This document shows positions 1 through 64,000 of a stretch of 64,000 bases of DNA, in pieces (positions within the stretch are counted from its first letter, which is position 1; each line of letters begins with the position of its first letter). The notes beneath the pieces were generated by a model that was not told the DNA's origin, did no database searches, and saw nothing but the letters and a program-made list of their open reading frames with translations. Source of the stretch: Erysipelotrichaceae bacterium (lineage in GTDB: Bacteria; Bacillota_I; Bacilli_A; Erysipelotrichales; Erysipelotrichaceae); assembly GCA_030694975.1 (NCBI GenBank), contig JAUYTU010000035.1, positions 1 through 64,000 on the forward strand, read 5' to 3'. Made by a program: the position numbers and the translations under genes.

Positions 1-22
1 GGTTTTTGCGTTCTTTATACAT
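1..22 (-). CDS. Start of an unidentified gene running off the left edge
   Basis: An ATG at 22-20 on the minus strand opens a frame (MYKERKN...) that leaves the window after seven codons. A purine-rich GAGGGTGA ribosome binding site lies 5-12 nt upstream. The product cannot be identified from this fragment. The terminator at 97-135 isolates it from the ABC exporter operon upstream. Confidence 0.4.
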
Positions 23-96
23 AATTTCACCCTCAAAATGTCCTCTTTATTTTATCATTTTTCGGATATCCGATAAAGATTGCCTTTCAAACAAAT

Positions 97-135
97 AAAA
101 AAACTGTCGACATCTACAATTGTATTTGTCAACAG
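97..135 (-). terminator. Rho-independent terminator of the ABC exporter operon
   Basis: On the minus strand a 9-bp stem (CTGTTGACA paired with TGTCGACAG, one G-U pair) with a 14-nt loop is followed by seven T residues. It lies 32 nt beyond the stop codon of the permease. A second hairpin (GGAGAATC/GATTCTCC, about 143-162) sits between the stop and the terminator but has no T tract. Confidence 0.75.
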
Positions 136-166
136 TCTGAGGAGAATCAAGCGATTCTCCTTTTCA

Positions 167-1822
167 TTAGCTTATTTCGTCAAACCGGACACGGGCAACC
201 ATTTGTGTTGCTTTTATTGTAATCAGTGTCAGTGCCACCATGATCAGAAAGGCGGCCGGAGCAAAGATACGGTAATCAAACTTGAACGTGAGTGCCAGCC
301 ATACCAGCAGATACGACAAACCGAAGGATGGCAACATCGTAAAGATGAAGTTAATATTTTGTTTAACAGCGGCCTGTTCGGTTTCCCATACCAGTTTTGG
401 ATGGATAACATCGACGATGATTGAAAGATAGTTGATGAACAGCGAGGCAATGATTGCCATGACTGTAAATATAGCTAGAATATACCATGGAGCTTTTAGA
501 AAGTAACCCGCCGGTATAACCGTAAGAATTAAGGCAAGCATGGAGAGTAAGAATCCACTTAAACTTTTCGCATGCAACTGATCCATCATTTCCATCGGAA
601 TCATCTTCATGAAGTAAACTTGTTGACCTTCGCGGGAAATTGCGGTGGCACTGACCATGTTCATACTGCCCATGACCAATCCAAAGGCAACCCCAAAGGC
701 AGAGGCAAGCGATATCGCCAGGACATTATCCCAAGGAATCGTAAGAATCATAGCGAAAATATCTTCTTCTTCCGGAAAGGCGGCGGTCATGATAATAAAG
801 AGAACCGGAATCAGAACATTGACGGAAACGCAATTCATCAGATAAATCGGTGTTCTAAATAACAATCGCAATTCTTTTAACAAGTAGGTCACAATCGCTT
901 TTTGCGAGCGCGTGGAATTTGAGAAATCTTTACTTGATAACTGACGGCGAGATGATGCCGTTTCGTTGATACCGATAACACCTCTGAAATAAAGGATTTG
1001 TGATAATAATAAGAAAGCGACAAGAATTGCAGTTGTAATTGCCAAAGATATCAACATTTGGACAAGATCACTGTTTACAACGGCTGAAATTGCGAAGGGA
1101 ATATTGGGAATAATGGAGCGAAAGATCGCAATCATAGAATTGTTGCCTTCGACCAGCATTTTGAGTAAATCACCTTCGGTAAACGTTGCTAAACCAGCCA
1201 ATGCATAATTGAGCCACAAAGCGAATACCAGTGCAATACCACCGGAGAGCATATTAAATAAGTCGCGGTTTTTCGCAAAGGGAATCAGCCACATAATCAG
1301 CATAATGATCAGTCCGGCTAAGATCAACGGCACGATGGGCAGAATCAAAAATACGATAACAACATATACGTAGAAGAGCATATCCGGATTAACAGCGCGA
1401 GCATACCCCGAAATTACTGGAATAAAGAATAAGGCAAGAGTCAGATACTCATAAATCAATGTGACCGCAAATTTAGATAGGATGATATCGACGGGTTTCA
1501 ACGGTAATGCCAAGAGTGTTTCGATATCTCTGGAAAAGTAGAATACGGCCGGAATCAAGAAGATTCCAAAAAAGAAGATCATGAGTGCTAAAGCATTGAA
1601 GAGCAGGGCGACAACGACTCCGCTTTGTTGATAGGGGGCAAGCAATGCTACCGCATCCATGGTCAGAAAGTGAAGCATGGCCAAGGTAGGTAAAAAGGCC
1701 ACAATCATCAGTATGGCAAATCCATAAAGCAGAATTTTTGAAGATTTTTTGCGCTTTCCTTGGTCAACCATGTTGAACGTGTTCTTCAGCATCGCCAAGA
1801 CCAATGATTTCAGCTTACGCAT
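167..1822 (-). CDS. ABC exporter permease, large polytopic type
   Basis: A 551-residue, very hydrophobic protein with roughly a dozen membrane segments and no ATPase motif. It is the membrane partner of the ATPase whose gene overlaps its start by 8 nt (1815-1822). Its size and split layout, with helices 1-6 to about residue 280, a soluble linker around 285-310, then further helices, resemble the large ABC_tran_2-type exporter permeases of Bacillota. The substrate cannot be told from sequence. The ATG at 1822 follows the classical overlapping-stop arrangement, implying translational coupling. Gene order trpS-uppP-ATPase-permease on one strand with short gaps suggests a common transcript ending at the 97-135 terminator. 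Confidence 0.75.
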   Translation of the reverse strand: MRKLKSLVLAMLKNTFNMVDQGKRKKSSKILLYGFAILMIVAFLPTLAMLHFLTMDAVALLAPYQQSGVVVALLFNALALMIFFFGIFLIPAVFYFSRDIETLLALPLKPVDIILSKFAVTLIYEYLTLALFFIPVISGYARAVNPDMLFYVYVVIVFLILPIVPLILAGLIIMLIMWLIPFAKNRDLFNMLSGGIALVFALWLNYALAGLATFTEGDLLKMLVEGNNSMIAIFRSIIPNIPFAISAVVNSDLVQMLISLAITTAILVAFLLLSQILYFRGVIGINETASSRRQLSSKDFSNSTRSQKAIVTYLLKELRLLFRTPIYLMNCVSVNVLIPVLFIIMTAAFPEEEDIFAMILTIPWDNVLAISLASAFGVAFGLVMGSMNMVSATAISREGQQVYFMKMIPMEMMDQLHAKSLSGFLLSMLALILTVIPAGYFLKAPWYILAIFTVMAIIASLFINYLSIIVDVIHPKLVWETEQAAVKQNINFIFTMLPSFGLSYLLVWLALTFKFDYRIFAPAAFLIMVALTLITIKATQMVARVRFDEIS

Positions 1823-2540
1823 TTTTAGTAACCTCTAAGAAAATCTCTTCCAGCGACATATCCTGATGATAATCTTTTTTCAGTTCTTCCAATGTGCCAA
1901 AAAAAGCGATTTGACCTTTATTGATAATAGCCACTTTGTGACAAAGCTTTTCCGCAACTTCCAGTACGTGGGTTGAGAAGAATACCGTCTTGCCTTGTTG
2001 AGCGACTTTACGCATCATTTCTTTAAGTGCGAAAGCGGACTGAGGATCGAGTCCGGTGAGCGGTTCATCCAAAATCCAAATTTTCGGATCGTGTACCAAT
2101 ACACCCATGACAACGATTTTTTGACGCATCCCATGCGAGTAAGATAATATCTTATCGTTTAGAGCATGATCCATTTCGAAAAGGGCAGCCAGTTCTGTGA
2201 TTCGTTCGCGTCTTGACGCAGAATCAACTTCATAAATGTCGGCCATCAGATTCAAATATTCCAACCCTTTTAAACGAAGGAAAATATCCGAGTTATCCGG
2301 AACAAAACCGAATTGTTTTTTTGCCATGATCGCATCTTTACGGATGTCATAGCCATTCAGTGAAATATTACCGGTATCACAATTTAAGATTCCGGTAATC
2401 ATTTTGAGTGTGGTGGTTTTTCCGGCGCCGTTGGGTCCGATAAAACCGACGATTTGCCCATCCTCAACGGTCAATGAGATGTTATCAACCGCTTTGACCT
2501 TACCATTATAGACTTTAGTTACATTTTGAATATTGATCAT
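1815..2540 (-). CDS. ABC exporter ATP-binding protein
   Basis: A 241-residue nucleotide-binding subunit. It has Walker A GPNGAGKT (35-42), a signature loop SHGMRQ (135-140, serine variant of LSGGQ-type loops), Walker B IWILDEP (154-160) and an H-loop in the STHVLEVAE segment. It would hydrolyse ATP to drive export by the downstream permease. The short C-terminal extension ending EEIFLEVTKNA is typical of ATPases that pair with ABC-2-like permeases. A GGGAGA ribosome binding site lies about 9 nt before the ATG at 2540. The substrate is unknown; the uppP neighbour hints at a cell-envelope role, but this is only context. Confidence 0.9.
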   Translation of the reverse strand: MINIQNVTKVYNGKVKAVDNISLTVEDGQIVGFIGPNGAGKTTTLKMITGILNCDTGNISLNGYDIRKDAIMAKKQFGFVPDNSDIFLRLKGLEYLNLMADIYEVDSASRRERITELAALFEMDHALNDKILSYSHGMRQKIVVMGVLVHDPKIWILDEPLTGLDPQSAFALKEMMRKVAQQGKTVFFSTHVLEVAEKLCHKVAIINKGQIAFFGTLEELKKDYHQDMSLEEIFLEVTKNA

Positions 2541-2580
2541 TTGTGTTTCTCCCTGTTACATTGTTAATTTTATTACAAAG

Positions 2581-3387
2581 TTAGCCGATAAACAAGATTG
2601 TGAAAATCCCGATAAATACACAATAATAAGCGAAATAGTGTAATTTTCGCTTCACTAAAATGATTTTGAACAAACGAATTGAGTAAAAAGTTACAACACC
2701 GCTGACAACCATGGCAATCATGTAGGGGACAAATAATGATCCAAACTCAGGATTTGAGAGCATGTCAGGTATACCGCTAAGAATAACGACGAGTGCGATC
2801 GGTATAAACATCAAAAACGCAAAGCGCATCGAGGTGTCGACATCATATCCTTGAATCAGAGATGCCGCATTGGTCGAGCCGCTACGCGATACACCGGGCA
2901 ATAGCGCGAGGGCTTGAGCCAATCCAGTTAGAAGTGCATTTTTAAATCCAAACTCCTTGGATGATTTATTTGGTTGAATACGGGATGCAATAAAAAGTAT
3001 TAATGCCGTGTATAACAAAAACCCTCCCGCAAACTTCGGTGAGTTCAATGAGGCTTCCAGGGTGTCTTTAAACAACAGACCAATGATTCCGGCAGGGATC
3101 GTCGCCACGATAAGTTTCAATCCATACAGGAAATACGGTTGTTTTTGTTTGGTCGGTTTAATAAAATATCCCAATCCCAATACAACCAAATCTTTGATAT
3201 CTTTGTAGAAATAAATAATTATAGCTATCAGCGATCCGGCATGTAATATGATTTCCAGTGTGGCATCGGTGGTCTGTAAGCCAAACAGACTTTTGGCGAT
3301 GACTAAATGACCGGAAGAGGATACCGGGATGGGTTCGGTGATGCCCTGGATGATAGCCAGGATAATGAATATAAATAGTTTTTCCAT
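2581..3387 (-). CDS. uppP: Undecaprenyl-diphosphatase UppP (BacA family)
   Basis: A 268-residue membrane enzyme that dephosphorylates undecaprenyl pyrophosphate, recycling the lipid carrier of peptidoglycan and teichoic acid synthesis. Both family signatures are visible: the N-terminal QGITEPIPVSSSGHL segment (14-28), with the catalytic Glu and Ser, and LPGVSRSGST (163-172), with the key Arg. About eight helices fill the rest. The N-terminal motif has PI where many homologues have WL. The gene starts two bases after the trpS stop, with no convincing Shine-Dalgarno sequence, so it is probably translated by coupling. Confidence 0.95.
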   Translation of the reverse strand: MEKLFIFIILAIIQGITEPIPVSSSGHLVIAKSLFGLQTTDATLEIILHAGSLIAIIIYFYKDIKDLVVLGLGYFIKPTKQKQPYFLYGLKLIVATIPAGIIGLLFKDTLEASLNSPKFAGGFLLYTALILFIASRIQPNKSSKEFGFKNALLTGLAQALALLPGVSRSGSTNAASLIQGYDVDTSMRFAFLMFIPIALVVILSGIPDMLSNPEFGSLFVPYMIAMVVSGVVTFYSIRLFKIILVKRKLHYFAYYCVFIGIFTILFIG

Positions 3388-3389
3388 AG

Positions 3390-4382
3390 TTATTTCTTGA
3401 AGATTTCCAGTCCGACTTTTTGTTGGACTTTCTTCAGCTTTCTAGAAGCGATGGCTTGCGCTTTCAATTTGCCTTCATGTAGAGTTTTTTCCAATAAATC
3501 CGTGGAGACGATTTCGTGATATCGCACCTGTATCGGCTCGAGCAGTTCGATGATGGCTTCCGCAACGACTTTCTTAAAGTCACCGTAATTGAGAGATTCG
3601 ACGGTAGGTAAAATCCCTTCAACCGAGGTATTTTTGCATGATGCCAAAATCTGAAGCAAGTTGGCAATTCCCGGTTGGTTTTTAGGATCAAATGCGACTT
3701 TTCCTAAAGAGTCAGTTACCGCCGAACCTACTTTTTTTCTTATTACAGAAGGTTCATCCAACATATAAATCACGCCTTTATCCTGATGATCGGATTTGTT
3801 CATTTTTTTCGAAGGATCGCTTAATGACATGATTCTCGCGCCAACTTTGGGGATCAACGGTTCGGGAATCTTAAAGGTAGGGGAATAGCGGTTATTAAAG
3901 CGCTCGGCAATATCTCTGGCGATTTCCACGTGCTGTTTCTGATCATCACCCACCGGAACGTAGTCGGGATCATAGACTAAAATATCAGCGGCCATTAAGG
4001 TCGGATAGGTGTAGAACCCGACGGTCAAAGCATTTTCACCTTTAGCCATCTTGTCCTTGTATTGAGTCATCCGGTTCATTTCGCCCAGATAGCTGTTACA
4101 CGCCAGAATAAATCCGAGTTGGGCATGTTCCATGACATCGGACTGTAAAAAGATGATTGATCGCTGCGGATCAAGTCCAGAGGCAAGATAAAGGGCGACC
4201 GCATCCTTCAGATACTGACGCAGTTCTTTGGGGTCTTGATACACGGTGATGCAGTGTAAATTGGCGATAAAAACCACCATTTCATATTCGTCCTGATAAT
4301 TGACAAAATTGCGCAGTGCGCCTAGATAATTTCCTAAAGTTAATTCTCCGCTCGGCTTAATGCCGCTTAACATTCGTTTCAT
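3390..4382 (-). CDS. trpS: Tryptophanyl-tRNA synthetase
   Basis: A class I synthetase of 330 residues that charges tRNA-Trp. The HIGH-equivalent is GNYLGA (17-22), the KMSKS-equivalent is KMNKS (193-197), and VGDDQKQH (144-151) is the conserved substrate-side loop. The start at 4382 is chosen because MKRMLSGIKPSG is the family N terminus and AGGAGG lies 5 nt upstream. A longer in-frame start at 4445 would run through the T-box terminator and is rejected. Expression is controlled by the tryptophan-specific T-box upstream. It is followed directly by uppP. Confidence 0.97.
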   Translation of the reverse strand: MKRMLSGIKPSGELTLGNYLGALRNFVNYQDEYEMVVFIANLHCITVYQDPKELRQYLKDAVALYLASGLDPQRSIIFLQSDVMEHAQLGFILACNSYLGEMNRMTQYKDKMAKGENALTVGFYTYPTLMAADILVYDPDYVPVGDDQKQHVEIARDIAERFNNRYSPTFKIPEPLIPKVGARIMSLSDPSKKMNKSDHQDKGVIYMLDEPSVIRKKVGSAVTDSLGKVAFDPKNQPGIANLLQILASCKNTSVEGILPTVESLNYGDFKKVVAEAIIELLEPIQVRYHEIVSTDLLEKTLHEGKLKAQAIASRKLKKVQQKVGLEIFKK

Positions 4383-4401
4383 GTTTTTCCTCCTGATTAA
4401 T

Positions 4402-4618
4402 AAAAAAAAGCGCCCCATGTAGGGACGCTTTATGCGCGGTACCACCCAACTTACTCAAAAGAGTCGCTTGTGCGGGATAACGGTGTACGCCGGTGAGTGA
4501 CTGATGCCACTCACAACTCCAAAAGCCCAATTCATATCGCAGCTTGTGACAAATTTTCACCGACATTGTCTCTCTTTAAGCAAGGATTGCGATATTACTT
4601 CCTTTTTTCTACGTTGAT
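4402..4618 (-). promoter_or_regulatory. T-box leader of trpS (tryptophan specifier)
   Basis: On the minus strand the leader carries an AGAGAGA stem I segment, a specifier region GAATTGGGC with UGG (Trp) at 4529-4527, and the T-box core GGTGGTACCGCG (4446-4435). Its terminator stem AAGCGTCCC/GGGGCGCTT (4430-4408) is followed by a T run to 4402. Uncharged tRNA-Trp should stabilise the antiterminator and allow trpS transcription. The specifier codon agrees with the downstream gene. Confidence 0.93.
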
Positions 4619-4624
4619 GCTTTT

Positions 4625-4653
4625 ATTTAAGCACTTTTCTTCGGTTTAATCAA
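4625..4653 (-). promoter_or_regulatory. Candidate promoter of the trpS leader
   Basis: TTGATT (4653-4648), a 17-nt spacer and TTAAAT (4630-4625) on the minus strand, lying over the last codons and stop of the upstream permease gene. A start near 4618 would place the T-box at the 5' end of the transcript. Moderate match to sigma-A consensus. Confidence 0.45.
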
Positions 4654-5988
4654 TAGTCCGGCACCGATTCCTACTAAAGAAATGATGAAATACACGTTAA
4701 ACTTCGGAGCGCTCAGACCGCCGTAGATAACAATCGCTGCTCCAGCAACGGCCAAGATCGGAATGATGTAACCGTTAAGTATGGATAAATTATCTGCTTT
4801 TGCTTTCTTAATGACGCCGATGTAAAGCATGACGTAGAAGACATAGGTCAGAACGATCGGTAAACCATCAATCTCCAACCCTTGAAACATGGTCAAACCG
4901 TATGTAACAACGCCTGATGTACTTAAGAAGTGTAAGAACAACCAGACAAGACTGATAAAGAATGTTAAAAGCGCTGATGCCAACGGGATATCAAATTTTT
5001 TGTTAACCACTGCCAGTTTTTCGGAGAAGGGTACTTCTTTACGAAGTGCCAATGCATAGGGCAGGCGGATGAAACCGAGGATCAATCCGTTAAATGTTCC
5101 TAAAATCGAGATAACCACAAATACGTAAATGATTTTCGGTCCCCAAGCGCCAAAGAACAATGTAGCTGCTTCACCGACAGCGGCATTACCTAATTCCATA
5201 ACGACATCGGCCCCTAAGACGGATGTTAAGCCGATCGTGTAAGCCAAGTAGACAAACATGATCAGAATTGGCGCAAATGTCAGTGCCAATGGCAAGTTGC
5301 GCTTGGGATTTTTGATTTCATGGGCTACGGATGGCGCAACAAGCCAGCCATCATAGGCAAAGGCGATGGAAATGAGTGCGACAAACAGTCCGCTCATCGT
5401 ACCGCCGGTAGAAGCTGCCTGAACCGCGACGATTGGATTTCCCAATACCAAACCAAACAATGCAAGTACAACCAATGCGGATACTTTAGCGATTAAAGCG
5501 AATGACTGGAATTTTCCAGCGGACTTTGTCGCAAAGCTGTTGAAGATGAAGAATACAACCATTAAACCCACGGTCAATACCCATGAGAATAGAGTGAATT
5601 CTCCCGATGAGAATGGTCCGGGCGCACCAAACAATACCAAGATGTAACTTGCGGCTACCCATGCAATGATGGCGACAAGCGCCGGATAATAAAACACGAT
5701 TTGAAACCAACCAGCCAAATATCCCAAGGTTTTTCCCCAAGCCATTTCGCTATAGGTAATAATACCGCCGACCGTATCTTCCTTTTTGGCATATTGAGCA
5801 ATTGTCAAACCACCAAAAATAATGCCGACGGCTCCCAGTATCCAGCCCAAAGAACTGAGTAAAACATTGCCTTCGACCGAACGTAGAATATCGTCGGTTT
5901 TGAAGAAAATGCCAGATCCGATGACGATGCCCGCAATCATCGCAACTGTTGTCAAAAGACCAAACTTCCGTTGTTGTTGTGAGTCCAT
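4627..5988 (-). CDS. Amino-acid permease, APC superfamily
   Basis: A 453-residue transporter with about 12 membrane helices. The N-terminal AGIVIGSGIFF segment (about 19-29) is the substrate-binding glycine-rich unwound helix of the APC superfamily. The overall form resembles the LAT-type exchangers such as SteT. The substrate is not determinable; proximity to the tryptophan T-box is suggestive but the T-box lies downstream of this gene and cannot regulate it. It has its own promoter in the intergenic region shared with spx, with a palindrome and a cre-like site there. GGGAGAAAG precedes the ATG at 5988. Confidence 0.88.
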   Translation of the reverse strand: MDSQQQRKFGLLTTVAMIAGIVIGSGIFFKTDDILRSVEGNVLLSSLGWILGAVGIIFGGLTIAQYAKKEDTVGGIITYSEMAWGKTLGYLAGWFQIVFYYPALVAIIAWVAASYILVLFGAPGPFSSGEFTLFSWVLTVGLMVVFFIFNSFATKSAGKFQSFALIAKVSALVVLALFGLVLGNPIVAVQAASTGGTMSGLFVALISIAFAYDGWLVAPSVAHEIKNPKRNLPLALTFAPILIMFVYLAYTIGLTSVLGADVVMELGNAAVGEAATLFFGAWGPKIIYVFVVISILGTFNGLILGFIRLPYALALRKEVPFSEKLAVVNKKFDIPLASALLTFFISLVWLFLHFLSTSGVVTYGLTMFQGLEIDGLPIVLTYVFYVMLYIGVIKKAKADNLSILNGYIIPILAVAGAAIVIYGGLSAPKFNVYFIISLVGIGAGLLIKPKKSA

Positions 5989-6010
5989 TTCTTTCTCCCT
6001 TTTGAAATTG

Positions 6011-6027
6011 TTTTCATAATGTGAAAA
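6011..6027. promoter_or_regulatory. Candidate operator palindrome upstream of the permease
   Basis: TTTTCA-N5-TGAAAA, a perfect 6-bp inverted repeat, lies just downstream of the predicted -10 of the permease promoter, a classical repressor position. The cognate regulator is unknown. Confidence 0.45.
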
Positions 6028-6037
6028 CTTAATGAAA

Positions 6038-6067
6038 ATGATATAGTGTAACCGCTATTATTGTCAA
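6038..6067 (-). promoter_or_regulatory. Permease promoter with cre-like spacer
   Basis: On the minus strand TTGACA (6067-6062) precedes TATATC (6045-6040, 16-nt spacer) or TATCAT (6043-6038, 18-nt spacer). On the plus strand the spacer region reads TGTAACCGCTATTA (6047-6060), one mismatch from the cre consensus TGNAANCGNWNNCW. Confidence 0.5.
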
Positions 6068-6098
6068 GTAGTATCTATTAATATCTTGACATATCGTA

Positions 6099-6104
6099 TA
6101 TAAT
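6099..6104 (+). promoter_or_regulatory. Candidate -10 element of spx
   Basis: Perfect TATAAT 24 nt before the spx ATG. No good -35 lies at 17 nt; the TTGACA at 6086-6091 is only 7 nt away and cannot pair with it as a normal promoter. Confidence 0.45.
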
Positions 6105-6127
6105 AGGGAGACAAGGAGGATTAAAGT

Positions 6128-6559
6128 ATGATCGTTGTATACACATCCCCTGGCTGTGCTTCCTGCCGTAAAGTAAAACAATGGCTTAAAGATCGTGAAT
6201 TGAAATTCATCGAAAAAAATATATTTACTACCTTACTGAATGAGAGTGAAATCAAGCATTTGCTGATGCGCTCAGAAAACGGTACGGAAGATATTATCTC
6301 GAAACGTTCAAAAGTCATACAAGAACTGAAAATCGATTTAGATGAATTGTCGATGAGTGCTTTGGTTAAGTTTATCCAAAACAATCCTTCGGTACTCAAA
6401 CGTCCGATTATTCTGAATGAGCGGAGCTTCTTAGTCGGTTACGACGAAGAGGAAATCGGAGCATTCGTTCCGCCGGAGTTACGCAATATTGCCAAGGTAC
6501 ATTGTGGACCAAACTGTCCGAATTTCTGCACGTGCGGAGAAGTCCGTCAAGAGATTTAA
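6128..6559 (+). CDS. spx: Spx-family redox regulator with Cys-rich tail
   Basis: A 143-residue ArsC-fold protein. Spx proteins bind the RNA polymerase alpha C-terminal domain and reprogramme transcription under thiol stress. The redox switch CxxC is at Cys10 and Cys13, and Arg92, important in Spx for its disulfide-dependent activity, is conserved in LKRPIILNE. About a dozen residues longer than the usual 131: the tail ends with Cys126, Cys130, Cys134 and Cys136, a pattern not present in B. subtilis Spx. AAGGAGGA lies 7 nt before the ATG. Transcribed alone: a terminator follows directly. ArsC-like reductase activity is unlikely given the Spx features. Confidence 0.88.
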   Translation: MIVVYTSPGCASCRKVKQWLKDRELKFIEKNIFTTLLNESEIKHLLMRSENGTEDIISKRSKVIQELKIDLDELSMSALVKFIQNNPSVLKRPIILNERSFLVGYDEEEIGAFVPPELRNIAKVHCGPNCPNFCTCGEVRQEI

Positions 6560-6586
6560 AGCTATGTTGATTCATAGCTTTTTTTT
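6558..6586 (+). terminator. Terminator of spx
   Basis: AAAGCTATG/CATAGCTTT stem (6558-6566 and 6573-6581) with a 6-nt loop and a run of T, overlapping the spx stop codon. Confidence 0.85.
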
Positions 6587-6618
6587 ATTGTGCTATAATA
6601 GATGCGTTGAGGTGAAAT

Positions 6619-7761
6619 ATGAGAATTTTAGTCGGTTTATCCGGTGGTGTCGATTCGGCAGTTGCCGCTTATATACTTAAACAACAAGGTCATGATGTGA
6701 CCTGTGCTTTTATGCGTAATTGGGATGCCTATGCCAACAATGACATTCTTGGAAACCCGACGGGGGGCTTGGATGACATTTGCCCGCAGGAAGAAGACTA
6801 TCTCGATGCGAAGAAGGTAGCAGATAAGCTTGGACTTCCTTTGTTGCGCGTTGATTTTGTCAAGGAGTACTGGGATGATGTATTTTCAGTGTTTTTAGAA
6901 GAAACCAAAAAAGGACGCACACCCAATCCCGATATCCTGTGCAACCGTCATATCAAATTCAACGCTTTCTTTAAATATGCAAAGTCTTTAGGGTTTGATT
7001 GGGTGGCGACCGGACATTATGCCCGAGTGCTTCACCAAGAGGGTAATAATTCTGTTATGCTCAAAGGATTGGATGTAAACAAAGATCAAACCTACTTTCT
7101 GGTTCAGGTTCCTCAGGAAGCATTGAATCATACCTTATTTCCGGTGGGTGAACTGAATAAAGCCGAAGTCCGCAAAATCGCTCTGGAGTTGGATTTGGCT
7201 GTGGCTCAAAAGAAAGATTCGACCGGTATCTGTTTTATTGGGGAACGTCACTTTCGCGAATTTTTGCATAATTATATTCCAAAGACACCGGGCAATATTG
7301 TCGATATCGATACTGGCAATACTGTGGGAGAACATCACGGCGTCATGTTTTATACCTTGGGACAACGCAAGGGCATGGGCATTGGCGGCGTGGAAGGTCC
7401 TTGGTTTGTGGTCCATAAGGATTTACAGAGTAATACACTTTACGTCGGAGCTAAGGAAGATAATGACTGGCTGAAGACAGATGAATGTCGTATTTCACGG
7501 ATCAATTGGTTTGGTGAGTTGCCTAAAGGTGAATATTCGTGTACGGCGAAATTTCGTTATCGTCAGAAAGATCATCCGGTGACCATTCGATTTGAAGATG
7601 GTTCTCTGATTGTTACATATGTTTATTCGATTGCTTCGGTCACACCCGGGCAGGAAGCGGTGTTTTATGAAGGGGATGTCTGTTTGGGTGGTGGTGTCAT
7701 TGAAGAAACATTCAGAAATGGTTTAACGATGTCAGAACGTTTGTCGAGGGGGAAATTATGA
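6619..7761 (+). CDS. mnmA: tRNA-specific 2-thiouridylase MnmA
   Basis: A 380-residue PP-loop ATPase that forms 2-thiouridine at the wobble position of Lys, Glu and Gln tRNAs. The PP-loop SGGVDS is at 8-13. The two catalytic cysteines are Cys108 (PDILCNRHIKF) and Cys205 (STGICFIGER). ATGHYARV (130-137) and DQTYFL (156-161) are family signatures. GAGGTGA lies 5 nt before the ATG. It likely receives sulfur from a cysteine desulfurase; one is encoded at 58.6 kb. First gene of an operon with a CPBP protease and recD2, as the overlapping ATGA junctions show. TATAAT at 6594-6599 is the likely -10. Confidence 0.97.
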   Translation: MRILVGLSGGVDSAVAAYILKQQGHDVTCAFMRNWDAYANNDILGNPTGGLDDICPQEEDYLDAKKVADKLGLPLLRVDFVKEYWDDVFSVFLEETKKGRTPNPDILCNRHIKFNAFFKYAKSLGFDWVATGHYARVLHQEGNNSVMLKGLDVNKDQTYFLVQVPQEALNHTLFPVGELNKAEVRKIALELDLAVAQKKDSTGICFIGERHFREFLHNYIPKTPGNIVDIDTGNTVGEHHGVMFYTLGQRKGMGIGGVEGPWFVVHKDLQSNTLYVGAKEDNDWLKTDECRISRINWFGELPKGEYSCTAKFRYRQKDHPVTIRFEDGSLIVTYVYSIASVTPGQEAVFYEGDVCLGGGVIEETFRNGLTMSERLSRGKL

Positions 7762-8489
7762 TCAGAAGAAATCCGCGATTGGATCAAAACTTACCAATGA
7801 TGCGCTCTCAGGTATTTGCGCTGATAACCAATTACTTTTTGGGATATTTATTCATTTATCCGATTTTAGGCATATTCATCACGTATCAGTTAACTGGAGA
7901 ATCCGATGCTATGACCCCTGAAGTCGCCTATGGAATCTATGGTTTTTTGATTTTACTCACCTTATTTCTGGCAAGACCGATTCTAAGTGAGTCATTACGC
8001 ATGGCGAAAGGACGCTGGTGGGTTCATCTTAAGAAGATTCCGCTTAACTATTTGTTTCTGTTTGCATCACTGTTAATCGTCAATACGGCCATCAGCACTT
8101 TTACCGGCGTGGAAAGCAGTGCTAACCAGGATTTGGTTTTTCAGAGTTTTATGGAATCACCCGGACTGATTATGTTTGCGGCATTAATCATGGCTCCGAT
8201 CGTTGAGGAACTGGTGTTTCGCGGCGGGTTGTATCGTGCAATCCGAAATCGCTATTCTTATAAACGGGCGATGTTCATCAGTATGTTCGCTTTTGGCTTT
8301 ATTCACGTGTTCGGCTCTCTTTTAGCCGGTGATTATATGGATTTATGGAACATATTCACGTATATGGCGATGGGATTTTTCTTCGTTAAAATCTACGAAG
8401 AAACCGGTTCGGTTTTCCCGGCTATTCTGTTACATTTCACCAACAATGCGATCGCCCTTGGCATCATGTGGTTAAGTTCTTCGCTATGA
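7758..8489 (+). CDS. CPBP-family intramembrane glutamic/metalloprotease
   Basis: A 243-residue membrane protein with six to eight helices, of the CPBP (Abi/Rce1-like) family. The three catalytic motifs are present: EExxxR at Glu150-Glu151-Arg155, FxxxH ending at His183, and HxxxN at His226-Asn230. Members cleave C-terminally processed peptides or membrane substrates; some confer bacteriocin self-immunity. No bacteriocin gene is adjacent, so a housekeeping role is more likely. The ATG overlaps the mnmA stop (TTATGA), and its own stop overlaps the recD2 start, so it is translated within the mnmA operon. Confidence 0.9.
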   Translation: MIRRNPRLDQNLPMMRSQVFALITNYFLGYLFIYPILGIFITYQLTGESDAMTPEVAYGIYGFLILLTLFLARPILSESLRMAKGRWWVHLKKIPLNYLFLFASLLIVNTAISTFTGVESSANQDLVFQSFMESPGLIMFAALIMAPIVEELVFRGGLYRAIRNRYSYKRAMFISMFAFGFIHVFGSLLAGDYMDLWNIFTYMAMGFFFVKIYEETGSVFPAILLHFTNNAIALGIMWLSSSL

Positions 8490-10657
8490 GTGAAGCCAGT
8501 ATCATTACCGGAAAAATCCGTCAAGTGCTCTTTCGCAGTGAAAGCAACTCGTTTACCGTGTTGCGCTTTCGCCTGTATGAATTAACGGAAAAGGATATCT
8601 TTGTGACCGGTTATTTGCCGGAGTTACCAAAGGATGTCCTTTTTGAGTTTTCCGGAACGTACATCGACCATCCCAAATACGGGATGCAGTTTTCGGTTGA
8701 AAGCTATCGGCGAATGTTGCCATCGGATAAAGAATCGATCGTCCGCTATTTGTCATCCCCGCTGTTTCCCGGTGTCGGAAAAACGTTAGCACAGCGCATC
8801 GTCGATACCTACGGCGAAGATGTTTTGACGCTAATACGTGATGATCCCGAACTTTCACTGGATGTACAAGGGATGAACCCCAAGAAAAGGGAAGCAATAA
8901 TCAGCGGTGTTTGCCAGCAGGATAATCTGGAAGAAGCCGTGCGGTTTTTCACCACTCACGGTCTTGGTATTCGAAACATCATGAAAATCGATCAGATCTA
9001 CGGGGATAAAGCATTGGATCTGATTAGTGAGAATCCGTACCGTCTCATTGATGAAGTCGATGGAATCGGGTTTACGACGGCCGATAAACTGGCTTTATCG
9101 ATGGGATTTGACACTGAACATCCCTTACGCAAAGAAGCCGCCATCGTTTCCGCTATCATGGATACCTGTATGTCAACGGGCGATTCCTATACAGATATTG
9201 AAACACTTTCGTACCGTTGTTCTCGGCTGTTTGGAGAATGGCTTAATGATATCGACGAAGTTTTGAATCGTTTGATTGACAAGGAAAAAGTCGTCGATGA
9301 AGAGGGTAAACTCTACCATTTCACTCAATATAAAGCTGAAAATGATATCGCCAATTTTTTTGTGACGTTTCCATTAAGAACCTTTGATCACAGCGATAAA
9401 GATGTTGATGAACTGTTAAACGATTTTGAGGCACGTATCGGCATTGAGTATGATGATATCCAGCGACAAGCGGTGCTTAGTTTTTTTGAAGATGATGTCA
9501 TGATTTTGACGGGTGGTCCAGGGACGGGTAAGACGACCATCGTACAAGGCATCATCGATGTGTGCAAAAAGCGCTATCCGAGTTATGAAATCATTTGTTG
9601 TGCACCGACCGGCCGAGCGGCCAAGCGCATGAAAGAAGTGACTGGTAACTTTGCGACCACAATTCACGCGTTGTTAAAGTGGAATCTGGAAACCAATACC
9701 TTTGGTAAAAATTTAACTGATCCGTTGTTGGCGGATGTGCTGATCATTGATGAATTTTCCATGGTCGACAGTTGGCTGATGGCACAATTGGCTTTGGCCA
9801 GCGGATACGTTCGCAAGATTTTGTTTATCGGTGATGAAGATCAGCTTCCTTCGGTTGCTTGTGGCAGTGTGTTGCGCGACTTGATTGCTTCAAATCGCTT
9901 TAAAATGGTGCGATTACAACATATTTACCGTCAAAAAGAAGGTTCGGATGTCATTCAGTTGGCACAACACATTAAAGAAGGGCACTTCGATGAGGCCATG
10001 TGCAAGAACGATGTACGGTTTTTTGCGTCGAAACCTTATGATGTCAAAGATCTGATTTTGCGCATCGTGGATGAAGCGATGTTGAAGGGGTATCGTATTC
10101 AGGATATTCAAGTGCTTGCGGCAAAGTACAGCGGTCCGGCGGGCATTGATGCTTTGAATCATGCCTTACAGAAATTATGTAATCCACCAGGCAAACAGAA
10201 ACGTGAACTTCAGGTCGGTTATCGACTGTATCGTGAGGGTGATAAAATTTTACAGCTAAAAAATCAGCCGGATGACGATGTGTTTAATGGGGATATCGGG
10301 ATTTTGGTTGAGATCGTATTTGCTTCGGAAGATGAAAACAATCAGAATCGCCTGTTTGTGGATTTTGACGGTATCATCGTCGAATACACACCGGAGTGGT
10401 TTATCAACATCACCCATGCTTATTGCATCAGTGTCCATAAAGCGCAGGGCAGTGAGTATCCCATCGTCATTATGGCCGCAATCATGGAGTATGGTCAGAT
10501 GCTACAAAGACGTCTGATGTATACCGGGATTACCCGCGCGAGTCGTTCGCTGATTTTGGTCGGACAAAAAACCGCCTTTGAAAAAGCGGTTTCGACAGTG
10601 GATAAGGATACGCGCAAGACCTATTTGAGACAACGGCTGATCGAGGTGCTTAGTTAG
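8486..10657 (+). CDS. recD2: RecD2 DNA helicase
   Basis: A 723-residue superfamily 1B 5'-3' helicase of the RecD2 type, acting in DNA repair without RecBC. The N-terminal OB-like region (to about 80) and helix-hairpin-helix repeats (about 85-240) precede the motor. Motor motifs are Walker A GGPGTGKT (343-350), Walker B LIIDEFSMVD, GDEDQLPSV and the C-terminal SVHKAQGSEYP and YTGITRAS. The start at 8486 makes an ATGA overlap with the preceding stop; an in-frame upstream start at 8468 lies deeper in that gene and is less likely. Its 3' end contains a minus-strand terminator (10566-10592) serving the convergent peptidase gene. Confidence 0.95.
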   Translation: MSEASIITGKIRQVLFRSESNSFTVLRFRLYELTEKDIFVTGYLPELPKDVLFEFSGTYIDHPKYGMQFSVESYRRMLPSDKESIVRYLSSPLFPGVGKTLAQRIVDTYGEDVLTLIRDDPELSLDVQGMNPKKREAIISGVCQQDNLEEAVRFFTTHGLGIRNIMKIDQIYGDKALDLISENPYRLIDEVDGIGFTTADKLALSMGFDTEHPLRKEAAIVSAIMDTCMSTGDSYTDIETLSYRCSRLFGEWLNDIDEVLNRLIDKEKVVDEEGKLYHFTQYKAENDIANFFVTFPLRTFDHSDKDVDELLNDFEARIGIEYDDIQRQAVLSFFEDDVMILTGGPGTGKTTIVQGIIDVCKKRYPSYEIICCAPTGRAAKRMKEVTGNFATTIHALLKWNLETNTFGKNLTDPLLADVLIIDEFSMVDSWLMAQLALASGYVRKILFIGDEDQLPSVACGSVLRDLIASNRFKMVRLQHIYRQKEGSDVIQLAQHIKEGHFDEAMCKNDVRFFASKPYDVKDLILRIVDEAMLKGYRIQDIQVLAAKYSGPAGIDALNHALQKLCNPPGKQKRELQVGYRLYREGDKILQLKNQPDDDVFNGDIGILVEIVFASEDENNQNRLFVDFDGIIVEYTPEWFINITHAYCISVHKAQGSEYPIVIMAAIMEYGQMLQRRLMYTGITRASRSLILVGQKTAFEKAVSTVDKDTRKTYLRQRLIEVLS
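10566..10592 (-). terminator. Terminator of the C39 peptidase gene, inside recD2
   Basis: On the minus strand AAACCGC/GCGGTTT with inner TTT/AAA pairing is followed by six T. It lies 58 nt beyond the peptidase stop, wholly inside the recD2 reading frame. Confidence 0.7.
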
Positions 10658-11396
10658 CCTTGGGATAGATGACAACTGCTTGGTTATACCACTGCAACAT
10701 CGAAGCCAATAGGGTTTCGGCTTCATAATAGCGGTTTTGCCCTTTTGGGGTGCCGTCCTGATAGGTTGCACTCCAGTTATTGGGGTCATACACTTCAAAA
10801 AATGTTTTATTGTCGACGGTCAAATAACCCTTTACGACGAAATAGTGACCAGTGACATAATCGTAATAACGATTGGTTCGCTGGTTTTCATTTGGGTTAC
10901 GAGTGATGAGGTCCATGTTGTTGTTAATGATGGCGATGTTACCGGCATCGATGATAAACATCAGATCATGCTTATCTTCGATGGTCTTCACCTGATATAC
11001 AATCTTATATTTGTCGAGCGATCCGTTGATATCCTCCCCATACCACCAGCCACCGAGTGGTCGGAAATCTTTGCGAATATCCTCGGCGGTCAGTTTGAAA
11101 TCTTTGTCCACCCACTTCCCAACCATCTGAATGGAGCTGGGCCCACAGTTATTTCCCGAGTGAATGCCACTGTCGGCCTGGTCGAAATACCACAGATAAT
11201 CACGGTCATTGCTTTTGTAGGTGGTGATGGTTTCACCCAAACCCCATACTTGCGCGTTTGCGTAAAGGTTTTTTTGGTGATCGAAGAGATCAACGGGATT
11301 GTTTGGGGTGTTGTTTAATTGCAAAGCAAAAGCGAATCCGGCGGTCATCAGGATAAGTAGTAATACAGTCATCAGCCAAGATCGTCGTTTGTTCAT
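10650..11396 (-). CDS. Secreted or membrane-anchored C39-like cysteine peptidase
   Basis: A 248-residue protein with an N-terminal membrane segment (about 8-25) and an extracellular papain-like domain of the C39_2 type. The likely triad is Cys84 in GNNCGPSS, His184 in TGHYFVVKGY and Asp204 in VYDPNNW. Standalone C39_2 domains are common in Bacillota, and substrates are unknown; there is no ABC transporter fusion as in bacteriocin exporters. Start at ATG 11396, with AGGGGC 5 nt upstream; a GTG at 11420 in frame has no ribosome binding site. It converges on recD2 with an 8-nt overlap. A TGATAGAAT extended -10 lies at about 11431-11423. Confidence 0.8.
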   Translation of the reverse strand: MNKRRSWLMTVLLLILMTAGFAFALQLNNTPNNPVDLFDHQKNLYANAQVWGLGETITTYKSNDRDYLWYFDQADSGIHSGNNCGPSSIQMVGKWVDKDFKLTAEDIRKDFRPLGGWWYGEDINGSLDKYKIVYQVKTIEDKHDLMFIIDAGNIAIINNNMDLITRNPNENQRTNRYYDYVTGHYFVVKGYLTVDNKTFFEVYDPNNWSATYQDGTPKGQNRYYEAETLLASMLQWYNQAVVIYPKAN

Positions 11397-11450
11397 AATT
11401 GCCCCTGTTTTATTTGACACTATTCTATCATACTTTACGATTTGTTGCTG

Positions 11451-11479
11451 TTGTACGATTTTAAAGCATGTGCTATAAT
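11451..11479 (+). promoter_or_regulatory. Promoter of the alaS leader
   Basis: TTGTAC (11451-11456), 17-nt spacer, TATAAT (11474-11479) with a TGC extension. Within the 317-nt gap between the peptidase and alaS, which is otherwise filled by the peptidase promoter and the T-box. Confidence 0.8.
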
Positions 11480-11485
11480 TCCACT

Positions 11486-11695
11486 GTAAATCGTTGATGA
11501 AGATGAGTAATCCAATTCAAGCCTCAAGAGAGGAAACGGCTGGTGCGAGTTTCCGGTATGGGTGGATGAAGCTACTTCGAAGAGGAATTAAACTTTCCCG
11601 TGGATGTCACGTTACGACGCAAGAGGTGCACGCAAATGCGTGAATCAGGATGGTACCGCGAGACTTTCGTTCCTGTAAGATAGGAACTTTTTTTT
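11486..11695 (+). promoter_or_regulatory. T-box leader of alaS (alanine specifier)
   Basis: Contains the specifier region GATGAAGCTAC with GCU (Ala) at 11571-11573, the T-box core GGATGGTACCGCG (11648-11660) and a terminator GTTCCT/AGGAAC (11669-11674, 11682-11687) followed by eight T. The specifier fits the downstream synthetase. Uncharged tRNA-Ala should promote readthrough. Confidence 0.92.
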
Positions 11696-11713
11696 ATGAA
11701 AAAGGAGCAAAAT

Positions 11714-14341
11714 ATGAAACAATTGACAGGCAATCAAATCAGAAGAATGTTTTTGGATTATTTTAAGAGCAAAGGACACATGATCGAACCGGGAGCTTCA
11801 CTGATTCCCATCAATGATCCGACGTTATTATGGATCAATTCCGGGGTTGCGGCACTTAAGAAATACTTCGACGGATCGGTCAAGCCGGCCAACAACCGCA
11901 TTGCCAATGCTCAAAAGTCGATTCGGACCAATGATATTGAAAACGTCGGAAAAACAGCTCGGCATCACACCTTTTTTGAGATGTTGGGAAACTTTTCGAT
12001 TGGTGATTATTTTAAAGAAGAAGCCCTGCAATTCGCGTGGGAGTTTTTAACTAGTGAAAAATGGATCGGCTTTGACAAAAGTAAACTGTATGTTACCGTG
12101 CATCCTTCCGATGAAGAGGCATACCGGATTTGGACAGATATCATCGGCTTTGATCCCAAGCGTATATTGAAGTCCGAGGAGAATTACTGGCAAATCGGTG
12201 AAGGACCTTGCGGACCCAATTCTGAGATTTATGTGGACCGTGGCGAACAGTATGATCCCCAAGGCTTGGGTGAGCGGTTATTTTTTGAGGAAATCGAAAA
12301 CGACCGCTACATTGAAGTTTGGAACGTCGTTTTCTCACAATTTGACGGTAAAGAGGGATTATCTCGCAGTGAATATAAAGAGTTGCCCCAACGTAATATC
12401 GATACAGGCATGGGTTTTGAACGTCTGACCTGCCTGGTTCAACAAGTAGAAACAAACTTTGATACGGATATTTTTATGCCGATCATATCTGCGACCGAAA
12501 CATTTGCAAAAGGTTCGTACAAGCAATATCCGATGGCATATCGTGTCATCGCCGATCATATCCGTACCGTAACCTTCGCATTGAGTGATGGAGCATTGTT
12601 TGCCAATGAAGGACGGGGCTATGTTTTGCGTCGAATCTTGCGCAGAGCCGTTCGTTATGGTATTAAGATCGGGATCAGCGGTTCCTTTATGTACAAACTT
12701 GTCAGCGTTGTTGCGGATGCGATGGAAGAGTTTTATCCGTATCTGCAGGAGAAAACAGCGTTGGTTGCTAAGTTAGTAAAGGCAGAGGAAGAACGTTTTC
12801 ATTCAACCTTGCAAGATGGAGAGAACCTCTTACACAATGTATTGAACAAACTTGACGGAAAAGTCTTGGATGGAAAAACGATTTTCAAGCTCTATGATAC
12901 CTATGGTTTTCCGGTTGAACTGACCCAGGAAATCGCTGAAGAGGGCGGCTATCTTTTGGATTTAGAAGGATTTAATGTTGAGATGGAGGCACAGCGTACC
13001 CGTGCCCGTGCGGCCCGGGAAGAAGTTGAGTCGATGTCCTCTCAATCCGTAGATCTGATGAATTTTACACTTGTTTCTCAATTTTCAGGTTATGATTCAA
13101 TGAAAAATAATGCTGTGGTTGTCGGTCTGTTTAAAAACGGTCATGCAACCGATGTTTTAACGGAAAAAGGTGAAGTTATTTTAGATCATACGTGTTTCTA
13201 TGCGGAAAGTGGCGGTCAGGTAGCTGATACCGGAACGCTATCGGGTGACTGGGGACTGGCATTGGTCAGTGATGTTCAAAAAGCACCGCGCAAACAGCAT
13301 TTGCACAGTGTCGAGATTTCATCGGGAGAATTACGTTTAGGGGACAAAGTCGTAGCAGAAATCGATTCAGCCAGACGTTTACGAATCATGGCCAATCACA
13401 GCTCCGCTCACTTGTTACAAGCGGCCTTAAAGAAGATTGTGGGCTCTCACATTGCCCAAGCCGGATCTTTTGTCAGCGATGAATATATGCGGTTTGACTT
13501 TACTCATTATGAAAAAGTGGGTGACGTTCAAATCAAGGAGATTGAGGCATGTGTCAACAAGGAAGTTTTTGCTCAGCATCCGGTGACGGTTGAACATATG
13601 AACATTGATGATGCGAAAAACAGTGGTGCCACTGCTTTGTTTGATGAAAAATACGAGGATGTCGTTCGGGTTGTTACGATGGGTGGTGTTTCAAAAGAAC
13701 TTTGCGGTGGGACCCATGTAAACAATACCAAGGAGATCGGTGTGTTTAAGATTGACAGTGAAGAAAGCATTGGATCCGGTATCCGACGCATCACAACCAA
13801 GTCCGGAATGAAGGCGTATCAGGATTTCGTGGCTTTGGAAAATCAGTTGGAATCGATTGCCCAGTTGGTTCGCATGCAGTCGACCGTCAATCTTGAAAAC
13901 AAGATTGCGGCAATGCTTGAGGAAGCCGCAAGTAATAAGCGTGAATTGGACAAGCTCAATCAGAAGATGTTGAATTTAAAAGCACAACAACTTGCTTTGA
14001 AAGCTGTTGATCATAACGGTTTGAACATTTTGTTGAGCAGTGTTGAGGACACCGATACCCACGGACTTAAAACGTTGAGCGAATCACTGAAACGACAACT
14101 TGTGGATGGGTTAGTATTTCTTTGGTTAAAAGAAGAAGATAAGGTTACTTTTGTGGTTTATTGCAGTCAGAAAGCGATCGCTTCTGGGTTTAAAGCGGGT
14201 GAATTGGCGAAGGAAGCAGCCCTTATTACCGGTGGTAATGGTGGCGGTCGCCCCGATTTTGCTCAATCCGGGGGTAAAGAGGTGTCGAAATTGCCTTTTG
14301 CTATCGAAACTATCCGTTTTAAATTGGGTTTAAGTCTTTAA
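11714..14341 (+). CDS. alaS: Alanyl-tRNA synthetase
   Basis: A class II synthetase of 875 residues, normal for the family. The N-terminal catalytic domain shows MLGNFSIGDYFK and TGMGFERL. The editing domain has HSSAHLL (about 560-566) and the zinc-binding CGGTH (about 664-668), followed by the C-Ala region with a glycine-rich GGNGGGRPDFAQSGG segment. The start at 11714 is chosen because AAGGAGC lies 6 nt upstream; an in-frame ATG at 11696 overlaps the T tract of the T-box terminator. Under T-box control. ireB, ruvX and the DUF1292 gene follow in the order seen in B. subtilis (alaS-yrzL-yrrK-yrzB). Confidence 0.97.
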   Translation: MKQLTGNQIRRMFLDYFKSKGHMIEPGASLIPINDPTLLWINSGVAALKKYFDGSVKPANNRIANAQKSIRTNDIENVGKTARHHTFFEMLGNFSIGDYFKEEALQFAWEFLTSEKWIGFDKSKLYVTVHPSDEEAYRIWTDIIGFDPKRILKSEENYWQIGEGPCGPNSEIYVDRGEQYDPQGLGERLFFEEIENDRYIEVWNVVFSQFDGKEGLSRSEYKELPQRNIDTGMGFERLTCLVQQVETNFDTDIFMPIISATETFAKGSYKQYPMAYRVIADHIRTVTFALSDGALFANEGRGYVLRRILRRAVRYGIKIGISGSFMYKLVSVVADAMEEFYPYLQEKTALVAKLVKAEEERFHSTLQDGENLLHNVLNKLDGKVLDGKTIFKLYDTYGFPVELTQEIAEEGGYLLDLEGFNVEMEAQRTRARAAREEVESMSSQSVDLMNFTLVSQFSGYDSMKNNAVVVGLFKNGHATDVLTEKGEVILDHTCFYAESGGQVADTGTLSGDWGLALVSDVQKAPRKQHLHSVEISSGELRLGDKVVAEIDSARRLRIMANHSSAHLLQAALKKIVGSHIAQAGSFVSDEYMRFDFTHYEKVGDVQIKEIEACVNKEVFAQHPVTVEHMNIDDAKNSGATALFDEKYEDVVRVVTMGGVSKELCGGTHVNNTKEIGVFKIDSEESIGSGIRRITTKSGMKAYQDFVALENQLESIAQLVRMQSTVNLENKIAAMLEEAASNKRELDKLNQKMLNLKAQQLALKAVDHNGLNILLSSVEDTDTHGLKTLSESLKRQLVDGLVFLWLKEEDKVTFVVYCSQKAIASGFKAGELAKEAALITGGNGGGRPDFAQSGGKEVSKLPFAIETIRFKLGLSL

Positions 14342-14388
14342 TTATTAAGCGCTTTGAGTTAGAATGTACACAAAGGAGGGGATCACAT

Positions 14389-14649
14389 ATGAGTAAGCAG
14401 AATGCTGAAACAATGGCTTTTAATTCAGAGGCCATCCGAAAGGAAAACATCAAGCAGGTATTACGTCTAGTGAAGGATGTTTTGGAAGAAAGAGGATACA
14501 ATGCCGTCAATCAGTTGTCGGGGTATTTGATTTCCAATGATCCCGCTTATATCTCGAGTTTTAAAAATGCCCGCAGTGTCATTCAATCGATCGAACGATA
14601 TGAAATTATCGAGGAATTGGTACGTACTTATTTGGACGATAACAAATGA
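14389..14649 (+). CDS. ireB: IreB-family regulatory phosphoprotein (UPF0297)
   Basis: An 86-residue protein of the IreB/YrzL family. In Enterococcus IreB is phosphorylated by the IreK Ser/Thr kinase and tunes cephalosporin resistance. The N-terminal region carries a Thr (residue 8) as in the phosphorylated segment of the family, followed by VLRLVKDVLEERGYNAVNQL and SGYLISNDPAYI, the most conserved stretch. AAAGGAGGGG lies upstream. Its TGA overlaps the ruvX start, so the two are coupled. The kinase is not in this window. Confidence 0.92.
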   Translation: MSKQNAETMAFNSEAIRKENIKQVLRLVKDVLEERGYNAVNQLSGYLISNDPAYISSFKNARSVIQSIERYEIIEELVRTYLDDNK

Positions 14650-15062
14650 GGCGTTTGATTGGCTTGGATTTAGGCAGTAAAACCGTCGGAGTTGCGATCA
14701 GTGATCCTTTGGGAATGCTGGCAAGAACGCTGATGACCGTCCGTTTTTCGGATTATGATCTCGATACGGCATGCAAGCAAGTCGTCGAACTGTGCAAGCA
14801 AAATGGTGTCAGCGAAGTTGTTCTCGGTTTGCCAAGACACATGAATGGTGACATTGGCGTCAGCGGTCAGATGGCGTTGGATTTTAAAGAAATGCTTCTT
14901 GAGGCCGGGCTTGAATCGGTGACGATGTGGGATGAACGTCTGACAACCGTAGCTGCGACGCGGCTGTTGATCAGTGCCGATGTTTCACGTAAAAAACGTA
15001 AAGAAGTAATTGATCAGGTAGCAGCGGTAGGAATATTGCAAAGCTATCTTGATCGTAAATAG
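14646..15062 (+). CDS. ruvX: Holliday junction resolvase-like RuvX/YqgF
   Basis: A 138-residue RNase H-fold nuclease. YqgF/RuvX family members act in 16S rRNA 5' maturation and have been linked to Holliday junction resolution. The N-terminal LIGLDLGSKTVGVAISD provides the first catalytic Asp (Asp8), GLPRHMNG is the middle motif, and WDERLTT supplies the later acidic residues. Starts inside the ireB stop (ATGA). In most Bacillota this gene follows ireB and precedes the DUF1292 gene, as here. Confidence 0.93.
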   Translation: MRRLIGLDLGSKTVGVAISDPLGMLARTLMTVRFSDYDLDTACKQVVELCKQNGVSEVVLGLPRHMNGDIGVSGQMALDFKEMLLEAGLESVTMWDERLTTVAATRLLISADVSRKKRKEVIDQVAAVGILQSYLDRK

Positions 15063-15075
15063 AAGGAGGTTCTCT

Positions 15076-15333
15076 ATGGAATCAAATACATTGTTTGTCG
15101 TTGATGATGCCGGCAACGAAATTGAAATGGAAGTATTGTTTACTTTCGAAAATGAAGAAAACACACACAAGTATGTGCTGTATTTCAACCCAGAAGATGA
15201 GTCGGGCGAGGTATTCGCTTCGATTTATGATGATGAAGGTAATCTGACTCCAATTGAGAATGAAGAAGAATGGGCGCTGGTCGAAGAAGTGTTCGGCGCA
15301 TTTATCAATGAAGAAGAAGAAAAGGTTAGCTAA
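15076..15333 (+). CDS. DUF1292 protein (UPF0473, YrzB family)
   Basis: An 85-residue acidic protein of unknown function, conserved next to ruvX across Bacillota. It is rich in Asp and Glu with a beta-strand pattern (TLFVVDDAGNEIEMEVLFTF). The start at 15076 is set by AAGGAGG 6 nt upstream; a longer frame from 15049 overlaps ruvX and has no ribosome binding site. The last 26 nt overlap the mltG start, so the two are probably coupled. Confidence 0.9.
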   Translation: MESNTLFVVDDAGNEIEMEVLFTFENEENTHKYVLYFNPEDESGEVFASIYDDEGNLTPIENEEEWALVEEVFGAFINEEEEKVS

Positions 15334-16369
15334 GTTTCTCGCCGGTCTGTTGGTTTTAATTCTTATAGGCCTGGCGAGCACCTATGTGCTATATACAAAT
15401 TTATCGAAGCCGGCAGCGGGTGAAAGCGATGCCGTTTTATTTGAAATCAAATCCGGTGAAGTGCTGAGAACCGTAGCTAACAACTTAGAAGAGCAAGGCA
15501 TTGTCCGTTCGGCAATCGTTGTAGAACTGATGGCCCGATTGGAACGTCTGACAGGATTGAAGGCCGGGGTTTTTGTTGTTGATAAAAGCTGGTCTGTGAC
15601 TGAGATTCTGACGACGCTCAATGATTCAACCAAGACAATCGTTGATACGATACGCATTACTTTCCCGGAAGGGGATTGGGCACGGGATTTTGCTCATAAA
15701 ATCGGTAATTTAACGTCGGTTGAGGAGCAGGATTTACTTGATTTGTGGAATGAAGAGACATTTTTAAAGGAAATGATCGCTAGATATGAGTTCTTATCCG
15801 AAGATATCTTGAATCCGAAAACCCGAATCCGTTTGGAAGGCTACCTGTTTCCGAATACGTATGAATTTTTTGTTACGACCAAAGCCAGAGATGTGACAAT
15901 TAAACTGTTGGATCAGACCAAGCGAATTTATGACAAATACAAAGCACAGTTTGAATCGAGCGAACTTTCAGTTCATGAAGTTTTTATTTTGGCATCCGTC
16001 GTTCAGTTTGAAGCATCCAAGCCGGATGATATGAAAATGGTTGCGAGTGTCTTTCTTAACCGTTTAGAAATCGATATGCCACTGCAATCTTCAGTGACCG
16101 TTTGCTATTCGCTGTATGAGTATGATTCTTGGCGTGATTGTGAGACCAATTCGAATTTCGATTCGCCATACAACACCTATAAATATCGCGGTTTGCCGGT
16201 GGGTCCGATTATGAGTCCGGGAGAAGCCGCCATTATCGCGGTCCTTGAGCCTGCGGATACAGATTTCTTCTATTTTATGGCCGATGTTTATGGAGATGGA
16301 ACGGTTTATTATGCCAAAACTTATGCTGAGCATAATGCCAATGTAGAGAAGTATTTAAAAGGAAGGTAA
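15308..16369 (+). CDS. mltG: Endolytic murein transglycosylase MltG
   Basis: A 353-residue membrane-anchored YceG-family enzyme that cuts nascent glycan strands, releasing peptidoglycan polymerases. One N-terminal helix (about 7-27) follows a Lys-rich start. The extracellular part has a LysM-like region and the catalytic YceG domain with LEGYLFPNTY and ASVVQFEA, whose Glu235 is the likely catalytic acid. The start at 15308 lies within the end of the DUF1292 gene and gives the usual short Lys-rich cytoplasmic tail; the upstream in-frame ATG adds an improbable extension. No tract of strong ribosome binding is seen, so coupling is likely. Confidence 0.92.
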   Translation: MKKKKRLAKFLAGLLVLILIGLASTYVLYTNLSKPAAGESDAVLFEIKSGEVLRTVANNLEEQGIVRSAIVVELMARLERLTGLKAGVFVVDKSWSVTEILTTLNDSTKTIVDTIRITFPEGDWARDFAHKIGNLTSVEEQDLLDLWNEETFLKEMIARYEFLSEDILNPKTRIRLEGYLFPNTYEFFVTTKARDVTIKLLDQTKRIYDKYKAQFESSELSVHEVFILASVVQFEASKPDDMKMVASVFLNRLEIDMPLQSSVTVCYSLYEYDSWRDCETNSNFDSPYNTYKYRGLPVGPIMSPGEAAIIAVLEPADTDFFYFMADVYGDGTVYYAKTYAEHNANVEKYLKGR

Positions 16370-16372
16370 TTT

Positions 16373-17005
16373 ATGCAAAAACCTGTCATTATCGGAATTG
16401 CGGGGGGAAGTGCTTCGGGGAAAACATCGATTGCCAAACGACTGAAGAAGGCGTTTGAGAGCAGCAATTCAGTTTATATCATCCGTCAAGATGATTATTA
16501 CAGCGATCAAAGCCAGATGCCCTTTGAACAACGGCTGTTAACCAATTACGATCATCCGTTTGCCTTTGATAATGATTTACTCGTTGAACATCTTGATCAG
16601 TTGGCGAATCGTTTCACGGTTGAAAAACCGACCTATGATTTTATTAATCATACGCGTAGTAATGAGACCGAAATCGTTGCTCCCAGCGATGTCATCGTGC
16701 TGGAAGGATTGTTTGTGCTTGAGGATGCCCGCATCCGTCAGCGTCTTGATATCAAGATTTATGTTGACACACCGGCCGATATTCGGTTTATCCGACGACT
16801 GGTACGGGATGTTCGTGACAGAGGACGTACCTTGGATTCGGTGGTTCAGCAGTACACAACAACGGTTCGATTGATGCATGAACAATTTATCGAACCGACC
16901 AAACGTTATGCGGATGTAATCGTTCCCGAAGGCGGGAAAAATGAAGTTGCAATTGATTTACTGACGACCAAAATCAGTAGCATCATTCGTGAGAATGTGC
17001 TATAA
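16373..17005 (+). CDS. udk: Uridine kinase
   Basis: A 210-residue P-loop kinase that phosphorylates uridine and cytidine in pyrimidine salvage. Walker A is GGSASGKT (11-18); RQDDYYSDQ (38-46) and the HPFAFD segment (about 62-67) are uridine kinase signatures for substrate binding. GGAAGG lies upstream within the mltG end, 3 nt after which the gene starts. Followed by greA, as in B. subtilis udk-greA. Confidence 0.95.
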   Translation: MQKPVIIGIAGGSASGKTSIAKRLKKAFESSNSVYIIRQDDYYSDQSQMPFEQRLLTNYDHPFAFDNDLLVEHLDQLANRFTVEKPTYDFINHTRSNETEIVAPSDVIVLEGLFVLEDARIRQRLDIKIYVDTPADIRFIRRLVRDVRDRGRTLDSVVQQYTTTVRLMHEQFIEPTKRYADVIVPEGGKNEVAIDLLTTKISSIIRENVL

Positions 17006-17030
17006 TGTCGCAAGTTAGGAGTTGATACCC

Positions 17031-17501
17031 ATGGCACAAGAAAAAGTATTAGTAACTTTAGAAGGGTTACAAGAGCTTAATAAAGAACAACAGCATTTGA
17101 TCCACGTCGTACGTAAAGAAGTGATCGAGGATTTGCAGGCTGCCCGCGCGCAAGGCGATTTGTCGGAAAATGCCGATTATGATGCAGCCAGAGACCGTCA
17201 GGCACGTGTTGAAGCCCGTATTCGTGAACTTGAGAATATGTTGAATAACATCGAAATCATCGATGAAAGAAAAGGCGGATCGAAAGTCGTACGTTTAGGA
17301 ACGACCTTTACGATTTTGGATTATGAAACCAAAGCAGAAGAAAGGTATACGATCGTCGGTTCGGTTGAAGCTGATCCACTCAATGGTAAACTTTCCAATG
17401 TCACACCGTTGGCGCAGGCGTTGATGGATAAAAAATCCGGAGATGAGGTCATGGTGAATGTAGATTCACCGTATACTGTCAAAATTTTAAGCATCGAATA
17501 G
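17031..17501 (+). CDS. greA: Transcription elongation factor GreA
   Basis: A 156-residue cleavage factor that rescues backtracked RNA polymerase. The N-terminal coiled coil (about 1-75) has the tip DLSENADYDAARDRQ, with the acidic residues that reach the polymerase active site. The C-terminal FKBP-like domain follows. Start at ATG 17031 with AGGAG upstream; the TTG at 17022 would add three unneeded residues. The gene ends in a strong terminator, closing the alaS-greA block. Confidence 0.96.
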   Translation: MAQEKVLVTLEGLQELNKEQQHLIHVVRKEVIEDLQAARAQGDLSENADYDAARDRQARVEARIRELENMLNNIEIIDERKGGSKVVRLGTTFTILDYETKAEERYTIVGSVEADPLNGKLSNVTPLAQALMDKKSGDEVMVNVDSPYTVKILSIE

Positions 17502-17521
17502 CACTTCGGTGCTTTTTTTTT
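17500..17521 (+). terminator. Terminator of greA
   Basis: AGCAC-TTCG-GTGCT hairpin with a UUCG tetraloop followed by nine T, overlapping the stop codon. Confidence 0.9.
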
Positions 17522-17564
17522 GGAAAAAATCAACTTTGTGCATACTAGAGAATGAGGTGATCTT

Positions 17565-18029
17565 ATGAACCGAATTCTTATTTTTGTCTGTGTACTTGCT
17601 CTGCTTTCTTCCTGTACCATCCCCCGACCGTTTGACTTTCAAAAGGATCAGACCTTTACAATTACGGTCAATGGAGCCGTTGAACATCCGGGTACTTTGA
17701 TCACGGATCCTTATCCTACCGTCGAAGAAGTATTGAAACGTGTCAATGTACTTCCGGAAGGTGATCTTTCAGCAATCAATCTGCAAACCATTTTGCATCA
17801 CAAAGATGTGCTTTATATTCCTTTCAAAAAAATGATTCCCTGTGTTTCAATCAACTCAGGGTCGCTCGCTGATTTAGATACGCTGATCGGAGTTGGCGAA
17901 AAGACAGCGCAGGCGATCATCGATTATCGGACTTCCGTCGGATTATTTCAGACGATTGAAGATCTTCTCAATGTTAAGGGAATCGGGGAGAAAACACTGG
18001 CAAAGTTCAAGGAACGTTTATGTCTTTAG
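17565..18029 (+). CDS. comEA: ComEA-like DNA-binding protein, predicted lipoprotein
   Basis: A 154-residue protein with an SLBB-type domain (about 28-90) and a C-terminal helix-hairpin-helix pair (about 94-154; INSGSLADLDTLIGVG and NVKGIGEKTL) typical of ComEA, the surface receptor for transforming DNA. Instead of the usual transmembrane anchor it has a lipoprotein signal with LLSSC, Cys17 being the lipidation site, and a short linker. GAGGTGAT precedes the ATG. comEC overlaps by 10 nt. The comEB gene found between them in Bacillus is absent. Confidence 0.9.
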   Translation: MNRILIFVCVLALLSSCTIPRPFDFQKDQTFTITVNGAVEHPGTLITDPYPTVEEVLKRVNVLPEGDLSAINLQTILHHKDVLYIPFKKMIPCVSINSGSLADLDTLIGVGEKTAQAIIDYRTSVGLFQTIEDLLNVKGIGEKTLAKFKERLCL

Positions 18030-19945
18030 AACGGGGACTGTTCTATGTTTTGATAAGTTTAACGATGTTTTTGCTTACGGCCGCTCCATTCAACATCTTG
18101 GTTTTCTGCTTACTTTTGATATTTCTTTATAATCGAATTCACTTAAGATTCGCCATCCTATTTTTCATTATAGTTATTACTTCCCTAGCTATTCATTTAC
18201 CGCTTACATCGAAACGTCTGTGCGGAAAAGTTATGGATATACGCGAAAAAGTGACTGTCTTATCTATAAACCGTAAAGAATACTCAATATTTGAACAAGA
18301 TGGACTGTCCTTGGATGATCAGGTGTGTGTGACAGGCAGGGAAGTACCGATCCGGTTTGGATCAACATTTGTGCCTGATCCCATCCTTCGATGGTCGAGC
18401 CAACGAAATCATGTGGGAAGTATTGAGGTTGAGAATATCGAAATAATTGCAAGGGGAAGGTCGTTGAGAAACCGCTTGTTTGAGCGAATTTCAGACATCG
18501 ATACTTCCGGATGGCTCAACGCTTTTTTGTTTAATCACCCCGCACCGCAAGCCGGTCACTTTACATCAATATTTCTATCCAGCGGCTTAATTGCTACATC
18601 ATTGGTGTCCGTTTTACGAAGTACCTTGGGCTATTTCTTTACTGAAAATACACGTCAACGGTTAATCACGCTGATTTTATTGATATTCGGGTTGATGTGG
18701 GGAAGTTCGTTTGTTATGTCAAGAATTCTGATCACCGATGGCTGTCGATATTTCAAGCTCAAATCCTTAGGCAGAGTCAGTCTGACCTATATACTTTTGC
18801 TTTGCTTTTATCCGCAACACTTGTTACACCCGGCATTACTGATACCCTTAACGTTGTCGTTGATCCATGTGTTTGATTATCCCAAGTTTTACACAAGGAT
18901 GGCAATCTTGCCTTTGATATTAACCTTACTAACCTATCGATTTGACTTTTTGACCGCATTGTTATTTCCGGTAGCCAGAGCTATTGCACTCACTGGCTAT
19001 CTTTTTGCTTGGCTGTGTGTGTTCTTTCCCACGTTGATCGTTCACTTTATAAAAATCTGTGAGTTACTTTCCTTTAACGGAATACACTTTTTTTCGTATT
19101 TTAAAATGACCGGAAATCCCGGTATCTTACTTTCTGTTATTTGGCTGCTTTACATTTTGACTGCGCGACGATCGAGAAAACAGATAGTCTTGCGGCTTTG
19201 CATATTATTACTGCTGTTTCAGATGAGATTTTCCTTAAATCCATTTACAACTGTGACCTTTTTCAATGTCGCACAAGCGGACAGTGCTTTGATCGAGTTG
19301 CCATTCAATCAGGGTAAATGGCTCATTGATACCGGTCGGGCAAGTACTTCAGCCTTGTTAAGAGCTAATTTGTGGTATCGGGGGATATCAACGTTGGATG
19401 CGGTCTTCATATCGCATATGGACAACGATCACAGTGGTGGATTAGAAATGCTTGAAAAGGACTTTTTGATTCATAAAATAATTTCTGAACACAGGGATGT
19501 TGAGCATACAGGTTTTTATCTGTATAGTCTGCTAGAAAACAAAGAAGGGGGAACTGATAATGACAACAGTTTAGTGCACTTGTTCTCGATCAACGGTCTG
19601 AACTACCTGTTTCTAGGTGATATATCGAAAGAACGTGAGTCGGAGTTAATTAAAAAATATCCGTTTTTGGGTGCCGATGTAATCAAACTTGCTCATCATG
19701 GCAGTAAGACAAGTACCTCTGAGGGCCTGCTTGGTAATTTGAAACCGCGTACAGTCATCATCAGTTCTGACCCTCGCGTGTATGGTCATCCGCACAAAGA
19801 GACACTCAGAACTCTGTGGCAGTTTAAAATACCTTATCTGTCAACGCATAAGGATGGTGATATCCGAATTTCAACTTTGGGAAATTTCCATTTTGTAATG
19901 TCATCTGCAGGTGGATTTGGTATAATGAGAACGGTGATAAAATGA
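18020..19945 (+). CDS. comEC: ComEC/Rec2-type DNA uptake channel, divergent
   Basis: A 641-residue membrane protein, shorter than the usual 700-800. Order: two N-terminal helices, a short OB-like extracellular segment, a polytopic Competence domain and a C-terminal metallo-beta-lactamase-like domain with HMDNDHSGG (from about 466), LFLGDIS and LAHHGSKTST. Family members carry incoming single-stranded DNA across the membrane. The Competence domain is divergent: the usual SGLH signature reads SSGLIATSL, lacking the His. The protein may still be functional or be relaxed. Overlaps comEA at its start and holA at its stop. Confidence 0.88.
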   Translation: MSLERGLFYVLISLTMFLLTAAPFNILVFCLLLIFLYNRIHLRFAILFFIIVITSLAIHLPLTSKRLCGKVMDIREKVTVLSINRKEYSIFEQDGLSLDDQVCVTGREVPIRFGSTFVPDPILRWSSQRNHVGSIEVENIEIIARGRSLRNRLFERISDIDTSGWLNAFLFNHPAPQAGHFTSIFLSSGLIATSLVSVLRSTLGYFFTENTRQRLITLILLIFGLMWGSSFVMSRILITDGCRYFKLKSLGRVSLTYILLLCFYPQHLLHPALLIPLTLSLIHVFDYPKFYTRMAILPLILTLLTYRFDFLTALLFPVARAIALTGYLFAWLCVFFPTLIVHFIKICELLSFNGIHFFSYFKMTGNPGILLSVIWLLYILTARRSRKQIVLRLCILLLLFQMRFSLNPFTTVTFFNVAQADSALIELPFNQGKWLIDTGRASTSALLRANLWYRGISTLDAVFISHMDNDHSGGLEMLEKDFLIHKIISEHRDVEHTGFYLYSLLENKEGGTDNDNSLVHLFSINGLNYLFLGDISKERESELIKKYPFLGADVIKLAHHGSKTSTSEGLLGNLKPRTVIISSDPRVYGHPHKETLRTLWQFKIPYLSTHKDGDIRISTLGNFHFVMSSAGGFGIMRTVIK

Positions 19946-20913
19946 ATGTCGTCATAACTGGTAGCGACCGCTTTTTCTTAAAGCAAAAGGCCAAAGAATG
20001 GGTCGATAAGAATGAAAAATCAGCCAAGGGCATTGAACCGGCTGTTTTTGACGGATATTCGGCAAGTTTTAATTGGGACGAATTATTTGAGGAAATCCAA
20101 ACGATTTCTTTCTTTTCCGATATCAAAGTCATTGAGCTGATCAATCCGCCGGGATTTACATTGAAGACGTTTGATAATCAGGTTTTATTAAAAACATGGA
20201 CATCTCTGATTGAGTCGATGCCCAAAGAAGTGATTCTGCTGATATTGTTTGAAAATGATAAAATGAATAAGACCGCGGATATGACGAAGCCTTTAGTTAA
20301 AAATAAAGGGAAAAATACCGTTTGGATCGAAGTTGCGAAAATCAGTAAAACCGAATATGATAACATTATTCGCCGTCAGTGTTTGGTTCGACAAATCAAA
20401 TTGGATGATGATAAAATGAGCCATCTGCTGAAGCGTCTGCCCAAACAAATTGAAACCTGCATGCGCGAGTTGGATAAACTGGCTTTGTTTCCAGACCCCA
20501 TTGACAAAAAAGTATTGGATGTACTCATTTCCAGACCGTTGGAAGACAATGTTTTTGATCTTTCGGCCGCAGTTGTATCTAAAGATCTGGGTGCAGCACT
20601 AAGAATCTATAAGGACTTACAAGTGTTAAAATATGATCCGGTCGCATTAGTGCCATCCATTGCCTGGCAGCTGCGAGTCATGTTTCAGATATTGGTTTAT
20701 AAAAAAGAGCGCTTTTCGGATGATGATATACGTGAAAAGCTGGGTGTTCATGATTTTGTGTTTTCAAAAGCCCTTGGGTATGCTCGGATGACGAATTTGG
20801 ATCGGGTTTGTGAACTTTTAGAAATGTTGGCTCAGTTGGATCAGAAAATTAAGACAGGTCTGATTAATGGACCGATGGGTTTTGAATTATTTTTAATAGA
20901 AGCGATGAGGTAA
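19942..20913 (+). CDS. holA: DNA polymerase III delta subunit
   Basis: A 323-residue clamp-loader subunit that opens the beta sliding clamp. The AAA+-like fold without Walker motifs is typical; ISRPLEDNVFDLSAAV and DPVALVPSIAWQLRVMFQI are recognisable conserved stretches. It starts at an ATGA overlap with comEC, the same comEC-holA order as in B. subtilis (comEC-yqeN). rpsT lies downstream on the opposite strand, separated by a serine dehydratase gene. Confidence 0.93.
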   Translation: MNVVITGSDRFFLKQKAKEWVDKNEKSAKGIEPAVFDGYSASFNWDELFEEIQTISFFSDIKVIELINPPGFTLKTFDNQVLLKTWTSLIESMPKEVILLILFENDKMNKTADMTKPLVKNKGKNTVWIEVAKISKTEYDNIIRRQCLVRQIKLDDDKMSHLLKRLPKQIETCMRELDKLALFPDPIDKKVLDVLISRPLEDNVFDLSAAVVSKDLGAALRIYKDLQVLKYDPVALVPSIAWQLRVMFQILVYKKERFSDDDIREKLGVHDFVFSKALGYARMTNLDRVCELLEMLAQLDQKIKTGLINGPMGFELFLIEAMR

Positions 20914-20916
20914 CCC

Positions 20917-22143
20917 ATGGAATCACTAAGAGAACTATATAAATCAGGTCCGGGACCTTCCAGCAGTCATACCTTGGCTCCCCGTCGTGCAATTCTGCTT
21001 TTTATGGAGCGAGTCAAAGGGTTGGCCTTTGCCAGCGTTGAACTGTATGGTTCACTTTCGCTGACCGGAAAAGGTCATTACACCGATAAAGTCATTATGG
21101 ATACGTTCGCACCGACGCCATGCAATGTTGAGTTTAAACTGGACTGGCAGTATCCATTCCCAAACGGGATGATCATCAAGGCGTTTGATCAGGAAAGTCA
21201 ACTTTTACTGGAGTGGGTCGTGTATTCGGTTGGCGGTGGAAGTATCATAATCCTTAATGAGGACTTTGATTTTCAACGTCAGATTTATCCGCATCGCAAC
21301 CTGGAAGAAATCATGGATTTCTGTTCGTTCAATAAAATTACTTTACCACAATTTGCATTTACCTATGAACCGGACTTACCGGAATACTTGTCCCAAATAC
21401 TGAACGATATGTTATTTGCGGTCAAGCGCGGATTGGAAGGTACCGGTCTTTTACCGGGTAAACTGAAGATGCCACGCGTCGCCAAGTCCATGATGTTGCA
21501 GGCGAATATTTTGGAAAGCCAGACCCAGCGCAATCGCATGAAACTGTTGGCGTATGCTTATGCCAACAATGAAGAAAATGCTTCATTGGGTAAAGTCGTG
21601 ACCGCACCTACCTTGGGAGCCAGCGGTGTTATGGCGGCATTAATGTACCATTGTTATAATGACTTAGGTTTCTCGCGTGCACAACTGATCAATGCCTTGG
21701 CCGTGGGTGGAATCATCGGCAATGTTGTCAAAACCAATGCAACCATTTCCGGAGCAGTTGGGGGCTGTCAGGCGGAGATCGGTGTGGCTTGTGCAATGGC
21801 TGCGGCTTCAATGGCTTATCTTGAAGGCGGTAATCTGAAGATTATTGAATATGCAGCGGAAATCGGCATGGAACATCATTTGGGTCTGACGTGTGATCCG
21901 GTGGGTGGATATGTGATTATTCCGTGCATTGAGCGCAACGGGGCGGCGGTGCTAAGAGCAATCGATGCGGCCTTTATGGCAAAAACGATTGGCGCAATTA
22001 AGCCCAATCGTGTAAGTTTTGATATGGTTATTCGGACGATGAACTATACCGGCGCTAAAATCGCGATGGAGCTGAAGGAAACTTCACTCGGCGGATTAGC
22101 CACGGAGTGCACGTGGGAATTGCCGGAAGATATCGATCACTAG
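20917..22143 (+). CDS. Iron-sulfur L-serine dehydratase, single chain
   Basis: A 408-residue enzyme converting L-serine to pyruvate and ammonia with a [4Fe-4S] cluster. The N-terminal beta region has GPGPSSSHTLAPR (about 12-24) and the C-terminal alpha region holds the likely cluster ligands Cys284 (GGCQAEIG), Cys326 (LTCDPVGG) and Cys337 (IPCIERN). Fused beta-alpha as in E. coli SdaA but about 45 residues shorter, mainly in the beta part. It is placed between holA and rpsT, where Bacillus has no such gene. GAGGTAACCC precedes the ATG. It is an energy-yielding step for a serine fermenter. Confidence 0.88.
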   Translation: MESLRELYKSGPGPSSSHTLAPRRAILLFMERVKGLAFASVELYGSLSLTGKGHYTDKVIMDTFAPTPCNVEFKLDWQYPFPNGMIIKAFDQESQLLLEWVVYSVGGGSIIILNEDFDFQRQIYPHRNLEEIMDFCSFNKITLPQFAFTYEPDLPEYLSQILNDMLFAVKRGLEGTGLLPGKLKMPRVAKSMMLQANILESQTQRNRMKLLAYAYANNEENASLGKVVTAPTLGASGVMAALMYHCYNDLGFSRAQLINALAVGGIIGNVVKTNATISGAVGGCQAEIGVACAMAAASMAYLEGGNLKIIEYAAEIGMEHHLGLTCDPVGGYVIIPCIERNGAAVLRAIDAAFMAKTIGAIKPNRVSFDMVIRTMNYTGAKIAMELKETSLGGLATECTWELPEDIDH

Positions 22144-22163
22144 AGCCCTTGAGGCTCTTTTTT
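22142..22163 (+). terminator. Terminator of the comEA-serine dehydratase operon
   Basis: AGAGCC-N5-GGCTCT followed by five T. Confidence 0.85.
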
Positions 22164-22167
22164 AAAA

Positions 22168-22190
22168 TAAAAAAACCAGCAGGGCTGGTT
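22168..22190 (-). terminator. Terminator of rpsT
   Basis: On the minus strand AACCAGC-CCT-GCTGGTT followed by a T run; lies 3 nt from the rpsT stop. Confidence 0.85.
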
Positions 22191-22193
22191 GTC

Positions 22194-22457
22194 TTATACC
22201 AATGCGTTGATAGCTTTTGAAAAACGGGCTTTTTGACGGCTGGCGTAATTTTTGTGATAGATTCCGCTGGTAACCGCTTTGTCTAAGCGTGAGTTCAATA
22301 AATCATTCGCTTCAACAGCAGCAGTTTTATTTTGATCGGCAATTGCTTTCAACACATGCTTCATTTGTGTTTTCAGTGCAGATTTTTCCGAAGTAATCGC
22401 CGCAGACCGCTTTAAGTTTGTTAATGAACGTTTCTTTTGACTTTTAATGTTTGGCAT
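22194..22457 (-). CDS. rpsT: Small ribosomal subunit protein S20
   Basis: An 87-residue basic, helical ribosomal protein starting MPNIKSQKKR. AGGAGG lies 9 nt before the ATG at 22457. A longer frame to 22541 has hydrophobic residues unlike S20 and is rejected. In B. subtilis rpsT lies between holA and lepA as here, but there the next genes are gpr and spoIIP, which are absent in this window. Confidence 0.97.
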   Translation of the reverse strand: MPNIKSQKKRSLTNLKRSAAITSEKSALKTQMKHVLKAIADQNKTAAVEANDLLNSRLDKAVTSGIYHKNYASRQKARFSKAINALV

Positions 22458-22578
22458 CCTTGTTCCTCCTTGAAGTTTCGCTTTAAAATTATAGCAGAGC
22501 CACGACGAAAATGCAATAAAACAATCACGAGTAAAATACACTTAAAATACAGTTGATTATCACGATTTTTATAAAAAA

Positions 22579-22587
22579 TGCTATAAT
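22579..22587 (+). promoter_or_regulatory. Extended -10 promoter of fmt
   Basis: TGCTATAAT, perfect extended -10, 19 nt before the fmt ATG; no clear -35. Confidence 0.55.
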
Positions 22588-22605
22588 AGGGCAGTGAGGT
22601 GGCTT

Positions 22606-23541
22606 ATGAAAGTTAGAGTTGTATTTATGGGTACTCCGGTCTTTGCGACGGCCGTCTTGAAATCGCTGATTGAAGAAAAATATGATGTGGTTGCGGTTGT
22701 TACTCAACCGGATAAACCGATCGGTCGCGAGCAAAAAATGATGCTGACACCCATCAAAACGTTGGCATTGTCTTTTGACATTCCGGTTTTACAACCCTTA
22801 AAAGTTAAAGAGTCTGTTGACGAAATTCTTGCTTACCGACCGGATCTGATCGTCACATGTGCTTATGGACAAATGTTACCCAAACGCTTACTTGATACAC
22901 CGCGATTGGGATGTATTAATGTTCATGCATCACTTTTACCGAAGTATCGGGGGGGTGCACCGATTCACAAAGCGGTCATGGACGGCGAATTAAAAACCGG
23001 GATATCGCTGATGAAAATGGCTGTGAAGATGGATGCCGGTCCGATCTTTGCCCAAAGGGAAGTCGATATCGGATTAGACGATACGACGGAAGTCGTGCAT
23101 GATTGCCTAATGGATTGTGCTTCATTTTGCATAAGAGAAGATCTGCCTTTGGTTGTTGATGAGAAAGCAATCTTTGTTGAACAAGATGAATCAAAAGTAA
23201 CATTTGCTTACAATATCGCTTCGCATGACGAGAAAATTGATTTTGACAAAGGCGGTCGGATGATTTACAATCAGATTCGCGGTCTGATCAGCTGGCCGGT
23301 TGCACACTTTATCATGGAAGGTAAGAAATGCAAGATCCATCAGGCGCATTTTGTTGAGGGAGAGCATCGTTATACTGTTCCGACTTTTACAGAGTACAAA
23401 GATAATGCTATCATTTTAGCTGTGAATGACGGCTGGCTTCATATAAAGCAGTTGCAGCTGGAAGGTAAGAAAAAATCTTTATCAGCTGACTTTTATAACG
23501 GAATTGGAAAGACATGGATTGGAAAGGAAGTTGATGTATGA
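22606..23541 (+). CDS. fmt: Methionyl-tRNA formyltransferase
   Basis: A 311-residue enzyme that formylates initiator Met-tRNA using 10-formyltetrahydrofolate. FMGTPVFA (6-13) and the SLLPKYRGGAPIHKAV segment carry the catalytic Asn-His-Asp region motif. The start at 22606 has GAGGTG 5 nt upstream; the in-frame GTG at 22594 has none. The neighbours are unusual: def and priA, common partners, are not adjacent; an ECF transporter S-component follows with an ATGA overlap. Confidence 0.95.
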   Translation: MKVRVVFMGTPVFATAVLKSLIEEKYDVVAVVTQPDKPIGREQKMMLTPIKTLALSFDIPVLQPLKVKESVDEILAYRPDLIVTCAYGQMLPKRLLDTPRLGCINVHASLLPKYRGGAPIHKAVMDGELKTGISLMKMAVKMDAGPIFAQREVDIGLDDTTEVVHDCLMDCASFCIREDLPLVVDEKAIFVEQDESKVTFAYNIASHDEKIDFDKGGRMIYNQIRGLISWPVAHFIMEGKKCKIHQAHFVEGEHRYTVPTFTEYKDNAIILAVNDGWLHIKQLQLEGKKKSLSADFYNGIGKTWIGKEVDV

Positions 23542-24032
23542 CATTAACAAAGAAGCTTACAGTTACTGCACTTTTTACAGGGATGGTTGCGGCGTTAACG
23601 ATTTTTGTGGCAGTACCAATTTTTATCGGATATTTAAATATCGGAGATGCATTGATTATGTTGTTGGCCACGGTACTGCCGGCGCCGATGATGTTTGTGA
23701 TTGGTGGGGTAGGAAGCGGATTGGCAGATTTCGCCTTGGGTTTTCCTCAATATATTATTTTTACTTTTTTCATTAAGGGAAGTGAAGGTATCTTAGTTTC
23801 ATATTTGTATCATAAACTTGAAGGTTCGATGAAGAGATTTGTGCCTTTTATTGCGGGTGGACTTTGGATCACTTTGGCCTATGGTCTTACGGACGTATTT
23901 TTAACGCAAAGCTGGGAGTACTTTATTCCTTCCGCAAGCTATAACATCATTCAGGGAATGGGTTGTGCTGTGATTGCAATTGCGCTGGCACCGGGATTCT
24001 CAAGATTGATGCGCAAGTTATTGAATAAATAG
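23538..24032 (+). CDS. ECF transporter substrate-binding S-component
   Basis: A 164-residue membrane protein with about six helices. The N-terminal helix with an AlaLeuPheThr-type motif (TVTALFTGMVAAL) and GYLNIGDALIMLLA resemble S-components that capture vitamins or precursors and dock on the shared EcfAAT module, which is not in the window. GYLNIGD is typical of the PF07155-type group, members of which have varied or unknown ligands. The substrate cannot be assigned here. Overlaps the fmt stop, so it is translated with fmt. Confidence 0.8.
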   Translation: MTLTKKLTVTALFTGMVAALTIFVAVPIFIGYLNIGDALIMLLATVLPAPMMFVIGGVGSGLADFALGFPQYIIFTFFIKGSEGILVSYLYHKLEGSMKRFVPFIAGGLWITLAYGLTDVFLTQSWEYFIPSASYNIIQGMGCAVIAIALAPGFSRLMRKLLNK

Positions 24033-24053
24033 CGTAACTTACCTTTATTTGCT

Positions 24054-24081
24054 TTGTCAGTATTAAGGGGTAGTTTAGAAT
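24054..24081 (+). promoter_or_regulatory. Candidate promoter of the LytTR gene
   Basis: TTGTCA (24054-24059), 16-nt spacer, TAGAAT (24076-24081), 28 nt before the GTG start. Confidence 0.45.
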
Positions 24082-24109
24082 GTGGGTGTAAGCCCGGGGA
24101 GGATAAAAG

Positions 24110-24640
24110 GTGTTTAAGATCAAATTTGATCCCGCAGGGAAGGAAAAGATCAAACAAACCTTGAAAATTGAAGAATCACCGGACTATGAGATTGTGTTAT
24201 GCCGATACAACGCGGATAGCGAAGAAGGCAAGGTCAATCTGGTTTTTGATTTGAACCAACTGGATTTATTGGTTGATTGGTTGGAGCGATACAAAAAGGC
24301 GACCGGCGGAATCCTTTCAGGGAAGACGGCACGTGGTGAGGTCAGAGTCCGTTTCGATCAGGTGTTTACCATTGAATCCTATGGAAATGACGTATTTGCC
24401 TATACGGACAAAGCGGAAATCAGTTTGTCCGCTAAATTATATCAACTCGAAGAAGAATTGCTTCAAGCCGGATTCTTCCGAATTTCAAAGTCTGTGATTG
24501 TAAATGTAGCACGAGTTGAAGCAATTGCATCTGGATTTAACGGAAAACTGACCTTGATTATGGATAATAAGAAGAAAATTGAAGTCAATCGCAGTTATAC
24601 AAAATCGTTTAAAGAATATTTATCAAGCAAGGAGGGATAG
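24110..24640 (+). CDS. LytTR-domain DNA-binding regulator without receiver domain
   Basis: A 176-residue protein. The C-terminal LytTR domain (about 75-173) has VFTIESYGNDVFAYT and GFFRISKSVIVNVARVEAI, a close fit to the FIRIHKSYIVN signature. The N-terminal 70 residues are not a response-regulator receiver: no phosphorylatable Asp pattern. Starts at GTG 24110 with GGGGAGG 7 nt upstream. Two nucleotides after its stop comes a membrane protein gene. This pairing resembles the LytTR regulatory systems HdrRM and BrsRM of Streptococcus mutans, where the membrane protein inhibits the regulator; homology of the partner is not established. Confidence 0.85.
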   Translation: MFKIKFDPAGKEKIKQTLKIEESPDYEIVLCRYNADSEEGKVNLVFDLNQLDLLVDWLERYKKATGGILSGKTARGEVRVRFDQVFTIESYGNDVFAYTDKAEISLSAKLYQLEEELLQAGFFRISKSVIVNVARVEAIASGFNGKLTLIMDNKKKIEVNRSYTKSFKEYLSSKEG

Positions 24641-24641
24641 C

Positions 24642-25238
24642 ATGAAAGAACTATCTTGGCTGATTCTGGCGCTGGGTGTCCTATGGATGCTGACGCAAAT
24701 CATTCGCAGTTATCTGTGGCAAAAACGTTTATCCGTCAAAACGAATCGTAAGTACGATTTATTTAAAACACCGATGTTCTGGTTTCAAGGAGCCGCGATT
24801 TCAGCTTTAGCCATTGCCTTGCTTTTGACCAATACCCCGCAATTTAATGACTTGGCTAAAAATGTCAATGAAGGGGCTGCCATCGCCATTCAAGACAATA
24901 TCGAGAAATTTGCTATTGCCAGTAAAGATAATACACCTGAAACAGATGCCAGTAATTATGATATGCGTGCTCATGCTGAAGTGAGTAACATGGTGATAAC
25001 CTTATCGATTGATCAGTTGATATACATTGAGGAAGGCCGTGAAGCATTCGTCAAAGATCTGATTGGCAAAGCTCCGACGTTGGTCGTCGAGTATGCCCTG
25101 CGTATTTCATCCATCGCCGTATTCTCCACATATGATTCAGAAGGTAAATCACACATCTTGCATCTTTTTGAAGAGGGTGGACTATATTACATCCAGGATG
25201 AAACCTTTAATATAACGTACCGATTGCTGACTCAGTAA
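24642..25238 (+). CDS. Unknown membrane protein paired with LytTR regulator
   Basis: A 198-residue protein I do not recognise. It has two membrane helices (about 5-25 and 46-63) and a C-terminal soluble domain of about 135 residues with mixed alpha and beta character. The topology with both ends on the same side is undecided. Start at ATG 24642, set by AAGGAGGG and by lying just after the LytTR stop; a longer frame from 24579 overlaps the LytTR gene. By position it may be a sensor or anti-activator for that regulator. The transcription unit ends at a terminator (25253-25281). Confidence 0.8.
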   Translation: MKELSWLILALGVLWMLTQIIRSYLWQKRLSVKTNRKYDLFKTPMFWFQGAAISALAIALLLTNTPQFNDLAKNVNEGAAIAIQDNIEKFAIASKDNTPETDASNYDMRAHAEVSNMVITLSIDQLIYIEEGREAFVKDLIGKAPTLVVEYALRISSIAVFSTYDSEGKSHILHLFEEGGLYYIQDETFNITYRLLTQ

Positions 25239-25252
25239 GCAAAGGATATAAC

Positions 25253-25281
25253 AAAGCGTTGTCTGTGGATGACGCTTTTTT
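25253..25281 (+). terminator. Terminator after the LytTR/membrane pair
   Basis: AAAGCGT-N12-ACGCTTT followed by T residues, 15 nt after the stop codon. It isolates the pair from lepA. Confidence 0.7.
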
Positions 25282-25355
25282 AGTCCTTTTTGGATGAAAT
25301 AGATGTGACGACCCAAAAGTTGGATGTAAGTCTTTTTTTATTGCGCTTGTTTTGT

Positions 25356-25361
25356 TATAAT
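25356..25361 (+). promoter_or_regulatory. Candidate -10 element of lepA
   Basis: TATAAT 25 nt before the lepA ATG; the upstream region is T-rich and no clear -35 is visible. Confidence 0.45.
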
Positions 25362-25386
25362 GGGTTATGCTTTTGAAAGGATTTTT

Positions 25387-27189
25387 ATGAACCAAAAATA
25401 TATTCGCAATTTCTCCATTATCGCTCATATCGATCACGGCAAGTCAACATTGGCTGACCGTATTTTAGAAATGACCAAAACCGTCGATAACCGCGAAATG
25501 ATGGAACAGATGCTCGATACGCTTGATTTAGAACGTGAACGCGGCATCACTATAAAACTTAACGCTGTACAGTTGAAGTATATGGCCAACGATGGAAATG
25601 AATATACATTCCATTTGATCGATACTCCGGGTCATGTTGACTTTACCTATGAAGTATCACGTTCACTTGCTGCTTGTGAGGGGGCAGTGTTGGTCGTGGA
25701 TGCTTCTCAAGGCATTGAAGCTCAGACATTGGCCAATGTATATTTGGCTTTGGATAACAATCTTGAAATCATTCCGGTAATTAATAAAGTTGACTTGCCG
25801 GCGGCTGATCCATTGCGAGTGATCGAGGAAATTGAGAATGTCATCGGACTTGAAGCTGTGAATGCTCCGCAAATCAGTGCAAAAACCGGTCTGAATGTCG
25901 AACAAGTCCTTGAAGCTATTGTGGCAAGGGTTCCGGCACCGCAAGGTGATCCGGATGCTCCATTGAAAGCGCTGGTTTTCGACTCCATTTACGATTCTTA
26001 TCGTGGGGTCATTGCTTATGTTCGCATCAAAGAAGGTTCCGTAAAAATCGGCGATAAAATTCGTTTTATGGCAACCAATGCCTACTATGAAATCGTCGAA
26101 TGCGGAATTCGCACTCCGAAAGAAGTTAAGCGAAGTTCACTGAGTTGCGGGGAAGTCGGATGGATTGCCGCAAGTATCAAGTCTGTCAAAGACGTTCATG
26201 TCGGTGACACGATTACGTTTGCTCAAAACGGTGCTATCGAGCCATTGCCGGGTTACCGTACGCTAAATTCCATGGTTTTCTGCGGTTTGTATCCGATTGA
26301 ATCCAATCGCTACAACGATTTAAGAGATGCTCTGGAAAAATTGCAGCTCAACGATGCTTCCTTGAAATATGAGGCCGAAACATCACAAGCCCTCGGATTT
26401 GGATTCCGATGCGGATTTTTGGGGTTGTTACATATGGATGTCGTGCAAGAACGTTTGGAACGAGAATATAACTTATCGTTGATTGCCACAGCACCGTCAG
26501 TGGTCTATCACGCATTTATGACGGACGGCTCGATGATTTCCGTAGACAATCCCTCCTTGCTTCCGGATGTTCAGAAGATCCATCACATGGAAGAGCCCTT
26601 TGTAAAGGCGACGATCATGGTACCGACCGAGTATGTCGGTCCGGTCATGGAACTTTGTCAGAAAAAACGGGGTATTTATAAAGAGATGATCGCCGTCGAT
26701 GCCGGACGGATGCATTTGCATTATCTGCTGCCTTTGGGTGAGATCGTTTATGATTTCTTTGACCGTTTAAAATCGGCCACACGTGGCTATGCGTCTTATG
26801 ATTATGAGTTGGACGGTTATTATGAATCCAAACTGGTAAAAATGGATATACTCTTAAATTCTGAAGTCGTGGATGCGTTATCAACCATCGTTCATCGTGA
26901 TTTCGCCTATGGCCGAGGCAAGGCAATTACCGAGAAAATGCGTAAACTGATTCCACGGCAACAGTTTGAAATTCCGATTCAAGCCGCAATTAATAATAAA
27001 ATCATTGCGCGCTCCGATATCAAGGCCTTGCGTAAAAACGTTTTGGCGAAGTGTTATGGTGGGGATATTACCCGTAAAAAGAAACTTTTAGAAAAGCAAA
27101 AAGAAGGTAAGAAACGTATGAAACAAGTGGGCAGTGTTGAAGTCCCGCAAGAAGCGTTTATGGCCGTTCTTTCCATGGATGAAGATTAG
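25387..27189 (+). CDS. lepA: Elongation factor 4 (LepA)
   Basis: A 600-residue translational GTPase that acts on stalled or back-translocated ribosomes. GTPase motifs: AHIDHGKST (13-21), DTPGHVDF and INKVDL. Downstream are EF-G-like domains and the LepA-specific C terminus ending near [18 protein letters not shown]. Start at 25387, giving the standard [15 protein letters not shown] terminus, with AAAGGA upstream; the frame from 25360 would include the -10 element. Normally hemW follows; here tyrosine phenol-lyase and a MazG-like gene intervene. Confidence 0.97.
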
Positions 27190-27212
27190 ACGGAACACTC
27201 CGTCTTTTTTTT
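27188..27212 (+). terminator. Terminator of lepA
   Basis: AGACGGA-ACAC-TCCGTCT followed by a T tract, overlapping the stop codon. Confidence 0.88.
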
Positions 27213-27267
27213 ACATTTTAATGTATAATTTTACTTTTCATTCTCATGATTTACATGCCTCGTTTTA

Positions 27268-27296
27268 TTGACAGCGCTTACATCGCTGAGTAAAGT
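27268..27296 (+). promoter_or_regulatory. Promoter of tyrosine phenol-lyase with cre-like site
   Basis: TTGACA (27268-27273), 17-nt spacer, TAAAGT (27291-27296). TGACAGCGCTTACA (27269-27282) lies across the -35 and spacer and differs at one position from TGNAANCGNWNNCW. A small inverted repeat CAGCG/CGCTG (27272-27288) is in the same place. Confidence 0.6.
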
Positions 27297-27305
27297 AATA
27301 GATAG

Positions 27306-28700
<1,395 letters not shown>

Positions 28701-28703
28701 GCA

Positions 28704-28728
28704 AAATCCCCGTTTGGGGATTTTTTTT
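28704..28728 (+). terminator. Terminator of tyrosine phenol-lyase
   Basis: AAATCCCC-GTTT-GGGGATTT followed by T residues. Confidence 0.88.
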
Positions 28729-28730
28729 GT

Positions 28731-28736
28731 TATAAT
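28731..28736 (+). promoter_or_regulatory. Candidate -10 element of the MazG-hemW unit
   Basis: TATAAT immediately after the tpl terminator, 15 nt before the ATG; the -35 would overlap the terminator hairpin. Confidence 0.4.
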
Positions 28737-28751
28737 GGCACTGGTGATAAA

Positions 28752-29027
28752 ATGGAAGATATAGCTAAAAAAATTGAGATTATGCGAGCGGAATTTGGTT
28801 GGGAGAAAAGTGATACAACGCTGATTTTGGCGAAGTCGGTGTTTGTTGAGGCCGGGGAACTGTTGGAAGCCGCATCGAAGAATCCAAGTGATCAGCAGGA
28901 TATATTAGATGAAGTAGCGGATGTACTGATGTACGCAATTTCAATGTGTACCGATGCGCATGTGGATTTCCGTTGGGTCATCGAGCAGAAAATCGAAAAG
29001 GTCAAAGCGAAGTATGGAGCAAAATAA
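28752..29027 (+). CDS. MazG-like nucleotide pyrophosphohydrolase
   Basis: A 91-residue all-alpha protein of the MazG/dUTPase-like superfamily. The metal-binding pattern is visible: EAGELLE (EXXE-type, about 32-38) and DEVADVL (EXXD-type, about 53-59). These enzymes hydrolyse nucleoside triphosphates, often non-canonical or damaged ones. Members of this short single-domain form are poorly characterised. The hemW start overlaps its end by 14 nt, so the two are coupled. Confidence 0.85.
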   Translation: MEDIAKKIEIMRAEFGWEKSDTTLILAKSVFVEAGELLEAASKNPSDQQDILDEVADVLMYAISMCTDAHVDFRWVIEQKIEKVKAKYGAK

Positions 29028-30135
29028 AGCCAAGTCACTTTATATTCATATTCCTTTTTGTCAGCACATCTGTGAGTACTGTGATTTTGTGCGTGTCGGC
29101 TACCATCAAGACCTTGCAGACCGCTTTTTAAAGCGTTGTGAGCAAGATTTATCTCTTAGACAGGGCGAAACCTTTGAAACGATTTACATCGGCGGTGGAA
29201 CGCCCAGTGCGCTTTCAATAGAACAGTTAAAGACTTTGCTTATGTTGATTCGTCCGTTTATTGATGTTAATTGTGAATTTACCATGGAAGCCAACCCTGA
29301 GAACTTCAGTGAAGATAAAATTAAGCTGTGTGTCGAATATGGTGTCAATCGCATATCGCTGGGTGTGCAATCGGTCCAATCAAAACTGTTGAACTTAATC
29401 GGACGTAAACATACGCTGGAAGATGCTCAGAATGTTATTTCTTTACTTCGCAAATGGGGAATCGATAATATATCCGCGGACGGTATGTATGGACTTCCTA
29501 CCCAGACATTGGCTGATTTTAAGGATACATTGACGTGGCTGATCCATCAGAAACTTCCGCATGTTTCACTATACGCTTTGACTATTGAACCGAACTCAGC
29601 GTTTGGACGAAAACATGTCCAGAGCATCGATAATTCCCTTGAAGGCGATTTTTATCAGCTGGCAGACGACATGCTAAGTGATGCCGGTTATCAGCATTAT
29701 GAAATCAGCAATTTCTGTTTGCCAGGTATGGAAAGTCGTCACAACCTAACTTACTGGCATTATGAGGATTTTGTGGCGATCGGTCCAGGAGCTGCGGGCA
29801 AAGAGAATCATCGACGCTATACGATTACTAAGAATATTCATCGTTACTTAACCGAGGGAATCATATTTGACGAAGATATTCAGTTGTCAGTGACTGATGA
29901 AATGTTTGAATTTGTGATGATGGGATTACGTTTGAAGAAGGGGATTGAACTCCGTCGCTTTAAAACTCGTTTTGGTATTTCAATTGAGACGGTTTTTAAT
30001 AAGGCAATCGAAAAAAACATAGAAAAAGGGTGGCTGATATTCAGCGACACCCATGTTTTTCCCAGTGACGACGGACGATTGTTTTTACACGATGTACTGA
30101 TCGACTTTATGGAAGTCGAGCCAGTAAACGGATAA
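29014..30135 (+). CDS. hemW: HemW-type radical SAM protein (heme chaperone family)
   Basis: A 373-residue radical SAM protein. The cluster motif is Cys16-x3-Cys20-x2-Cys23 followed by DF, the HemW form; HemN coproporphyrinogen oxidases have an extra Cys at the next position. GGGTPSAL is the SAM-binding glycine motif. HemW-family proteins bind heme and are proposed chaperones. Start at 29014 gives MEQNKAKSLYIHIPF and lies in the end of the MazG-like gene. In Bacillus hemW follows lepA and precedes hrcA; here hrcA is absent, and the end overlaps a convergent GNAT gene by 51 nt. Confidence 0.93.
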   Translation: MEQNKAKSLYIHIPFCQHICEYCDFVRVGYHQDLADRFLKRCEQDLSLRQGETFETIYIGGGTPSALSIEQLKTLLMLIRPFIDVNCEFTMEANPENFSEDKIKLCVEYGVNRISLGVQSVQSKLLNLIGRKHTLEDAQNVISLLRKWGIDNISADGMYGLPTQTLADFKDTLTWLIHQKLPHVSLYALTIEPNSAFGRKHVQSIDNSLEGDFYQLADDMLSDAGYQHYEISNFCLPGMESRHNLTYWHYEDFVAIGPGAAGKENHRRYTITKNIHRYLTEGIIFDEDIQLSVTDEMFEFVMMGLRLKKGIELRRFKTRFGISIETVFNKAIEKNIEKGWLIFSDTHVFPSDDGRLFLHDVLIDFMEVEPVNG

Positions 30136-30675
30136 GCGATCGATTTTCTCAATCAGGGTATAACCCAATTTTTCATACATACCGGGAGTTCCTCGGTATT
30201 TTAAGGCAAAATCTCCATCGGCTTCAATGGGTGCGGCGATCATTCCGTCATATCCAAGTTGATGATAATGTTGGATTGCTGCTTCCAAAAGGGATGTTGC
30301 GATTTTCTGATTACGATAGTGAGGGTCAATCACAAAGCAGATCGTACATGCGACTTTTTTGTCTTTGATAAAGGAAGGATAGAAGTCCTTGAGTCGAACA
30401 AAGGTATGAGCGTCGTTGGCATTGAGCCAACCAATGCATTTTTTGTCATCAAAGGCTAAAAAGCCATGCATTTGACGATCAAGAATAGCTTCTTCTGCTT
30501 CATTTTTGTTGATTTTGGGATCGCGGTTTTTCCAAGTTTCGAAATCAATGTCGGTATGATAGAAACGACAGTAACAACCGGACCAATGCGGTGCATGACC
30601 ATAGTTCAACCGCTCGAGAAAATCAGTGAATTCCTTCGGTTCACTTTTCCAAATGGACGTTATGTTAAGCTTCAT
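30085..30675 (-). CDS. GNAT-family N-acetyltransferase
   Basis: A 196-residue acyl-CoA-dependent acetyltransferase. The acetyl-CoA pyrophosphate-binding segment is seen as HYRNQKIATSLLEAA (a Q/RxxGxG/A variant with NQKIAT). A Cys-rich stretch WSGCYCRFYH (about 31-40) is unusual; the same arrangement occurs in a subgroup of uncharacterised GNATs. The substrate is unknown. The start overlaps the end of the reductase gene by 11 nt, so it is translationally coupled. Its last 51 nt overlap hemW in convergent orientation. Confidence 0.85.
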   Translation of the reverse strand: MKLNITSIWKSEPKEFTDFLERLNYGHAPHWSGCYCRFYHTDIDFETWKNRDPKINKNEAEEAILDRQMHGFLAFDDKKCIGWLNANDAHTFVRLKDFYPSFIKDKKVACTICFVIDPHYRNQKIATSLLEAAIQHYHQLGYDGMIAAPIEADGDFALKYRGTPGMYEKLGYTLIEKIDRLSVYWLDFHKVDQYIV

Positions 30676-31534
30676 TTTTCTGATAAGCTTTGATTAGTGC
30701 CTGGGTTCCCAATTGACCATAGCCTTCTTCAAGCAGTTGTCGGTAAAGTGCCAATACCTGATGAACCACCGGCAGAGCAATACCGGCTTTACCGGCCTCT
30801 TCTTCGACCAAGGTCAGATCTTTGATAAAATGATGAATATAGAAGCCGGGATCATAATTTTGATTTAATATTTTAGGACCGTTATTGCTTACTTGCCATG
30901 AACCGGCGGCACCACCGGATATCGCCTGTAAAACGATGGTGGGATCAACGCCGGCGTTTTGAGCATAGTACATACTTTCACTGATTGCCGCAATATTACC
31001 GGCAACAACGATCTGATTTGCCATTTTACAATGTTGTCCGGCTCCGGCTTTGCCGATAAGCGTTATGCTTTTACCCATCAGCGAAAGTAATTCTTTTGCT
31101 TCATCAAAGTCACGTTGGTCGCCACCGACCATAATGGATAATGTAGCATTCTTTGCGCCAATATCACCGCCAGATACAGGAGCATCCAACATTTTTAATC
31201 CATAAGACTGTGCCTGTACATACAGTTTTTCGGCTAAGGTTGGTGAGGAAGTGGTCATATCGATACAAAGTGCACCTTTTTTGACGCTTTTGAATACTCC
31301 TTCTTCACCGGCATACACCGATTCAACATCTTTTGGGTAGCCCACCATGGAGATGACAACATCCGCATCTCTAACGGCTTCTGAAATTGAATCATATATG
31401 TTTGCTTTGTCTTTGAGATTATCTGCTTTTTCTTTACTGCGCGTATAAATACTGACCGGATAACCGGCGTTGATCAAGTGCGACACCATGCTATTACCCA
31501 TGACACCCGTCCCAATCCAAGCTATTTTTTTCAT
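30665..31534 (-). CDS. 3-hydroxyisobutyrate dehydrogenase-family reductase
   Basis: A 289-residue NAD(P)-dependent oxidoreductase of the beta-hydroxyacid dehydrogenase family. The dinucleotide-binding motif is GTGVMG (8-13), the substrate loop DAPVSGGDIGA (about 117-127), and the catalytic Lys lies in GAGQHCKMANQ. Candidates are 3-hydroxyisobutyrate, tartronate semialdehyde or succinate semialdehyde reduction; sequence alone does not choose. AAGGAG is upstream. Its promoter region is shared with rpsO and includes TGCTATAAT on the minus strand. Confidence 0.87.
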   Translation of the reverse strand: MKKIAWIGTGVMGNSMVSHLINAGYPVSIYTRSKEKADNLKDKANIYDSISEAVRDADVVISMVGYPKDVESVYAGEEGVFKSVKKGALCIDMTTSSPTLAEKLYVQAQSYGLKMLDAPVSGGDIGAKNATLSIMVGGDQRDFDEAKELLSLMGKSITLIGKAGAGQHCKMANQIVVAGNIAAISESMYYAQNAGVDPTIVLQAISGGAAGSWQVSNNGPKILNQNYDPGFYIHHFIKDLTLVEEEAGKAGIALPVVHQVLALYRQLLEEGYGQLGTQALIKAYQKNEA

Positions 31535-31579
31535 TTACAACACTCCTTTTGAATTATTATAGCATGTCAAATTCGTTAC

Positions 31580-31608
31580 TTGCACCCTTCTGTAAAATAT
31601 GTTAAAAT
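31580..31608 (+). promoter_or_regulatory. Promoter of rpsO
   Basis: TTGCAC (31580-31585), 17-nt spacer, TAAAAT (31603-31608). Confidence 0.65.
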
Positions 31609-31611
31609 ACA

Positions 31612-31690
31612 CATGCTTTATTTCTGGGTTTCGCGGATGCCTCGTCCCGTTACTCGGATTTGAAGGTCTAGAAAAAAATGGAGGAAAAAA
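31612..31690 (+). promoter_or_regulatory. Possible S15 autoregulatory leader
   Basis: About 75 nt of G/C-richer sequence lie between the rpsO promoter and its AUG, in a position where many bacteria hold an S15-binding leader. Short complementary pairs are visible (e.g. CCG/CGG, GGA/TCC), but I cannot fold a convincing three-way junction by eye. Confidence 0.3.
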
Positions 31691-31957
31691 ATGATTTCAA
31701 AAGAACTAAAGCAGTCGATCATTAAAGATTTCGCACGTACTGAAGGTGATACCGGTTCTGTCGAAGTTCAAGTAGCTGTATTAACGACGAAAATCAACGT
31801 CTTAACAGAGCACTTGAAAGTCCACAAGAAAGATTACCATTCATTGCGCGGATTATTGAAAATGGTTGGCCAACGCCGCAGCTTTCTGACTTATCTTCGT
31901 AATAACGATGTCAATCGTTACCGCGAACTAGTCAGTCGTCTGAACTTAAGAAAGTAA
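31691..31957 (+). CDS. rpsO: Small ribosomal subunit protein S15
   Basis: An 88-residue, mainly helical 16S rRNA-binding protein with the conserved [13 protein letters not shown] and [19 protein letters not shown] segments. TGGAGG precedes the ATG. In most Bacillota rpsO is directly followed by pnp. Here about 8.5 kb separate them and a terminator follows immediately, so pnp has its own promoter. Confidence 0.97.
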
Positions 31958-31965
31958 TTTGTGAG

Positions 31966-31986
31966 AAAGCCGGAAACGGCTTTTTT
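31966..31986 (+). terminator. Terminator of rpsO
   Basis: AAGCCG-GAAA-CGGCTT with a GNRA tetraloop followed by T residues. Confidence 0.9.
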
Positions 31987-31988
31987 AT

Positions 31989-32017
31989 TTGAACTATACA
32001 ATGAACGGGTGTATACT
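31989..32017 (+). promoter_or_regulatory. Promoter of the TetR gene with operator-like repeat
   Basis: TTGAAC (31989-31994), 17-nt spacer, TATACT (32012-32017). An inverted repeat TATACA-N9-TGTATA (31995-32015) fills the spacer and enters the -10, the position expected for an autoregulating repressor. Confidence 0.6.
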
Positions 32018-32043
32018 AATAGTGAAATACAGGAGGATTCGTT

Positions 32044-32667
32044 ATGGCACAAATCCTAAAACCCGAGTTAAAAGAAGCAATCATCCAATCTGCCAGAAAT
32101 GAGTTTTATAGCAATGGTTTTGAAGGTGCATCCATGCGAAATATTGCTAAAGCTGCGCATATGACGGTTGGGAATCTTTATCGCTATTTTAAGAACAAGG
32201 AAGATCTCGCGGATGCTTTATTGTCATCGACAATTGATAAAATTGATAGAATCATCACCGGAGAAATAAACAATCTGCCAACGATTTCAAATGAGCAAGG
32301 TCGCAGTGCGGATTTTGATGCGCGCATTCGTCGTTTATCGATGGGATTTGCTCATATTTTCGAAACTGAGCGAAAAGAATTTATGACACTGATTCGACAT
32401 CAGCGGATGGCAGATCAGGTGGTTACTTCAATCAAAAAAATTATAACGGTCATGGTCGAGCGCTGGTTTTCGCAGGTCGACTTGTTTGATCGTCGAACGG
32501 ATATGATTACCTCAATGTTGGCGAGTGCTATCTTTAGCGGGTTGATCCGTCTTTTTGAAGAGTCACAAGGAAGTACTCAAGAGGAGATCGAGTGGATGAT
32601 CATGACTTATCTGAATCTGTTTACATTAATGATATCGGCGGGAGAATTGCATTATGAGAAAAAATAA
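32044..32667 (+). CDS. TetR/AcrR-family regulator at the ornithine cluster
   Basis: A 207-residue protein. The N-terminal helix-turn-helix (about 10-57) contains FEGASMRNIAKAAHMTVGNLYRYFKNKEDL, spread over the usual TetR recognition region. The C-terminal ligand-binding part is family-specific and not informative. It lies just upstream of the ornithine degradation operon on the same strand but is separated from it by a terminator, so it is probably a local regulator with its own promoter. The effector could be an amino acid or pathway intermediate; that is inference. AGGAGGA precedes the ATG. Confidence 0.9.
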   Translation: MAQILKPELKEAIIQSARNEFYSNGFEGASMRNIAKAAHMTVGNLYRYFKNKEDLADALLSSTIDKIDRIITGEINNLPTISNEQGRSADFDARIRRLSMGFAHIFETERKEFMTLIRHQRMADQVVTSIKKIITVMVERWFSQVDLFDRRTDMITSMLASAIFSGLIRLFEESQGSTQEEIEWMIMTYLNLFTLMISAGELHYEKK

Positions 32668-32683
32668 GGTAAACGGTAAATCG

Positions 32684-32706
32684 GGGGTTAAAAAATCCCT
32701 TTTTTT
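32684..32706 (+). terminator. Terminator between the TetR gene and ord
   Basis: GGGGTT-AAAA-AATCCC (one G-U pair) followed by seven T. It overlaps the possible -35 of the ord promoter. Confidence 0.65.
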
Positions 32707-32716
32707 AAGCTAAAAT
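32688..32716 (+). promoter_or_regulatory. Candidate promoter of the ornithine operon
   Basis: TTAAAA (32688-32693, weak -35, inside the preceding terminator), 17-nt spacer, TAAAAT (32711-32716). Confidence 0.45.
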
Positions 32717-32722
32717 AGAAGA

Positions 32723-32736
32723 GGAAAGCGTTTACA
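32723..32736 (+). promoter_or_regulatory. cre site (CcpA operator) of the ornithine operon
   Basis: GGAAAGCGTTTACA, one mismatch from TGNAANCGNWNNCW. It lies at the expected transcription start, 18 nt before the ord ATG, where CcpA binding would block initiation. A CcpA homologue is encoded at 50.3 kb. Confidence 0.6.
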
Positions 32737-32753
32737 ATAAAGGAGAAAATAAA

Positions 32754-33800
32754 ATGAGCAGAGCTATACGGGTTTGTGTGTGGGGAATCGGTGCGATGGG
32801 TGCCGGCGTTATCAAAGCTTTATCAACAAAAAAAGGTGTGGAAATAGTTGCGGTCATCGCCAGAGGCGATAAAGTCGGACGAAGGGTAGATGAACTTGTT
32901 GAATTGTTAAATCCATTTCCGCTGTTGATTTCAAATGAAGAAGAAGGACTAAGTCAGAGCAATGCGGATGTAGCGATATTATGTACGGATTCGTTTGTGA
33001 AGACTTCCAAAGATAAAGTTTTGGCTTGTGTTGAACGAAAGATGAATGTCATTTCGATTGCGGAGGAAATGTCCTATCCTTATGCGGCAGATAAAGAAAT
33101 ATCCGAGCAGATTCATCGTAAAGCAAAAGAGTACGGGGTTACCGTGTTGGGGACAGGGATCAATCCGGGGTTTATGATGGATGCGTTGGTCATCGCACTG
33201 ACGTCGGTGTGTACCAATGTTGAGAAAATTGAGGTCAGCCGAGTCAACTCATTGTCACCTTTTGGTAAATCAGTTATGCATGAACAAGGTGTGGGCATCT
33301 CTGTCGGTCAGTTTTATCGACGTCAAAAAGAAGGAACGTTGGCAGGACACGTCGGATTCGATCAGAGTCTGGCGATGATGTCTGAAGCGTTTCATACCGA
33401 TTTCGATAAAATCGAAATTAAGAATCGACCGATTGTTTCAACGATTAACCGAGTTGCGCCTCATGCGACCGTGGATGCCGGAGATGTGGCCGGATGCGAT
33501 ATGGTCGCAACGGCTTATGTCAATGACTATCCCTTCATTACACTGAAACACCCTCAACAGGTCGAACCGCAAAGCGAGGGTATCTCGACCGGCGATTATA
33601 TTACCATCGTTGGAACACCTCCGATATCGATGGTCATTACACCGGAAGTCGATGGTGGGATTGGTACGATTGCGATGGCTATTAACAGTATTCCGGCCGT
33701 CATCAATGCCCGACCGGGTATAAAGACGATGCTGGATTTACCGTTGCCTCGAGCAATATTGGGTGATATGAGACTATACCTTGAGGAGGAGCTATGCTAG
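32754..33800 (+). CDS. ord: 2,4-diaminopentanoate dehydrogenase
   Basis: A 348-residue NAD(P)-dependent enzyme that oxidatively deaminates 2,4-diaminopentanoate, the ornithine aminomutase product, to 2-amino-4-oxopentanoate. The Rossmann motif GIGAMGAG is at 11-18, in a DapB-like fold. VLGTGINPGFMMDAL and SRVNSLSPFGKSVM are recognisable Ord segments. AAAGGAG lies 8 nt before the ATG. First gene of the ornithine operon; its stop lies inside the ortA start region, so the two are coupled. Confidence 0.93.
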   Translation: MSRAIRVCVWGIGAMGAGVIKALSTKKGVEIVAVIARGDKVGRRVDELVELLNPFPLLISNEEEGLSQSNADVAILCTDSFVKTSKDKVLACVERKMNVISIAEEMSYPYAADKEISEQIHRKAKEYGVTVLGTGINPGFMMDALVIALTSVCTNVEKIEVSRVNSLSPFGKSVMHEQGVGISVGQFYRRQKEGTLAGHVGFDQSLAMMSEAFHTDFDKIEIKNRPIVSTINRVAPHATVDAGDVAGCDMVATAYVNDYPFITLKHPQQVEPQSEGISTGDYITIVGTPPISMVITPEVDGGIGTIAMAINSIPAVINARPGIKTMLDLPLPRAILGDMRLYLEEELC

Positions 33801-34102
33801 CCCTCAAGGGGGATTGGATCTTGATCGAACAGATATTTCTGACTTCCGATCAGCGCCAGTCGAATGTTCCTATCGATACCAAGCAAACGGATTTTCGATT
33901 GAGAATCAAGGGTTTTCTGGTGGATGAAAAATGTGTAGTCGGAGATGATTGCACAATAAGTACAAAGACCGGAAGAGTAATTTTTGGCAAGCTGATCGAT
34001 ATCATGCCCAACTACGATCATTCCTTCGGTGACTATGTGGTAGAAACTGTGTATATTGAAAATCAATTGCGCAAAATGTTAAGCGGTGGGTCAAATGAAT
34101 AA
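33794..34102 (+). CDS. ortA: 2-amino-4-oxopentanoate thiolase, alpha subunit
   Basis: A 102-residue small subunit. With OrtB it cleaves 2-amino-4-oxopentanoate with CoA to alanine and acetyl-CoA. Its length matches the family, and the motif IKGFLVDEKCVVGDD followed by a beta-rich segment is typical. GAGGAGG precedes the ATG, which lies in the ord stop region. The position between ord and ortB supports the assignment strongly; the sequence itself has few catalytic hallmarks. Confidence 0.92.
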   Translation: MLALKGDWILIEQIFLTSDQRQSNVPIDTKQTDFRLRIKGFLVDEKCVVGDDCTISTKTGRVIFGKLIDIMPNYDHSFGDYVVETVYIENQLRKMLSGGSNE

Positions 34103-35513
34103 AGTTCAGTCGATTCTCGATCGCAAAAATGAAATTCTGAAGAAGGCCATCGATGTCGATTTCTTAAAATATAAACAATCGGAGATCGCTTTTGATTATG
34201 AAAAGATGATGGAAGAAACGGGGTATTCGATTGAGGAAGCGGAAGTTATTCAGCGCTCGGTTGGTGTGGGTTCAACGCCGATGCTCGAACTGAAAAATAT
34301 GAATCGTCTGATAAGTCAGCTGTCCGCACCGGGATTTGGTGCGCGCCTATTTCTAAAAGATGAAGCTTGCAACCTTTCAGGAAGTTTCAAAGCGCGTAGA
34401 GCTGCGATCAGCGTTTACCATGCAAAAAAACTGGGATACAAAGGCGTAATTGCGGCAACATCCGGTAATTACGGTGCTGCGGTGGCGGCGATGTGTGCCA
34501 AACTTAACTTAAAGTGCATTATTGTTCAGGAATGTTTTGATTCTCAAGGAATTTACCAACCGGAGATCATTGAAAAAGCCCGAGCCATCGAAGCCTATGG
34601 AGCGGAAGTTGTTCAATGTTCGGTCGGTCCGGAACTGTTTGTGGTCTTTTTAGATCTTTTAGATACGACCGGATATTTCAATGCTTCTTTGTACAGTCCC
34701 TATGGCATTGCCGGTCTGGAAACCTTGGGGATGGAATGCGTAAATGACATTCGAAGGTTGACCGGTAAGGATCCAAGTGCAATCGTCGTAACGCATGCCG
34801 GGGGCGGTAATCTGACTGCGAGTGCTCGTGGTGCACTCAAAGCCGGTTGTCATTGTACGATTATTGCGGCCAGTGTTGATTTACATGGATTGCACATGGC
34901 CAGTGACCATGATTTCAATCGGAAATCATTTACCACCGGTCATACCGGATTTGGTTTTCCATTTGCTATTTATCCCGATCGTTCGGATGTTATTTATTCC
35001 GCAGCCCGTGCACTACGCTATATGGACCGATATGTACTTGTAAAACAAGGTGAAGTTTTTTATATCACTGAAGCACTTGCGAAGCTTGAAGGCATGGAGC
35101 GCGGACCGGCAGGAAATACCTCGTTGGCTGCCGCATTCGCTTTGGCTCAAGGTATGAAAGATGATGAAATCATTGTCGTTCAAGAATCCGAATATACCGG
35201 TGCCGGAAAGCATTACAATGCGCAGCTGAGTTTTGCGAAAAATAATGGCATCGAGATTTCAATGGGTGATCCGCGCTGTGAAATTGCGGGAACAAGTATC
35301 GTTTTGCCTGCATATCCACGGGATATTCAAGCACAAGAAGTTGATTTGAATCTGTTAAGATTGTCTTATCTTCGACAACAATTGAAAATGCATCCGAATG
35401 TCGTGTTTGTTGTTGAAGATTTAATTTATTTAGCTCAAGAATGCAATGAAAGTGTTGAGTGGATACAAAAAGCATTGGTTGAGTTGAAAGGAGCAGGTTA
35501 TGAAACGACATGA
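34095..35513 (+). CDS. ortB: 2-amino-4-oxopentanoate thiolase, beta subunit (PLP)
   Basis: A 472-residue fold type II PLP enzyme resembling threonine synthase and dehydratases. The PLP lysine is Lys99 in GSFKARRAA; SGNYGAAVAAM and GGGNLTAS are the cofactor phosphate-binding segments. With OrtA it performs the thiolytic cleavage of 2-amino-4-oxopentanoate, an unusual PLP-dependent thiolase reaction. The ATG at 34095 overlaps the ortA end by 8 nt; a GTG at 34086 in frame is less likely. It overlaps oraS by 14 nt. Confidence 0.93.
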   Translation: MNKVQSILDRKNEILKKAIDVDFLKYKQSEIAFDYEKMMEETGYSIEEAEVIQRSVGVGSTPMLELKNMNRLISQLSAPGFGARLFLKDEACNLSGSFKARRAAISVYHAKKLGYKGVIAATSGNYGAAVAAMCAKLNLKCIIVQECFDSQGIYQPEIIEKARAIEAYGAEVVQCSVGPELFVVFLDLLDTTGYFNASLYSPYGIAGLETLGMECVNDIRRLTGKDPSAIVVTHAGGGNLTASARGALKAGCHCTIIAASVDLHGLHMASDHDFNRKSFTTGHTGFGFPFAIYPDRSDVIYSAARALRYMDRYVLVKQGEVFYITEALAKLEGMERGPAGNTSLAAAFALAQGMKDDEIIVVQESEYTGAGKHYNAQLSFAKNNGIEISMGDPRCEIAGTSIVLPAYPRDIQAQEVDLNLLRLSYLRQQLKMHPNVVFVVEDLIYLAQECNESVEWIQKALVELKGAGYETT

Positions 35514-35871
35514 TGATTTCCAAGAGAGAAGAAGTTCTTTAATAAATCTTACAGATGAGCAACTCCATGAGCGCTTTTGGCAACTGAGTCAACAATTGGT
35601 TGATCCGATGCTCGAGCTGGCCCGACAACATACTACACCGTCCATCGAACGTTCCGTGCTTTTACGCATGGGGGCAAGCAGTATTGAAGCATCATCGATC
35701 GTCGGATTCGCAATTGCACATGGCGTGATTGGCCGCGGTGTCGGACATTGCATCATAAAAGTAATGAATCACTATAAACTTTCTTTGCGTGAAGCGATTG
35801 AAAAGTGCACGGATGAATCATTTTTCACACTCAACTTCAAGTTGGGAGGTGTTTTGTATGAATCGAAATGA
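35500..35871 (+). CDS. oraS: D-ornithine 4,5-aminomutase, alpha (S) subunit
   Basis: A 123-residue small subunit of the adenosylcobalamin- and PLP-dependent aminomutase that converts D-ornithine to 2,4-diaminopentanoate. ERSVLLRMGASSIEA and GRGVGHCIIKV are conserved in OraS. AAAGGAG lies upstream within ortB. The end overlaps oraE by 14 nt. Confidence 0.94.
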   Translation: MKRHDDFQERRSSLINLTDEQLHERFWQLSQQLVDPMLELARQHTTPSIERSVLLRMGASSIEASSIVGFAIAHGVIGRGVGHCIIKVMNHYKLSLREAIEKCTDESFFTLNFKLGGVLYESK

Positions 35872-38053
35872 TCACAAACTGGATGTTGAGAAAATTTTAG
35901 AAAATCTTGAAGATTATGTACCTCGTCGCAGAGGTTGGATTTGGCGTAAGCCCATCGATCATCAGAAAATCGGTAAGTTCGAGTATTTTGACACATCCGA
36001 AAATCTGAAGAAGTCGGTCGGTTTGCCGGCATCCCATGCCTTTGATTCCATCGATCCCCAACCCAAAGCCATCATCACGACCGAAATCGCTTCGGGACGT
36101 TTCGAGGATGATATCCGTCGTATGCGTATGGCTGCGATACACGGTGCTGATCACATGATGGTCATTCGAACCGCCGGTCAGAGTCATTTTGACGGTTTGA
36201 TCGAAGGTACTCCTCAAGGTGTCGGCGGTATTCCGATTACCCGCAAGCAGGTTCGTGCCCAACGCAAAGCGTTGGATATCATTGAAGATGAGGTTGGACG
36301 TCCGATCAATTATCATTCCTATATTTCTGGGGTTGCCGGACCGGAAATCGCCACCATGTTTGTGGAAGAGGGTGTCAATGGTGCCCATCAGGATCCACAG
36401 TACAATATTTTATATCGTAACATTAACATGATTCGCTCCTTTGTGGATGCGGCAGAATCTAAAACGATCATGGCTTACGGAAATTTAGCTCAGATTGATG
36501 GCGCGCACAATGCCAATGCCACGGCCGTAGAAGCTTGGAAAGTAACACCGGAACTGTTGGTCCAACATGCGATCAACACCGCATTTTCCATTGCCTGCGG
36601 AATTGACAGGAAGAACATCTGCTTATCCACGGTCCCACCCACCGCCCCGCCAGCTCCGAGTGTACGAATGGACTTACCCTACGCAATTGCTTTGCGAGAG
36701 TTGTTTTCTGAGGTAAAAATGCGGGCTCAGATGAATACCAAATATATGGAGTCTTCCACACGGGAGGCAACCGTTACGCATACCTTGAATTTACTCATAT
36801 CACAACTGACTTCGGCTGATATTCAATCGACCATTACTCCGGATGAAGGACGCAATGTGCCGTGGCATATATACAATATTGAGGCCATTGATACGGCCAA
36901 GCAGGTGTTTGCCGGGTTGGATGGAATCAATCAATACCTCAAAATCGATCGAAGTAATGAGAAACTGAATCAAGAAATCCGCGAACTTAAAGAGCGGGCG
37001 GTTTTGATGATGGAAGAAATGATCGCGGTCGGCGGTTATTTTGAAGCGGTCAGCCAAGGATTCTTTGTTGATTCGGGATTTTATCCGCAGCGCAACGGAG
37101 ACGGCATCGCCCGTAAAATTGACGGGGGAATCGGTGCTGATACTGTATATCTGCGCAATGCCGACTATTTTGCACCGGTTACGGCGCACTTCGGCGAAAA
37201 TCACACTGAATTTTATCAGTTTGAAGATCCTTCATCGATCATCTCGGGTTGCACCTTTGAAGACCATAACAAAATCATTTATATCGATGAGCTGGATGAA
37301 TCAGACAACGTATACTTGCGACTGAAAGAAAGCGAAGTTTACCGTAGCGGATCCATCGTTAAACCGGAAATGGAATGGCAGGGAGATGGGGTTATTTTAC
37401 TGACCATGTTTATCCCGCTATCTACAGATTTAGCCAAAGCAGCAGCGATTCAATGTGCAAAACAACTGAATCTATTGGAAGTGGAAGTCATTCATGTTGA
37501 AGTCATGCATCCCGATGAAGGAACACGGGTTGAAGTTAAGGGTAAAGTACCGTTTGACATCGACGTCGGATTGCTTAAAACAGAACCGAAGCCTGAGAAA
37601 TTGGATGAGGAAGTTTTAAAAGAAGCCATCAGAAACCGACCTTTTAAAATCGTATCCGGTACCGTCGGGGAAGATGAACATTCAGTCGGATTACGGGAGA
37701 TCATTGACATTAAACACGGTGGTATTGAGAAATTCGGATTCGAATGCATTTATCTGGGAACTTCAGTTGCGTTGTCAAAGTTGGTCGATGCGGCCATCGA
37801 AACATCGGCGGAAGCAATTTTAATTTCAACCATCATCAGTCATGATGATGTTCACTATAAAAACATGAAGAAGCTTCATGATATTTGCGTTGAAAAAGGA
37901 GTCAGAGACCGATTGCTTTTAATTGCCGGGGGTACACAAGTCACTCCTCAAATAGCTCGTGAAAACGGCATGGATGAGGGCTTTGGCCGAAAAACCAAAG
38001 GTCAGAACGTCGCAACTTTTTTAGTTAAGCATCGTAAAGAGGGCAACGGATGA
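35858..38053 (+). CDS. oraE: D-ornithine 4,5-aminomutase, beta (E) subunit
   Basis: A 731-residue catalytic subunit. The N-terminal TIM barrel (to about 550) has RTAGQSHFDGLIEGTPQG; the C-terminal Rossmann-like domain binds adenosylcobalamin through DxHxxG (Asp606-Gly611), His608 being the cobalt ligand. Lys619, 11 residues later in DIKHGG, matches the PLP lysine of the Clostridium sticklandii enzyme (His618 and Lys629, same spacing). GGGAGGTG sets the start at 35858; the frame from 35789 lies inside oraS. Cobalamin must be made or imported; no B12 genes are in the window. Confidence 0.95.
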   Translation: MNRNDHKLDVEKILENLEDYVPRRRGWIWRKPIDHQKIGKFEYFDTSENLKKSVGLPASHAFDSIDPQPKAIITTEIASGRFEDDIRRMRMAAIHGADHMMVIRTAGQSHFDGLIEGTPQGVGGIPITRKQVRAQRKALDIIEDEVGRPINYHSYISGVAGPEIATMFVEEGVNGAHQDPQYNILYRNINMIRSFVDAAESKTIMAYGNLAQIDGAHNANATAVEAWKVTPELLVQHAINTAFSIACGIDRKNICLSTVPPTAPPAPSVRMDLPYAIALRELFSEVKMRAQMNTKYMESSTREATVTHTLNLLISQLTSADIQSTITPDEGRNVPWHIYNIEAIDTAKQVFAGLDGINQYLKIDRSNEKLNQEIRELKERAVLMMEEMIAVGGYFEAVSQGFFVDSGFYPQRNGDGIARKIDGGIGADTVYLRNADYFAPVTAHFGENHTEFYQFEDPSSIISGCTFEDHNKIIYIDELDESDNVYLRLKESEVYRSGSIVKPEMEWQGDGVILLTMFIPLSTDLAKAAAIQCAKQLNLLEVEVIHVEVMHPDEGTRVEVKGKVPFDIDVGLLKTEPKPEKLDEEVLKEAIRNRPFKIVSGTVGEDEHSVGLREIIDIKHGGIEKFGFECIYLGTSVALSKLVDAAIETSAEAILISTIISHDDVHYKNMKKLHDICVEKGVRDRLLLIAGGTQVTPQIARENGMDEGFGRKTKGQNVATFLVKHRKEGNG

Positions 38054-39393
38054 ATATTGAATGTTTAGTCGGAGAAATCGGTTCGACGACGACCCTGGTT
38101 CACGCCTTTGATTTTTTGGAAGGTTCACTGATTTGGCTTGCGAAGGGTGTAAGTGAAACCAGTGTGGAACAAGGGGATGTGTCCATCGGACTGAAATCAG
38201 CGATCGAAAACTTGAAAAAAGAACTAAATGTCAATGAGTTGCATTGGCAGCGTTTTATGGTGGCTTCCAGTGCGGCCGGTGGCTTGAAGATGACGGTACA
38301 CGGCTTGGTATGGGATATGACGGTCAAAGCGGCGAAAGAGGCGGCTTTGGGTGCGGGTGCCAATATCCAATACATTACCGCCGGACTTCTAAGTGAAGAT
38401 GATTTGAAAGAAATCGAAAAGATCCGACCGAATATCATTTTACTTGCGGGTGGAGTTGATTATGGTGAGAAGAACACCATTCTTGCCAATGCGCGGATGC
38501 TCTGTAACTTATCAATCAAAGTTCCGATCATTTACGCGGGCAATAAAGAAATCCAAGGTCAGATATTGGCTGTTTTTCAAACAGTTGGTCGTGAATGTCG
38601 GATATGTGACAACGTTTATCCAAGCATCGATCAGCTTCACGTCGAGCCTTTACGCAAACTCATTCAGCAGGTTTTTGAAAAACACATCACCGAAGCTGTG
38701 GGCATGAGTAAAATCCGTGAGTTGGTAAGTGGAAGTATCGTACCGGTACCGGCCGCGGTGAACACGGCTGCGCAAATATATTATCAGATCAAAGGGCCTT
38801 GCATGGTGATTGATGTCGGCGGAGCCACCAGTGATGTTCACTCCGTTACCGATGACAGTGAGCGCTATCGCAATGTGTTGACTTCCCCAGAACCCTTTGC
38901 CAAACGAACGGTTGAAGGGGATATGGGTGTTTATAAAAATCGTCTGATCGTTGCTCAACACATGAAAGAACCGCCGATCAAAGACTGGCATAAACTTCTT
39001 GATGATCTTCAGCCAATTGAAGAAGTTCCAGTTCGAAGGGATTTGGTTGACAGTCTGACACAAGCAGCTACGCACGTTGCTTTATCACGACATGTGGGCA
39101 AAATTCATTATATGTATCTTCAAAGCGGTCGAAAAACGATGGCAAGCGGTAAGGACTGTACGGATGTCAAAACAATCCTTTTGACCGGTGGGGCTTTGAT
39201 CTATCACTCCGATGCGATTGCAATGGTTACCAAAACGCTGTTGTCGATGGATCCGACTTTGTTATTACCGAATGTTTTTTCAATTATTGTTGATAAACAA
39301 TATCTTTTATCAGCCATTGGAGTGCTTTCCATTGAATATCCCAACGAGGCTAAACAACTAATTATCGATCTGATTGCGAGGAATCAATTATGA
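38050..39393 (+). CDS. GlmL/MutL-family ASKHA protein of the aminomutase operon
   Basis: A 447-residue putative ATPase of the GlmL/MutL type, found beside B12-dependent carbon-skeleton mutases and aminomutases. ATP-binding motifs of the ASKHA fold are EIGSTTTL (phosphate 1, about 9-16), VIDVGGATSDVHSV (phosphate 2) and LLTGGAL (adenosine). A reactivase role, exchanging damaged cobalamin for intact cofactor in OraSE, is a reasonable inference but not proven for the family. It starts at an ATGA overlap with oraE and ends at one with orr. Confidence 0.88.
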   Translation: MNIECLVGEIGSTTTLVHAFDFLEGSLIWLAKGVSETSVEQGDVSIGLKSAIENLKKELNVNELHWQRFMVASSAAGGLKMTVHGLVWDMTVKAAKEAALGAGANIQYITAGLLSEDDLKEIEKIRPNIILLAGGVDYGEKNTILANARMLCNLSIKVPIIYAGNKEIQGQILAVFQTVGRECRICDNVYPSIDQLHVEPLRKLIQQVFEKHITEAVGMSKIRELVSGSIVPVPAAVNTAAQIYYQIKGPCMVIDVGGATSDVHSVTDDSERYRNVLTSPEPFAKRTVEGDMGVYKNRLIVAQHMKEPPIKDWHKLLDDLQPIEEVPVRRDLVDSLTQAATHVALSRHVGKIHYMYLQSGRKTMASGKDCTDVKTILLTGGALIYHSDAIAMVTKTLLSMDPTLLLPNVFSIIVDKQYLLSAIGVLSIEYPNEAKQLIIDLIARNQL

Positions 39394-40451
39394 AATATCC
39401 GGCCATAACCATTGACTGTGAAAAATTCAGACACAACATCCGCACGATTTCTGCCATGTGTCAGGCTCAAGGCATCGAGGTGGTCGGTGTCAATAAAGTC
39501 TCCGGGGGTCATCCCATTCTTAATCGTATCTTTTTCGAAGAAGGTATAAAGACCATTGGGGATTCTCGGATTGAAAATCTGGCACGCAATCCGTTGCCTA
39601 TGCGTAAAATGATGTTGCGTCTTCCCATGAAGTCCGAGGCCGAAGCCATTGTAATGGGATGTGATGTTTCACTTAACAGTGAATGGGATACCATCATCGC
39701 TCTTGAAGTAGCGGCGAGAGCCAAAGGCAAAGTGCACGATATCATCCTGATGATTGACATGGGCGATTTGCGTGAGGGCATTCATAACATTGAGCAACTT
39801 TACTTACTTGCGGAGATGGTCAAACACTTTCGCCATATTCGGTTGGTGGGTTTAGGTGCGAATTTTACTTGTTTTGGTGGTTTAATACCGACACTTTCGA
39901 TTCTTGAAAAACTGAAAGTCATGCAGGAAAGGGTACAGCAGATCGTACCGGAATGTACAATCGTTTCAGGAGGAAATTCATCAACATTACACTTGTTGCA
40001 ACGCGGATTAAAGTTACCGATCAATCAACTTCGATTGGGAGAATCTTTCTTTCTAGGCGTAGAAACCGCTTATCAGACGCGATTGGAAGATACGTATGAT
40101 GATGTCGTGCTGTTACATACTCAAATTATTGAAATCAAGAATAAGCCTTCGATGCCGATTGGGGAGACCGGGTTTGATGCTTTTGGTAAAAAAACACATT
40201 TTCAAGATAAAGGCATGCGACGGGTGGCGATTAGTGCGATCGGACTTCTCGATACCGATTTAAATATGGTGGCTGTTGATCCCAATGTATCCATTATAGG
40301 CGCAAGCAGTGATCATTTGTTATGTGAGTTGAGGCATGACAGCGGTCATCGGGTAGGGGATATCTTGACCTTTAAACTTCGCTATGGTAGCTTATTACGA
40401 TTGTTTTTCTCGCCGTTTGTTGAAAAGCAGTTTCTAAAGTGTCCGAAATGA
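39390..40451 (+). CDS. orr: Ornithine racemase
   Basis: A 353-residue fold type III PLP racemase that interconverts L- and D-ornithine, supplying the D-isomer for OraSE. The PLP lysine is Lys36 in VVGVNKVSGG. SGGNSSTLHLL and RLGESFFLG are typical of the Orr branch of the alanine racemase superfamily rather than Alr itself. ATGA overlap with the preceding gene. The last gene of the cluster; pnp follows after 62 nt with its own promoter. Confidence 0.92.
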   Translation: MKYPAITIDCEKFRHNIRTISAMCQAQGIEVVGVNKVSGGHPILNRIFFEEGIKTIGDSRIENLARNPLPMRKMMLRLPMKSEAEAIVMGCDVSLNSEWDTIIALEVAARAKGKVHDIILMIDMGDLREGIHNIEQLYLLAEMVKHFRHIRLVGLGANFTCFGGLIPTLSILEKLKVMQERVQQIVPECTIVSGGNSSTLHLLQRGLKLPINQLRLGESFFLGVETAYQTRLEDTYDDVVLLHTQIIEIKNKPSMPIGETGFDAFGKKTHFQDKGMRRVAISAIGLLDTDLNMVAVDPNVSIIGASSDHLLCELRHDSGHRVGDILTFKLRYGSLLRLFFSPFVEKQFLKCPK

Positions 40452-40459
40452 GATTTCGT

Positions 40460-40489
40460 GTGACATGATACCCATTTTTATGATACAAT
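40460..40489 (+). promoter_or_regulatory. Candidate promoter of pnp
   Basis: GTGACA (40460-40465), 18-nt spacer, TACAAT (40484-40489), with TGA just before the -10. Confidence 0.5.
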
Positions 40490-40513
40490 CAATTAGTTAA
40501 AAGAGGTGAAAAT

Positions 40514-42694
40514 ATGGCAAAAGAAGTATTTAGTTTAGACTTCGCAGGAAGAAGTCTAATTGTGGAAACCGGTGAGTTAGCCAAGCAAGCCGGCGGATCA
40601 GCATTGATTCGTTATGAAGAAACCGCAGTATTATCGGCCGCGACCGCAAGTAAGAACGCCAAGGATTTGGATTTCTTTCCGTTGACGGTCACATTTGAAG
40701 AAAAGCTGTATTCAGTGGGTAAGATCCCAGGTGGATTTTTACGTCGTGAAGGCAGACCGAGTGAACATGCGACATTAACCGCACGTTTAATAGATCGTCC
40801 GATCCGTCCGTTGTTTGCGGATGGATTCCGTAATGAAGTTCAAGTCGTCAATACCGTATTATCAGCAGACAATGATTGCTCTGCCGATATGGCCGCAATG
40901 TTTGGCGCATCGTTAGCGATTTGTGTTTCAGATATTCCATTTAACGGTCCGATCGCCGGTGTTATCGTCGGTCGTGTCAATGGTGAACTGATTATCAACC
41001 CGACCGTAGCTGAACTGGAAATCTCGGATATCAACTTAACGGTTGCCGGAACTAAAAAGGCTATCAACATGGTTGAAGCCGGAGCTAAAGAAGTCAGTGA
41101 AGAAGATATGTTGGAAGCCATGCTGTTTGGTCATGAATTTATCAAACGTCTGTGCGAATTTCAAGAAGAGATCGTTGCCAAAGTAGGTAAGCCGAAACGT
41201 GAAATCGCTCTGTATGGCGTTGATGCTCAATTGAATCAACAATTGCGCGGTTTATGTCAAAGCCGTTTGGAAGATGCTGTTCGCATTAAAGAAAAATTGG
41301 ACCGTTATGGTGCTATCGATGATATCGAAGCTGAAATGGTCGCTTATTATGAAGGTTTGGAATATGGCAGTGACAAAATCAAGGAAAAAACGATCAAACA
41401 AGTCAAGCAGATTTGTCATGACATCGTTTCTGATGAAATCCGTCGTCTGATTTCCGTTGAGAAAATACGTCCGGATGGTCGCGGTATTGATGAGTTGCGT
41501 CCGCTAAATTCGCAAATCGATTTACTCGCCCGTGTTCATGGCAGTGCTTTGTTTACGCGCGGAGAAACTCAAGTCATGTCCATTTGTACCTTAGGTGCGA
41601 TGGGCGATACCCAGATTATTGATGATATGACAGACATTGAGTCAAAGCGTTTTATGCATCATTACAATTTCCCACAGTTCTCGGTCGGTGAAACCGGTCC
41701 GATGCGTGGACCTGGCCGACGTGAAATCGGTCATGGCGCTTTGGGAGAACGTGCGCTGGCAGTTGTATTACCGACTGAAGAAGAATTCCCATATGCCATT
41801 CGTTTGGTTGCGGAAACGTTGGAATCCAACGGTTCTTCATCACAGGCTTCAATCTGTGCCGGAACCATGGCTCTTATGGCTGCCGGTGTTCCAATTAAAG
41901 CACCGGTCGCCGGTATCGCAATGGGATTGGTTACTTTTGGTGATTATTACACCGTCTTGACGGACATCCAAGGGATGGAAGATCATTTCGGCGATATGGA
42001 CTTTAAGGTTGCCGGTACCAAAGAAGGTATCACTGCTTTACAAATGGACATCAAAATCGAAGGTCTGACAACCGACATTCTGCGTGAAGCTTTGGCTCAG
42101 GCAAAAATCGGTCGAGTACAAATCATGGAAAACATGATGGCTGTTATCTCAGAACCACGTGCTGAAGTCGGCAAATATGCTCCGAAGATTCATATGATGA
42201 AAATTCCTACCGACAAAATCCGTGATGTTATCGGAGCCGGTGGTAAGATTATCAACCAAATCATTGCTGATTGTGATAACGTCAAAATCGACATTGAAGA
42301 TGACGGCCGCGTAGTGATTTACCATCAGGATATGGCCGCAATCCGTAAAGCAGCCGATATGATCGAAACGATTGTACGTGTTGCTAAGGTTGGCGAAATC
42401 TATGAAGGAAAAGTGGTTCGTGTTGAAAGCTTTGGCGCGTTTGTCGAATTATTCTCAGGAACCGATGGCTTGTTGCATGTTTCGAAAATTTCTCATGAAC
42501 GTGTTGAAAACACGTCTGATGTATTGAAATTGGGAGACATCGTTAAGGTTATCGTAACTGAGATTGATGAAAAGGGCAGAGTTAATGTATCAAGAAAAGC
42601 ATTGTTGCCTAAGCCGGAAGGTTATGTCGAAAAGCCGGATCGTCCGCGCACTACCGGTACATTTGACAGAAATAAAAGAAAACCGAGAGAATAA
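40514..42694 (+). CDS. pnp: Polyribonucleotide nucleotidyltransferase (PNPase)
   Basis: A 726-residue phosphorolytic 3'-5' exoribonuclease, acting in mRNA decay. Two RNase PH-like domains (about 1-210 and 310-540), a KH domain with [15 protein letters not shown] (about 560-575) and an S1 domain with [15 protein letters not shown] (about 630-645) appear in normal order. GAGGTGA lies upstream. The adjacent partner rpsO has been displaced by the ornithine island. Confidence 0.97.
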
Positions 42695-42701
42695 GTGATT
42701 T

Positions 42702-42728
42702 AAGGATTGAGCAATCAGTCCTTTTTTT
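42702..42728 (+). terminator. Terminator of pnp
   Basis: AAGGATTGA-GCAA-TCAGTCCTT (one G-U pair) followed by T residues. Confidence 0.85.
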
Positions 42729-42852
42729 ATGCAAAGTGGATCGTCATCAATGAACATATGTTTATTCAAAAAGCAATGTTTTCCTTTGGACTTTAGCATA
42801 GTATCCCTGATAGCATTGTGATAAAATACTAAATATAAAGAGAGGTTATTCC

Positions 42853-44241
42853 ATGGATTTTTTAACACTAGCCAGAAAATATCAGGATCAGATGATTCGA
42901 GACTTACAAGCACTTATTGCCATACCATCACTGAGTGATGAAGCAAAGGCGACGATCGTTGCGCCTTTTGGACCAAAAATCCGTGAAGCACTGGATTGGA
43001 TGTTGGTCAAAGGAAAAGAAGACGGATTCGATACCTTGGACGTTGATGGGTATGCCGGTTTGATCAGTTACGGAAATCAGTCGCAAAGCATCGGAATGCT
43101 TGGCCATTTGGATATCGTCCCCATTGGGGAAGGATGGAGCGTCAATCCCTTCGGCGGAGAAGTAAAAGACGGTTACATTTTTGGCCGTGGCAGTGGTGAC
43201 GATAAGGGACCCACCGTCGCAGCGTACTATGCGATGAAAATAATCAAAGATATGAATATTGAACTTAATAAGAAGATCATGCTCATTGTCGGTTGCGATG
43301 AAGAAACCGGTATGCGTTGCATGAAACATTATATTGAAAACGCACCGCTTCCGGATATGGGATTTGTCCCGGACGCCTATTTTCCGGTCATTTACGGAGA
43401 AAAAGGCATCCTGGTCGTTAAACTGTCGGGACAAAAAAACACAGTTATTAAAAGTTTGCATGGTGGCGAACGCCCCAACATCGTTTTAGGAAAATGTGCG
43501 GTTGAAGTCTTTGGTAAGCCCAAAGAGGACGAGTTGCGGATGTTTTGTCGCAGTCATCGCATCAAAGGTTCTTACAAACATTTAACCGATTCAACTGTTT
43601 ATACCTTTGAAGGAAAATACTCGCATGCATCGACCCCGCAACAAGGTCAAAATGCTGCTGTATATGCACTCAACTTTGTGGCTGCGGCCTATCAGGATGA
43701 AGCGGCGGCAGCACTGAGCACGTGTTTATTCAGTTATCACGGGACCGGTTTGAACATTGAGTTTAACGGTGCGCATATGCGTGATCTGACGATGAATCTA
43801 GGAATCATTCATGTTGAAAAGAATAAATTTGACCTAACATTGGATATCCGCTATCCCAATGATGTTGATTTTGACTTTTGTGTAAACAACATCAAGAAAA
43901 CATTAACAAAGAATGCACCTTGGGTTTCAATGGATGTCGGTGCTCACAAAGAACCGCTGTTTGTCGATCCCAACTCTGATTTAGTCAAAACCCTTCATGA
44001 TGTTTATCGTGAAGTGAGTGGAGATGATTTCACGCCTCTTAAAACCATGGGGGGTGGTACTTATGCCCGAACATTGCCGAACTTCGTTGCTTACGGCATG
44101 GCCTTTCCGTTGCGTAAACTGCCGGAATTTGCGGGCGATGCTCATCAGAAAGATGAAGCCATTGAAATCGAATCCCTAGTCATGGCGTGTGCTATTTATG
44201 CCAAAGCACTCTATAAATTAGCTTATGAGAACCAGAAATAA
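42853..44241 (+). CDS. pepV: M20-family dipeptidase (PepV-like)
   Basis: A 462-residue zinc peptidase that hydrolyses dipeptides. Metal ligands and the catalytic Glu: His85-Leu-Asp87, the GRGSGDDKGP segment (111-120) with the bridging Asp, and Asp149-Glu150-Glu151. The Dapa-like insertion and C-terminal MGGGTYAR motif fit PepV. It would supply amino acids for the fermentation pathways. A TGATAAAAT extended -10 lies at about 42820-42828; AGAGAGG precedes the ATG. Overlaps trmB by 17 nt. Confidence 0.92.
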   Translation: MDFLTLARKYQDQMIRDLQALIAIPSLSDEAKATIVAPFGPKIREALDWMLVKGKEDGFDTLDVDGYAGLISYGNQSQSIGMLGHLDIVPIGEGWSVNPFGGEVKDGYIFGRGSGDDKGPTVAAYYAMKIIKDMNIELNKKIMLIVGCDEETGMRCMKHYIENAPLPDMGFVPDAYFPVIYGEKGILVVKLSGQKNTVIKSLHGGERPNIVLGKCAVEVFGKPKEDELRMFCRSHRIKGSYKHLTDSTVYTFEGKYSHASTPQQGQNAAVYALNFVAAAYQDEAAAALSTCLFSYHGTGLNIEFNGAHMRDLTMNLGIIHVEKNKFDLTLDIRYPNDVDFDFCVNNIKKTLTKNAPWVSMDVGAHKEPLFVDPNSDLVKTLHDVYREVSGDDFTPLKTMGGGTYARTLPNFVAYGMAFPLRKLPEFAGDAHQKDEAIEIESLVMACAIYAKALYKLAYENQK

Positions 44242-44866
44242 ACCGTGGGCGATTCCTTTTCTCGATTCATTTGGTGAAGCGAACGTCAAAGAACCTCAGC
44301 TTCTTGCTTCAAAATGGAAACACCGACTTAACTGTGAGATTCTGCACGTTGAAATCGGCAGTGGCAAAGGAGATTATTGGAACAACATGGCCCATATGTA
44401 TCCAAGCCATGGGTGGATCGCTATTGAAAAAGATCGCAATATTGCCGCGACTTGCCTTAAGAAGAACAAGGATAATATCTTGGGGACGATGGCGTTGATC
44501 AACTTCGATGCCAGAGATATCGGACAATGGTTTGCGGATGGGGAAATTGATGTGATACATTTGAATTTCAGTGATCCCTGGCCAAAGAATGACCATAGTA
44601 AGCGACGTTTGAGTCATGCGAATTTTCTTAAAGAATACAGACGAATGCTTTCGGTTGATGGTGAAGTTCAGTTGAAAACCGATAATCGCGGTTTATTTGA
44701 ATTTTCCTGTGTACAGCTGAGTAACAACGGTTTTATATGTAAGGAATTGTCGGTAGATTATCGGCGGGTGGATCATTCCGAAGATGCCATCACTGAATAT
44801 GAGCAACGCTTTTTAGATTTAAAACAACCCATTTACCGGGCAGTATGGAGGAATAAAGGTGAGTAA
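44225..44866 (+). CDS. trmB: tRNA (guanine-N7-)-methyltransferase
   Basis: A 213-residue SAM-dependent enzyme that makes m7G46 in tRNA. The SAM motif is EIGSGKGDYW (about 39-48) and the catalytic NFSDPWPKNDHSKRRL is well conserved. It starts within the pepV end and runs into the aminopeptidase gene (8-nt overlap), so the three genes form one unit. Bacillus has trmB (ytmQ) in the same wider region. Confidence 0.95.
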   Translation: MRTRNKPWAIPFLDSFGEANVKEPQLLASKWKHRLNCEILHVEIGSGKGDYWNNMAHMYPSHGWIAIEKDRNIAATCLKKNKDNILGTMALINFDARDIGQWFADGEIDVIHLNFSDPWPKNDHSKRRLSHANFLKEYRRMLSVDGEVQLKTDNRGLFEFSCVQLSNNGFICKELSVDYRRVDHSEDAITEYEQRFLDLKQPIYRAVWRNKGE

Positions 44867-45944
44867 GGACTATTTAATGAAAACATTGGCTGACTTATCA
44901 CAGATTTATGGGGTAAGCGGTCAGGAGCAATATGTTTCCAGGTATTTAAAAAATGAATATCTTAAGTACACGGACGAAATCATTTATGATAATCTAGGCA
45001 GTATTTTTGCGGTCAAGCGCAGTAAGAAAGCAAATGCAAAAAAAGTGATGATCGCCGGACATATGGATGAAGTCGGTTTCATCGTCAAAACGATTACAAA
45101 AACCGGATGTCTGACTTTGCATCCGATTGGCGGATGGTGGTCACAGACATTGCTGGGACAACGGGTTGCCCTAATCAACAGCAAAGGTGATGTGTTTAAA
45201 GGAGCGATCGGATCAATTCCGCCACACTCCTTAACAGACGCCGATCGCGCAAAGCCGATGGAAATCAAAAACATGCTGGTCGATATTGGTGCTAAAGACA
45301 AAGAAGAAGTCGAAAAACTTAACATACGTCCCGGGGATATGATCGTTTTGGAGGGTGACTTTCAGGTGTTGGCCAACGGACACCGATTGTTAGCAAAAGC
45401 CTTTGATAATCGTTACGGATGTGCCATGGGATTGGCTTTGCTTGAAGCATACAAAGATATTGAACTGGAAGTCGATCTTTATGTTGGTGCCACCGTACAG
45501 GAAGAAGTCGGTTTACGCGGCGCTCAGACAGCGGCTTCATTGATCAATCCCGATTTAGCAGTTGTATTCGACTGTTCGCCGGCCAATGATGCATCCGGAG
45601 ATGAAACCGCCTTTGGTCAACTGGGTAAAGGTCTGTTAATTCGCTTTGTGGATGCTAATTATTTACCGAATCGCTGTCTTTTGGATGCGTTGATCGACGT
45701 TTGTAATTCTGAGGCATTACCGTATCAGTACTATGTTTCAATGGGCGGTACCGATGCTGGGGCGATACACAAAAACACCGATGGCGTTGTAACTTTGACC
45801 ATGTGTATTTGTGCGCGCAACATTCATACCAACAGTTCCATCATCGATCTCAATGATTTGAATGTGGCATATCAGGCGGCTTTGAAATTTGTTGGCGGGT
45901 TGAATGATGAACAGATATCTGCTATGATTTCTTGTAATCAATAG
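44859..45944 (+). CDS. M42-family aminopeptidase (YtoP/PepA type)
   Basis: A 361-residue metallo-aminopeptidase of the glutamyl-aminopeptidase/TET group. Zinc ligands: His68 and Asp70 (AGHMDEVGF), Asp in AFDNRYG, Glu pair in QEEVGLRG, Asp in VFDCSPAND. Such enzymes remove N-terminal residues from peptides. It begins with GTG at 44859, with GGAGG 7 nt upstream. Corresponds in position to ytoP of B. subtilis, upstream of ytpR and murC. Confidence 0.92.
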   Translation: MSKDYLMKTLADLSQIYGVSGQEQYVSRYLKNEYLKYTDEIIYDNLGSIFAVKRSKKANAKKVMIAGHMDEVGFIVKTITKTGCLTLHPIGGWWSQTLLGQRVALINSKGDVFKGAIGSIPPHSLTDADRAKPMEIKNMLVDIGAKDKEEVEKLNIRPGDMIVLEGDFQVLANGHRLLAKAFDNRYGCAMGLALLEAYKDIELEVDLYVGATVQEEVGLRGAQTAASLINPDLAVVFDCSPANDASGDETAFGQLGKGLLIRFVDANYLPNRCLLDALIDVCNSEALPYQYYVSMGGTDAGAIHKNTDGVVTLTMCICARNIHTNSSIIDLNDLNVAYQAALKFVGGLNDEQISAMISCNQ

Positions 45945-45961
45945 AGCTAGGAGGTGAGCAG

Positions 45962-46726
45962 ATGCGTAAATATTTAATCGTTTTTATACTTTTTATCAGC
46001 GGATGCTCAGTATCCGGTACTTCTTTGGAACAACAAATCGATGCCAGTGTTGCTTTTGTATCTTCGCAACCGGCCGTAGAATTAAGAAATAATCGCTTAC
46101 CGCTCTACAGTTACTATTTACCTCGTAACATCGGAAAACGCAGTTCCAATCAATTAGCCGCAACTTTTGTGAGTTACAATGAAGAAGTTGTGTTGAGTCT
46201 CGATATCGCCTCAATCATAATGAACCGATTTTATCGCATTCAGTTGGCAGGGCAGTTGCGACCGTTATACGGGAAGCAAAACGCTCTGATAGCAAAAAAA
46301 GTTTCATTGAATGATATTAACGGAGCGTCGATCGATTATAGAATTGTCATTTTGCCTTTTAGCGAAGACCGATACATGGTATACGTTCAAAGCCAAGAGT
46401 TTTTGGCAAGTGCTATGCTGCCTTTGTCTAAAGTTCAACCGGTTCTTACGGACATGCTGATTGTGTTGCGTAGTGCACAAGCTCAGTCGAACGATATCAT
46501 CAATCTGTTCTCAAACAAAATCGTTATCGATTACGATCGGATATCAAAAGAACTCATTGAGTTTATCGCTCCTGAGTCCGGTACGATTGTTGATATGCTC
46601 AAACTTATTACCGGAGATTTCGATTTTGACGAAACTCTGCCGGATGACTATTATGACGATGATGTCATTGAAATTCCCGATGAAGAACCAAAGGAAGAAG
46701 GCGATGAAGATGTCGAAGGAGAGTAA
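45962..46726 (+). CDS. Unknown lipoprotein with acidic tail
   Basis: A 254-residue protein I do not recognise. A lipoprotein signal ends at FISGC (Cys15). The mature part has mixed secondary structure, and the last 35 residues are very acidic (DDYYDDDVIEIPDEEPKEEG and following). AGGAGGTG precedes the ATG at 45962. In Bacillus ytpP and ytpQ occupy this place; neither resembles it. Its end overlaps ytpR by 23 nt, so the two are likely coupled. Confidence 0.8.
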   Translation: MRKYLIVFILFISGCSVSGTSLEQQIDASVAFVSSQPAVELRNNRLPLYSYYLPRNIGKRSSNQLAATFVSYNEEVVLSLDIASIIMNRFYRIQLAGQLRPLYGKQNALIAKKVSLNDINGASIDYRIVILPFSEDRYMVYVQSQEFLASAMLPLSKVQPVLTDMLIVLRSAQAQSNDIINLFSNKIVIDYDRISKELIEFIAPESGTIVDMLKLITGDFDFDETLPDDYYDDDVIEIPDEEPKEEGDEDVEGE

Positions 46727-47333
46727 AACCACGGTTATACGTAGTTTTATGCATCATGAGTTCTCCGGTGTGCTGATGGTGAAATTTAACGATGAACCAA
46801 TAAGTACAGTTGATCGATCAGCGGATGCTGTATTACTGTACAATACGCAATTTGAGCTGATCGGTGTAAATCTTCTGAATGCTCCGTTTATAAAAAGCGG
46901 TTATATTGAATTGGACCTTGATTTAAAGAATTTTATTGAAAAGAGATTTTCATCTTTAGATTTGAAGATCGACATCGATCAGCAGAATTATTTCGTCTGT
47001 GGGAGAATCAAAAAGGTAGACAACCATCCGCATTTTGATCATCTGCACAATTGCACGGTTGATATCGGAATTAAAGAAATCAGCATTGTTTGTGGTTCGA
47101 AGAATGTAAATGAAAATATGCTTGTCGTGGTCGCATTACCGAATGCGATTCTGCCGGATGGAACGTTTATTTCAGAAGGTAAGGTGGCCGGTGTGCCTTC
47201 ACAAGGAATGTTGTGCTCTTTATCAGAGATTACCGGCGGTAAAAAACCGGTTCAAGGATTAATTGAATTACCGAAAGGCACCGAATGCGGATCCAGTGTG
47301 GATATCGCCGGTCTGGGAGAAACGCTATGTTAA
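46704..47333 (+). CDS. ytpR: YtpR-like tRNA-binding domain protein
   Basis: A 209-residue protein. The C-terminal half is an EMAP II/PheT-type tRNA-binding OB-fold (about 95-200; KVDNHPHFDHLHNCTVDIG, IVCGSKNVNENMLVVVALPNA and SQGMLCSLSE, the last being the family signature). The cellular role of YtpR is unknown. Start at 46704, with AAGGAAGAAGG upstream; earlier in-frame residues lie antisense to no function and are an extension through the lipoprotein gene. Position before murC matches B. subtilis. Confidence 0.88.
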   Translation: MKMSKESKTTVIRSFMHHEFSGVLMVKFNDEPISTVDRSADAVLLYNTQFELIGVNLLNAPFIKSGYIELDLDLKNFIEKRFSSLDLKIDIDQQNYFVCGRIKKVDNHPHFDHLHNCTVDIGIKEISIVCGSKNVNENMLVVVALPNAILPDGTFISEGKVAGVPSQGMLCSLSEITGGKKPVQGLIELPKGTECGSSVDIAGLGETLC

Positions 47334-47992
47334 AAAAACTGATGTCATTGTTTTTTGAAGAAGAGGAAATTGTTGAAGTAAATTCGGTCGAAGAAATCAT
47401 TGAACCTTTGGTTAAAAAACCCGAAGTAAAAAAGGTCGAAGCGAAAAAACCTGAAACCGGGAATATTGCAGAAAAAGAAGAAGCTGTTCTTGAAGTAATT
47501 CGGGTAAAGGAAAAAGAGTTTGTTGATATAAAGGCCGATGATTTTGAAGTCGCAGAATACAAACCGACAGTCAAGAAAATTGATATCGACAAGCAAAAAG
47601 ACGTTGAAATCAAACCGATACGACGTCCGGTCAAACCTGAAGCCAAACCTTATGAATTTTCACCGGTCATCAGTCCGATTTTCGGCCGTTCTGACAAAGA
47701 TGAACCCGTTAAGACGGTCGTTCAATCCATGCCGATGGAAGAGAGTAAAAGTATTTTAGGGACGATCATCAGCCCTATTTATGGAATTACAAAGAACAAA
47801 AACCGTCCGGCCGAGATTAAACCGGCGGCTACGATAGAAAATTTCACTTTGGAGCAAATGCTTGGTGTTGAAAAGAGTGAGAATTTCATGCAAGACAGTT
47901 TTGATCTGATTGTTGAAGAAGATCGACCACTATCCAAGGAAAAGCCAAAAACGCTGATGAGCCTTTTTGAGGAAGAGGAGGAGGGCGAATGA
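47327..47992 (+). CDS. Low-complexity acidic protein in the sftA position
   Basis: A 221-residue charged, probably disordered protein. The same short motif opens and closes it: LMSLFFEEEE (5-14) and LMSLFEEEEE (210-219). SPIFG (116-120) and SPIYG (149-153) form a second repeated motif. No enzyme domain or membrane helix. In B. subtilis the gene between ytpR and murC is sftA, a septal DNA translocase whose N-terminal part is non-motor; this protein may equal such an N-terminal part without the motor. That is inference from synteny. Start overlaps the ytpR stop, end overlaps murC. Confidence 0.75.
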   Translation: MLKKLMSLFFEEEEIVEVNSVEEIIEPLVKKPEVKKVEAKKPETGNIAEKEEAVLEVIRVKEKEFVDIKADDFEVAEYKPTVKKIDIDKQKDVEIKPIRRPVKPEAKPYEFSPVISPIFGRSDKDEPVKTVVQSMPMEESKSILGTIISPIYGITKNKNRPAEIKPAATIENFTLEQMLGVEKSENFMQDSFDLIVEEDRPLSKEKPKTLMSLFEEEEEGE

Positions 47993-49290
47993 TATATCTA
48001 ATAGGAATCAAGGGTTCCGGTATGGCCGCTTTGGCTTGCATGTTGCATGACATCGGAGAAGCGGTTTCCGGAAGTGATATTGATAAGCACATATTCACCG
48101 AAGACGAGTTGCACCGTCGCAATATTCCGGTGTATCCATTTTTGACACATAAGATTCTTGATCACTCTACCGTTGTTGTTGGTAATGCTTTTTTAGATGA
48201 TTTTGAAGAAGTACAACGGGCACGAGCCAATAAAACACTGAAGATATTCAGATATCATGATTTTTTAGGAAAACTGATGGAGAACTATCGGACCATTGCG
48301 ATTGCCGGCAGTCATGGTAAAACAACGACGACCAATATGGTATCGACCATGATGGGCCAGTTCTTTGATACCGGACATCTGATTGGCGATGGGGATGGTA
48401 TGCTGGGTAAAAACGATCGCTATCTGGTGGCGGAAGCGTGTGAATACCGACGACATTTTCTGGCATACCGCCCACAAATCGCAGTCATTACCAACGTAGA
48501 CATTGATCATGTTGATTACTTCAAAGATGAAGAAGACTATGCTTTGGCATACGAACAGTTTTCGAAAAACGTCAGTGAGGTATGCATTGTATTTGGTGAT
48601 GATCCGCGTTCACGTAACTTAAAACTTTCTTCGAGTGTGTTATTTTATGGTGTTGATGAAGGCAATGATGTTCAGGCATTTAATATCGTGGAAACTCCGA
48701 TATCAACTTCATTTGATGTAACGATTCTAGGAAATCATTTTGGCCGCTTTGAATTACCATTTGTCGGAACCCACATGCTCTATAACAGTCTGGCCTCAAT
48801 AACGATCGGTTATCTGGAAGGTTTAACCGCCGCCCAATGCAATCAGGGGCTTTCAATGTTTAAAGGAGCCAAACGCCGCTTTGTCATCACTCAAGTGAAG
48901 GACAGTATCTTTATCGATGATTATGCTCATCATCCGACCGAGGTTTCAGTTACGGTGGATGCTGCTCGCAAACGTTATCCCGACATGACACTGATTGCGA
49001 TTTTCAAACCGCATCGTGTCTCAAGGGTGTTGCACTTTGCCGCAGAATTTGCACAAGCACTGTCGAAGGCGGATGTTGTAGCATTATGTCCCTTTACAAG
49101 CATTGACGATAAGGAAGAAGGGATCGATATTGATATCACCTATCTAGCCAATATGATCGAAGGAAGTTTCATCGTCGATGAAAATGAAGAGGATGCCATG
49201 CGCTTAGCAGAGTATAAGCCGGCGGTCTATTTGTTTATGAGTTCGAAGGACATTTATAATCTAAGCGATTCAGTAAAGCGCTATCAATAA
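47989..49290 (+). CDS. murC: UDP-N-acetylmuramate-L-alanine ligase
   Basis: A 433-residue Mur ligase adding the first amino acid of the peptidoglycan stem. N-terminal UDP-binding GIKGSGM (6-12), P-loop GSHGKTTTT (107-115), NVDIDHVDYF and IDDYAHHPTEV are present in order. ATGA overlap with the preceding gene. Followed by ytxG- and ytxH-like genes and ccpA, which matches Bacillus. Confidence 0.96.
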   Translation: MIYLIGIKGSGMAALACMLHDIGEAVSGSDIDKHIFTEDELHRRNIPVYPFLTHKILDHSTVVVGNAFLDDFEEVQRARANKTLKIFRYHDFLGKLMENYRTIAIAGSHGKTTTTNMVSTMMGQFFDTGHLIGDGDGMLGKNDRYLVAEACEYRRHFLAYRPQIAVITNVDIDHVDYFKDEEDYALAYEQFSKNVSEVCIVFGDDPRSRNLKLSSSVLFYGVDEGNDVQAFNIVETPISTSFDVTILGNHFGRFELPFVGTHMLYNSLASITIGYLEGLTAAQCNQGLSMFKGAKRRFVITQVKDSIFIDDYAHHPTEVSVTVDAARKRYPDMTLIAIFKPHRVSRVLHFAAEFAQALSKADVVALCPFTSIDDKEEGIDIDITYLANMIEGSFIVDENEEDAMRLAEYKPAVYLFMSSKDIYNLSDSVKRYQ

Positions 49291-49292
49291 TC

Positions 49293-49321
49293 TTGAAAAT
49301 ATTTTCAAAATTGTGTACAAT
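49293..49321 (+). promoter_or_regulatory. Promoter and 16-bp palindrome upstream of the ytxG-ccpA block
   Basis: TTGAAA (49293-49298), 17-nt spacer, TACAAT (49316-49321). TTGAAAATATTTTCAA (49293-49308) is a perfect 16-bp palindrome that includes the -35. It lacks the central CG of a standard cre site. Confidence 0.65.
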
Positions 49322-49339
49322 AATTCTGAGGTGATTAAT

Positions 49340-49720
49340 ATGAATGAATTAATTGGCGCATTACAAGAGGTTTCAGTACAGTTATTACCTTTTTTAGGTG
49401 TAGTTGTACTGATTTTTCTTATATTAATTTTGCGCAGAGTGTATTTGCTATTGGCAGATGTCGGAATTACAGTGTTGAAAGTAAATTCGGTTATGGATAA
49501 AGTAAATTCCAGTTTAGACGAGTTTAAGGCACCATTATCAACGATTTCCCGTCTTTCGCATTCAATAGATTTAGTACATACAGCGACTGAGTCAGCTGTT
49601 AAAGGTGCGGTACGTGTAGTCTCTGAGAATTATGAATGGATCAAGGACACCGCTGTATCCGCGGTAAATAAAGTTAAAACGAAAAAAACACCACAGAAAG
49701 GAGAGACTGAAAATGAATGA
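49340..49720 (+). CDS. YtxG-like DUF948 membrane protein
   Basis: A 126-residue protein with one N-terminal membrane helix (about 14-36) followed by a helical cytoplasmic or extracytoplasmic region. DUF948 proteins such as B. subtilis YtxG are induced by general stress; the function is unknown. Start at 49340, set by GAGGTGA; an upstream GTG at 49313 would include the -10 element. Overlaps the next gene by 8 nt. In Bacillus ytxG-ytxH-ytxJ sits between murC and ccpA, as here without ytxJ. Confidence 0.82.
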   Translation: MNELIGALQEVSVQLLPFLGVVVLIFLILILRRVYLLLADVGITVLKVNSVMDKVNSSLDEFKAPLSTISRLSHSIDLVHTATESAVKGAVRVVSENYEWIKDTAVSAVNKVKTKKTPQKGETENE

Positions 49721-50318
49721 AGTTAATGAACAGGTAGAGAAGACTGTTGAAGAAATCAACAAGGATGTAGAGAATTTTACAGAAAATGTTGATCAGGCCT
49801 ATGAAGAGCTCAAAGACAATGAAAAAGACAGAGTCTCAAAGATTAAGGAAGATGTTGTTAAGGCTATCGAAAGTATTGTCGAGGCGACGAAAAAACTTAT
49901 TCATGATTTACGAGAAGACGAAGAGTTAAAAGCTAAATTGTTACAGGCGAAAGAAAAAACCGTTGAACTGTTGAATGATGCTAAGACAAAACTTGTGGAA
50001 ATCAAAGATGACGAAGCGTGGAAAGAACGATTTGCGGTTGTTAAAAACAAGACTGTCGAAATCAAAGACAAGGTTGTCGATAAGGTTTCTGAAAATGAAG
50101 AGTTCGTTGAGAAAGTCACTGATTTTAAGGACAAAGCTGTCAAAGTGACTGTGGAAACGTATGAAAACGCAAAGGAAAAAGTGGATGAGTTTATCAACCG
50201 TCCGGATGTTCAGGAAAAAATCGAGGTCGCAAAAGAAAAGACCGTTGATTTTGCTGAAAAAGCAGTAGATAAGCTAAAAGACTGGCTCAAGCCAAAGACT
50301 AAAGAAGAAGAAAAGTAG
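49713..50318 (+). CDS. YtxH-like long amphipathic helical protein
   Basis: A 201-residue, Lys/Glu-rich protein with almost no aromatic residues except a few Trp and Phe. It shows repeated motifs such as AKEKTVELLNDAKTKL, VKNKTVEIKDKVVDKV and AKEKTVDFAEKAVDKL at intervals that are multiples of about 11 residues, giving long amphipathic helices like LEA or apolipoprotein repeats. Unlike YtxH, no clear N-terminal helix through the membrane is seen. The role may be stress protection or envelope association. AAAGGAG precedes the ATG. Confidence 0.75.
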   Translation: MNEVNEQVEKTVEEINKDVENFTENVDQAYEELKDNEKDRVSKIKEDVVKAIESIVEATKKLIHDLREDEELKAKLLQAKEKTVELLNDAKTKLVEIKDDEAWKERFAVVKNKTVEIKDKVVDKVSENEEFVEKVTDFKDKAVKVTVETYENAKEKVDEFINRPDVQEKIEVAKEKTVDFAEKAVDKLKDWLKPKTKEEEK

Positions 50319-50326
50319 GTGGGGAA

Positions 50327-51316
50327 ATGAAACGTGTTACTATTTATGATGTAGCCAATGAAGCGAAAGTATCGCTTGCCACAGTATCCAGAGTAATCAA
50401 CGGTTTGGAAATCGTACGGGAAGATACGCGTGCCCGTGTCGAATTAGCGATTGAAAAACTTGGATACAAACCCAATGCCATTGCTCAAGGGTTGGCCTTA
50501 CAAAAGACCACCACGATCGCATTGGTTGTTCCTGAAGCTAGTTTTAATTATACCGGTCAAATCATTAACGGTTTGTTGGACGTCGCTAAAATTTATAAGT
50601 ACAACATCATGTTGCACACAACGACCGAAGGGATTCTTGAAATCAATGAAATCATTGAAAACATCATAAAATCGCGAGTTGACGGAGTGGTCATATTTAA
50701 TGACAAACTGTTGTACGATGAACTGAAAGAGTTAACGAAATATCAGTTTCCTATCGTATTGATCGGCAATCGCATGTCGGAAAACAATGTAGCCTGTGTT
50801 TATGTTGACATCGAAAAAGCTGCCTACGAATTAGCCTTGCAGTATATCGGTCGAGGACAGAAAGACATTGCTATCGTTCAGGACCGCAAGAATTCTTATG
50901 CCATCAACCAATTGATCAAAGGGGTAACACGTGCATTTGAAGAGAATCAGCTGAAGTTTGACCAATATATTGAGATTCCTGCGATGTATCGCAGTTCTTA
51001 TGAATTTTTGTCTAACTATTTCAAAGATAAAAAGCATGATTTGATTATTGCCTACCGTGATTCACAAGCTTTGGCCGCAATTAATGCTGCTAATGAAAAC
51101 GGAATCGCTGTCCCCAAAGAAATGGAAATCATTTGTGTTATTGATACAAAGTACAATGCGATGGTTCGTCCAAGGCTATCCAGTTTCTCGATACCTTCGT
51201 ATGATTTAGGTGCGGTGGCTATGCGCATGATGACCAAACTTTTACATCAGGAAGTATTTGAAGAACGCGAAATTGAATTGAGTTACTTGTATACACCGCG
51301 TCAGTCCACAAAATAA
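50327..51316 (+). CDS. ccpA: Catabolite control protein A (LacI family)
   Basis: A 329-residue LacI/GalR regulator. The N-terminal helix-turn-helix VTIYDVANEAKVSLATVSR (3-21) and hinge KLGYKPNAIAQGLA (44-57) are close to B. subtilis CcpA, and the following QKTTTIALVVPE and IYKYNIML resemble CcpA beyond the DNA-binding region. CcpA with HPr(Ser-P) binds cre sites. Its genomic place between ytxH and tyrS supports the call. GTGGGG precedes the ATG. A general LacI repressor for a sugar remains possible, but no sugar genes are near. Confidence 0.88.
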   Translation: MKRVTIYDVANEAKVSLATVSRVINGLEIVREDTRARVELAIEKLGYKPNAIAQGLALQKTTTIALVVPEASFNYTGQIINGLLDVAKIYKYNIMLHTTTEGILEINEIIENIIKSRVDGVVIFNDKLLYDELKELTKYQFPIVLIGNRMSENNVACVYVDIEKAAYELALQYIGRGQKDIAIVQDRKNSYAINQLIKGVTRAFEENQLKFDQYIEIPAMYRSSYEFLSNYFKDKKHDLIIAYRDSQALAAINAANENGIAVPKEMEIICVIDTKYNAMVRPRLSSFSIPSYDLGAVAMRMMTKLLHQEVFEEREIELSYLYTPRQSTK

Positions 51317-51345
51317 TTGACGAGGATTATCAGATTATATATAAT
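51317..51345 (+). promoter_or_regulatory. Promoter of the tyrS leader
   Basis: TTGACG (51317-51322), 17-nt spacer, TATAAT (51340-51345). The -35 begins at the first base after the ccpA stop. Confidence 0.8.
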
Positions 51346-51351
51346 TGCAGT

Positions 51352-51552
51352 ATCGCAACGATGGGAAGAAGTAATTGCAATATTCTTCAGAGAGACAGTG
51401 GCTGGTGAAAACTGTTGTTTGAAGCAATGAAATACAACCCTGAGCCTCTTTATGAAAAGTAAAGACGTCGCCGGCGTTAACGGATAAAAGTGCACGAAAG
51501 TGAACTAAGGTGGTACCGCGCATTAGCGCCCTTGGAGTCAAGGGCGTTTTTT
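51352..51552 (+). promoter_or_regulatory. T-box leader of tyrS (tyrosine specifier)
   Basis: AGAGAGACAG stem I segment, specifier region GAAATACAAC with UAC (Tyr) at 51433-51435, T-box core AAGGTGGTACCGCG (51507-51520), terminator CGCCCTTG-GAGT-CAAGGGCG (51527-51546) and T run. Uncharged tRNA-Tyr should permit readthrough into tyrS. The organism also degrades tyrosine through TPL. Confidence 0.94.
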
Positions 51553-51570
51553 ATTTGAAGGGAGAAAAAT

Positions 51571-52818
51571 ATGAATTTTCTAGAGGAGCTTACCTGGCGA
51601 GGACTTATTAAAGATGTTACTGATTTGGAGGGTTTAAAGGAAAGAATCAAAAAACCAATGTCCGTTTATTGCGGTTTTGATCCTACGGCGGATTCACTGC
51701 ATATCGGAAGTTTGCAACAGTTACTGCTTTTGAAACGTTACCAGCAACAAGGACATCATCCCATCGCATTAATTGGCGGTGCGACCGGAATGATAGGCGA
51801 TCCGCGTCCGACAACCGAGCGTTCACTTCAGACGCTGGACGAAATCAATCAGAATATTGTCGGAATTTCTGGGCAAATCCGTTCGATCTTGTGCAGTTCA
51901 GATCTACCGGTCACGATCGTCAATAACTATGACTGGTTAAGCAAAATCGATATTTTAACGTTTCTGCGAGATTTTGGCAAGCATTTCAATGTCAATTATA
52001 TGATTGCGAAGGATATCGTTTCTTCACGACTGGCTACCGGAATATCATTTACCGAATTTACTTATACCATTTTGCAAGCAGCTGACTGGTTGCATCTGTA
52101 TCAAAACCATGATTGTGAAATGCAGATCGGCGGTAGTGACCAGTGGGGAAATCTGACCAGCGGCAGTGAGCTGATCCGTAAAGTCGTTGGCAATCAGGCG
52201 AAAGTGTTTGGTGTGACATCACCGCTGATCACCAATTCGGATGGAAGTAAGTTTGGTAAGAGTGAAGGAAAGAACATTTGGTTGGATCCCACAAAAACCG
52301 ATTCATATGAGTTTTATCAGTATTGGGTCAATGTTTCCGACAGTGACATCATCGATTTCATGAAACGACTGTCCTTTCTTTCAGTTGAGGAAATCATGAC
52401 ATGGGAGAAAGTCACCTTGGAAAGTCCGCATTTACGCGGGGCACAAAAAGCGCTTGCGGAAGAGCTGACAGAATTGGTCTTTAATCCAGAAGGTCTGATA
52501 TCCGCAAAAAAAATTACGGATGTACTTTTTTCAGGTCAATTCGATCAGTTGAGTCTTGCTGAGTTACAGGTCGCTTTGGCTGATGCTTCGTTTGCGGAGT
52601 TATCTGAAGATGCTCTTTTAATCGATTGTCTGGTTGTTGCCGGGGGAGCTAAAAGCAAAAGGGAAGCGCGTGATCTGATTAGCGGCGGTTCTGTTTTGGT
52701 CAACGGTCAAAAGATTACGGATTTAGAGTTCGTTGTACAAAAAGAAAATGCCTTGCATAAGTCAATGACTGTTATTCGCAAAGGCAAAAAATACTATTTC
52801 GTTATTCAACATGTTTAA
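51571..52818 (+). CDS. tyrS: Tyrosyl-tRNA synthetase
   Basis: A class I synthetase of 415 residues. The HIGH-equivalent is HIGS (44-47), KMSKS-equivalent KFGKS (227-231), GGATGMIGDP and GGSDQWGN are TyrS signatures, and a C-terminal S4 domain (about 350-410) binds tRNA. GAAGGGAG precedes the ATG. Controlled by the T-box leader and ended by a terminator. Confidence 0.97.
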   Translation: MNFLEELTWRGLIKDVTDLEGLKERIKKPMSVYCGFDPTADSLHIGSLQQLLLLKRYQQQGHHPIALIGGATGMIGDPRPTTERSLQTLDEINQNIVGISGQIRSILCSSDLPVTIVNNYDWLSKIDILTFLRDFGKHFNVNYMIAKDIVSSRLATGISFTEFTYTILQAADWLHLYQNHDCEMQIGGSDQWGNLTSGSELIRKVVGNQAKVFGVTSPLITNSDGSKFGKSEGKNIWLDPTKTDSYEFYQYWVNVSDSDIIDFMKRLSFLSVEEIMTWEKVTLESPHLRGAQKALAEELTELVFNPEGLISAKKITDVLFSGQFDQLSLAELQVALADASFAELSEDALLIDCLVVAGGAKSKREARDLISGGSVLVNGQKITDLEFVVQKENALHKSMTVIRKGKKYYFVIQHV

Positions 52819-52843
52819 TAGCCGCCTTGGGCGGTTATTTTTT
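52817..52843 (+). terminator. Terminator of tyrS
   Basis: AATAGCCGCC-TTG-GGCGGTTATT (one G-U pair) followed by T residues; starts at the stop codon. Confidence 0.85.
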
Positions 52844-52993
52844 GAAGAAAACCAAATATGTTCCTAAAATGATCAAAATCATTGGCCAACTGATTGTTCT
52901 TAAGTAGCGGGTAAAATCTGGAAATACATTCAGAACGAGCAAATAAATGCCTGCTAATACAATTAATAATCCCGCTTTTTGTCTTGATGTCAT
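52835..52993 (-). CDS. Small two-helix membrane protein (LiaI/LiaF-like TM region)
   Basis: A 52-residue protein of two membrane helices joined by a short loop (about 8-24 and 34-49), resembling the LiaI/LiaF-type TM region with WPMILIILGTYLVF. No catalytic domain. Function unknown; such small proteins often accompany envelope-stress sensors. Start at 52993 with GAGGTGAT upstream; an upstream ATG at 53023 lacks a ribosome binding site. It is convergent with tyrS, 16 nt beyond its stop, and divergent from the next lipoprotein. Minus-strand TATAAT lies at 53017-53012. Confidence 0.7.
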   Translation of the reverse strand: MTSRQKAGLLIVLAGIYLLVLNVFPDFTRYLRTISWPMILIILGTYLVFFKK

Positions 52994-53011
52994 ATCATCA
53001 CCTCGAAAACC

Positions 53012-53044
53012 ATTATACACCAAAAGTACGCTTTGTGTTATAAT
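53012..53044. promoter_or_regulatory. Divergent -10 elements
   Basis: TATAAT on the minus strand (53017-53012) for the small membrane protein and TATAAT on the plus strand (53039-53044) for the lipoprotein gene; the short gap makes the two promoters overlap. Confidence 0.5.
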
Positions 53045-53061
53045 ACTTCAGAGGTGTTTAT

Positions 53062-53619
53062 ATGCGTAAATGGACGATTATCATAACGTTAGCCCTGGTT
53101 TTGTCCGGGTGCCAATGGTTTGACAATGACGATATCGATGAAGCAAAATTTCAACGTTATTCGGCATATTATACATCGATCTTTGATAATGATCGGTTTA
53201 TTTTGGCATCTGAATATTACGATATTGAAGTTGTCATGAACAAAATCAGTGATGCTGAGTATCGGTATGATGTCATCATCGACTCACCACGAATTGCCAT
53301 GTATGCCATTGAGGTCATGGTGGTCGAAAATAACATAACGCCTGAAGTTGCGAGTAAGATGATGCCGACGATCGGAATTTTTGAGGAAGTTGAATACAAT
53401 CTGATTCCTTATCAAGTGAATGTTGACAAAGGTTATGTCAAAGGACTGATCGTTAACGGGATATCCAGTGAACCTACAATTAATTTGAAGATCATGGTGC
53501 TTTGGCGTGACTATGCCAAATTGATCGTTACCCGTGAATTTTTTGATATCAATAAAATATACTATAACGGTACGCCGATTGAAGAACCGATCGGAGATGA
53601 TGAAGGTAGAAACCCATGA
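53062..53619 (+). CDS. Unknown lipoprotein coupled to murJ
   Basis: A 185-residue protein I do not recognise. Lipoprotein signal ending at VLSGC (Cys17). The mature part has mixed beta and alpha segments and no enzymatic motif. GAGGTG precedes the ATG. Its last four bases form an ATGA overlap with the flippase gene, so both are made together; an extracellular accessory role for lipid II export or wall assembly is only inference from this coupling. Confidence 0.78.
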   Translation: MRKWTIIITLALVLSGCQWFDNDDIDEAKFQRYSAYYTSIFDNDRFILASEYYDIEVVMNKISDAEYRYDVIIDSPRIAMYAIEVMVVENNITPEVASKMMPTIGIFEEVEYNLIPYQVNVDKGYVKGLIVNGISSEPTINLKIMVLWRDYAKLIVTREFFDINKIYYNGTPIEEPIGDDEGRNP

Positions 53620-55244
53620 CCGATCGCCGTAAACAATCGTTAATTGCCGGCGGCCTGACAAGTTCTGCCGGTATCTTTTTGTCTAAAGCCTTAGGCATCC
53701 TTTATGTTTCGCCTTTTACAGAGTTGGTAACTGAATCAAACACGGCTTACTATGCGTATGCGTATTCAATCTATGATCTACTTTTAAGGATTTCATTGGC
53801 TGGACTACCTTTTGCAATGGCAGCATTGGTAGCGAAGTACATGGTCAAAGATGACCTTAAAACGGTTATATTGATTCGTAAGTTATCTATGTCAATTATG
53901 TCTGTTTTTGGTTTTGTTTCGATGTTGATCGTTTTGATTTTTTCAAAAGAAATTGCAACCATCATTCTTACGGATAAAATGACGGCTGAGACCTTACTGA
54001 GGACCCAAAACGTATTAATGATTATCTCACTAGCACTATTTGTTGTGCCTCTGTTAAGTAGTTATCGAGGGTTTTATCAAGGATTGAAGTATTTGAAGGA
54101 ATATGCCTTTTCACAAGTTCTCGAGCAGTTTTCACGCATTCTTTTTCTATTGGGAATGGGTTTTTTACTGGTCGTAATCTTGAAAAAAGACGCCATGTGG
54201 GCAGTATACTTTGCTGTTTTATCAACTTCAGTGTCAGCATTGATTGCTATCTTCCAATTTCTGTTTCTTGATCGAAAGGTATATAGAAATCTAAAATCAC
54301 AGGCAAAACTTCAAGAGTCATTACCGATTAACCAAAAGGAAATTTTAATTGAAATGTTTAATTTTTCAATTCCATTTTTTCTAATGTCGATATTCAGCAT
54401 GGGATTCAGCATTTCAAATCTTTTCTTATTTAACCGCGCGATGTACCTGGTTTCCGACAATGAAGTACAAATCAAGCTTCTTTACTCGATGATCATGTTT
54501 ACAACTAACAAATTAACTTCAATACCACAAGTACTGGCTCCAGGATTCTCAATAGCCATCATTCCTTATATTACCGCAGCATATGAAAAACGTGATATGA
54601 AGGAAGTGCGTAAGTATATAACGGATGCCATAAATACAGTTTTGTATTTGGCTATTCCTTTAAGTTTATTGCTCTACTTTCTTTCTGAACCGATTTACTA
54701 TGTTATGTATGGTGCGAAAAATGTTGCATTGGGCTCAGATGTACTGAAAGTAGCAACGTTAATTGCAATGACGGGTACGATTTCACCTGTTGTTACAACC
54801 ATCATGATGTCTTTACGTATGAAACGAAATGCTATGACCAATTGGATCGTTGCATTCTTTATTAATATGATATCAATTGTTCCGCTAATATATTTATTTA
54901 ACTTTTACGGATCAATTCTATCCGCTGCTTTGGCTTCGTCATATGTCATTTTTGTATCGTTATTTCAAGTGCGAAAAACACTCAACATCCGTTATGCCAA
55001 AACCGTTCGTTTATTGATTCTGATGTTTTTTGGTATGATAGCCTTCTATTTGGTTACTGCTTTATTTAACCTGATGATCGGCGATCCGACCCGTTACTCA
55101 CGAATCGTTATGTTAATTATTCTGGGTTTCGGATCGATTGCGTCTTTAAGTGCTTATTTTGTTTCAACGTATCTATTGCATGTACCCCAATCAATCTTTG
55201 GGGAGCAGTTTGCTGATCGCATCGTACGAAGGTTTAAACGATGA
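53616..55244 (+). CDS. murJ: Lipid II flippase of the MurJ/YtgP type
   Basis: A 542-residue MOP-superfamily transporter with about 14 membrane helices. N-terminal GGLTSSAGIFLSKALGILYVSPFTELV is typical of the SpoVB/YtgP group. The nearly equal length to B. subtilis YtgP (MurJ) and the rsuA-type neighbour support MurJ function, moving lipid II across the membrane. Other members export polysaccharide units or act in sporulation. Overlaps the lipoprotein gene upstream and the pseudouridine synthase downstream. Confidence 0.85.
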   Translation: MTDRRKQSLIAGGLTSSAGIFLSKALGILYVSPFTELVTESNTAYYAYAYSIYDLLLRISLAGLPFAMAALVAKYMVKDDLKTVILIRKLSMSIMSVFGFVSMLIVLIFSKEIATIILTDKMTAETLLRTQNVLMIISLALFVVPLLSSYRGFYQGLKYLKEYAFSQVLEQFSRILFLLGMGFLLVVILKKDAMWAVYFAVLSTSVSALIAIFQFLFLDRKVYRNLKSQAKLQESLPINQKEILIEMFNFSIPFFLMSIFSMGFSISNLFLFNRAMYLVSDNEVQIKLLYSMIMFTTNKLTSIPQVLAPGFSIAIIPYITAAYEKRDMKEVRKYITDAINTVLYLAIPLSLLLYFLSEPIYYVMYGAKNVALGSDVLKVATLIAMTGTISPVVTTIMMSLRMKRNAMTNWIVAFFINMISIVPLIYLFNFYGSILSAALASSYVIFVSLFQVRKTLNIRYAKTVRLLILMFFGMIAFYLVTALFNLMIGDPTRYSRIVMLIILGFGSIASLSAYFVSTYLLHVPQSIFGEQFADRIVRRFKR

Positions 55245-55939
55245 GGTTGGATAAATATTGTGCACTGGCCGGTGCGGGTTCGCGTAAAGACGTAAAAAAG
55301 ATCATCCGACAAAAAAGGGTATTGGTTAACGGCGTCGTAACGGTGAATGATGATGTTCACATTGATCCATATTTGGATAAGATAGAATTGGATCATGAGA
55401 TTCTTGCTGTTGTATTGGACGTTTATATTCTGCTGAATAAACCTGCCGGAGTTATCAGTGCAACGACAGATGAGATGCACAAAACTGTATTGGAATGCAT
55501 CGATAGTACGTTGCCTCCCGGATGTTTTCCGGTTGGGCGACTGGATATTGATACGGAAGGGCTTTTATTGATAACCAATGATGGAGAACTCTCACATCGT
55601 TTATTATCGCCGAAAAGAAAAGTAGATAAGGTGTACTACGTTGAATGTCGAGATGTTGTTGATCAACTAACCGTTGAAACCTTGCAAAAAGGGGTCGATA
55701 TTGACGATGACACACCGACATTGCCGGCGTTGGTTGAGATAATTTCTGAGAAAACAATGTTTCTGACGATTAAGGAAGGTCGTTATCATCAAGTCAAGCG
55801 AATGCTGGCTGCCTGCGGCAACCAGGTGACGTATCTGAAGCGCATTCAGATGGGACCACTGAGTCTGGATGATGATATGGCTTTGGGAAGTTGGCGTTTT
55901 CTAAATGAAACCGAAGTAGAGCAATTAAAAAAATGGTAA
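55241..55939 (+). CDS. Pseudouridine synthase, RsuA/RluB family
   Basis: A 232-residue protein. The N-terminal S4 domain (1-60; RLDKYCALAGAGSRKDV) binds rRNA and the catalytic domain has GRLDIDTEGLLLITND with Asp102 as the nucleophile. Target uridine (16S or 23S) cannot be told. Starts at an ATGA overlap with murJ. A bidirectional terminator separates it from the convergent rpsD. Confidence 0.92.
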   Translation: MRLDKYCALAGAGSRKDVKKIIRQKRVLVNGVVTVNDDVHIDPYLDKIELDHEILAVVLDVYILLNKPAGVISATTDEMHKTVLECIDSTLPPGCFPVGRLDIDTEGLLLITNDGELSHRLLSPKRKVDKVYYVECRDVVDQLTVETLQKGVDIDDDTPTLPALVEIISEKTMFLTIKEGRYHQVKRMLAACGNQVTYLKRIQMGPLSLDDDMALGSWRFLNETEVEQLKKW

Positions 55940-55942
55940 GAA

Positions 55943-55968
55943 AAACCCCGAAATCAATTTCGGGGTTT
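55943..55968. terminator. Bidirectional terminator between rsuA-type gene and rpsD
   Basis: AAACCCCGAAAT-CA-ATTTCGGGGTTT, a 12-bp stem. On the minus strand a TTTTT tract follows, favouring rpsD; on the plus strand the tail is TTTGTTCTGTT. Confidence 0.88.
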
Positions 55969-55974
55969 GTTCTG

Positions 55975-56577
55975 TTAACGGTTGTAGAATTCGACGACGA
56001 GTGCTTCGTTTAACTCAGCATTAAGTTCATTGCGTTCCGGGTAACGTACGAACGTCCCTTTTTTCGCTTCTTTATCGACTGTGACAAACTCAACAGTGTT
56101 CAAAGTAGCTTCCAATGAATCGCGCAATAAATCAAAACTTTTCGAAGTTTCTTTAACTTCGATGGTCATTCCCGGTCTAACGGAGAATGATGCAATGTCG
56201 ACCTTTTTGCCATTGACCAAGATGTGACCATGGTTGACCAATTGGCGGGCAGCGTTGCGGGTACGACCGAAGCCCATACGGTAAACCACGTTGTCTAAAC
56301 GGGCTTCCAATAAGCTTAAGAAGTTATGACCGGTAACACCTGCCATTTTGACAGCTTTGAGGTAGGTGTTATAGAACTGACGTTCTGTTACTCCGTACAT
56401 AAAGCGAATGCGTTGTTTTTCACGTAACTGTAATCCATAGTTGGATAATTTTGCGGGACGTTTTCCGCCGTGCTGACCAGGCACGCTTTGACGTTTCTTA
56501 AGTTCCTCACCGGTTTCAAGAATTGAGAAACCTAAGCGACGGGCTTTTTTCCAAACCGGTCCATTGACTCTTGCCAT
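55975..56577 (-). CDS. rpsD: Small ribosomal subunit protein S4
   Basis: A 200-residue primary 16S rRNA-binding protein, with MARVNGPVWKKARRLG start and an S4 domain (about 90-155). No zinc-finger cysteines: a C-minus form. AAGGAGG lies 6 nt before the ATG. Transcribed alone from a promoter at 56783-56755 with a long 5' leader. B. subtilis also has rpsD as a lone gene near tyrS. Confidence 0.97.
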   Translation of the reverse strand: MARVNGPVWKKARRLGFSILETGEELKKRQSVPGQHGGKRPAKLSNYGLQLREKQRIRFMYGVTERQFYNTYLKAVKMAGVTGHNFLSLLEARLDNVVYRMGFGRTRNAARQLVNHGHILVNGKKVDIASFSVRPGMTIEVKETSKSFDLLRDSLEATLNTVEFVTVDKEAKKGTFVRYPERNELNAELNEALVVEFYNR

Positions 56578-56750
56578 TTAAATACCTCCTTATTGTTTTA
56601 TGGCTTCATAAAACAACAACAGGCGCAAATCTTCATTGAGGGGTGTTTGTCTTGGGTATTTCGCTTATTGCAGCAAGTTACTTTACTCCATCACTCGGAT
56701 GTGACAAACGCCAGATTCAAGACTTTGCGAGCTGCCATCATTTGACGCTT
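56578..56750 (-). promoter_or_regulatory. rpsD leader, candidate S4 autoregulatory RNA
   Basis: A leader of about 170 nt precedes rpsD, as in Bacillus where S4 represses its own mRNA. A 10-bp hairpin TTGTTTTATG-AAGC-CATAAAACAA (56616-56593, minus) ends just before AGGAGG. The upstream part has other complementary segments; I cannot show the S4 pseudoknot by eye. Confidence 0.55.
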
Positions 56751-56754
56751 TAAT

Positions 56755-56783
56755 ACTATATCAAAAACCATGTGTTCTGTCAA
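56755..56783 (-). promoter_or_regulatory. Promoter of rpsD
   Basis: TTGACA (56783-56778), 17-nt spacer, TATAGT (56760-56755) on the minus strand. Confidence 0.8.
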
Positions 56784-56838
56784 TTTTTACCTCAATCAAA
56801 CCGAATTTATGATACAATATGAACAATGAGGTGAGATT

Positions 56839-58581
56839 ATGAATCTTGATGACGTATTAGCACTGCTTTCGCAAAAAGAAGTATTGATTGCCCTTTCCAG
56901 CGCGTTATTTTTATTGATCGCTGTACTGGTGTTTCGAAGGCTGCGCTTAAGCGGTCATTTGAAAAAACTGAAGGAACTCGAGATACGATACAATTCGATT
57001 AAGAGTGTGCCGTTGCAGTTTAAACTGAATAAAGCGATTGCTTTGTCGCGTGTCAACCATGAAATAAGCGGTCTCACTCAGGCATGCAGGGAAGATTTTG
57101 CCAAAATATACGAAAATTTCAAATCGTTGGCAGTTTTACTGGCTGATACGGAAGATGAACTGTTGATTGGAAAAGTGAAAACCGCCAAAGAAAATCTGGA
57201 GGATTTAAGCGGCTTGATTGATTCAGAGCAAAAGCGGGTAGAGCAGCTTGAAGGTCGATTGAATGCGATTCTTGAGCGCGAAAATCAGCAGCGCTATGAA
57301 ATCACCCGTTTAAAGGATGAGTTTCGAGAAGTTAAAAGTCAGATAGCTGCAAAAGCCGCCAGTTTGAACTTCAGTATTGAAACGATTGAACATGAAGTCT
57401 TTGAGATTGAGAAAATGTTTACTGCTTTTGAAGAGTGGATGTTTGCTTCAGAATTTGAAAAAGCGGAAAGTAAATCATCAGAAATCAATGAGTCGTTGGC
57501 AGTTTTAAAGAATCAGATAGATACCTTGCCAGAGCTGATCAGTTTAGCAAAAGGATTGTTACCCCGATTGTTGGATGATGTTGCCTTTAACTACAGCAGA
57601 ATCAAGCAAAAAGGCGTATTCCTGAATCATCTGGAAATCAGTAAAAATCTTGATATGATTTCTGCCACGTTGAAAGAGGATTTAACAGCCCTTCGACAAG
57701 GTCTGAGTGATCGTGCCAAAGAACATTGTGATGAAAATCAAAAACGCCTCCAACAGCTTTTAGTGGCGATGGAGCGGGAAGATAAAGCGTATGATGAAAT
57801 TGCTGTGATTAATAATGAACTGGCGAAGGCATCTGTGGAAAATGCAAATCTGTTTACGGAAGTTCGCAAGAGCGTTGAAATGGTTGCTATCCGCTTCGGG
57901 TTCAATCAATTAAACACATCCCTTCCCAAAATTGAAAAAGAAATGATGTCAAGTATGGAAACCTATCGTAAATTGGAACGTATGAGCCGTGAGAAATCAA
58001 TACCTGCTTCGACGCTGCTGATTACCTTTAAAGAGAATCAGCAAGATATGGCAAATCAGGCGAAAGATATTCAGCTGATTAAAGATCAGGTGCTTCGAGC
58101 GTCATCGGATGAAGAGCGGGCGAAGAAACAACTTCTTAAACTGCATTTAATTATGAATGAGATCGAAGTGAAAATCCATCGTCACCGTTTGCCGCAGATT
58201 TCGGAGAACTATCAAGGCGATGTTGTCCGATGTCATCAGTATATCGAATCCATTGAAGAGTTATTGTCTGTCAATCCCTTGGATATCAAATCATTGAATC
58301 TGACGGTCAGCGAGGGTATTGATTATATTTATAAATTATATAACAATGTTAACAACATCGTTGGGATGGTCGATATGGTCGAACATGCAATCGTCTTTGG
58401 TAATAAATACCGTTCCAGTTTTCCGAACATTGATTCGGAACTGACCCGTGCTGAACTATCGTTTAGAAACGGTGAGTATACCCAGGCGTTGACCATTGCC
58501 TTATCGGCAATCGAAAAACTTCATCCCAATCAATTTGAAGATTTAATTAAGGAGAATGCCCGAAGTGCAAAGCATACCTGA
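56839..58581 (+). CDS. ezrA: Septation ring formation regulator EzrA
   Basis: A 580-residue division protein that restricts FtsZ rings and links them to the wall machinery in Gram-positives. One N-terminal membrane helix (about 14-34), then long helical bundles predicted as spectrin-like repeats (about 40-575). GAGGTGA precedes the ATG. In Bacillus ezrA precedes a cysteine desulfurase gene and thiI, as here; TGATACAAT (56810-56818) is the likely extended -10. Its end overlaps the next gene. Confidence 0.93.
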   Translation: MNLDDVLALLSQKEVLIALSSALFLLIAVLVFRRLRLSGHLKKLKELEIRYNSIKSVPLQFKLNKAIALSRVNHEISGLTQACREDFAKIYENFKSLAVLLADTEDELLIGKVKTAKENLEDLSGLIDSEQKRVEQLEGRLNAILERENQQRYEITRLKDEFREVKSQIAAKAASLNFSIETIEHEVFEIEKMFTAFEEWMFASEFEKAESKSSEINESLAVLKNQIDTLPELISLAKGLLPRLLDDVAFNYSRIKQKGVFLNHLEISKNLDMISATLKEDLTALRQGLSDRAKEHCDENQKRLQQLLVAMEREDKAYDEIAVINNELAKASVENANLFTEVRKSVEMVAIRFGFNQLNTSLPKIEKEMMSSMETYRKLERMSREKSIPASTLLITFKENQQDMANQAKDIQLIKDQVLRASSDEERAKKQLLKLHLIMNEIEVKIHRHRLPQISENYQGDVVRCHQYIESIEELLSVNPLDIKSLNLTVSEGIDYIYKLYNNVNNIVGMVDMVEHAIVFGNKYRSSFPNIDSELTRAELSFRNGEYTQALTIALSAIEKLHPNQFEDLIKENARSAKHT

Positions 58582-59701
58582 AATTTATTTTGATTACGCA
58601 TCCACTGCACCTGTCCATCATGAAGTAATCGAGGCAACGCAAACTTTGTTGCCTCAGTTTTATGCAAATCCGGACTCTTTGCATTCTCTGGGTTATCAGG
58701 CGGGCGATCTGATGCGTATCAGTCGAGAAAAAATAGCTTCCTTACTCAACGTAACGCCACCCATGGTGATTTTCACCAGCTCTGCCAGTGAAGCAAACAA
58801 TATGGCCATCAAAGGTGCAGCATGGGCAAATCAGAACAAAGGGAAACATCTAATCACCACGAAAGTCGAACATAGCAGCGTTCTCAACGCATTTAAACAG
58901 CTGCAAGAGCATTTTGGATTTGAAGTTGATTACTTGGAAGTCGATGAATTCGGAAAAATATCAATGGACCAACTTAAAAAGTTATTGAGAAAAGAGACGA
59001 TACTCGTATCGATTATGGCGATTAACAACGAAATTGGTACGATTCAAGATATTGATCAGATAAAACGAATCGTTAAAAGTTTCAGCTCTGCAATCATTCA
59101 TGTCGACTTTGTGCAAATGCTTGGAAAATATCCGATTGACCTCAATCGTATTGATCTTGCTACTTTTTCTGCTCATAAAATTGGCGGAATCAAGGGTGTG
59201 GGTTTGCTCGTACGAAATCCTCAGATCGACTTGTTGCCGCTGATCAGCGGTGGTCAACAGGAACAATCCTTGCGAGGGGGAACAAGCAATACGCTGGCGA
59301 ATATCACTTTTGCGAAGGTGCTGCGTCTTGCGATGGAAAATCGTGAGTTCAGTTTTACAAGAATAAAAGAAATCAATGACTATTTGCGCCAACAATTATC
59401 TGGAATTCCAAATCTGGATATTCTGACACCGGTGGATGGGTCTGTGTATATTCTGACTTTTACATATCCATCGATCCCCTCAGAAATCATGACCAATGCC
59501 TTAAGTGCACGCAAGATCTATGTATCTGCTCATAGTACGTGTACATCATTGTCGTCCTACTCCCATGTTCATTTGGCAATCGGTCTTAAAGAACATGCGG
59601 CCAATGGGGTGATTCGATTGAGTTTTGGTGATCAGTCCACCCTTAACCAAGCCCATCGTTTTATTGAAGTATTGAAGGAGATTATAAAAAATGGATATTA
59701 G
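58565..59701 (+). CDS. Cysteine desulfurase (NifS/IscS family)
   Basis: A 378-residue PLP enzyme that moves sulfur from cysteine, probably to ThiI next door and to MnmA. The PLP lysine is Lys205 in SAHKIGG and the likely persulfide cysteine is Cys326 in HSTCTSLSS. EHSSVLN and SNEIGT-like INNEIGT are family signatures. The start is uncertain: GGAG lies 10 nt before a GTG at 58565, whereas the ATG at 58556 is only one base after it. GTG preferred; three residues differ. Confidence 0.92.
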   Translation: MQSIPEIYFDYASTAPVHHEVIEATQTLLPQFYANPDSLHSLGYQAGDLMRISREKIASLLNVTPPMVIFTSSASEANNMAIKGAAWANQNKGKHLITTKVEHSSVLNAFKQLQEHFGFEVDYLEVDEFGKISMDQLKKLLRKETILVSIMAINNEIGTIQDIDQIKRIVKSFSSAIIHVDFVQMLGKYPIDLNRIDLATFSAHKIGGIKGVGLLVRNPQIDLLPLISGGQQEQSLRGGTSNTLANITFAKVLRLAMENREFSFTRIKEINDYLRQQLSGIPNLDILTPVDGSVYILTFTYPSIPSEIMTNALSARKIYVSAHSTCTSLSSYSHVHLAIGLKEHAANGVIRLSFGDQSTLNQAHRFIEVLKEIIKNGY

Positions 59702-60887
59702 AGCCGATATTTGTGTCATACGTTTTGCGGAACTGTCGACCAAAGGCAAAAATAAGAAAGACTTCGTCAAACTCTTACGAAAAAATTTGATCGAAGCCAT
59801 GCGTCAATTTGACGGTGTCAAGGTTGTCGGCTCTTTTGATCGCATCTATGTACATCTTAATGGTGCGGATGATTCTGTCGTACTCCCTCGATTACAGCAG
59901 ATTTTTGGTATCAGTACGATTTCTTTGGCGGTTAAAGTAAGTCAGGATATGGATCAAATGAGGGAGGTTGCCATCGCTTTGATGAAGCGTGAAGCAAAAA
60001 CGACGTTCAAAGTTGTTACACGAAGAGCAGATAAAACATTTCCGTTGGTAACAGATCAAATCAATCGCGCCATCGGTGAGGCGATTTTAATGAATACTGA
60101 TCACACTGTGGATGTTCACAATCCAAGGATTAAGGTTTTGATTGAGATTCGCCCAGGTGAAGTGTATATCACCGTAAATACGGTTCAAGGAGCTCATGGT
60201 TTTCCCGCGGGAATACAGGGGAAAGCGTTGTTGCTTCTATCAGGAGGGATTGATTCTCCCGTGGCTGCTCACTTAAGCAATAAACGCGGTATTGAACTGG
60301 AGTGTATACATTTTCAGTCCCCGCCATACACATCACAGGCAGCGCTTAGTAAAGTTTTGGGTCTTGCCAGAAAACTGACGGCCGGTCAAAGTGAGATACG
60401 CATACATATCATCAATTTCACGGATCTACAGTTACAGATCAATCACTTTATTCCGGAAAGTTATCGGATTACGATTATGCGTCGGATGATGATCCGTATT
60501 GCGGATGAGCTGGCCAAAAAGCGTAAATGCAAAGCACTGATCACCGGTGAATGTGTCGGTCAGGTAGCATCACAAACGTTGGATAGTTTACAAGTCATTT
60601 CCGATGTAGCAATATTACCAATATTGCGTCCATTGGTTATGTTTGATAAAAATGATATCATTGCTATTGCTGAGAAAATTAGTACTTATGAAATATCGAT
60701 TCGACCCTATGAAGATTGTTGTACAGTATTTACGCCAGTCAATCCGGTGACACGTCCGGCCATCTATAAGGCGGAGTTTTATGAGAAAGCGTTCGATTTT
60801 TCACCATTTGTGATTGAATGTGTTGAAAAGTCTGAGACGATTTTTGTAAAATATAATGAGAAAAGGGCAGAGGATACTCTGTTTTAG
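59691..60887 (+). CDS. thiI: tRNA 4-thiouridine synthase ThiI
   Basis: A 398-residue enzyme that forms s4U8 in tRNA and can donate sulfur to thiamine thiazole. N-terminal ferredoxin-like and THUMP domains (to about 165), then a PP-loop SGGIDS (184-189). The C-terminal rhodanese domain of E. coli ThiI is absent, as in many Bacillota, where the cysteine desulfurase acts directly. AAGGAG precedes the ATG. Overlaps the desulfurase gene by 11 nt. Confidence 0.95.
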   Translation: MDIRADICVIRFAELSTKGKNKKDFVKLLRKNLIEAMRQFDGVKVVGSFDRIYVHLNGADDSVVLPRLQQIFGISTISLAVKVSQDMDQMREVAIALMKREAKTTFKVVTRRADKTFPLVTDQINRAIGEAILMNTDHTVDVHNPRIKVLIEIRPGEVYITVNTVQGAHGFPAGIQGKALLLLSGGIDSPVAAHLSNKRGIELECIHFQSPPYTSQAALSKVLGLARKLTAGQSEIRIHIINFTDLQLQINHFIPESYRITIMRRMMIRIADELAKKRKCKALITGECVGQVASQTLDSLQVISDVAILPILRPLVMFDKNDIIAIAEKISTYEISIRPYEDCCTVFTPVNPVTRPAIYKAEFYEKAFDFSPFVIECVEKSETIFVKYNEKRAEDTLF

Positions 60888-60894
60888 GAGGCTT

Positions 60895-61740
60895 ATGAAT
60901 AAACACCTTGTTCTTCAAAGTGATTTTGGGCTGGTGGATGGTGCAGTGGCCGCTATGTATGGCGTTGCATTGGAAGTCTCGCCGAGTCTGAAAGTTTACG
61001 ACCTGACTCACGAAATCCCACCGTACGATATTTTTGCGGCTTCCTATCGATTAATTCAAACCTTGCAGTACTGGCCACAGGGAACAGTATTTGTCTCGGT
61101 TGTCGACCCAGGCGTCGGTTCTAACCGAAAGAGTGTCGTTGCGAAAACAAGCAGCGGACATTATGTCGTAACCCCGGACAACGGTACGCTGACTCATGTC
61201 AAACGGTTGATTGGTATTGAAGAAGTTCGTGAAATCGAAGAAGCCGTGCACCGCCGAAAAAATACCGAACACTCATATACCTTTCATGGTCGCGATGTCT
61301 ATGCTTTCACCGGAGCTAAATTAGCTGCCGATTTAATTTCATTTGAAGATGTCGGACAATTGTTATCGGTTGATCGCATCGTGGAAGTTGATCTTACCGC
61401 TTCTATGTTGTTTGAAGATCGCATCGTCGGGTGTGTTGATATATTGGATGTGCGTTTTGGCAGTTGCTGGACCAATATTTCACGCGAACTGTTTTCGAAA
61501 TTAAATATAGAATTTGGTGAGATGGTGGAAGTCTCCATCACCAACGGGCATATCCGGGTATATCAGAATCATGTGTGTTACGGACCGACCTTTGCACAGG
61601 TCAATGTCGGTGAAGTGTTGTTATATACCAATTCCATGTATCACATGGCGATGGCCATCAATCAGGGTAATTTCGCGCGGGCTTATAACATCGGTACCGG
61701 TCCGCAATGGAAAGTAGAACTTAAGAAAGTGTTGAGGTAA
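60895..61740 (+). CDS. SAM hydrolase (DUF62/SAM hydroxide adenosyltransferase)
   Basis: A 281-residue member of the family that also includes SAM-dependent chlorinases and fluorinases. The usual bacterial enzyme splits SAM with hydroxide to adenosine and methionine. SDFGLVDGAVAAMYG, VSVVDPGVGS and VTPDNGTLT are conserved active-site segments. Start at 60895 with AGGAGG; the frame from 60856 overlaps thiI. It lies between thiI and ffh, neither of which has a known link to it. Confidence 0.88.
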   Translation: MNKHLVLQSDFGLVDGAVAAMYGVALEVSPSLKVYDLTHEIPPYDIFAASYRLIQTLQYWPQGTVFVSVVDPGVGSNRKSVVAKTSSGHYVVTPDNGTLTHVKRLIGIEEVREIEEAVHRRKNTEHSYTFHGRDVYAFTGAKLAADLISFEDVGQLLSVDRIVEVDLTASMLFEDRIVGCVDILDVRFGSCWTNISRELFSKLNIEFGEMVEVSITNGHIRVYQNHVCYGPTFAQVNVGEVLLYTNSMYHMAMAINQGNFARAYNIGTGPQWKVELKKVLR

Positions 61741-61743
61741 ACT

Positions 61744-63126
61744 ATGGCTTTTGATCAATTAAGTGATCGCTTAGCGTTAGCGATTAAGAAAATTTCCGGT
61801 CAGTCAAAACTGACAGAGAAGAATATGGATGATATGCTTCGTGAAGTTCGCCTGGCACTTTTAGAGGCGGATGTTAATCTGTCGGTCATCCAGCAGTTTT
61901 TGGCGGATGTTAAAGAAAAAGCCATTGGCATGGATGTCTATACGAAAGTCAATCCTTCGCAGATGGTGGTTAAGGTCGTTCATGACGAGCTTGTTACGTT
62001 GCTGGGTGAAAAAGAGGCTGGTTTGAATCTTTCTCACAAACCGTCCTATATCATGATGGTGGGGTTGCAGGGTACCGGTAAAACGACATCAGCTGCTAAA
62101 TTAGCTTTATGGCTGAGCAAAAAAGAGAATAAGAAAGTACTGTTGGTCGCTGCTGACTTGGCCCGTCCGGCCGCTATTGAGCAGTTGAAGATTCTTGGCA
62201 CTTCGGTCGATGTGGAAGTGTTTTCACTGGGTATTGAAGCCGGAGTTGTCAATACGGTCAAAGAGTCGATGGCTTATGCCATCAATCAGAATTTTGATAC
62301 GGTCATTGTTGATACCGCCGGTCGTTTGCATATCGATGACAGTTTAATGGATGAACTGAAACAGGCATATACTGTATTGCGTCCTCAGGAAGTTCTTTTA
62401 ACCGTCGATGCGATGACCGGTCAGGACATCGTAACGGTTGCGGATTCTTTCAATAAAGCGCTGAAACTTTCGGGTTTGATCGTTACAAAATTTGATGGAG
62501 ATGCCCGTGGGGGCGGTGTTTTATCGGTTCGTAAAGTAACATCGGTTCCAGTGAAGTTTGTGGGTACCGGGGAGAAAACGGATGAGTTTGAACTTTTCTA
62601 TCCGGAACGGATGGCCTCACGCATTTTAGGTATGGGCGATGTTCTTTCGCTGGTTGAAAAAGCAGAAGAAAAAATGGATTTGGAAGCCAGTATGAAGGGT
62701 GCCCAACGGTTGATGCAAGGCACGTTCACACTGGAAGATATGATGGATCAGTTGAATCAAGTCGCAAAACTTGGGTCGATTTCCGGTTTGCTGAAGATGA
62801 TGCCGGGAGCCAGTCAGATGGCTGCGCAAATCAATGATGATGATGCCAGCCGGCAGATGAAGCGATCCAAAGCCATCATTCAGAGCATGACGGTTGAAGA
62901 ACGTCAGCAGCCGGATTTAATGAGAGCATCTCGTAAGGTTCGGATTGCCAAGGGTTCGGGTACCAGTGTTGCGGAGGTTAATAAGCTGTTGACGCAGTTT
63001 GAGAAAACCAAAGAACAAATGAAGATGATGATGCGTATGGGTGCGAACAATCCGTTAAGCCAGTTAGCGGCGAAGCCGGGTTCTAACACACGCCCCAATC
63101 CCAATAAGAAAAAGAAGAAAAGATAG
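61744..63126 (+). CDS. ffh: Signal recognition particle protein Ffh
   Basis: A 460-residue SRP54 GTPase. N domain (1-90), G domain with GLQGTGKTT (107-115), DTAGR and TKFDGDARGG, then the methionine-rich M domain with the RNA-binding SMTVEER and SRKVRIAKGSGTSV segments. The usual upstream partner ylxM is missing. GAGGTAA precedes the ATG. Followed by rpsP, khpA and rimM, the standard order. Confidence 0.96.
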   Translation: MAFDQLSDRLALAIKKISGQSKLTEKNMDDMLREVRLALLEADVNLSVIQQFLADVKEKAIGMDVYTKVNPSQMVVKVVHDELVTLLGEKEAGLNLSHKPSYIMMVGLQGTGKTTSAAKLALWLSKKENKKVLLVAADLARPAAIEQLKILGTSVDVEVFSLGIEAGVVNTVKESMAYAINQNFDTVIVDTAGRLHIDDSLMDELKQAYTVLRPQEVLLTVDAMTGQDIVTVADSFNKALKLSGLIVTKFDGDARGGGVLSVRKVTSVPVKFVGTGEKTDEFELFYPERMASRILGMGDVLSLVEKAEEKMDLEASMKGAQRLMQGTFTLEDMMDQLNQVAKLGSISGLLKMMPGASQMAAQINDDDASRQMKRSKAIIQSMTVEERQQPDLMRASRKVRIAKGSGTSVAEVNKLLTQFEKTKEQMKMMMRMGANNPLSQLAAKPGSNTRPNPNKKKKKR

Positions 63127-63157
63127 AAGCTTGTTTTTATCTGTTAAGTAAAATACC

Positions 63158-63185
63158 TTGACACACTAAGATTTTGTGTTATGAT
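63158..63185 (+). promoter_or_regulatory. Promoter of rpsP
   Basis: TTGACA (63158-63163), 16-nt spacer, TATGAT (63180-63185). Confidence 0.7.
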
Positions 63186-63212
63186 AGTTAAGGAATTAAA
63201 GGAGGAACAAAT

Positions 63213-63485
63213 ATGGCTGTAAAATTACGTTTAAAGAGAATGGGTGCTAAAAAGAGTCCGTTTTACCGTATCGTTGCTGCGGATGCACGTTCGCCACGTG
63301 ATGGACGTTTTATCGAAGCAATCGGTTATTATAACCCGACAACCGTTCCGGCAGATGTTAAGATCGATGCCGAACTTGCTTTGAAATGGTTGAATAACGG
63401 TGCACAACCGTCGGATACTGTACGCGCGTTGTTGTCTGGTGTCGGCGTTATGAAGCGTTTCCACGAAGAAAAGAACGGTAAGTAA
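63213..63485 (+). CDS. rpsP: Small ribosomal subunit protein S16
   Basis: A 90-residue ribosomal protein with the conserved [19 protein letters not shown] start and [19 protein letters not shown] segment. AAAGGAGG precedes the ATG. First gene of the rpsP-khpA-rimM group. Confidence 0.97.
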
Positions 63486-63487
63486 GC

Positions 63488-63736
63488 ATGAACTCATTGG
63501 AACAAGTCTTATATGATCTTGTCAGTCCGATGGTCGAAGATATCGCTAGTTTATCTGTTAAGACGCTGTCAAGTCTTGACGAGTCGGAAATCGTTTTGAT
63601 GGTGTATGCGAAGTCGGAAGATATTGCCCGTCTGATTGGACGGCAAGGTTCGATGGCTACTGCAATCCGTCATATGATGTCGATTCCTTCGCGTATCGAA
63701 GACAAGAAAATCGCGATCAAGTTTGAGTCGTATTAG
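63488..63736 (+). CDS. khpA: KH-domain RNA-binding protein KhpA
   Basis: An 82-residue single KH-domain protein with the GxxG loop in LIGRQGSMATAIR. KhpA (YlqC) forms a complex with KhpB (EloR) and affects cell elongation and division in streptococci. It starts 2 nt after the rpsP stop, with AAGAACGG as a weak ribosome binding site. Ended by a hairpin before rimM. Confidence 0.93.
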   Translation: MNSLEQVLYDLVSPMVEDIASLSVKTLSSLDESEIVLMVYAKSEDIARLIGRQGSMATAIRHMMSIPSRIEDKKIAIKFESY

Positions 63737-63757
63737 GATGCCTGGCATCCTTTTTTT
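63736..63757 (+). terminator. Terminator or attenuator between khpA and rimM
   Basis: GGATG-CCTGG-CATCC, extendable by two pairs with a tight loop, followed by seven T. It could limit rimM expression since no clear promoter follows. Confidence 0.6.
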
Positions 63758-63766
63758 GGAGGTTAC

Positions 63767-64000
63767 ATGAAGAAAATCAAAGTCGGACAAATCGTTCGTC
63801 CCTTTGGCTTAAAGGGAGAAGTGAAAGTTAAACTGTTTACGGATTTTCCGGAGCAGCGCTTTTGTGTGGGAATGCCCTTGTTTTTGAGTAATGGAAAGAG
63901 TGATATCGACGTAATTGTTGCTTCGTTTCGGATGCACCAAGGCTTTGCTTTAATTACTTTTGAAGGCAAACCTTCCATTGATGATATTGAAATCTATCGC
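63767..64000 (+). CDS. rimM: Ribosome maturation factor RimM (partial, 3' end missing)
   Basis: The first 78 codons of RimM, a 16S processing factor binding S19. IKVGQIVRPFGLKGEVKVKLFTDFPEQRF is the N-terminal RimM signature, spread over residues 3-31. TGGAGG lies 5 nt before the ATG at 63767. trmD and rplS would be expected beyond the window. Confidence 0.93.
   Translation, partial: MKKIKVGQIVRPFGLKGEVKVKLFTDFPEQRFCVGMPLFLSNGKSDIDVIVASFRMHQGFALITFEGKPSIDDIEIYR

Follow-up and report, generated by a model that had tools for sequence, protein, structure and literature searches.

A motorless relative of SftA encoded between ytpR and murC in Erysipelotrichaceae

SftA, also known as YtpS or YtpT, is a soluble DNA translocase (a pump) found at the division ring of Bacillus subtilis. 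In the window analyzed here, a whole stretch of 64,000 nucleotides from an Erysipelotrichaceae bacterium, the place between ytpR and murC is held by a gene for a protein of only 221 amino acids. This locus raises the question of what the small protein is, whether it descends from SftA, and what it may do next to a gene for a peptidoglycan precursor enzyme.

The gene and its neighborhood

The open frame running from the ATG at 47327 to the TGA at 47992 is a real gene, present as one copy in its own genome, and its 221-aa product starts with MLKKLMSLFFEEEE and ends with KTLMSLFEEEEEGE. It overlaps the genes on both sides:

46698..47333 (start approximate), + strand: ytpR (NF045760, E 2e-39), whose stop overlaps the start of the 221-aa gene
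47327..47992, + strand: motorless SftA-N-like protein, 221 aa, predicted disordered, without a Pfam, NCBIfam, or PDB match
47989..49290, + strand: murC (TIGR01082, E 8.7e-101), whose start overlaps the stop of the 221-aa gene (ATGA)

As read from the ORFs, the gene order is trmB, glutamyl aminopeptidase, lipoprotein, ytpR, the 221-aa gene, and murC, with two YtxG/YtxH-like proteins, a LacI-type regulator, and tyrS beyond. We take this order to match the B. subtilis region with sftA between ytpR and murC, and the NF045760 and TIGR01082 neighbors bear out the first-pass annotation, which had placed the gene in the sftA position. The arrangement is common to the unfused relatives: in all 41 copies examined, the gene ends within about 25 bases of the murC start, and overlap with murC is frequent.

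Neither the 221-aa protein nor 31 of its relatives gave a Pfam match or an FtsK motor domain, and no family or solved structure in Pfam, NCBIfam, or the PDB matched the protein and its relatives; a weak thymidylate-synthase match, covering the acidic linker, was discarded as spurious. The membrane helices and the motor of FtsK/SpoIIIE were both looked for in the 221-aa protein, and neither is present. A remnant or frameshifted motor was also ruled out, as no motor frame lies downstream and murC overlaps the stop codon. AlphaFold2 predicted a helix at residues 2–9 and low confidence for the rest (mean pLDDT 58.7).

Short motifs on a disordered chain

By profile search, 82 of 87 genomes in the host family and 41 of 43 in its sister family have one copy of the gene, and a single weak match appeared among 16 genomes of other families; this family without a name is kept by nearly a whole bacterial order. 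Among named genomes, that of Firmicutes bacterium HGW-Firmicutes-10 (L033) is the nearest, and the other close loci are from Erysipelotrichaceae. In G021 and G061, both nearly complete genomes from the host family, no candidate turned up for either FtsK or the motorless protein.

Mean column identity across the motorless family is 23%, and the conserved elements map onto the host protein as follows:

47327..47374, + strand: residues 1–16, MLKKLMSLFFEEEEIV, N-terminal amphipathic helix and acidic run; K4, F10, and E11 nearly invariant
47651..47686, + strand: residues 109–120, YEFSPVISPIFG, motif 1; S116, P117, and G120 invariant in the family alignment
47756..47785, + strand: residues 144–153, LGTIISPIYG, motif 2; S149, P150, and G153 invariant in the family alignment, spacing conserved
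47843..47863, + strand: residues 173–179, FTLEQML, motif 3; family consensus SLDDIL, found in 26 of 33 relatives vs. 0.57 in shuffles
47954..47989, + strand: C-terminal residues 210–221, LMSLFEEEEEGE, motif 4; consensus SLF[DE], L213 and F214 nearly invariant

Written as a pattern, the family has KKLxxLLFEEE, YEFxPVISPIFG, LGTVISPIYG, SLDDIL, and a C-terminal SLFDD on a disordered chain. Homologs with the same motifs, which the first-pass annotation had proposed to search for, were found: two SP[IMVFY]xG motifs occur in 33/33 non-redundant relatives, compared to 0.0 per 33 in shuffled sequences, and are spaced 32–49 residues apart, mostly 33–38. In the host, they read ISPIFG (SPIFG at 116–120) and ISPIYG (SPIYG at 149–153). 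The N-terminal hydrophobic-[FY]-acidic motif is present in 31/33 relatives (3.2 in shuffles), its helix having a mean family hydrophobic moment of 0.51 vs. 0.30 when shuffled, and the C-terminal [SDT][LI]F motif is present in 31/33 (1.2, or 1.19, in shuffles). Because shuffling gives far fewer matches, the motifs are not due to chance. The family is a disordered, low-identity linker with fixed short docking points.

The same analysis revises the picture of a protein with mirrored ends. In the host, the 221-aa translation confirms that both ends carry an LMSLF-poly-Glu motif and that two SPI[FY]G motifs lie between them. Near-identical ends (LMSLF...EEEE) are peculiar to the host genus, and the mirroring does not extend to the family, where the consensus is KKLxxLLFEEE at the N-terminus and [NQD]xSLFDD at the C-terminus. 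The idea of two equivalent tips fares less well than that of a lost ATPase: the N-terminal helix has a counterpart in SftA, whereas the C-terminal SLF is a different element. Both sister-family proteins that were read lack the C-terminal SLF end and carry two SP..G motifs each (VISPMFG and ILSPFYG; VISPIYG and IISPFYG). At the sister-family loci L116 and L117, the gene adjoins trmB, not murC, and this adjacency is a remnant of the same neighborhood.

Likeness to SftA and probable loss of the motor

Soluble FtsK-type translocases are encoded upstream of murC in two families of the same class (f9 and f13) and also, where murC is in reach, in Bacilli around Exiguobacterium (Bacillales). The first-pass annotation would have been refuted had SftA N termini shown no similar motifs, but they do show them: SP[IMV]xG occurs in 29/31 SftA N regions vs. 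0.26 after shuffling, one copy in each (e.g., KPFKPTSIPSPIYGFQ, RPFRPTEVISPVYGRR, EFVSPISGRR, and FFLSPIRGK), and motif 1 follows the SftA pattern F-x-P-T-x-[IV]-x-S-P-[IV]-[YF]-G. The membrane-type FtsKs examined have no SP[IMV]xG motif. A scoring matrix that drew on no sequences beyond the motorless family placed its best window at the SftA signature site in nearly all SftAs, with many single scores modest and several within the shuffled range. Many SftA N termini open with an amphipathic helix together with acidic residues (MSWLNKFFDLFLGEKEEE; MNWLKRTLNKLLFKDEVEDE), and host residues 1–16 resemble N termini such as the former. Two f13 SftA N regions (L150 and L152) hold repeats, such as LELDDVLSLLQEEETKPSLFDQLI, that look like motifs 3 and 4 (LDDLL and SLF) in the motorless family.

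The 221-aa protein shares with SftA the place before murC, an SP[IV][YF]G motif, an N-terminal amphipathic helix with an acidic run, and a long disordered acidic N-terminal region; as in the soluble SftAs, which are without strongly hydrophobic segments, the helix comes with no transmembrane segment. True SftAs carry all three of the alpha, FtsK_SpoIIIE, and gamma domains, whereas the 221-aa protein lacks the alpha, beta, and gamma domains of FtsK as well as the FRFPxxPD and PFNVxM motifs, and has two SPI[FY]G-type motifs instead of one, together with C-terminal motifs of its own. Since the defining motor was tested for and is absent, we do not class the protein as SftA itself; it is a motorless relative of SftA. 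The homology, judged from sequence, is suggested by the short motif, the place, and these parallels, the linker being too divergent for whole-length alignment to prove it. Membrane-type FtsK/SpoIIIE, a relative of the SftA motor, differs from the 221-aa protein in being membrane-anchored, possessing a motor, and lacking SPI[FY]G.

A motor elsewhere in the host genome had also been suggested as a check, and the search for a second or soluble SftA motor returned none; the only FtsK (718 aa, C24:236819) has membrane helices and groups with the membrane type. A weaker match in the host (C18, E 9.7e-5) proved by sequence to be a different, HerA-like ATPase. Relatives in both families have one strong FtsK match per genome; further FtsK matches, at about E 1e-33, come from ORFs longer than 1000 aa, which probably encode type VII secretion ATPases. 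The 34 soluble SftA motors form one clade (FastTree support 0.98, in a tree that left out L155 and L236; 91/100 in another analysis). One SftA-like protein encoded upstream of murC in genus g124 (L155:362-2308), whose motor has diverged strongly and in which no gamma domain was detected, may be an intermediate or a translocase in decay. As for the earlier proposal that the 221-aa protein is an N-terminal part of SftA that lost its ATPase, the motif, the place, the lack of a soluble motor in the host, and the single clade of SftA motors all speak for it, and from them we infer the descent itself.

A second motorless protein is found in Exiguobacteriales, with a match in 38/38 genomes (loci including L208–L222). 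For instance, L046:3996-4904 encodes 303 aa between ytpR and murC, in a genome with one FtsK; the protein carries VPSPIYGF and, toward its end, PPVNVVMTTKDL, after which only a short helix-like tail remains. Its PxNVxM near the C-terminal end is the counterpart of PFNVxMLxxDK, which precedes the motor in 11 SftAs (Bacillaceae SftA). Like the host protein, it is motorless, disordered, and located between ytpR and murC, with an SPIYG motif in VPSPIYGF, but it has one motif only, an N terminus unlike the KKLxxLLFEEE helix, and the retained PxNVxM. With this second motorless version occupying the place before murC, at least two losses of the motor are likely, the one in Exiguobacteriales being probably independent of that in the host lineage.

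A putative division-site tether and its candidate client

We consider it probable that the protein is a motorless SftA N-terminal module and an unfolded division-site tether, most plausibly on SepF and possibly with MurC as its client. In general terms, it would be what remains of the N-terminal half of an SftA that lost its FtsK motor and would act, unfolded, at the division site, a septal location that its likeness to SftA suggests. The N-terminal amphipathic helix would touch the membrane; docking on a Z-ring component, most plausibly SepF, would fall to the SPI[FY]G motifs, of which the presence of two would make it tighter; and the C-terminal half, with its LDDLL-like and SLF[DE] motifs, would hold the client. 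The best candidate client is MurC, encoded directly downstream and fused to the protein in one genus, although it cannot be the only one, since the sister-family gene is not adjacent to murC.

SepF and FtsA support the recruitment of SftA to the Z-ring in B. subtilis (PMC11790237). SepF was found in 16 of the 18 genomes tested, host included, and not in G012 or G037, the latter carrying a MurC fusion in an assembly that is 84% complete. The host family gave no clear FtsA match, only MreB-sized (about 330 aa) and weak ~420 aa matches, which makes SepF the more plausible partner. FtsA of the host family is possibly very divergent or lost, although SepF is present.

The link to MurC is covalent in one genus (g32), two genomes of which, and no others, encode the SPI[FY]G protein and MurC as one continuous frame (L113:2446-4344 and L026:1-1896). 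Long open frames in G037 and G081, tried as motor fusions, were rejected in that role and proved to be MurC fusions. The g32 fusions keep both SP..G motifs and the LDDLL motif (motif 3 in its LDDLL-like form), and the C-terminal SLF end is gone. A simple reading would be that MurC is normally held by the SLF end, which becomes dispensable once the link is covalent; this stays conjectural because in the modeled fusion MurC is folded while the tether stays free, with no tether–enzyme contact or docking. The structure search returned essentially only Mur ligases. Fusions of Mur ligases are known, namely MurE-MurF and MurG-MurC (PMC4929429). The g32 fusion resembles them in linking MurC covalently to another division or wall protein and differs in that the known partner is an enzyme, whereas the partner in g32 is a disordered tether.

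The same fusion could be read the other way around, with the protein as a partner of MurC and not a ring tether, i.e., a cytoplasmic regulator or scaffold whose SPI[FY]G motifs bind Mur enzymes. The gene does adjoin murC, frequently with an overlap, and is fused to it in one genus, but the sister family has it away from murC, SftA keeps the motif while being a DNA translocase, and the modeled fusion lacks docking on MurC; we regard this reading as unlikely. It is decidedly unlikely that the common, short SPI[FY]G arose independently in an unrelated disordered protein that came to lie between ytpR and murC by chance. Although only about ten residues can be aligned with SftA, motifs evolve easily in disordered proteins, and several SftA motif scores fall inside the shuffled range, convergence would have to account for the operon place, the N-terminal helix, and the extended F-x-P-T pattern common to both, as well as for the other SftA motif retained by the Exiguobacteriales motorless protein.

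A different role for the C-terminal end is suggested by the binding consensus of the sliding clamp DnaN, approximately QL[SD]LF. The C-terminal sequence is QFSLF, QISLF, or NLSLF in several relatives, and a [QN]xSLF clamp-binding motif would link replication to the septum. This is very improbable: the host reads LMSLF, with no glutamine, many relatives have D or E, and neither the two sister-family proteins read nor the MurC fusions have the motif.

Returning to the tether, its boldest form, in which an SftA-derived tether kept across the order brings MurC, an enzyme of peptidoglycan precursor synthesis, to the septum, covalently so in one genus, is tentative and, in our estimate, somewhat doubtful; if true, the division ring would be where the first amino-acid step of precursor synthesis is held. 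The first-pass annotation had anticipated neither the MurC fusion nor the probably independent loss of the motor in Exiguobacteriales. The ten-residue SPI[FY]G-type motif, for which we found no entry in Pfam or NCBIfam and no relevant paper in a literature search, is the likely Z-ring docking site. The finding separates two functions of SftA, DNA pumping and docking to the division ring. One order keeps the docking half alone and Exiguobacteriales apparently do likewise, independently, which speaks for a separate role of the N-terminal region in SftA, and the fusion to MurC suggests a link between division-site scaffolding and the cytoplasmic synthesis of wall precursors.
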